Source: a virus. Taken from it: a stretch of 24,887 bases of DNA. The position numbers and the translations under genes were made by a program. The notes beneath the pieces are model-generated. The model did no database searches and was not told where the DNA came from. It saw only the letters and a list, made by a program, of their open reading frames with translations. Positions 1-24,887 of this stretch are shown here, one piece after another. Where the stretch lies: positions 1 to 24,887 of IMG/VR virus record IMGVR_UViG_3300025151_000286, one strand, 5' to 3'. The first letter of the stretch is position 1; the number at the start of each line of letters is the position of its first letter.

Positions 1-1
1 A

Positions 2-172
2 TTTAGTACAGCAACAATTACTGCAAGAGGTTGTATGATTTACAACTCAAGTGATAGTAATAAATCAGTTGCTACTATTGATTTTGGTGGAGATAAAACT
101 TCAACCGCTGGCGATTTTACAATTGTATTCCCAGCCGCCGCAGCAGCTACAGCTATTATAAGAATAGCCTAA
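2..172 (+). CDS. C-terminal end of a virion/fibre-like protein (partial)
   Basis: An open frame enters from the left edge and ends at TAA 170-172, giving 56 residues of a protein whose start lies outside the window. The visible part is beta-rich and small-residue-rich, with a stretch reading IDFGGDKTSTAGDFTIVFP followed by an alanine run and an IIRIA ending. I recall similar C-termini in marine phage structural proteins located beside fibre genes, but I cannot name the family. It is followed 9 nt later by the methyltransferase gene on the same strand, so it probably belongs to the same late transcript. Function beyond structural is not claimed. Confidence 0.6.
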   Translation, partial: FSTATITARGCMIYNSSDSNKSVATIDFGGDKTSTAGDFTIVFPAAAAATAIIRIA

Positions 173-181
173 GTCAAACAT

Positions 182-757
182 ATGTTTGGCGATCAAGCGG
201 CTGACAAGCTGATTGCTGATTATTCATTTAATAATATTTTAGATGTAGGGTCTGGCTTTAAATCATCTGTTTGGTCTTTTTTTAATAAAAATAATAAACA
301 AATAGTTAGACAGGATATAAATCCTGAATGCAATCCAGATATTTTGGGTGATTTTAATTTAATCGAAATAGATGGTCAGTTTGATTGCGTATGGTGTTCA
401 CATGTCTTGGAACATCAGCTTAACGTAAATCATTTTCTAAAAAAAATATTTTCATGCCTTAAAGACGATGGCATTCTTGCAATTACTGTTCCACCTTTAA
501 AAGAAGAAATAGTAGGTGGTCATGTTTCTTTATGGAATGCAGGATTGTTGTTATACAATTTAATTTTAGCTGGGTTTAATTGTAAAGATGCTTCTGTAAA
601 AAGTTATGGCTATAATATAAGTGTTATAGTTAAAAAGAAAAAAGCAAAGCTACCTAATTTAAAATTTGATAATGGTGATATTAGAGATCTTGCTGAGTTT
701 TTTCCTTTCAACGCTACAGAAGGATTTAACGGACAAATACAAGAGTGGAATTGGTAA
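182..757 (+). CDS. Class I SAM-dependent methyltransferase (Methyltransf_11/23-like)
   Basis: This 191-residue protein has a Rossmann methyltransferase layout. The SAM-binding motif I is LDVGSGF at residues 20-26. An acidic residue D45 follows in QDIN, then the motif IV-like segment FDCVWCSHVLEH at 67-78 and LKDDGILAITVPP near 92-105. A basic VKKKK patch sits near residue 150. Substrate cannot be read from the sequence; it could act on a sugar, lipid or protein. It sits between structural genes rather than with DNA-modification genes, and its stop TAA (755-757) directly abuts the next ATG. It is clearly AT-richer than its neighbours: 16 of 60 bases are G/C at 241-300 against 31 of 60 at 841-900, which suggests separate acquisition. 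No strong ribosome binding site precedes the ATG. Confidence 0.8.
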   Translation: MFGDQAADKLIADYSFNNILDVGSGFKSSVWSFFNKNNKQIVRQDINPECNPDILGDFNLIEIDGQFDCVWCSHVLEHQLNVNHFLKKIFSCLKDDGILAITVPPLKEEIVGGHVSLWNAGLLLYNLILAGFNCKDASVKSYGYNISVIVKKKKAKLPNLKFDNGDIRDLAEFFPFNATEGFNGQIQEWNW

Positions 758-1396
758 ATGGCTAATATAAACGGATGGGGTCGAGGTACTTGGGGCGAAG
801 GAGCCTGGGGCGAAGCTTTATCCGTAACTCTTACTGCTCCGTCAGCGGCCACATCTGCACTTGGAACCGTTACTACTGATGCTGAAGCCAACGTAACTCT
901 TACTGGATTATCAGCTACATCTACTAATGGGGGGGTTGCGGTAGATGCGCCTGGAGTTGTTGGAGTCAACGGTCTACCTGCAACAGGTGGTTTAGGTACC
1001 GCAACAACTGTATCTAATAATAGTCTCCAAGTTTCAGGTTTAGCTGGGACTTCGGCTCTAGGAACGGCTTCTACAGATGCTGAATCAAATGTTACTTTAA
1101 CTGGTTTTGAAGCTACTGCATCAGTTGGCTCAACCACGCAAATAGCCAAAGCTAATCAAACTCCGACAGGGCAAGAAGGTACTTCAGCTTTAGGAACAGC
1201 ATCAACAATAACAGATAATAAATTTGAAATTATTATTCCTGCTAATGCGGTAGCTACAGTAGGAACTTTAAGTTTTGATGGTGAAGCAAATGTTACTTTG
1301 ATAGGTGTCTCAGCTACAGGAGAATTAGGTAAACCGTTTAAATGGCAAGAAATAGATGACAATCAAACTCCTAATTGGAGTGAAGTCGCTGCTTAA
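758..1396 (+). CDS. 22-residue-repeat structural/fibre protein
   Basis: This 212-residue protein begins with a Trp-Gly motif (GWGRGTWGEGAWG, residues 6-18). The rest is mostly about eight units of 22-23 residues built on V-x-L-T-G-x-x-A-T-x-x-x-G-x-x-x-x. The composition is Ala/Thr/Gly/Val with almost no Cys or aromatic residues, as expected of a repetitive beta structure exposed on a virion. The C-terminus (FKWQEIDDNQTPNWSEVAA) is different and tryptophan-containing. It sits inside the fibre gene block, starting immediately after the methyltransferase stop. A tail fibre, spike or decoration role is inferred from context; I do not recognise a named family. Confidence 0.65.
   Translation: MANINGWGRGTWGEGAWGEALSVTLTAPSAATSALGTVTTDAEANVTLTGLSATSTNGGVAVDAPGVVGVNGLPATGGLGTATTVSNNSLQVSGLAGTSALGTASTDAESNVTLTGFEATASVGSTTQIAKANQTPTGQEGTSALGTASTITDNKFEIIIPANAVATVGTLSFDGEANVTLIGVSATGELGKPFKWQEIDDNQTPNWSEVAA
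818..1333 (+). repeat. In-gene tandem repeat, about 8 x 66-69 nt
   Basis: The coding sequence is a degenerate tandem array of 22-23-codon units, with starts marked by V/L-x-L/V-T/S-G. Several units share ATSALGTASTDAE-like centres (for example near 850-890, 1040-1085 and 1180-1205). Divergence between units is high at the DNA level, so this is an old protein repeat rather than a recent duplication. Confidence 0.7.
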
Positions 1397-1447
1397 TAGT
1401 GTAAAATTATTATTTATGATTTAATATATCAAATATAGGATTTAGTT

Positions 1448-2428
1448 ATGGCAACTTATGTAAACAACTTACGACTTAAAGAAATTGCTACAGGTGATGA
1501 GTCAGGTACCTGGGGAACCAGTACCAATACTAATTTAGAACTTATTGGTGAAGCTCTTGGTGTAGGAACTGAAGCGATTACTACTAACGCTGATACGCAC
1601 ACCACAACCGTAGCAGACGGTGCCTCAGACGCAGGTCGAGCTTTTTACCTTAAATATACAGGTACATTAGATTCAGCTTGTACTATTACGATTGGTCCGA
1701 ACACTATGAAGCGTGTTCAAATTATTGAAAACGCTACCAGTGGTTCGCAAAACATTATTATTTCTCAAGGCTCTGGTTCTAACGTAACGATTGCTCCAGG
1801 CAAAGTAGCAGTCGTACAACTAGACGGAGCAGGATCAGGAGCGGCAGTAACAGACGCACTTACTGATTTAGCTGTTACCGATAGTTTATCAATTAACGGT
1901 ACTACTTTAACGATTGGTGATGCGACAGCAGAAGATACTAAAATAGTATTTGATGGTAACGCTCAAGATTTTTATATTGGTTTAGATGATTCAGCAGACG
2001 ATTTAGTTATCGGTTTAGGATCAGCAGTAGGTACAACACCTGCTATTTCAGTAGATGAAAACCAAAATGTAACGATGCCACAAGTTGTTACTGCATCCAC
2101 CTCAGCAAATATAACGCAAGTCGCTTTGACAGACGGTACAGTAGCTTGGGATGCAAAAGCAGCAGCAAACGCATTTTTATTATTAGAAGAAAACTCAACC
2201 ATATCGGCTCCAACTAATAATGTTGAAGGAGCTATTATTAGTATTGAAGTAGCACAACATGCTTCAAGCGGACCGTATACTTTAGCTTGGAATGCAGTTT
2301 TTGAATTTGTTGGAGATGAAACACCAACAATGACCGCAACCGATGCTAAGACAGATATTTACACATTCCGTTACAACGGTTCAAAATGGCAAAATATAGG
2401 TATTAGTCAAAACTTAACCCAAAGCTAA
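1448..2428 (+). CDS. Phage tail-fibre-like protein
   Basis: This 326-residue beta-rich protein opens with MATYVNNLRLKEIATGDESG followed by a WGTSTNTNLELI segment. I recall that N-terminal pattern from many marine phage and prophage fibre proteins. The middle (about 135-215) has LTIGDATAEDTKIVFDGN and similar beta-hairpin motifs common in fibres. The C-terminal part (about 255-326) has a YTLAWNAVFEFVGDETPTMT segment and ends near an FRYNGSKWQNIGISQ motif typical of the end of fibre knobs. It lies 51 nt downstream of the repeat protein and 1 nt before the LamG-like gene. A virion adhesion role is inferred from family resemblance and location. Confidence 0.7.
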   Translation: MATYVNNLRLKEIATGDESGTWGTSTNTNLELIGEALGVGTEAITTNADTHTTTVADGASDAGRAFYLKYTGTLDSACTITIGPNTMKRVQIIENATSGSQNIIISQGSGSNVTIAPGKVAVVQLDGAGSGAAVTDALTDLAVTDSLSINGTTLTIGDATAEDTKIVFDGNAQDFYIGLDDSADDLVIGLGSAVGTTPAISVDENQNVTMPQVVTASTSANITQVALTDGTVAWDAKAAANAFLLLEENSTISAPTNNVEGAIISIEVAQHASSGPYTLAWNAVFEFVGDETPTMTATDAKTDIYTFRYNGSKWQNIGISQNLTQS

Positions 2429-2429
2429 T

Positions 2430-3914
2430 ATGGAAACCCTCCAAAGAACAGCTAATCGAGGAAGCGTGCCAACTGGGTATGAAATTGATAACTCTTTAAA
2501 GTTAGAGGCTGATAATAGTGAACGACTAAAATCAAACAGCTATCACGCTTCTTCAACACCAACAAGCTCTAAAATTGGTACATTTTCTTTTTGGGTAAAA
2601 AGAACTGAATTAGGTGCTAATTACATGGTTGTTTCAGGAAACTCTGCAAGATATTCTAGAATGTATTTTAATTCAGACGACAAAATACAATTATATTCAG
2701 GTGATAGTTCTTGGAATAGCGTACAACCAATAACAAGCACTGTTTATAGAGATACAGCCGCTTGGTACCACATTGTACTTAGGCTTGACTCTACTGATAG
2801 CACAGCATCTAATAGATTAAGATTATATGTAAACGGTGAAGAACAGGCTTGGGGAACTTCACCCAATATTACACAAGATGGTGTTTTCACATTATGTGAA
2901 TTTGGTGGCCCAACTTGGCACTCTTGGGGTTCAAACTTATCATATTTTACACCTTCAGCTTATTTTAGTGGTTATTTAGCAGAGGTTCATTATGTAGATG
3001 GTCAGGCTTTAGCACCAACAGAGTTTGGTGAAACTGATAGCGATTCAGGTATTTGGAAGCCCAAAGAATATGGTGGAACTTATGGTAACAGTGGTTACTA
3101 TATGGATTTTGAAGATGCTAGTAATTTGGGTGATGATGAATCAGGAAACGGATTTGACTTTGATGAAAACAACATTACATCTATAGACCAATCTGTAGAC
3201 ACACCTACTAACAATTTTGCAATACCAAATGTTTTATGGAACAACTATAACACTGCTACAAGAAGATATACTGCTGTTGAGGGTGGCACAAGATTAGCAG
3301 GAAATCAAAGCAATGTTCTTTGGCGAGGAATACCTGCAACAATACCTGTAAGTAGTGGCAAATGGTATGTTGAAGTAGAGCAAGACAGTACTAATAGTAC
3401 AAATTTTTTATTTGGCTATGGCTCTGCCGATGAACAAGCTTGGGATTGGAGAGAGTTAACAGCAATTCCTTCAGGTGCAAATAATGGTGGCGGAGCAAAA
3501 TGCTTATATTCATATAATCATGGAGTATACGGCTATGATTCTGCTGTTGATCCTTGGCAATATGGTGGCGGTAACTCAAGAACTCAGGGCGATGTCCTTT
3601 GTTTGGCACTAGATTTGGATAATGGCTATGGATATTGGAGAAAAGATGACGGAGCTTGGTTTCAAAGTGGTGACCCCTCAAGTGGCTCAAGTGGCACTGG
3701 TGGCATTACCGTTCCTTGGAACTCTACTCAAAGTACAGTTATTGTTCATCATACAGCTAGAGATAGCGGTGTTTTTAACACGAATTATGGCGGTTTTACA
3801 AAAATGACAATTTCTTCACCAAACACAGATGCAAATGGGTATGGTAGATTTAAATATGCAGTGCCTAGTGGCTACTATGCCTTATGCACTAAAAATGTAG
3901 CGGAGTACGGATAA
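2430..3914 (+). CDS. LamG/concanavalin-like adhesion protein of the tail fibre block
   Basis: This 494-residue protein looks like a two-domain receptor-binding protein. Residues of about 20-205 resemble a LamG/ConA-like jelly roll: a GTFSFWVKRT strand, AWYHIVLRLDST, RLRLYVNGEE, and a GYLAEVHYVDGQALAPTEFG strand followed by WKPKEYGGTYG. Residues of about 275-490 resemble a second beta-sandwich of SPRY type, with a GKWYVEVEQD strand, a GYGSADEQAWDW segment and DVLCLALDLDNGYGYWRKDD. Such domains bind carbohydrate or cell-surface ligands. Its TAA stop shares a base with the next ATG (TAATG), so the two are translationally coupled and probably assemble together. Domain assignment is by eye. Confidence 0.7.
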   Translation: METLQRTANRGSVPTGYEIDNSLKLEADNSERLKSNSYHASSTPTSSKIGTFSFWVKRTELGANYMVVSGNSARYSRMYFNSDDKIQLYSGDSSWNSVQPITSTVYRDTAAWYHIVLRLDSTDSTASNRLRLYVNGEEQAWGTSPNITQDGVFTLCEFGGPTWHSWGSNLSYFTPSAYFSGYLAEVHYVDGQALAPTEFGETDSDSGIWKPKEYGGTYGNSGYYMDFEDASNLGDDESGNGFDFDENNITSIDQSVDTPTNNFAIPNVLWNNYNTATRRYTAVEGGTRLAGNQSNVLWRGIPATIPVSSGKWYVEVEQDSTNSTNFLFGYGSADEQAWDWRELTAIPSGANNGGGAKCLYSYNHGVYGYDSAVDPWQYGGGNSRTQGDVLCLALDLDNGYGYWRKDDGAWFQSGDPSSGSSGTGGITVPWNSTQSTVIVHHTARDSGVFNTNYGGFTKMTISSPNTDANGYGRFKYAVPSGYYALCTKNVAEYG

Positions 3915-4954
3915 TGGCTTATACAAATATAGATGACCCTTCAGCACATTTTCAGACCACACTTTATACAGGTGATGGCAATGACCCTAGAACAGTAACA
4001 AATGGTGGTAACTCTGATTTGCAACCTGACTGGCTTATCATAAAATACAGAACAGCAGGAGTTAGCCCATCAACTTACGACAGCAACAGAGGAGCAACCA
4101 AAAGACTTTACCCTGATTATGGTAGCACAGAAGCAACTTTAACAAATGGTGTAAAGGCTTTTAATACTGATGGTTTTACAGTAGGGGATTTGGGAGAGGT
4201 CAATGCCAATACTATTCCCTTTGTAGCTTGGCAGTGGCATTGTGACGGAGGCACGACCTCGTCTAATACAGAAGGCAATACCACTAATACATTACAAGTA
4301 AACAGTACAGCAGGTTTTAGTATTAGCACATTCACATCTCAAGCATCAGGCGACACAACGATTGGGCATGGTTTGGGCGGAGTTCCTGAATTTTTTATGA
4401 TGAAAGCAATAAATAATGATTATAATTGGTGGGTAAATCATGTTGGTTTAGGCGATCAAAGCAATGAATATATAGCTTGGAATCTGACAGGAGATGCGGC
4501 TACAACGTCTTGGGGAGCAGCACCTACTAGTAGCTTGCTTACATTATCACAAGCCTTTGTAGGTTCAAGTTTAAACACAATCGTTTATGCTTTTAAAGAA
4601 AAACAAGGATATAGCAAATTTAGTGCATATAAAGGTAGAGGTCTTGGTGAAACCTTTGTATATACAGGGTTTAAGCCTGCATTTTTTATGTGCAAAAGAT
4701 TTGACAATACTGGTAACTGGTTGATGTTTGATAATAAAAGAGATGGTATAAATCCTAGCGGTAGATATTTTTATGCTAATGGGGGTAATGCTGAATTTAG
4801 CTCAAGCACAATAATATGTGATTTTGTTAGTAACGGTGTAAAACTAAGGTCTAATGATAATGATATGGGTACAGCTTATGCCGATTACATTTTTCTTGCA
4901 TTTGCAGAGCAACCATTTGTGACATCCAAAGGAATACCTGCAACAGCTAGGTAA
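3914..4954 (+). CDS. Fibre-associated beta-repeat protein, partner of the LamG-like protein
   Basis: This 346-residue protein carries three related blocks, each opening with a hydrophobic strand ending in K: QPDWLIIKYR (about residue 37), VPEFFMMKAI (about 157) and KPAFFMCKRFD (about 255). After these strands come segments with a Trp/Asn-rich hairpin, such as NWWVNHVGLG and NWLMFDNKRD. Its C-terminus contains a YIFLAFAEQPFVTSKGIPATAR segment of a kind I recall at the ends of marine phage fibre proteins. It overlaps the upstream gene by one base. In other phages the two parts may be one polypeptide, so this could be a split adhesin. I infer an exposed tail-fibre component, and the function is otherwise unknown. 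Confidence 0.6.
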   Translation: MAYTNIDDPSAHFQTTLYTGDGNDPRTVTNGGNSDLQPDWLIIKYRTAGVSPSTYDSNRGATKRLYPDYGSTEATLTNGVKAFNTDGFTVGDLGEVNANTIPFVAWQWHCDGGTTSSNTEGNTTNTLQVNSTAGFSISTFTSQASGDTTIGHGLGGVPEFFMMKAINNDYNWWVNHVGLGDQSNEYIAWNLTGDAATTSWGAAPTSSLLTLSQAFVGSSLNTIVYAFKEKQGYSKFSAYKGRGLGETFVYTGFKPAFFMCKRFDNTGNWLMFDNKRDGINPSGRYFYANGGNAEFSSSTIICDFVSNGVKLRSNDNDMGTAYADYIFLAFAEQPFVTSKGIPATAR

Positions 4955-4983
4955 AATAAAATTATTGAGGTAGAATAAAAATT

Positions 4984-5553
4984 ATGTGGGCATTAGTAGA
5001 ATCAGGCAGTATAACTGCTACTTATAATAAACCAAAGGCTATCCAAATAGGGGATATTAAATACCCTAGTAATATATTTGAAGTTTGGTCAAAATCTGAA
5101 TTAGAGGCTGTTGGTATTTACGAAGTTGTTTTTGATAATACAAATTACAAAGATAAAAAATATTATATTAATACAGATCAGACCCTCACTTTTTCAAGTA
5201 ATACTGTTACCGCATCTTATGGCACCGCAACCGCAAGAGCATTGAACGATACAACTGATGATGATGGTAATGTAATCAAAGGTTTAAAAACTTTATGTAA
5301 AGAAAGCATAGATAATGAGGCTTATGGGCTATTACAACCAAATGATTGGATGGTTGTACGAAACGCAGAAAGTTCAAAAGCCATACCGTCTGATTGGTTA
5401 GATTTTAGAGTAGATGTTAGAAGCACTGCTTCTGATATGAAAGATAAAATAGATGCGGTAAGTGATGTAGACGCACTAGCAGCACTTTATGTTTACAATT
5501 CTGAAACTGGTACACGACCATTAGGCGAGTTTCCAACCCCACCAAGTTCATAA
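4984..5553 (+). CDS. Conserved late protein, possible fibre-assembly or tail accessory factor
   Basis: This 189-residue protein begins MWALVESGSITATYNKPKAI and continues with a WSKSELEAVGIYEV segment. I recall that pattern from marine phage proteins of unknown function placed directly after tail fibre genes. The C-terminal half is helical with charged residues (SDWLDFRVDVRSTASDMKDK near 140-160), resembling the C-terminus of tail-fibre-assembly or DUF4376-type proteins. The GAGG at about 4965 is a weak ribosome binding site for the ATG. The location between fibre and lysis genes supports a fibre-linked or chaperone role, but that is inference only. Confidence 0.55.
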   Translation: MWALVESGSITATYNKPKAIQIGDIKYPSNIFEVWSKSELEAVGIYEVVFDNTNYKDKKYYINTDQTLTFSSNTVTASYGTATARALNDTTDDDGNVIKGLKTLCKESIDNEAYGLLQPNDWMVVRNAESSKAIPSDWLDFRVDVRSTASDMKDKIDAVSDVDALAALYVYNSETGTRPLGEFPTPPSS

Positions 5554-5563
5554 GGAGTATTTT

Positions 5564-5827
5564 ATGAAAAATTATATTTTATTAGGTTTAACATTTTTTA
5601 TGGCATCATGTGCGACTGTTGGTGCAGTTATTGATGGCGGTATTGATTTAGGTTCAAGTGTTATTGACTCTACCGTAAAAACAGCAGGTAATTTAACAGA
5701 AGCTGCTTTAAATGATGTAAGTGGAGTTGTTAGTACTGTTACAGATGCTACACAAGATGTCGTAGATACTGTCGTTGAAAATGTAGACAAACAAACAGAC
5801 GAACTTCAAACAAAAGAGGAAGAATAA
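5564..5827 (+). CDS. Small lipoprotein, outer-membrane spanin candidate
   Basis: This 87-residue protein has a lipoprotein signal: MKNYILLGLTFFMASC, where the lipobox ASC ends at Cys16. The mature part is a Val/Asp/Thr-rich amphipathic helix (about 30-80) ending in an acidic tail TKEEE, so it could form a coiled coil. It has a good ribosome binding site (AAGGAG just upstream of the ATG) and heads the lysis module. A lipoprotein in this place is most simply an o-spanin-like protein that helps disrupt the outer membrane. A lipoprotein of host-surface or superinfection-exclusion type is an alternative. Confidence 0.55.
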   Translation: MKNYILLGLTFFMASCATVGAVIDGGIDLGSSVIDSTVKTAGNLTEAALNDVSGVVSTVTDATQDVVDTVVENVDKQTDELQTKEEE

Positions 5828-5829
5828 AT

Positions 5830-5937
5830 ATGGAATATTTTTTAGGAATATTATTAGTTTTAGTAATCGCTGGTGCGGTTATTTGGAAAAACAAACCTGA
5901 ATGGGTTAGCAAAGTTAAGTCTTGGTTTGTTGAGTAA
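5830..5937 (+). CDS. 35-residue single-span membrane protein of the lysis module
   Basis: The protein starts MEYFLGILLVLVIAGAVIW and then becomes basic and aromatic (KNKPEWVSKVKSWFVE). It therefore has one N-terminal membrane helix (about 3-19) with a short amphipathic tail. It starts 2 nt after the lipoprotein stop, and its TAA shares a base with the following ATG. The packing against genes on both sides supports a real gene despite its size. It may be a holin/antiholin-like or spanin-like accessory; no family is recognised. Confidence 0.6.
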   Translation: MEYFLGILLVLVIAGAVIWKNKPEWVSKVKSWFVE

Positions 5938-6131
5938 TGTCTAAGCCAACTGCAGCAACCGTTCATACTGAGTTAGTTAGGCATGAAACTGAGTGTGCTG
6001 AACGTTGGAAGACTTGTTTTAATCAATTAGAAAAACTAGATAAAGATATACACTTTGTTAGAAATCTAATTTTAGGTGGTACAGGCACTTTGGCTTTGAC
6101 CTTTTTAGGATTTATACTGACTCAAATATGA
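5937..6131 (+). CDS. 64-residue XhlA-like small membrane protein
   Basis: The N-terminal 40 residues are charged and helical (for example TELVRHETECAERWKTCFNQ, then LEKLDKDIHFV). A single C-terminal membrane helix follows at about 45-62 (ILGGTGTLALTFLGFILTQI). This is the topology of XhlA-type hemolysin/holin accessory proteins, though the match is by layout only. Two cysteines, C20 and C27, lie in the helical part. It overlaps the previous gene by 1 nt and the holin gene by 4 nt (ATGA). Confidence 0.55.
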   Translation: MSKPTAATVHTELVRHETECAERWKTCFNQLEKLDKDIHFVRNLILGGTGTLALTFLGFILTQI

Positions 6132-6592
6132 AAAAACTTAAATCAGTTTTAGGTGCTTTAGCACCAACGTTAGGAGCGGCTATAGGCGGACCGTTAGGAG
6201 GCCAAGCTGGTTCAATACTTAGCTCTGTACTGGGCGTGCCTAACAATCCTAAATCTATAGAATCAGCAATGAACAACATCACCTCTGAACAGATGATGGC
6301 GTTAAAGAAAGCTGAAAAAGAATTTGAAGTTCAAATGAAAGAACTTGATGTTGATATCTACAGATTAGAAACTAAAGACGTTCAAGATGCTAGAGATAAA
6401 TTTAGTTCTGATTGGACGCCTAAATTTTTAGGTGTTCTTTGTCTTGTAGGTTTTTTTGGCTATATAGGTATGGTCACACTCTATCCTCAACCAGATTCAA
6501 GTGACGATATTGTCATGCTGGTGATTGGATCTATTACTGGTATAGCTACCGCAGTTATATCATTCTACTTTGGATCGTCCAACAAAAAATAA
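6128..6592 (+). CDS. Holin of the 3-TM (GTA holin-like) type
   Basis: This 154-residue protein has a Gly/Ala-rich hydrophobic N-terminus (about 6-36) and a long charged helix (about 50-95). Two clear membrane helices follow at about 100-118 (FLGVLCLVGFFGYIGMV) and 128-148 (IVMLVIGSITGIATAVISF), with a short SSNKK tail. That arrangement and its position 2 nt before the endolysin fit the Holin_3TM family seen in phages and gene transfer agents. It would form the membrane lesion that lets the soluble endolysin reach the peptidoglycan. The N-terminal segment might be the third membrane span. Confidence 0.75.
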   Translation: MKKLKSVLGALAPTLGAAIGGPLGGQAGSILSSVLGVPNNPKSIESAMNNITSEQMMALKKAEKEFEVQMKELDVDIYRLETKDVQDARDKFSSDWTPKFLGVLCLVGFFGYIGMVTLYPQPDSSDDIVMLVIGSITGIATAVISFYFGSSNKK

Positions 6593-6594
6593 TT

Positions 6595-7059
6595 ATGCAC
6601 ATCTCTGAAGAAGGGCTCGAACTTATCAAGCATTTTGAGGGTTGCCCAACAGATGACGAAGGCAACGCTATCGCCTATCAAGACGCAGTAGATGTATGGA
6701 CAATTGGTTATGGCCACACTAAAGATGTGCAAGAAGGTGATAAGTGGACTAAAGAAAAAGCAGACTTTATGTTGTGGCGTGAGCTTGAAGAGGAATATGA
6801 GGGTTACGTAAATGATTATGTGCATGTCCCTTTAAACCAGCAACAATTTGATGCGTTATGTAGTTGGGTCTATAACCTAGGTCCAGCAAATCTAAAACGC
6901 TCAACGCTTTTAAGAAAACTAAATAATGGTGAATACGAAGAAACACCAAACCAAATAAAAAGATGGAATAAAGCTGGGGGAAAGGTTTTAGAGGGTCTTA
7001 CAAGGAGAAGAGAGGCAGAGGCTTTACTGTTTGAAGGTAAAGATTGGCGACATATATAG
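6595..7059 (+). CDS. Endolysin, T4/lambda-type lysozyme (GH24)
   Basis: This 154-residue muramidase cleaves the MurNAc-GlcNAc bond of peptidoglycan. The catalytic Glu is E15 in HFEG. The conserved block AYQDAVDVWTIGYGHT follows at about 27-42, with D30 and T36 as the other expected active-site residues. The FDALCSWVYNLG motif (about 84-95) and GLTRRREAE near the C-terminus are also family features. There is no signal or anchor segment, so export depends on the holin just upstream. The loop between E15 and D30 is about six residues longer than the common E-x8-D spacing, and the usual Gly before VWTIG is Asp33. Otherwise the length is normal. Confidence 0.9.
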   Translation: MHISEEGLELIKHFEGCPTDDEGNAIAYQDAVDVWTIGYGHTKDVQEGDKWTKEKADFMLWRELEEEYEGYVNDYVHVPLNQQQFDALCSWVYNLGPANLKRSTLLRKLNNGEYEETPNQIKRWNKAGGKVLEGLTRRREAEALLFEGKDWRHI

Positions 7060-7067
7060 GAGTATAA

Positions 7068-7535
7068 ATGTCACATGTTTCTGCAAGGATAGCACTTGCA
7101 GGTGAATATTTAGCTGCATCTTATTTGATGCGATTTTGCGACTCTGTAATAATTGCACCTGAAGGCCACAAATCAGATTTAATTCTTGACCATCAAGGTC
7201 AACTTTATAAAATTCAAGTAAAAACCACCAACAGCATATATAAAAAAAGAGATATTGATTATTATCGTTGGGATTTTAGATCTAACGCAGATAACAAAAG
7301 AAAAAATAAAATGCTAAGATATGGAAGTGGGCAGGTAGACATTTTTTGTTTAGTTGCTTTACCTATAGATAAGGTTTTGTTTTTATCTTTTGATGAAGTT
7401 GAAAACTCTATTGCTAAAACAATAGAAAGCCTAAAAAAAGTAGACTCTAAAGAATCATTACTTAGAAGCCTATTTAATGTAAATAAAATACCTAATTTGG
7501 AACCGTTAGATGCCATTACAGAAAACGATATTTAG
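7068..7535 (+). CDS. PD-(D/E)XK endonuclease
   Basis: This 155-residue protein has the core of a PD-(D/E)XK nuclease: GE at 12-13 in the first helix, D37 in SDLIL, and the QVK motif (Q50, V51, K52) in YKIQVKTT. That is the E-D-QxK arrangement found in resolvase-like and PDDEXK_5 enzymes. A basic segment (residues about 68-84) follows. The ribosome binding site AGGAG precedes the ATG. It sits between the endolysin and a large virion gene, an unusual place for a nuclease, and its last 26 nt overlap the next gene in another frame. Possible roles are Holliday-junction or branched-DNA processing before packaging, or a homing-type enzyme; neither can be decided here. Confidence 0.7.
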   Translation: MSHVSARIALAGEYLAASYLMRFCDSVIIAPEGHKSDLILDHQGQLYKIQVKTTNSIYKKRDIDYYRWDFRSNADNKRKNKMLRYGSGQVDIFCLVALPIDKVLFLSFDEVENSIAKTIESLKKVDSKESLLRSLFNVNKIPNLEPLDAITENDI

Positions 7536-9384
7536 ACCAGGAATTAATAGAGAAGGTACCGACTACGATAACGAGGGCGGTTGGTTTGACGTTAACTTGG
7601 TTAGATTTAGAAAGGGTAGACCTGAAAAATTTGGTGGATGGGCAAAACTTCTAACCAATACTTTTTTAGGAACTTGCCGAGCTTTGCATGCTTGGATCGC
7701 TAATTCAGGTGAAAAGTATTTAGGCCTTGGAACACATTTAAAGTATTACATACAAGAAGGTACAACCTTTAACGATATTACCCCTATTAGGCTTACAACC
7801 GCAGCAGGAGATGTAACATTTTCTGCATCAAATGGTGATGCGACAATTACTGTCGCTGATACCGCACATGGCGCAGTACAAAACGACTTTGTTACCTTTT
7901 CAGGAGCAGTCAGTTTAGGTGGTAATATTACTGCTGCAGTACTAAACCAAGAATATCAAATTGCTACGATTGTAAATGCAAACTCATATACTGTTGAGGC
8001 AAAAGATACAAGCGGTTCAACCGTAACTGCAAACGCTTCAGATACAGGAAACGGCGGTAGTTCTGTTGTTGGTGCATATCAAATCAATACAGGATTAGAT
8101 GTTTTCGTTCCTTCAACAGGTTGGGGTGTTGATTCTTGGGGTTCAGGGGCTTGGGGTTCTTCAACCTCTTTATCTGCATCAAATCAGCTTAGATTATGGA
8201 CACATGATAACTTTGGCGAAAATTTAATCATTAATCCTAGAGGTGGCGGTATTTACGAATGGATTCAAAATGACGGTCTTAATACTAGGGCTGTTGAGTT
8301 ATCAGGCAGAACAGGCGCAAACCTAGTTCCAACCGTAGGCTTACAAACAATTACATCTGAAAAAGACAGGCATCTTATTGTTCTTGGTGCTGATCCTTTA
8401 AATACAGGCGGTACGGCTAGAACAGGAACCGTAGATCCGATGTTTATTGCTTTTTCTGATCAAGAAAACGAATTAGAGTTTGAGCCTTTAATTACCAATA
8501 CTGCTGGTTCATTAAGATTATCCGCTGGCTCAGAAATTATTGGCGCTTGTAAAGCTAGACAAGAAATACTTATTTGGACTGACACATCCTTATACAGCAT
8601 GCAGTTTGTAGGACCGCCTTTCACATTTGCTGTTAACTTAATTAATCAAAATACTGGTATGATTGGTCCGAAAGCATGTGTATCGGCTCCAGGAGGTGTA
8701 TATTGGATGGATACCAATAGCTTTTACCTTTACAGCGGATCTGTAAAAGAAGTCCCTTGTAGCGTTTTAAATTACGTTTTTAGCGATTTAAATCAAGAAC
8801 AAGCATTTAAAATACATGCTTTTACCATAATGGATAAAAGCGAAGTAGGATGGTTCTATCCTTCCTCATCCTCAAATGAAGTAGACCGTTACGTAATTTA
8901 CAATTATGAAGAAGGTACTTGGATATATGGACAATTAGAGAGAACAGCTTGGTTGGATGCTGGTATTGAGTCTTACCCAAGAGCCGTTTCAAATGGTTAT
9001 CTTTATGAGCAAGAAAAAGGCTTTGATGCTGATGGATCACCTATGACTAATGTATTTATAGAAAGTTCAGATTTAGATATTGGGGATGGTGAAAGCTTTC
9101 AATTTATTAGGCGGTTAATACCTGACATAAAGTTTTTACAAGATAGTAATAATTGTTCTGTCAACTTGGTAGTTAAGACAAGAAACAATCCAGGTCAATC
9201 TTTATCTACAAGATCAACAAGTGCAATCCAAAGCGATACAGGTCAAGTAAATATAAGGGCTAGGGGAAGACAATTAGCTCTTAGAATTGAATCTGATGAT
9301 GATGCTTTAAATGATGGTAATTTAGGTATCGGATGGCGTTTAGGCGCAACCCGATTAGATATAAGACCTGATGGTAGAAGATGA
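7510..9384 (+). CDS. Large tail/head-completion structural protein
   Basis: The 624-residue protein starts MPLQKTIFRPGINREGTDY with GGWFDVNLVRFRKGRPEKFG next, an N-terminus I recall in marine phage structural proteins. A beta-rich insert at about 95-200 resembles an immunoglobulin-like or carbohydrate-binding module (SNGDATITVADTAHG). The stretch GWGVDSWGSGAWG at 204-216 echoes the N-terminus of the protein at 758-1396. The C-terminal two-thirds has repeated blades such as RHLIVLGADPLN and GVYWMDTNSFYLYSG, suggesting a beta-propeller, as in P22 gp10-type tail stabilisation proteins. That analogy is tentative. The start overlaps the nuclease gene by 26 nt. Confidence 0.65.
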   Translation: MPLQKTIFRPGINREGTDYDNEGGWFDVNLVRFRKGRPEKFGGWAKLLTNTFLGTCRALHAWIANSGEKYLGLGTHLKYYIQEGTTFNDITPIRLTTAAGDVTFSASNGDATITVADTAHGAVQNDFVTFSGAVSLGGNITAAVLNQEYQIATIVNANSYTVEAKDTSGSTVTANASDTGNGGSSVVGAYQINTGLDVFVPSTGWGVDSWGSGAWGSSTSLSASNQLRLWTHDNFGENLIINPRGGGIYEWIQNDGLNTRAVELSGRTGANLVPTVGLQTITSEKDRHLIVLGADPLNTGGTARTGTVDPMFIAFSDQENELEFEPLITNTAGSLRLSAGSEIIGACKARQEILIWTDTSLYSMQFVGPPFTFAVNLINQNTGMIGPKACVSAPGGVYWMDTNSFYLYSGSVKEVPCSVLNYVFSDLNQEQAFKIHAFTIMDKSEVGWFYPSSSSNEVDRYVIYNYEEGTWIYGQLERTAWLDAGIESYPRAVSNGYLYEQEKGFDADGSPMTNVFIESSDLDIGDGESFQFIRRLIPDIKFLQDSNNCSVNLVVKTRNNPGQSLSTRSTSAIQSDTGQVNIRARGRQLALRIESDDDALNDGNLGIGWRLGATRLDIRPDGRR

Positions 9385-9692
9385 GCAAATTACTGCCAAC
9401 TCAGCTTCCTTTAGCCCAAGGGGAGTATGTTTCTGCCGACCTTTTTAATAGACTTGTACGCATTTTAGAGATAAACTTAGGAGCAGTAGACCCCGATAAT
9501 ACTTTACAATTATCCACTACTGAACGTGATCAATTAAATTTTAATATTGGCACGCTAATATTTAACACTACAACAGAGGTGTTGCAAGTGTTTGATGGGA
9601 CTGAGTTTATTGATTTAACCACCCATAGGACATATTTAACAGGATTTTCTGCTACAAGTTCAGTTGGTTCTGTTACTGTATCAACACCATAA
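9381..9692 (+). CDS. Short fibre-like protein ending in one LTG repeat
   Basis: This 103-residue protein starts within the ATGA overlap with the previous stop. Residues of about 45-80 carry the pattern TERDQLNFNIGTLIFNTTTE then LQVFDGTEFIDL. I recall it as a frequent motif at the ends of phage and bacterial fibre-like proteins. The last 18 residues (LTGFSATSSVGSVTVSTP) match the repeat of the protein at 758-1396: 11 of 15 aligned residues equal its LTGFEATASVGSTTQ unit. It may be a minor tail component or a fragment of a longer fibre. Confidence 0.6.
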   Translation: MSKLLPTQLPLAQGEYVSADLFNRLVRILEINLGAVDPDNTLQLSTTERDQLNFNIGTLIFNTTTEVLQVFDGTEFIDLTTHRTYLTGFSATSSVGSVTVSTP

Positions 9693-9719
9693 AAGTGCTA
9701 ACATAATGGTTATATTAGT

Positions 9720-11285
9720 ATGCTAAACGAAGAACAAAAAAAACAACTATCAGGAATTGCATCATTAGGTCGTAATGAGGACACTCAGCTAGCGCATGTT
9801 GCCGTTGGCGAAATGATTGTACCTCCACAAGCAATAACTTCCACTACAAAACGCATGATTCAACAAGATATGTTGGAAGCAGGCGTGAATCCAAATAGAT
9901 ATGTTGTAGGTGGTGATATGTCAATCAATCCACAAACAGGATTACCTGAATTTTTTTTGAAGAAATTAAAAAAAGGATTATCTAAATTAAATAGAATTAG
10001 AAAAAAAGCTGTAAAAACATTAGCACCTGTTGCAGTTAATTTTATTCCAGGAATCGGACCAGTAGCTTCTGCTGCTTTAACAGCTGGAATTGGAAAGGCA
10101 ACTGGCATGAGTACAAAAGATGCTCTTCTAAGTGGAGTCGGTTCATTTTTAGGTAGTAGAGTACCAAAGGGAGGGGGTCAATCATTCTTCCAAAGAGCCA
10201 AAGAATACGTTTTGCCTGGACAAGATAAAGTTGGATTATTGGGTAATTTAAAAAAAGGGGTAGGTAGTTTCTTCACACAAGGAGGAAAATATAATCCTAT
10301 TACAGGTCAAGGGCAATCAAGATTAGGCAGAATTGAAGACTTCTTTAAAAGACGAGTTACCGAACAACTAACACCTGGATCATATCCTGAAGGGTATCAA
10401 ACTGTTTCAGGTCAAGGAATGATGTCCCCACAAGATTACCTCAATCAATTCCAAGGTGGCTCACAAATAATAAACGGCGTACAAGTTATACAAGGTAAAG
10501 ATGGTCAATACTATCCTTACGATCAAGTTAGACAACAATACGATAGCTTAGTACAACAGTCACAAGGTGGCTTTATGCCTGCCGTAACTTTGAATAGTTC
10601 TATTATTCCGTTTCCACAACAAAGACAAAACAGGCCACCACTTGAAGCGCTTAGAAGTGGTGCAGGTAGTTTCTTTGGTTTTAAGACTCCTAGGTTTATT
10701 AAGGGTATTGAAGACGCAATAAAAGGACCACAAGGTGGCGGTAGATTTTTTGGTAGAAGAACACCTAACTTTATAAGAGGTATTGAAGATAAATTAAAAG
10801 GTGGAGTTCAAGCCCTAAATCCATTCAGGACTCCTGAAGAAAGTGCAGGACCCTTAATCGATCCATCAATTGCAGCACTAGCTGTTGGCTACGGTAAGCT
10901 TGTAAAAGAAGCAGCTGAAAGACAATCAGGTGGAATGGAAGATATCAGACAATCATTAAGACCTGATCTAGCACAACCTGCTACCTTTGGGGGTGGTATG
11001 GGGTTTGATGTAGGTTTACAAAGATTTAATCAAGGTGGAGAAGTATTAGATATGAGGGACGGGGGTGAGTCCGAAGGCCCTGGAACAGGAACAAGTGATG
11101 ATATACCAGCGATGTTGAGTGATGGCGAGTTTGTTATGACTGCTAAAGCCGTACGAGGCGCTGGTGCGTTTGAAGTTGAGCCTATGGACAACGGTATTAT
11201 GTTAGTAGCTAAAGACAAAGCAAGCAGAGAGAAAGGCTCTGATAACATGATGACATTAATGAGAACATTTGAGAATTACGGATAA
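9720..11285 (+). CDS. Gly/Gln-rich virion protein, probable internal or tail protein
   Basis: This 521-residue protein begins with a helical region containing AHVAVGEMIVPP (about 26-37) and a NPQTGLPEFF segment (about 71-80). A basic segment KKLKKGLSKLNRIRKKAVK follows, then a hydrophobic segment (about 100-145). The middle is rich in Gly, Gln and Phe, with a tandem repeat at residues of about 317-361. The C-terminus has the motif DDIPAMLSDGEFVMTAKAVRG (about 461-481), which pairs with the N-terminal GEMIVPP in phage proteins of this kind as I recall them. It heads a run of four large proteins. A virion-internal or tail role is inferred from position and composition. Confidence 0.55.
   Translation: MLNEEQKKQLSGIASLGRNEDTQLAHVAVGEMIVPPQAITSTTKRMIQQDMLEAGVNPNRYVVGGDMSINPQTGLPEFFLKKLKKGLSKLNRIRKKAVKTLAPVAVNFIPGIGPVASAALTAGIGKATGMSTKDALLSGVGSFLGSRVPKGGGQSFFQRAKEYVLPGQDKVGLLGNLKKGVGSFFTQGGKYNPITGQGQSRLGRIEDFFKRRVTEQLTPGSYPEGYQTVSGQGMMSPQDYLNQFQGGSQIINGVQVIQGKDGQYYPYDQVRQQYDSLVQQSQGGFMPAVTLNSSIIPFPQQRQNRPPLEALRSGAGSFFGFKTPRFIKGIEDAIKGPQGGGRFFGRRTPNFIRGIEDKLKGGVQALNPFRTPEESAGPLIDPSIAALAVGYGKLVKEAAERQSGGMEDIRQSLRPDLAQPATFGGGMGFDVGLQRFNQGGEVLDMRDGGESEGPGTGTSDDIPAMLSDGEFVMTAKAVRGAGAFEVEPMDNGIMLVAKDKASREKGSDNMMTLMRTFENYG
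10668..10802 (+). repeat. Two-copy in-gene repeat (25-codon period)
   Basis: Unit 1 (10668-10727) reads SFFGFKTPRFIKGIEDAIKG and unit 2 (10743-10802) reads RFFGRRTPNFIRGIEDKLKG. The units are separated by five codons. Thirteen of 20 residues are identical, and the changes are conservative. Confidence 0.75.
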
Positions 11286-12277
11286 TGGCAATTTACGATC
11301 AATTAAGAGAAGCATTTTCAGGTCAATATGAAAGAGCAGCACCACAAAAACCTATCCTTATGGGTCAAAGTGGCGTTGAAACTTTAGGAGATCCAAGGCT
11401 TACTCAACTTTATTTTGGAACTGCTGGAGAACCTGGCTATCTACAACAGTTGCAAAGTGCAGCGAGAACTCTTATTGGCCAAGATGTACCTTTACAACAG
11501 ACAGCTGGGCTTTCAGGATTAGAACAATCTGCTATACAACAAGCTCAAAGCGGTATTGGTGCATATCAACCGTTTTTAACTAGACAAGAAGATTTATTAA
11601 ACGAGGCCATAACAGGTCTACGAGGTACCGCAGGCAGAGAATACGACCCACGTTTTACAAAAATGTTTATGGATCCGTACGAGTCTTCTGTCGTACAACA
11701 AACAATAGATGATGCATTACAAGCATCTGCCCAACAAGATATTATGCAAAGAGCCTCAGATATCGCTAGAGGTGGTGAATCTGCATTTGGATCAAGGGCT
11801 AGGCTTGCTGCTGGAGAAAGGCAGAGAGCACTTGGCAGAGGTCTTGCAGAAAGTATTTCAGGTATCAGATCAAGGGGCTTCGGAGAAGCTCAAAGATTGG
11901 GTTTAGGTGAGTTTGGTAGACAATTACAAACAGAAGCAAACGTTGCAAGTGGCATAGCGAATCTAGGCGGTCAGTTTGGTCAACTAGGTGGTTATGGACA
12001 ACAGCTTGGACAAGCTCAAAGACAAGAGCTTATGAATCTAGGACAGTTACCAAGAAACATACAAGAGCAACAATTCCAAAGACAGTTTGCACAACAAACA
12101 TCTCAACAGCAAAGACCATTGGGTGTGCTTTCAGGTATTGGTGGCTTGTTACCTGGCTATCGAGCAACTGCTGGTACTATAAGTTCTACTTATGGCTTAC
12201 CGAGAGATCCATTAACAGCTGGATTGCAAGGTGCAGCAGGTCTTTATGGTGGCATGTATCAAAATGTTTATGGTTAA
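11285..12277 (+). CDS. Gln/Gly-rich helical virion protein, probable ejection protein
   Basis: The 330-residue protein is almost entirely amphipathic helix and glutamine-rich loops (for example LGQAQRQELMNLGQLPRNIQ). It has an SRARLAAGERQRALGRGLAE helix near 170-190 and a glycine-rich tail. Start and stop overlap with the previous gene (TAATG at 11282-11287). This composition, with neighbours of similar type, is typical of podovirus internal proteins that leave the capsid with the DNA. No enzymatic motif is visible. The arrangement of three or four consecutive proteins resembles internal virion sets such as T7 gp14-16 or P22 gp7/gp20/gp16 in organisation only. Confidence 0.5.
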   Translation: MAIYDQLREAFSGQYERAAPQKPILMGQSGVETLGDPRLTQLYFGTAGEPGYLQQLQSAARTLIGQDVPLQQTAGLSGLEQSAIQQAQSGIGAYQPFLTRQEDLLNEAITGLRGTAGREYDPRFTKMFMDPYESSVVQQTIDDALQASAQQDIMQRASDIARGGESAFGSRARLAAGERQRALGRGLAESISGIRSRGFGEAQRLGLGEFGRQLQTEANVASGIANLGGQFGQLGGYGQQLGQAQRQELMNLGQLPRNIQEQQFQRQFAQQTSQQQRPLGVLSGIGGLLPGYRATAGTISSTYGLPRDPLTAGLQGAAGLYGGMYQNVYG

Positions 12278-12281
12278 GGAG
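12276..12281 (+). promoter_or_regulatory. Ribosome binding site deciding a GTG start
   Basis: AAGGAG lies 5 nt before GTG at 12287, overlapping the stop of the upstream gene. The next in-frame ATG, seven codons later, has no such site, so GTG is chosen. Confidence 0.75.
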
Positions 12282-12286
12282 TCAAA

Positions 12287-14443
12287 GTGAATGTACTTGA
12301 AAGAAAAATGTTCGTTCAAAAATTCCAAGCAGGTGGAGATGCTAGACTTCCTATAACCGTTATTATTGAGGAAAGAAAAAAAAGAGGCTTACCTGTAAGC
12401 TTGAATGATCCTGAAGTAGTTGCACAAGCAGAAGCCTTACAAAAAGGTTTACCTGTATCTGAGATATTTCAAGATCAACCTTTTGATATAAGGTATCAAG
12501 CAAATGTTCAAAGCATGATTGATCGAGGTGTTCCTGCCCAAGAAATACAAGCTCAGTTTGCACAAATGGGATTACCAATAAGCTTATATCAAATACAACA
12601 AATGGGTGGTGTAAGTGCACCAACAGTTACGCAACCTCCTTCCGTTCAAGATTTTAGTGAAGAAATTACCCAAGTATCAACACCTGTTAGACAGAAACCA
12701 CAAATCGGACCGAATCAGATTATGGTTAAAGGAAACCTTTATGACTTACCACCCGATATAGTAGAGCAACTAGATAAAGGTGTTTTAGGTGGTATGGATG
12801 TTTATCCTTTGTTAAATCTAGGATATACAGATGATTCCTCTGTCGTTCTAGGCTCTAATATTGATCAAATTTTTGTAGATTATGCAAAAGGTGATGAACC
12901 GTTTGGAGATTTAGGGCAATCTGATGAAGCTTTTAGAGCTAGACTTGGATATGGCAAAGGAACGCCTGAATTTGGTACAGGAACAGCAGTAGTTCCCGAA
13001 GACTTTGGCTCGGTTGCCCAATTAATTGGTTTAAAAGGTTTAGACTTAGCAAAAGGACTTGTAAAAAATATTGAAGCTCAACGTAGATATTTTGGTGGTG
13101 CTACAGCTAGGGATGAATTCTTAAAAAACCCAGTCATACGTGGCATTAATTTAGATGAAGGTTTTGATTTGGATGATCTGGCAGAAAAAAGATTAACCAA
13201 TATACCTGGAGTTTCTCTAGTAAAAACTTCAGAAGAAATGACAGCACCATCTGATGATATAGATCAAAGCTTAGAAGAATTAAGAGTATCTACCGCCGAA
13301 CAAGCAGATATACCTGAAACAATCGTAACGGCCAAAAGAATTGATGAAGAAGGAACACCTGCTGAGATATCTGTTGATATGCCAACAGATCCTACAAAAG
13401 TAACACAAGAACAAATAGATACTGATGAATATGGTGAAGTAGTTGATTTTAATATTGAAGAGGGAGGAAGAGATGTTGGCACAAGAGATCCCCAAGAAAT
13501 AGCGGGGATTATCAACGAAGAAGGCAAGCAAAAAGAATTTAAAAAAGAAACAGAAAAGAAAAAAGAAAAGGAAGAAGTAGCAAGACCTAGAATGTCAGGT
13601 TTAGGTTTAGCAAGATTTTTAAGCTCATTAGGAGCTCAATCAAAAGCACAAAACCTATCAGACTTGTTAAGTGAGGGTGCTGCAACTTTTGCAGGACTAG
13701 AGTTAGCTCAAGCTGAAAAAGAAAGATCAGAACAACAAACTTTCTTGAATAAGTTAAGAGAACTACAAATGGAAGCAGCATTAGATTCATCTACAGGCAT
13801 GTTAGAGCCTACTTTATTAAAAGAAATGAATAAAACACGTGCTGAAGTTAATACTACTATTAAAGAGTATGAAGGCGGTCAAAGTGCTATTGATATGATG
13901 AATTCAGCCATACAGTTATTTAATCAAGCAGCTGCCGAAGGAAAAAATGTTACAGGCTTGCCTGGACAATTTTCTATTTTTGTTGATAAATTTAACGCTT
14001 TCTTTGGAATTGATGCGCCAACCTCAACTGCAGGAAAAATACAAAACTTTATTGATATTGTAAAACAGAAAAATATTAAAGATATTTTACAAGAATCAGG
14101 TAAAACAATTTCTAATGTAGATAGAGATATTTTAGACAGAATCTTTGGTGGGCTTGATTTCACTACAAAACCTGATTTAGTTTTGAAAAAACTACAAGAA
14201 TCAAGAAGTCAGTTAATAAACTCTAATATGGCAAAACAAAGGAGCCTTAATCAGAACATAGATTTCTTGCGTTCAAGAGAATTCTTAGGAAGAGGGTTAC
14301 AAAATTTTGATTATGAACAATCTTTGGTTGAGAAGATATTAGCTGCCGATCCGTCAAAAATTGATGAAACAATTTTTAAAAATGTTACTACATCTAGCAG
14401 ACCTTCAGAAGTATATGACTTATCAGGTAATTTAAAAGGCTAA
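12287..14443 (+). CDS. Large helical virion protein, probable internal/ejection protein
   Basis: This 718-residue protein starts at GTG, supported by AAGGAG five bases upstream. The first 110 residues contain two similar helix-loop segments with GLPVS (in RGLPVSLNDPEVV and KGLPVSEIFQDQ) and a third variant GLPISLYQIQQ. That suggests a small repeated helical module. An acidic linker (about 335-405) and a highly charged KKETEKKKEKEE stretch (about 415-430) follow. The C-terminal half is long amphipathic helices rich in Gln and Lys, including a segment NISNVDRDILDRIFGG-like near 610. No catalytic motif was found. It overlaps the following gene at TAATG. An injected internal virion role is inferred. 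Confidence 0.5.
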   Translation: MNVLERKMFVQKFQAGGDARLPITVIIEERKKRGLPVSLNDPEVVAQAEALQKGLPVSEIFQDQPFDIRYQANVQSMIDRGVPAQEIQAQFAQMGLPISLYQIQQMGGVSAPTVTQPPSVQDFSEEITQVSTPVRQKPQIGPNQIMVKGNLYDLPPDIVEQLDKGVLGGMDVYPLLNLGYTDDSSVVLGSNIDQIFVDYAKGDEPFGDLGQSDEAFRARLGYGKGTPEFGTGTAVVPEDFGSVAQLIGLKGLDLAKGLVKNIEAQRRYFGGATARDEFLKNPVIRGINLDEGFDLDDLAEKRLTNIPGVSLVKTSEEMTAPSDDIDQSLEELRVSTAEQADIPETIVTAKRIDEEGTPAEISVDMPTDPTKVTQEQIDTDEYGEVVDFNIEEGGRDVGTRDPQEIAGIINEEGKQKEFKKETEKKKEKEEVARPRMSGLGLARFLSSLGAQSKAQNLSDLLSEGAATFAGLELAQAEKERSEQQTFLNKLRELQMEAALDSSTGMLEPTLLKEMNKTRAEVNTTIKEYEGGQSAIDMMNSAIQLFNQAAAEGKNVTGLPGQFSIFVDKFNAFFGIDAPTSTAGKIQNFIDIVKQKNIKDILQESGKTISNVDRDILDRIFGGLDFTTKPDLVLKKLQESRSQLINSNMAKQRSLNQNIDFLRSREFLGRGLQNFDYEQSLVEKILAADPSKIDETIFKNVTTSSRPSEVYDLSGNLKG

Positions 14444-17400
14444 TGAGAGATTTTACTTTTGAAATAACTCCAGGTAATTTTATTACCAAAGAAGCTAATA
14501 CAGTTGATGAGGCTTTGAAATTAGTGAAAGCTGATTTAGCTATTAAGGCTAGCCTTCCTGAGTTAGATAACATTCTATTTGATTATGAGTCTGGTGTACC
14601 AAATATAAAAGGTATTAGGACTAAACTTGGTAGAGTAGAAGTTGGTCCGAAGATGATTGAGGAGCAAGATTCAGTATTAGAAAATATTGTAGGCTCAAAA
14701 GGATTTGCTAGAAACAGCAAAGGTCAATTAGCAATAACCCCTGAAGGTATGGAGAACCTTGGCCTTACATACAAAACAAGAACACTATCTGACGGTTCAA
14801 CATTAAATCTAAATACTATTATTGATGAAAGAAAACTTGATTTAGGTGGTGGTGACTTAGCAGATTTATCAGGTGCTATCGGACCAGTATTAGGTTCTGT
14901 TATAGCCTTGGCACCACAAAGACAAGTACTTGGCCGTTTATTTAATTTTTTTGCAAAACGACCACGTTTAGAAAGAGTTTCAACCGCTGGTATAGGTTCT
15001 GTTGCAGGTGAGTCTGTAGAAGAACTTATGGACTTTCAAGAAGGTTTTAATTTAAAAGATAGGTCAGAACAACAAGCTAACCTTATTTACGAAGGGGCTC
15101 TTGGTGCTGCAGGACAAGGTGTTGGTGAGCTTATAGGGACTGGTTTTAATTTATTGCTTGGTAAAAACGTACCAACCGATCAGCAAAGATTGATGTATCA
15201 AATCGCTAGAAAAAGATCTGTAGCAGATATCAAGAAGCTTGATGAAAGTCTAGGCCGAGAAGCAAGTGAGAGAGAAATTAAAAGAGCAATAAAAGACGGT
15301 AAAGTAAAACTCCAGTCTGTTGGAGCGGCCGTATCACAACAAACATTAGGAAGATCGTTGGTTGGTAGATCACAAGCTGTTGCAGAACAGGTTTTAGGCT
15401 CAACCAGGGAAAAAAATCTAGCAGCGTATATGTTTGATGAATTAGACGATACTCTCAAAAACATTAATGCTGAACGTGCATCACTTATCTCATATATTGA
15501 TGAAAGCACAAAAGGTAGCTTAGATGAACAAGTGCAAGCAAGACTTAATACTCTGATTTCTAGAGAACAAGACGTAACAAACCAACTACAAAAACTTTTT
15601 GAAAATATTGGAGAAGATATTATTGATGTTGGTCTTTACAATCAAACTCTTGGCAGAGAACAAATTGGAGCAGTAATAAAGAAAACAGTACAGGACGCTT
15701 ACGACGCAGTTACAAAAGAAGGTGGTGTCCAATACAACCTTGTCGATAAAATGTTCGATCAGTTAGGTCAACCTGTTAAAAATGTAATCACAGATAGAAT
15801 TCGTTACATAAGAATTCCTGAAATGGAACAAATGATCAAACAATATAAAGATAGTAGTGATCTTTGGGATGCAAATTTAGGTACAGAAGATGTTGGTAAT
15901 ATTGTTCAAACTATTGAAAGAGCTCTAAGCAGGATGAAAAAAAGAGCAGATGGAGGAGGTGACATTACTCTTACCCAAATAAGAAATGATATATCCGAAC
16001 TAAAAGATTTAGAAAGTAGTATTGTTATGAGGGGATATAAGAGTAAGTTTCTAAGTGATATTATAAACAAATTTGATAATGGTCATTTACCTCCAAAGTT
16101 TAGGGATAGCATACTAACTGATTTTGAAAATGAAAAAATATTCATGCGTAAATTTGATGCTAATGGAAATCCTTTGTTTCCAGAAGGCAGACAACCTATG
16201 TTACGGAAAGATGAACAAAAGAAAATAGTAGATGCTGTAAATAATTTAAGAAGAACTAATGCAGCTTACAGAGATAGGATTGAAGTCTTTGATAGCATCA
16301 AAATGAAAAAAATTATTGCAGATGCTAGAAAAGTAAAAGGTTTTGACGAATATCAAGTATTTGATGAAGTCGTGAAAAGGGGGTCTGATAAGGATTTAGG
16401 TTTATTATTTAGATCATTAGATGAATACGATAACTACTTAAATAAAATAGGTAAAAGCTCAGAAGCAACTACTGCTAACGATTTAAGAATAAGCTTACAA
16501 AGAAAACTTTTCCAAGATGCATTTAGGGAAGCAACAGAGAGCGGTACCGCACCGATTAACTTTACCGAGTTTGCTAAATATATAAATAGATTCAAGGGAC
16601 AATATCCTGAAAAACTTAATATACTTTTTAATGGCAAAGGCGAGCAAGTAGTTGAAATTGTAAATCAAATTAATAAGTTAAATCCCAGGTTAAAACCACA
16701 AGAAATACGATCCTTGGTTAATAGCATTACGAGAACTGAAAAAGGTCTGTTTAGATCTGATGCGGGTATGAAGTTTTTGGATGAGTTAGAAAATTTAGCT
16801 GAAGCATCGGCCGCAAGACTTAGATTCCAACAAAACTCTGTTATATCTAATTTGCCAGATATTGGTGTTGAAGAAGCTGTTACTAAATTATTTAGACCTA
16901 ACAGTCAAACGAATATAGACATCTTAAAGAAAACCGTATCCCCCGAAGTCTTTGGTCAAATTCAAAAAGCAAGTATGAACAAGCTTTTGAAAAAGTCTAT
17001 TGATATAAACGGTAAAGGCAAAATAAACGATATCTTCAAACCCATGAATCTAAAGAATGCACTAGATAGTTATGGTGATGAAACTTTAGATGCTATGTTT
17101 GGCGCAGAAACACGTAAAGGTTTACGCCAACTTCAAAACACAATCGATATTGCAACGGCTGGTGAAGTAGGACGTGGTGGGGCAGCAGGTACTTTGGTCG
17201 CTGCTGGTATCGCTGTAAACGCTTTAAATATTGGTATGTTGCCTACGATTGCTGGTTTAGCAATTATGAGAAATGTATTTAGTAGACCTACGGTTTTAAG
17301 ATTTATGACTAAAACTGACAAAGGGTCGATCATGAGGACAATAGAGGCTTTTGAAAGAGCAGCAAGACAAGAGGGCGTAAGATTGATTGCTAGCTCGTAT

Positions 17401-17667
17401 AAAGATGCAGAAGCTCTTGCAGAACAAGAATTACAGTCTCTAGGTGAAGAAGCTCAAGAGTCTGGAATAATTGAACAAGCAAGAGAAATAGGTTCAGATT
17501 TATTTGAGCAAGCTCAAGAACAAACTCAAGATTTACAAAATCAAGCCAGATCATTAAGAACAACACAAGTTGATTTTCCTGAAGTAGAAGCTGTCCAACA
17601 GTTTGGTGGATTAACACCAGAAAGAATTGATTTCGCCGAAAGGATCGCAGGACGACCTATAGTTTAG
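14443..17667 (+). CDS. Giant internal virion protein (1074 residues), probable DNA-ejection protein
   Basis: This is the longest gene in the window. The N-terminus (MRDFTFEITPGNFITKEANT, then VDEALKLV) is a compact domain of about 60 residues. Hydrophobic Gly/Ala-rich segments occur at about 140-165, 210-240 and 905-945 (GTLVAAGIAVNALNIGMLPT region), separated by long charged helices. The C-terminus has glutamine/glutamate-rich coiled-coil repeats (LFEQAQEQTQDLQNQARSL, near 1020-1045). Helix-rich proteins with membrane-active patches at the end of a podovirus late operon are typically ejected with the genome to span the envelope. I infer this role; no lytic-transglycosylase motif was seen. 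The stop TAG overlaps the stop of the convergent gene. Confidence 0.55.
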   Translation: MRDFTFEITPGNFITKEANTVDEALKLVKADLAIKASLPELDNILFDYESGVPNIKGIRTKLGRVEVGPKMIEEQDSVLENIVGSKGFARNSKGQLAITPEGMENLGLTYKTRTLSDGSTLNLNTIIDERKLDLGGGDLADLSGAIGPVLGSVIALAPQRQVLGRLFNFFAKRPRLERVSTAGIGSVAGESVEELMDFQEGFNLKDRSEQQANLIYEGALGAAGQGVGELIGTGFNLLLGKNVPTDQQRLMYQIARKRSVADIKKLDESLGREASEREIKRAIKDGKVKLQSVGAAVSQQTLGRSLVGRSQAVAEQVLGSTREKNLAAYMFDELDDTLKNINAERASLISYIDESTKGSLDEQVQARLNTLISREQDVTNQLQKLFENIGEDIIDVGLYNQTLGREQIGAVIKKTVQDAYDAVTKEGGVQYNLVDKMFDQLGQPVKNVITDRIRYIRIPEMEQMIKQYKDSSDLWDANLGTEDVGNIVQTIERALSRMKKRADGGGDITLTQIRNDISELKDLESSIVMRGYKSKFLSDIINKFDNGHLPPKFRDSILTDFENEKIFMRKFDANGNPLFPEGRQPMLRKDEQKKIVDAVNNLRRTNAAYRDRIEVFDSIKMKKIIADARKVKGFDEYQVFDEVVKRGSDKDLGLLFRSLDEYDNYLNKIGKSSEATTANDLRISLQRKLFQDAFREATESGTAPINFTEFAKYINRFKGQYPEKLNILFNGKGEQVVEIVNQINKLNPRLKPQEIRSLVNSITRTEKGLFRSDAGMKFLDELENLAEASAARLRFQQNSVISNLPDIGVEEAVTKLFRPNSQTNIDILKKTVSPEVFGQIQKASMNKLLKKSIDINGKGKINDIFKPMNLKNALDSYGDETLDAMFGAETRKGLRQLQNTIDIATAGEVGRGGAAGTLVAAGIAVNALNIGMLPTIAGLAIMRNVFSRPTVLRFMTKTDKGSIMRTIEAFERAARQEGVRLIASSYKDAEALAEQELQSLGEEAQESGIIEQAREIGSDLFEQAQEQTQDLQNQARSLRTTQVDFPEVEAVQQFGGLTPERIDFAERIAGRPIV

Positions 17668-17831
17668 TCTAGTTTTTCTCCGTTTACTTCAACCACTTTT
17701 CCGTCAAACATATCACAAATTTTTCTAACTAAAGGTTCCTTATAAATAGGATGAGATGAATATAATTCTTGTCGCTTTGCCCACTCTTTTTGTTTTGCAG
17801 TTAAAGGCGTTGTTGGTTTTCTGTTTCTCAT
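17664..17831 (-). CDS. 55-residue basic protein, last gene of the leftward operon
   Basis: The sequence begins MRNRKPTTPLTAKQKEWAKR, and a helical, basic N-terminal half is followed by KIVCDM-like hydrophobics and an EVNGEKLD end. Its ATG lies inside the TAATG overlap with the nuclease gene upstream, and the coding stretch fills the whole gap up to the convergent late operon. Both facts argue that it is real. Its own TAA overlaps the TAG of the 1074-residue gene on the other strand (17664-17667). Function unknown; a small DNA- or RNA-binding protein is possible from the charge. Confidence 0.55.
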   Translation of the reverse strand: MRNRKPTTPLTAKQKEWAKRQELYSSHPIYKEPLVRKICDMFDGKVVEVNGEKLD

Positions 17832-18292
17832 TAGAAACCGATCTCATTACGATCCATACCCAAAGGTTTATCTGATAAACAAGTTATCTTATCTTTGTGA
17901 ATATGAACATACGGTTCATTATCCTCTTCGTATTGTGGTGTAGGATTTACATTCATTCTAATATCGTAAATAGTATCTTTTTCCCATTCGTGATAATACA
18001 AGCCATCCGTCATAGCAAAGACAGATATAAAAGGTATACCTGTAGCTAATGTGTATGACGCTCCTTTTCTAAATTTATTCATACTTAATATTAAAGTGTC
18101 ATACTTGTCATACCCAAATGTGCGACATTTAACCTCGCACCAATAGGATTTTTCTTTAGACTCTATCCAATAATCTAATGAATAACTTGTGGGAAGCTTA
18201 TGGCAAGTCACTCCCCACAATCCCTCAAGAAAACCAGCTACTCGCTCTTCTCTCTTTTGGTCGTCACGTGTTTCTAATGATGGTGTTTTCAT
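17831..18292 (-). CDS. PD-(D/E)XK nuclease-like protein
   Basis: This 153-residue protein, counted from the ATG at 18292, has a classical PD-(D/E)XK core: helix glutamates E15/E16, D40 in SLDYWIE, then E53-V54-K55 in YWCEVKCR. A helix and strand follow (TLILSMNKFRKGASYTL and FISVFAM), as in VRR/resolvase-type nucleases. I chose the ATG at 18292 because AAGGAG sits five bases upstream; an ATG six codons earlier lies inside the preceding gene without such a site. It belongs to the leftward operon after the Mom-like gene. It may process recombination intermediates or degrade host DNA. It is unrelated in obvious sequence to the other two nucleases of the window. Confidence 0.7.
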   Translation of the reverse strand: MKTPSLETRDDQKREERVAGFLEGLWGVTCHKLPTSYSLDYWIESKEKSYWCEVKCRTFGYDKYDTLILSMNKFRKGASYTLATGIPFISVFAMTDGLYYHEWEKDTIYDIRMNVNPTPQYEEDNEPYVHIHKDKITCLSDKPLGMDRNEIGF

Positions 18293-18294
18293 AT

Positions 18295-18753
18295 TTACTC
18301 CTTGCTCCATTTAAATTTCATTTGTCCAACTACAGGTTGCCACTCTCTGCCTGGCCTTGAAGTCCAACCCTTTCCTTCTTTCCAGCCACCCGTTTCTCCT
18401 ATTATTTTGTATCCAGCGGCTTTTAAACTAATTCCTGATTCTTCTTGTAATGTATATGTAATCATTCTCTTACCACCCATTTGTTGCCATATTCTCCATA
18501 TCCTTCCATACAAAAAAGAGTTTGTATTTTTAGGAGATTTTTCGTTTACACAGACTCTAACAGCTTCGGCTGTAAAACCGTCATCAAGTTTTCTAGCTAC
18601 AGGTCGCCCAACAATTGCAACGCCTACCAACCTATTCTCATATGAAGCTCCGATTGCAAACTTTGCTCCTCTAACAGGTTTATTATGTCTATGAAAGTTT
18701 TCAACAAATTGGTTTGCCTCTTTGATGCTTATAGGAATTGGTGTTAGTTTCAT
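18295..18753 (-). CDS. XF1762/Mom-like GNAT-fold protein, putative DNA-modification enzyme
   Basis: The 152-residue protein matches, from memory, the XF1762 family of phage and prophage proteins, which has an acetyltransferase-like (GNAT) fold related to Mu Mom. Conserved-looking positions are HRH at 21-23 with KPVRGAKF after it, VAIVGRPVARKLDDG at 45-59, E63/R66/C68, SFLYGRIW at 79-86, and RMITYTL at 96-102 followed by ESGISLKAAGY. Mom converts adenine in DNA to a carbamoylmethyl form that resists restriction. Whether this homologue modifies DNA is not known from the sequence. It overlaps the primase-helicase gene by 4 nt (ATGA), so it is expressed with replication genes. Confidence 0.75.
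   Translation of the reverse strand: MKLTPIPISIKEANQFVENFHRHNKPVRGAKFAIGASYENRLVGVAIVGRPVARKLDDGFTAEAVRVCVNEKSPKNTNSFLYGRIWRIWQQMGGKRMITYTLQEESGISLKAAGYKIIGETGGWKEGKGWTSRPGREWQPVVGQMKFKWSKE
18298..18303 (-). promoter_or_regulatory. Ribosome binding site deciding the nuclease start
   Basis: On the minus strand AAGGAG is followed by 5 nt and the ATG at 18292. It is embedded in the last codons of the Mom-like gene, so the two genes are closely linked in translation. Confidence 0.7.
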
Positions 18754-20870
18754 TCTTCAAAAAATGCTGGGTCAACTGCAACCAATCTTTTTGTTGGTCT
18801 ACCCTTGCCTCCAACCTTAACTTCAATTTCTTGTATTTCTCCAGCGTTTTGTAAACGTTCTATAATTTCTTTAACTTCATATGACTTCATGCTTCTAAAT
18901 AATTCATGACGGTCAACTTCACGTTTAGAAATACCCTCATCTTCCCTTGACCTGATAAAAGACAAGACTTGTTTGATCTTTGATTCGGTTGCCGAACTAG
19001 CAACTTTATCTCTACAAGCCTCTATAAAAAGAAGATCATAGTATCTGACATAACTTATAGCCCAACGCATAATATCGCCTGTAATGACTCTTGCGTTAAC
19101 ATTAGAGGCTAACGCACATATTAAAGACAAACGCATAGCCTTCTCCCTGGATCTTGATAGAAGCGGTTCTAAATTATCTTTTTCTAATATGTCTTGGCGT
19201 TTTACGATCTCTCTAGCGAAATCTTGTAAAAGTTCTTCTGCCTCATTATCAAACTTTAATATTGTTTGATCTATATCCATTTCAGCATTATCTCTTGCAA
19301 TATCATCCATTTCATTTCTTGAACGCCTAACAGCATTTACCCAATTGACAATAGTCATAGGAGGCTTAGTCCATTTTTTTAAATGAGCAACACGTCTTGG
19401 TTCTTTTGATTCAATAACCATAAATCTATTTAAAAAACCGTCAGCAATACGTCCACCATTTAATGCTTTATAAAAGTTTTTAGGTACAGACAAACCAACT
19501 AATGTAATAGCTGGTTTATGAGTAACTCGGTTCATCATCTGATCTTTAAATTGATCAGGAACATTCATAAGAGAATAGTTATCAGGCCTTAGTGTGCCAT
19601 GACATCTTCCCCACGCTTCCATCAGCGTTTGTATACCGTCTTCTCTATTTGAATTTGATTGGTTAGAGATTGATTCAAGTCTTTTACCAAACTCGTCCAT
19701 AATAGTTATTTGTGTTGGTCGCATCTTTAAAACTGAATGAACTGCTCCACTTGATGTATAGCCATCACCAACAACTAGGTCTTTATAGTTTGTTTCATTT
19801 AATACTGACTCTACAAAGGTTTTTATGTTTTCTTTACCTTGCCCTGACTTGGCGATACACATGAAATACAAACTTGAAAAGTTATTCATCTCGGTCCGAT
19901 AAAGTCTTCCACAGGAAACGCTAGCCAAAGATAAGGCTGCAACTAATGAAAGTTCAGGTTGTGGTACTTGAGCAATTGATTCACAAAACTCAAACATATC
20001 TTTAAGTAAACCTGGAGGTTTGAATAAATCATCTGGTCGTTCTATTTGTTCACTAGCATTAACAAATAATGGTGCTCTCTCTGTTTTTCTGTCATGAGTC
20101 CTTTTAACATTCTCCACAACGCTATCTATCTCATCTTGTGGTAGAGGGGGTTGGTTTTGTTCATTCCAAGATTGTAAAAAGAATTTAGTAAAATCAAGAT
20201 TTATATTTTTTGATATTAAATATCCTGCAATTCTTGCTGCCGTATCATTACGACTCCCTTCATTTACTCCATCTATTGCAAAGGGTGCTGTTGCATTTTT
20301 GGTAACAGTTTTTGGTACTCCTGTTATTTTATGAAATTCTGTCTCAGTAAAGTTTGGTAGATCATCAACATCATGCAAATCCCAATCATGAATGATTACA
20401 GGCCTGTAAACAGATCCGTTAGCATGACGGTTGTAAGGCGCAATAATAAGTCCACCAACACCTCTTAAATCAATTAACCTTTCAATAGGCGTTTCGTTAG
20501 TTCTTCTTGTAGCAAAGGTTGTGTAGTTCTCTGGATTGTTGTAATAATAATGCATGCCTTTACCTGTAATTACTTTGAAAGGTGTAACAGGTAAATTATT
20601 TTCAACCCAAGACATAGCTTCTGGGCTGTCTGCATCAACTACTAAAAACTTACCACATACTAAAGCGACAACAAGGTTATCTCTATCCTTAAACCAAGTT
20701 TCTACTAAATCACGTGTAGGTCTTTCTGTTTTGTATTGCTCCCAACCACCCAAAAAAGAGGGTGGCTTTTTATTACTTCTTTGTAAGGGAACAACGTTGT
20801 ATCCCTCATCAAAATATGCGAGTGCTAATTCTAATGAGGAATTGTTTTCGTCGACGTTAAGCTGAAACAT
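18750..20870 (-). CDS. Primase-polymerase fused to DUF3987-type helicase/ATPase
   Basis: This 706-residue replication protein has three parts. Residues of about 10-160 are a prim-pol domain: the metal-binding D79-x-D81 in VVDADS, H107 in GKGMHYYY, and D134 in IDLRGVGGLIIAP. Residues of about 200-262 match a primase C-terminal (PriCT-type) domain, with NEGSRNDTAARIAGYL and a WNEQNQPPLPQDEI segment. Residues of about 280-620 are a DUF3987-like ATPase with Walker A AKSGQGKE (340-347) and Walker B ITIMDE (388-393). A C-terminal winged-helix-like tail follows (SKREVDRHELF). It would prime DNA synthesis and unwind the fork. It starts 3 nt after the regulator stop and overlaps the Mom-like gene. Confidence 0.85.
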   Translation of the reverse strand: MFQLNVDENNSSLELALAYFDEGYNVVPLQRSNKKPPSFLGGWEQYKTERPTRDLVETWFKDRDNLVVALVCGKFLVVDADSPEAMSWVENNLPVTPFKVITGKGMHYYYNNPENYTTFATRRTNETPIERLIDLRGVGGLIIAPYNRHANGSVYRPVIIHDWDLHDVDDLPNFTETEFHKITGVPKTVTKNATAPFAIDGVNEGSRNDTAARIAGYLISKNINLDFTKFFLQSWNEQNQPPLPQDEIDSVVENVKRTHDRKTERAPLFVNASEQIERPDDLFKPPGLLKDMFEFCESIAQVPQPELSLVAALSLASVSCGRLYRTEMNNFSSLYFMCIAKSGQGKENIKTFVESVLNETNYKDLVVGDGYTSSGAVHSVLKMRPTQITIMDEFGKRLESISNQSNSNREDGIQTLMEAWGRCHGTLRPDNYSLMNVPDQFKDQMMNRVTHKPAITLVGLSVPKNFYKALNGGRIADGFLNRFMVIESKEPRRVAHLKKWTKPPMTIVNWVNAVRRSRNEMDDIARDNAEMDIDQTILKFDNEAEELLQDFAREIVKRQDILEKDNLEPLLSRSREKAMRLSLICALASNVNARVITGDIMRWAISYVRYYDLLFIEACRDKVASSATESKIKQVLSFIRSREDEGISKREVDRHELFRSMKSYEVKEIIERLQNAGEIQEIEVKVGGKGRPTKRLVAVDPAFFEE

Positions 20871-20873
20871 TCT

Positions 20874-21206
20874 TTATGCTTCAACTATATCTTTCATCTC
20901 ACCGTAGATTGATTCAAAGTCCAATCTTCCATTTGTAGCCTTAATAATTTTTTTGGCTTGCTCTATAGAAGGTTGTCTGTAACCATATCTCCAGGCTTTA
21001 ATTGATGCCTCCGAAATGTTGAACAACTCAGCTGCTTCAGGCATGCCGAGAAATTCAATATATTGCTTTAAAGTATATCTTCTCACTTGTCTATCCTTAT
21101 ATTGTGGTTGAATATTTACGGACTCTAGCTTCTTGAGTTCCCTGGACGATAGGGTCTTGATGCGAAAGTAATAATTCGCAAGCCATACATTTTCCTTAAC
21201 ACTCAA
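20874..21206 (-). CDS. HTH transcriptional regulator (Cro/CI or YdaS-like)
   Basis: This 110-residue protein carries a helix-turn-helix at about 54-80: GMPEAAELFNISEASIKAWR, then YGYRQPSIEQAKKIIKATNG. That is the layout of Cro/CI and YdaS-like phage regulators. The N-terminal 50 residues are basic and helical. Translation begins at TTG (21206). The choice rests on GGAGGAG four bases upstream, and no in-frame ATG occurs until inside the HTH. It is the first gene of the leftward operon, 88 nt from the divergently transcribed Sak4 gene, with a palindrome between them. It therefore probably represses or switches both promoters, including its own. Whether the phage is temperate is not shown. Confidence 0.75.
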   Translation of the reverse strand: MSVKENVWLANYYFRIKTLSSRELKKLESVNIQPQYKDRQVRRYTLKQYIEFLGMPEAAELFNISEASIKAWRYGYRQPSIEQAKKIIKATNGRLDFESIYGEMKDIVEA

Positions 21207-21210
21207 TTTA

Positions 21211-21217
21211 CTCCTCC
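21211..21217 (-). promoter_or_regulatory. Strong ribosome binding site for the TTG-started regulator
   Basis: GGAGGAG on the minus strand lies 4 nt before TTG at 21206. Without it the non-standard start would not be accepted. Confidence 0.75.
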
Positions 21218-21225
21218 GAAAAAAT

Positions 21226-21248
21226 AAATTTTACATATGGTAAATTTT
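21226..21248. promoter_or_regulatory. Imperfect palindrome, candidate operator
   Basis: The core is TTTAC (21230-21234), ATATG, GTAAA (21240-21244). It is flanked by AAA at 21226-21228 and TTT at 21246-21248 with one mismatch per arm. It overlaps the -35 of the rightward promoter and the -10 of the leftward one, so one bound dimer could block both. The HTH protein encoded just to the left is the obvious candidate ligand (inference). Confidence 0.6.
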
Positions 21249-21257
21249 TAGTATAAT
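21230..21257 (+). promoter_or_regulatory. sigma70-like promoter for Sak4-DUF669
   Basis: TTTACA at 21230-21235 (5 of 6 to TTGACA) is separated by 16 nt from a perfect TATAAT at 21252-21257. The AGGAGGA ribosome site at 21281-21287 and ATG at 21294 follow. It points to use of host RNA polymerase. Confidence 0.7.
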
Positions 21258-21265
21258 AATGTCAA
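21237..21265 (-). promoter_or_regulatory. sigma70-like promoter for the regulator-primase operon
   Basis: On the minus strand a perfect TTGACA (21265-21260) is followed after 17 nt by TACCAT (21242-21237, 4 of 6 to TATAAT). The regulator's ribosome binding site and TTG start lie downstream. It overlaps the rightward promoter head-on. Confidence 0.6.
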
Positions 21266-21293
21266 CTAGATATTTAAATGAGGAGGACTAGTT

Positions 21294-22025
21294 ATGTCTA
21301 TTAAAGATAGAATCGTAAGCCCAAGTCAGTTAGTTGATAAACAAGGAGCTAAGCTTTTAGTTTATGGACAAGCAGGTGCGGGTAAAACAACCTTATGTTC
21401 AACGGCCCCAGGGAAAGTACTTGTTATAAGTGCTGAGGCTGGATTGCTTTCCATTAAGGATTGCAAAAACGTTGAATCTATAGAGGTTAAAGAAGCATCC
21501 GAGGTTATGGAAATTCATGGCCTTCTAGCTTCTGGCGAACTCCAATATGATACGGTTTGCTTAGACTCTATATCAGAGATAAGTGAAATCTTATTGAATT
21601 GGGAAAAATCTCGTCACAAAGATCCGAGGATGGCATATGGAAATGTGCAAGAGTCGGTAACTAATGTGATGAGAGCTTATCGTGATCTTCATATGCATGT
21701 TTTATTTATTGCAAAAATGGATAAACAAAATGTAGACAATCAAATGTCGTATGAACCAAAAATGGTGGGAACGAAACTTGGTCAATCGATTACATATTTC
21801 TTCGACGAAGTATTGGCATTGAGAGTCATAGAAGATCAAGATGATGATGGCAACATCATTAAGAAGAGATGGCTACAAACTGAGATTGGTCAAGGTTATA
21901 CTGCTAAAGATAGAAGTGGTAAGCTTGAGTCTTTCGAAGAGCCTAACGTGACCGATCTTATTGGTAAGCTCGGTTTTAGTAACACACCCCAAATTAAAAC
22001 AGAGGAGGTAATCACAAATGGTTGA
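21294..22025 (+). CDS. Sak4-like RecA-fold ATPase (phage AAA_24 type)
   Basis: This 243-residue protein has Walker A GQAGAGKTT at 25-33 and a Walker B strand YDTVCLD ending at D91. This is the pattern of the AAA_24 / Sak4 family, RecA-core proteins of phages. Family members promote single-strand annealing and homologous recombination with a partner ssDNA-binding protein, and they act on DNA ends prepared by a nuclease. The ATG is preceded by AGGAGGA at a 6-nt spacing. It is the first gene after the rightward promoter and overlaps the DUF669 gene by 8 nt. The exonuclease at the right end of the window would be a natural partner. Function follows from the family; activity is untested here. Confidence 0.8.
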   Translation: MSIKDRIVSPSQLVDKQGAKLLVYGQAGAGKTTLCSTAPGKVLVISAEAGLLSIKDCKNVESIEVKEASEVMEIHGLLASGELQYDTVCLDSISEISEILLNWEKSRHKDPRMAYGNVQESVTNVMRAYRDLHMHVLFIAKMDKQNVDNQMSYEPKMVGTKLGQSITYFFDEVLALRVIEDQDDDGNIIKKRWLQTEIGQGYTAKDRSGKLESFEEPNVTDLIGKLGFSNTPQIKTEEVITNG

Positions 22026-22497
22026 TTTTGAAGGTGTAGATTGGATTGATGAACCTGTAGCAGCTGAACTTACTGCAAAGAAGGAAGCAGCTCCAGAAGG
22101 TGTTCATGATGCCAAAGTAATTAGTGCGGAGAAATATCAATCTCCGAATAGTGGTAACTGGACCGTTAAATTTGTATATCAAATAGCTGGCGGTCAGTAC
22201 AAAGATGTTATGGAATGGTTTAACTTGTGGGATCCAAATCCTGAAAGTAAAAAAATCAGCAACAGTAAATTTACTGCACTAGCGAAAGCTGTTGGTTTTA
22301 AAACCTTTCCACCAGCGTTTGATAACTTTATCGGTAAAGAGTGTAGGTTAAACTTATACACCGTTAACGATAGTTGGACTGATAACGACGGTAATGAGAG
22401 AACAACTCAGAAAAATAAAATATCCTTAACAGACGGATATCAGAATCCTGACTTCGTTCCCCCTACGAGCGAAGGAACCACAAAGCCTAGTCTGTAG
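22018..22497 (+). CDS. DUF669-like protein, probable ssDNA-binding partner
   Basis: The 159-residue protein fits DUF669. It has an N-terminal PEGVHDAKVISAEKYQSPNS segment (about 31-50), a NWTVKFVYQIAGG strand, and KFTALAKAVGF followed by FDNFIGKECRLNL. The end is acidic and proline-containing (PDFVPPTSEG). Members are small OB-fold-like proteins found next to phage recombinases and thought to bind single-stranded DNA. It overlaps the Sak4-like gene by 8 nt and is followed at once by an intrinsic terminator, so the two genes form a closed bicistronic unit. Confidence 0.75.
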   Translation: MVDFEGVDWIDEPVAAELTAKKEAAPEGVHDAKVISAEKYQSPNSGNWTVKFVYQIAGGQYKDVMEWFNLWDPNPESKKISNSKFTALAKAVGFKTFPPAFDNFIGKECRLNLYTVNDSWTDNDGNERTTQKNKISLTDGYQNPDFVPPTSEGTTKPSL

Positions 22498-22498
22498 A

Positions 22499-22681
22499 TT
22501 AATTTTTAGGTTTTGGGGGAGGCTTTTTGCCTCCCTTTTTTTTGGGCGGATTTATCATCTCGATATGAAATTTACGTTCACGCATCGCTTGTTGAATGAT
22601 GTCAAGCTGTCTATCAAAGTTATAGGCCATTATATCTTCATCTGTATATACGACTAACTTTAATATCTGTTTATGTTTCAT
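22499..22681 (-). CDS. 60-residue protein with Lys/Pro tail, last of the micro-gene chain
   Basis: The first 45 residues (MKHKQILKLVVYTDEDIMAY and a following helix LDIIQQAMRERKF) look like a small folded domain. The last 14 are a Lys/Gly/Pro tail whose codons coincide with the terminator of the convergent operon. The ATG at 22681 overlaps the TAA of the 16-codon gene before it. Its stop lies one base beyond the DUF669 stop on the other strand. Function unknown. Confidence 0.55.
   Translation of the reverse strand: MKHKQILKLVVYTDEDIMAYNFDRQLDIIQQAMRERKFHIEMINPPKKKGGKKPPPKPKN
22517..22543 (+). terminator. Intrinsic terminator of the Sak4-DUF669 operon
   Basis: GGGAGGC (22517-22523), a 5-T loop and GCCTCCC (22529-22535) form a 7-bp GC-rich stem followed by eight T (22536-22543). 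It works for the + strand only, since on the minus strand the T-tract becomes a preceding A-tract. The same bases encode the Lys/Pro-rich C-terminus of the opposite gene. Confidence 0.9.
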
Positions 22682-22731
22682 TACTTTGGTAGTTGTTCTG
22701 GATCAAACCAACCACAAGGATAATTTACCAT
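22681..22731 (-). CDS. 16-residue micro-gene
   Basis: The peptide is MVNYPCGWFDPEQLPK. Support is contextual: a strong site GGGAGGAG (minus strand, 22742-22735) stands just before the ATG, and start and stop overlap the neighbouring micro-genes by one base each (TAATG). It may instead be a leader that couples translation of the next gene. Function unknown. Confidence 0.4.
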   Translation of the reverse strand: MVNYPCGWFDPEQLPK

Positions 22732-22811
22732 TAACTCCTCCCTGAATCATCATCTGTAAGAATTATAAATACTAATATAAGTATTAAAGCTACAGCAATA
22801 TAATCAATCAT
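22731..22811 (-). CDS. 26-residue single-span membrane peptide
   Basis: The peptide starts MIDYIAVALILILVFIILTD and ends DDSGRS. One hydrophobic helix fills most of it, with an acidic C-terminal end. The start overlaps the stop of the 27-residue gene (TAATG), and its final codons contain the ribosome binding site of the next gene. It is likely a membrane microprotein; partner and role unknown. Confidence 0.45.
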   Translation of the reverse strand: MIDYIAVALILILVFIILTDDDSGRS

Positions 22812-22894
22812 TAAGCACCTGGTGGTAAATTTTCATCAAATATAATTGACCAAATTATAAAGGATGCAATAATCATACAAAATATATCTATCAT
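22811..22894 (-). CDS. 27-residue single-span membrane peptide
   Basis: The peptide MIDIFCMIIASFIIWSIIFD followed by ENLPPGA is a single predicted membrane helix with a short polar end. Its ATG overlaps the TGA of the 49-residue gene (ATGA), and its TAA overlaps the next ATG. It resembles its neighbour at 22731-22811 (both begin MID and have one helix), so the two could be distant duplicates or a two-peptide pair. Confidence 0.45.
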   Translation of the reverse strand: MIDIFCMIIASFIIWSIIFDENLPPGA

Positions 22895-23040
22895 TTACCT
22901 TGACCCTTATATGCTTTGAAGTTTCGTTTTTTATTTTTATTCATATTAGCAAAGCCTATATTCTTTCTACCAATACTTGTTCGTTTGCCTCTACCTTTTG
23001 TTGCTGTTACGTGTTCAGTTTTTAACCAAGTCTTTGCCAT
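22891..23040 (-). CDS. 49-residue highly basic phage protein
   Basis: The protein starts MAKTWLKTEHVTATKGRGKR and continues with TSIGRKNIGF, a KNKKRNFKAYKGQGK end and many Lys/Arg. I recall small phage proteins with this TSIGR...KNK..KRxxKxYxGQG pattern, so conservation is likely, but no function is known to me. The charge suits nucleic-acid binding. The start overlaps the stop of the previous gene (TAATG at 23040), and the stop overlaps the next start (ATGA). Confidence 0.65.
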   Translation of the reverse strand: MAKTWLKTEHVTATKGRGKRTSIGRKNIGFANMNKNKKRNFKAYKGQGK

Positions 23041-23234
23041 TAGCTAATCACCGTTTTTTTTCTTTTATCAGCATATTCTGTAATGGTTTTGTTATTTTTA
23101 TGGTAGATGTTCATTTCTGTCCATTTACCATCTTTTATATATAGATCAATACCTGAAACAGAATTTTGTTCTTTTTCTTCTGCTAATTCATTACGCCTTT
23201 GTTCTACTCTTTTTCTTGTTTCTGGATCTGCCAT
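23040..23234 (-). CDS. 64-residue charged protein
   Basis: The N-terminus is a charged helix (MADPETRKRVEQRRNELAEE), followed by a short beta-like part with GIDLYIKDGKWTEMNIY and a basic end. The ATG at 23234 abuts the stop of the cytosine methyltransferase. A GAGGAGGG ribosome site lies in the methyltransferase's last codons. Function unknown; it may act on DNA or on the methyltransferase, from position only. Confidence 0.55.
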   Translation of the reverse strand: MADPETRKRVEQRRNELAEEKEQNSVSGIDLYIKDGKWTEMNIYHKNNKTITEYADKRKKTVIS

Positions 23235-24272
23235 TTATAGTCCCTCCTCTTTTGCTATTGCTAATCCTATTTGATGTATAACTTGTGGCACTATTGCGTT
23301 TCCGAGTGCTTTAAGTCTGTCCACCCTATTGGGTACCCCATCAGCCACTCTACCCACGTTGGGTTCAGTTGCCCATTGACTCCCATCATTTTTAAACGGT
23401 TCGGTAATTGTCCTTGATGTCTCGGTTTCTCCAAGAGATGCTTCATGCTGTTCTGTCCCTTGTAGTCCCTTGTTGCTGGTGTCGGCCACATTCTGTTTGG
23501 TTTTTGGCTTTGACTGTCCGTTACTGCTGCGCTCAGACTCCATCCATGTGTTCCTTTCAACATGCTTGGACTTGGCTTTTCGTGATACGCCATTCTTGCT
23601 GTTGCTCTTGGAGTTGGCCATAGATTTGCTTCCCTCATGTCCTTGATCGGATATCCGTATTGAACTTGTTCCGCCAACGACCCTGGAGGTACTGTTTTCC
23701 TTCCCGATTCGTTCCTCATCTTTTCCCTCTTTTGTAAAGCTTCCTCCGATCTCGTCCCTATGTTTGTCGCATTCGGCGTCAGCCACATATCGTCCGATGA
23801 TCCAGACTCTATCTCTTCTATGGGGCGCTTCGATACCGCAAGCTGGAATAACAAACGATTGCGTGGCGTAGTTTTCACTTTCCAAGTCAATAGACACATC
23901 GTCGAGTGCCATGTTGACGAAGCCAGCAACGTTTTCGATAACGACCCAAGTGGGTTTTTTGTATTTAATAATTTCAAACACGTACGGCCAGAGGTGTCTA
24001 TCGTCCTCTTTTCCTTGGCGATTGCCCGCTTGACTGAAGGGCTGACAAGGGATGCCTCCGCAGAGGAGGTCGAAGTCTTGAATAATTCTTTTTGGGTCAT
24101 TTCCTAATTCCTTTAAATCGTTATAAATTGGTATTTGAGGCCAATGCTTGTTTAATATCTTACAGCAGAAGTCTTCTATCTCGCAGAAAGCTACGGTTTC
24201 AAATTTGCCTGTTGATTCTAATCCAAGTGAAAAGCCTCCAATACCCGAACAAGTATCGAATACTCTTATCAT
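23235..24272 (-). CDS. dcm: DNA (cytosine-5) methyltransferase
   Basis: This 345-residue enzyme transfers methyl from SAM to C5 of cytosine in DNA. Motif I is FDTCSGIGGFSLGLE (5-19), and motif IV GGIPCQPFSQAGN carries the catalytic C76. Motif VI is VVIENV with E113, and motif VIII is PHRRDRVWII (150-159). The closing motif is NRVDRLKALGNAIVPQV near 315-331. The region of about 163-299, where target recognition normally lies, is hydrophilic and low in complexity, with three (V/M)A(D/N) repeats (VADAECD, SMANSKSN, NVADTSN). It thus looks poorly folded for a target-recognition domain, and it coincides with a second reading frame. The start overlaps the DUF3310 stop (ATGA). Specificity is unknown. 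Likely protects phage DNA from restriction. Confidence 0.85.
   Translation of the reverse strand: MIRVFDTCSGIGGFSLGLESTGKFETVAFCEIEDFCCKILNKHWPQIPIYNDLKELGNDPKRIIQDFDLLCGGIPCQPFSQAGNRQGKEDDRHLWPYVFEIIKYKKPTWVVIENVAGFVNMALDDVSIDLESENYATQSFVIPACGIEAPHRRDRVWIIGRYVADAECDKHRDEIGGSFTKEGKDEERIGKENSTSRVVGGTSSIRISDQGHEGSKSMANSKSNSKNGVSRKAKSKHVERNTWMESERSSNGQSKPKTKQNVADTSNKGLQGTEQHEASLGETETSRTITEPFKNDGSQWATEPNVGRVADGVPNRVDRLKALGNAIVPQVIHQIGLAIAKEEGL
23291..24100 (-). CDS. Overlapping-frame protein inside dcm (W-P-T-P repeat protein)
   Basis: An open frame of 269 residues lies within dcm on the same strand in another frame. It is not random-looking. The segments WLTPNATN, WPTPRATA and WPTPATRD recur with spacing, and the C-terminus contains a GQLNPTWVEWLMGYPIGWTD segment. 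The middle reads LLASSTWHSTMCLLTWKVKT followed by RNRLLFQLAV. I recall annotated phage proteins with the same order of motifs, usually beside or inside dcm genes. The start ATG at 24100 has only weak AGGA-like sequence upstream, so translation is uncertain. It may be a real second protein or a frame kept open because homologues use either frame for the C-terminal domain. Function unknown. Confidence 0.45.
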   Translation of the reverse strand: MTQKELFKTSTSSAEASLVSPSVKRAIAKEKRTIDTSGRTCLKLLNTKNPLGSLSKTLLASSTWHSTMCLLTWKVKTTPRNRLLFQLAVSKRPIEEIESGSSDDMWLTPNATNIGTRSEEALQKREKMRNESGRKTVPPGSLAEQVQYGYPIKDMREANLWPTPRATARMAYHEKPSPSMLKGTHGWSLSAAVTDSQSQKPNRMWPTPATRDYKGQNSMKHLLEKPRHQGQLPNRLKMMGVNGQLNPTWVEWLMGYPIGWTDLKHSETQ

Positions 24273-24550
24273 AGATCCTCGTAATATCTGATAAGTTCTT
24301 TTAAATAAAACTCACCTTTCTTTAGGTCTTTGATGTTATTGCTTTCCTTCAAGTTATGCCTATGAATATATTTGATGATGTTACCCTCTAAATATTTTGG
24401 ATAACCTGAACCAAGCTGTTGTCTTATATATTCTAAGCATTCTATTGAGCCGTTGTTGTAGTGACTAGGGTGGTTAACCTCTTTGTCGATACTTTCCTTA
24501 TCCACGCTGTCAAAAGGTGGTACGTGTGCTGTTGGTACGCTAATCTTCAT
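24269..24550 (-). CDS. DUF3310 protein
   Basis: This 93-residue protein matches DUF3310. NHPSHYNNG lies at 26-34, GSIECLEYIRQQLG at 34-47, and EGNIIKYIHRH at 55-65 with LKKGEFYLKELI near the C-terminus. Such proteins (also called SaV-like) are frequent beside phage DNA-metabolism genes; a nucleotide-related role has been proposed, but I treat it as unproven. The gene overlaps the exonuclease gene by 11 nt upstream and dcm by 4 nt downstream. The first 20 residues are poorly conserved in character, so the start is only moderately certain. Confidence 0.75.
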   Translation of the reverse strand: MKISVPTAHVPPFDSVDKESIDKEVNHPSHYNNGSIECLEYIRQQLGSGYPKYLEGNIIKYIHRHNLKESNNIKDLKKGEFYLKELIRYYEDL

Positions 24551-24887
24551 TTAATTTTATCTCCACGCTGTTAGGCGAATTGTATACAGTTGGTTCTTCT
24601 CCGTTTATAACAGCTTTATATTGTGTTATTAACAGATCCAATTTGACCCAACCTTTGTCTAAATCTTCTTCCTTCATCCAAAATATCTTAGATGCATAAG
24701 GCGGTTTCTTTTCTTGTGCTACAAAACAAAAGCCTTCTACTTTAAATCCAGCTCTTTCATAAGCCCGTTTGTACCAAGATGCCTGTAAATCATATTGATA
24801 TTTGCGCACCGAGGAAGTAAATCCACGAACTGAACAATCAGCAGTTGTTTTATAATCTACAAGAATAATAGAGTTAGTAGAGTAAGG
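24540..24887 (-). CDS. RecE/Cas4-like PD-(D/E)XK exonuclease, C-terminal part (partial)
   Basis: The frame is open to the right edge, and its start lies outside the window. A GTG at 24809 is internal: the 26 codons before it continue the same domain, with LVDYKTTADCS (D and K of the nuclease motif) followed by FTSSVRKYQYDLQASWY. The Q-x3-Y helix and FVAQEKKPPY (near residue 55) are hallmarks of phage exonucleases of the RecE/Cas4-like PD-(D/E)XK group. It would resect double-stranded DNA ends to give single strands for the Sak4-like protein. The gene heads the visible right-hand operon, overlapping the DUF3310 gene by 11 nt. Confidence 0.75.
   Translation of the reverse strand, partial: PYSTNSIILVDYKTTADCSVRGFTSSVRKYQYDLQASWYKRAYERAGFKVEGFCFVAQEKKPPYASKIFWMKEEDLDKGWVKLDLLITQYKAVINGEEPTVYNSPNSVEIKLNED

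Follow-up and report, generated by a model that had tools for sequence, protein, structure and literature searches.

The window, by which we mean the whole 24,887-base stretch of DNA analysed here, is a complete IMG/VR virus record. On its minus strand it carries a C5-cytosine methyltransferase gene (dcm), and inside this gene lies a second long reading frame on the same strand (Table 1). As the original prediction had stated, the nested frame runs for 269 codons; it lies in the +1 frame of dcm and has its own Shine-Dalgarno sequence and ATG. The product of the dcm frame is called alpha below, and that of the nested frame beta. The motifs WLTPNA, WPTPRA and WPTPAT, whose first residues in beta are 106, 161 and 205, overlie VADA, MANS and VADT of dcm on the same DNA. 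Similarly, the end of the nested frame, NPTWVEWLMGYPIGWTD, overlies EPNVGRVADGVPNRVD in dcm. Both coincidences had been pointed out before and were found again on mapping. Upstream of dcm, on the same strand, are genes for a DUF3310 protein and an exonuclease-like protein. A second DNA-modification gene of the phage lies about 4.5 kb away, at 18298-18753 on the minus strand, and encodes a Mom-like DNA modification protein (phrog_1384, E 5e-36).

Table 1. Features of the dcm locus, with positions in the window
Feature	Position	Strand	Basis
Alpha, C5-cytosine methyltransferase catalytic chain (dcm frame), 345 aa	23235..24272	-	PF00145 E 2.7e-45; TIGR00675 E 4.8e-38; phrog_363 E 8.9e-73
Beta, nested +1-frame gene, 269 aa; chain with putative motif IX, presumed target-recognition chain	23291..24100	-	Open-frame test; codon-position test; phrog_1008 E 1.8e-28
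Beta start codon ATG	24098..24100	-	Position kept in most homologues
Beta Shine-Dalgarno sequence AAAGGA, 8 bases 5' of ATG	24109..24114	-	Sequence reading; fused to the TAA at 24113-24115 that opens the nested frame
Alpha catalytic large domain, motifs I-VIII	23778..24269	-	Profile alignment to M.HhaI residues 12-174, E 8e-37; AF2 core mostly pLDDT >85
Alpha residues 166-312, predicted unstructured linker over beta modules and most of motif IX	23337..23777	-	AF2 pLDDT <50 nearly throughout; substitutions track the beta frame
Alpha motif X (RLKALGNAIVPQ and C-terminal helix)	23238..23327	-	AF2 helices 316-324 and 327-343; weak alignment to M.HhaI GNSVV
Beta N-terminal part, over alpha motifs IV-VIII	23801..24100	-	Conserved profile altN; constraint in both frames
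Beta module 1 (WLTPNA...)	23621..23785	-	Shuffled-module cluster 1
Beta module 2 (WPTPRA...)	23489..23620	-	Shuffled-module cluster 0
Beta module 3 (WPTPAT...)	23369..23488	-	Shuffled-module cluster 0
Putative beta motif IX (LNPTWVEWLMGYPIGWTD)	23315..23368	-	L-N-P-x-W-V-E invariant over 64 rows; shares a frame with the motif X that follows in L182 and layout-2 relatives

Motifs of the two chains

Canonical C5 methyltransferases possess a small domain that contains motif IX. Alpha aligns to M.HhaI through motif VIII, its alignment in motif X is weak, and it matches solved methyltransferases across the large domain only. Also, a Foldseek search with the AF2 model of alpha matched the large domain of M.HhaI over about 165 columns. 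The model consists of a confident catalytic core and a C-terminal helix; between them, almost all of residues 166-312 have pLDDT values under 50 and secondary structure is nearly absent, and no folded small domain is present between motifs VIII and X. No motif IX was found in alpha with PF00145, in the M.HhaI alignment or in the AF2 model. On these grounds, a monomeric C5 methyltransferase of the PF00145 and TIGR00675 type, in which a single chain combines motifs I-X with a folded recognition domain, was rejected for alpha. Alpha appears instead to consist of motifs I-VIII and X, and in the model the region separating VIII from X resembles an open linker.

The C-terminal end of beta follows the pattern LNPxWVEWLMGYPxGWT. 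This end is identified as a probable motif IX (LNPTWVEWLMGYPIGWT) from its position and from relatives in which it stands in frame with the other motifs. In L182, the beta-type motif IX is read in the dcm frame directly before RLVALGNAVVPQ, which is the canonical IX-X order. PF00145 aligned to this stretch of L182 from profile position 277, with a fragment E value of 0.02 that is below the curated cut-off, within a whole-protein match of E 7e-52. When canonical motif IX was compared with the beta tail in hhalign, the right columns were placed together, but the match was not significant by itself. Two copies of motif IX occur in one nested frame of the Paenibacillus polymyxa plasmid pAP1 (L292, positions 3206-3274 and 3419-3484).

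Altogether 694 WxTP segments, with a median length of 41 aa, were found in 215 distinct beta proteins, which hold 0 to 8 each, and these segments formed 141 clusters. The common clusters have varied successors, cluster 0 being followed by 26 kinds and cluster 1 by 19 kinds. In L074, beta extends 466 bases beyond the end of alpha and carries further WxTP segments there. In C5 methyltransferases, the recognition domain typically sits between motifs VIII and IX and consists of segments that vary and are shuffled. Because the segments between VIII and IX are variable and shuffled here as well, we infer that specificity resides in beta, with the WxTP modules as the target-recognition part.

The position of motif X differs among relatives. 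Among 192 distinct catalytic domains, 158 are of layout 1, in which motif X is in the dcm frame as in the window, and 31 are of layout 2, in which it is in the nested frame; one is single-frame and two are irregular. In L023, L036, L089 and others, alpha ends after motif VIII, and beta contains the WxTP modules, IX and X in one frame. A FastTree phylogeny of the catalytic domain shows at least nine interchanges of layout on well-supported branches and 14 at minimum, counts that come from FastTree only and from a tree with several long branches. By this phylogeny, motif X has switched frame repeatedly among the relatives. The suggestion that a segment changes frame between relatives is thus borne out for motif X, and L182 adds a motif IX in the dcm frame. 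A shift of another kind is seen in L254 and L260, where motifs IX and X are jointly displaced by one frame relative to the N-terminal part of beta; these may be decayed copies, sequencing errors or a further layout.

Because either chain can carry motif X, its switching argues that alpha and beta belong to one enzyme. It is unlikely that the nested frame encodes a separate protein with another job, such as an anti-restriction protein or a regulator, which only shares the DNA of the methyltransferase. A separate protein would agree with the N-terminal part of beta having no assigned role and with beta having neither a fold nor a solved relative (the AF2 model of beta alone was poor, with pLDDT 48, and unfit for fold search; a PDB sequence search with the beta profile matched no solved structure, and one with a layout-2 beta gave chance matches only), but it accords badly with the absence of motif IX from alpha and its presence in beta, with the repeated movement of motif X between the two chains, and with the loci mapped by the beta profile, all of which carry a catalytic domain in the other frame, save for contig-end cuts or profile gaps. 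The original prediction had assigned no function to the nested frame; on this evidence, beta is very probably the partner chain that directs the methyltransferase to its DNA target.

Start signals and coding constraint of the nested frame

The nested ATG is preceded by TAAAGGA, in which a stop codon of the nested frame is fused to the Shine-Dalgarno sequence. AAGGA(G/A) and ATG occur at the same place in most homologues, and beta starts with ATG or GTG in 190 of 197 distinct loci. A Shine-Dalgarno match of at least five bases is found at 72% of 190 homologous starts, compared with 33% under synonymous resampling. Because the Shine-Dalgarno sequence and ATG are conserved, independent initiation of beta is favoured over frameshifting. 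A real nested frame could also be reached by +1 ribosomal frameshifting from alpha to give a fused alpha-beta protein, and for layout 2 such a shift, placed close to the end of alpha, would produce a single protein with motifs I-X in canonical order. This route is nevertheless improbable in view of the conserved start signals, of the nested-frame stop that lies shortly 5' of the beta start in most loci, and of the fact that in layout 1, the layout of the window, the fusion would be without motif X.

The openness of the frame was tested with 1000 synonymous-codon shuffles of dcm, which held both the protein and the codon usage constant. The longest +1 ORF in the window's dcm has 270 codons, compared with a mean of 85 and a maximum of 175 in the shuffles (p 0.001), and the same test detected no excess openness in the +2 frame (p 0.82). 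When 43 homologues were included, +1 openness had p values of 0.001-0.012 in 44 of 44 genes, with no signal in the +2 frame of nearly all of them. Alignment scores of other nested frames to that of the window were 4 to 21 standard deviations above synonymous shuffles. In homologues retrieved by the dcm protein only, nested-frame identity equalled or exceeded dcm identity in the best segments, for example 79% versus 53% in L085 and 77% versus 69% in L082. In addition, wherever loci retrieved by the dcm protein or by its catalytic half alone extend far enough, the nested motif is present in their +1 frame.

Substitutions are distributed differently in the single-coded and overlapping parts of dcm. 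In single-coded parts, codon position 3 takes 58-69% of the substitutions. In the overlap past motif VIII its share is only 13-25%, and 52-66% are found at dcm position 1, the wobble (third) position of nested codons. These counts come from three differently chosen sets (102 pairs, loci selected independently of the nested frame, and loci from bacteria), among which the pattern repeats, and they are descriptive, as pairs of related loci are not independent. The nested-only DNA of layout-2 relatives has proportions of.58/.25/.18 at the three positions, much like the overlap. Because substitutions peak at dcm position 1 and the nested-only DNA behaves alike, the nested frame is the constrained one between motifs VIII and X, and dcm is mostly just kept open there. 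Over motifs IV-VIII, the rate at dcm position 3 is halved, from.48 to.26 per site, and constraint acts on both frames.

The nested ORF is a real and presumably translated gene, and its dual coding is conserved. The original prediction of conserved dual coding, which was to be judged by homologues of the nested frame, by stop codons in the alternative frame of these homologues and by constraint at dcm synonymous sites, is supported by the shuffles, the conserved start signals and the codon-position test; homologues are frequent, alternative-frame stops in them are rare, and synonymous-site constraint is present. That the ORF is a mere by-product of dcm codon use and conserved dcm motifs is close to excluded by the shuffles and the substitution pattern, as dcm wobble is the slowest position in the overlap past motif VIII and the layout-2 nested frame continues alone beyond the alpha stop with its substitution pattern unchanged, although openness over motifs IV-VIII could partly have another cause, as a long +1 ORF is present there in some canonical enzymes too.

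Such ORFs were seen in canonical C5 methyltransferases of Streptococcus and Arthrobacter phages (L281, L282, L284, L285, L293 and L295), where they cover motifs IV-VIII with 142-171 codons (synonymous shuffles, p 0.002-0.024). Most of them terminate with a DILEENVDEKFFLS-like peptide that L283 and L286 encode in the main frame; enzymes of the L281 type have GHLRG...VFPLSG in the main frame at that place. The DILEENVDEKFFLS-like segment is perhaps a second frame-changing segment of the enzyme family.

A candidate heterodimeric methyltransferase and its known counterparts

The locus is likely to encode a phage heterodimeric C5-cytosine DNA methyltransferase, both chains of which are overprinted on the same DNA. 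Alpha would provide the catalytic large domain, with motifs I-VIII and X and an open, unstructured linker between VIII and X. Beta, translated in the +1 frame from its own Shine-Dalgarno sequence and ATG, would supply motif IX and the variable WxTP modules that read the DNA target. The two chains would then assemble into one enzyme, which may protect phage DNA against host restriction. Selection on two frames, the distribution of motifs, the start signals, the frame switching of motif X and the shuffling of modules support a heterodimer; the poor AF2 model of beta alone, the lack of a solved relative by sequence, a motif IX profile comparison that is not significant alone and the prediction of a recognition domain on alpha for M.EcoHK31I count against it. 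More tentatively, and as a possibility rather than a probability, the relatives may be members of an extensive and ancient overprinted gene family whose nested chain has taken over DNA recognition, with shuffling WxTP cassettes that give single- or multi-target specificity and a host frame that survives only as an open linker. If so, it would be a modular specificity-subunit system, similar in its working to the type I S subunit but overprinted on its own catalytic gene.

In the two-polypeptide enzyme M.EcoHK31I (target YGGCCR; chains alpha and beta), an alternative frame within the gene of the large chain codes for the small one, and the second chain of the window likewise lies in another frame inside the first. 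The larger chain of M.EcoHK31I comprises motifs I-VIII and X, motif IX stands alone on the second, smaller polypeptide, and the recognition domain was predicted by its authors to be on alpha (PMC3404938). The large chain of the window similarly has I-VIII and X without IX, and its second chain has the putative IX. Because the motif layout matches, the window can be filed with the M.EcoHK31I kind, a placement made by sequence layout. Unlike the predicted recognition domain of M.EcoHK31I, the variable, selected segment of the window is placed on beta by the evidence. The present genes also differ in being phage-borne, in their 0-8 shuffling WxTP segments and in a motif X that changes chain in relatives. 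The kind itself is known; the new elements are its size and spread, the modular shuffling, the frame-hopping of motif X and the evidence for recognition in the nested chain. Searches of E. coli and plasmid sequences found relatives, none of them identifiable as M.EcoHK31I. The E. coli copies inspected sit among phage genes, and no restriction enzyme adjoins any copy inspected.

M.AquI (CYCGRG) is also a two-chain enzyme, with motifs I-VIII on alpha and IX-X on one separate polypeptide, beta (PMC3404938). Its motif split is shared by the layout-2 relatives (L023, L036, L089, L106 and others). For the window, the M.AquI type of split was rejected, as motif X is on alpha; beta also overlaps alpha almost entirely, unlike in M.AquI.

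PHROG 1008, labelled 'DNA methyltransferase', already holds nested proteins, and beta matches it over its whole length (residues 6-264), but the label is silent on its members being the second frame of another methyltransferase gene. The Diva_50 'g49 internal gene' and similar pairs in Paenibacillus larvae phages have the nested +1 arrangement as two annotated coding sequences, but the annotation reads only 'hypothetical' or a second 'cytosine methyltransferase', with no motif assignment. In the 5093-group phages of S. thermophilus (Tn5252-like), overlapping C5 methyltransferase frames at one locus have been called striking (PMC5601072). These phages are alike in having two frames over one methyltransferase locus. 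The overlap of phage 5093 was rejected as the same system: its main frame contains a canonical motif IX, and none of the nested-family profiles matches it.

Distribution and annotation

Relatives of the nested protein are encoded in at least 596 viral-contig stretches and in 81 phage records. The latter are mostly P. larvae phages; other phage hosts are Lacticaseibacillus, Escherichia, Erwinia, Bacteroides, Acinetobacter and Synechococcus. Bacterial contigs gave 354 stretches, the best 80 of which span more than ten phyla, as labelled in the records. Of these best 80, 77 are of layout 1 (one without a detected N-terminal part of beta), one is of layout 2 and two are the shifted L254 and L260. 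Annotated phage records mostly list the dcm frame only. Those of P. larvae phages often list both frames, and their annotated copies of the nested protein match PHROG 1008.

Long same-strand overprinted genes are difficult to prove in double-stranded DNA phages. For the present case, support comes from the pattern of substitutions, from the start signals and from occurrence in more than ten bacterial phyla. The case suggests that the annotation of many phage 'dcm' genes shows a single chain where two are needed, the second being omitted by automatic procedures. Such one-chain annotation could make cloned phage methyltransferases seem inactive. The location of specificity in these enzymes, and the reason for a nested motif IX chain, become directly testable.

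Two further loci were noted during mapping. An E. coli prophage copy of the nested kind (L287, 2493-3662) is entered in RefSeq as two partial pseudogenes, though its dcm frame reads through without a stop. In OX638333.1, the chromosome of a Roseovarius MAG, five equal-scoring copies of one 8.7-kb stretch were found (L188-L192), some about 46-47 kb apart, which are either repeated prophages or an assembly effect.
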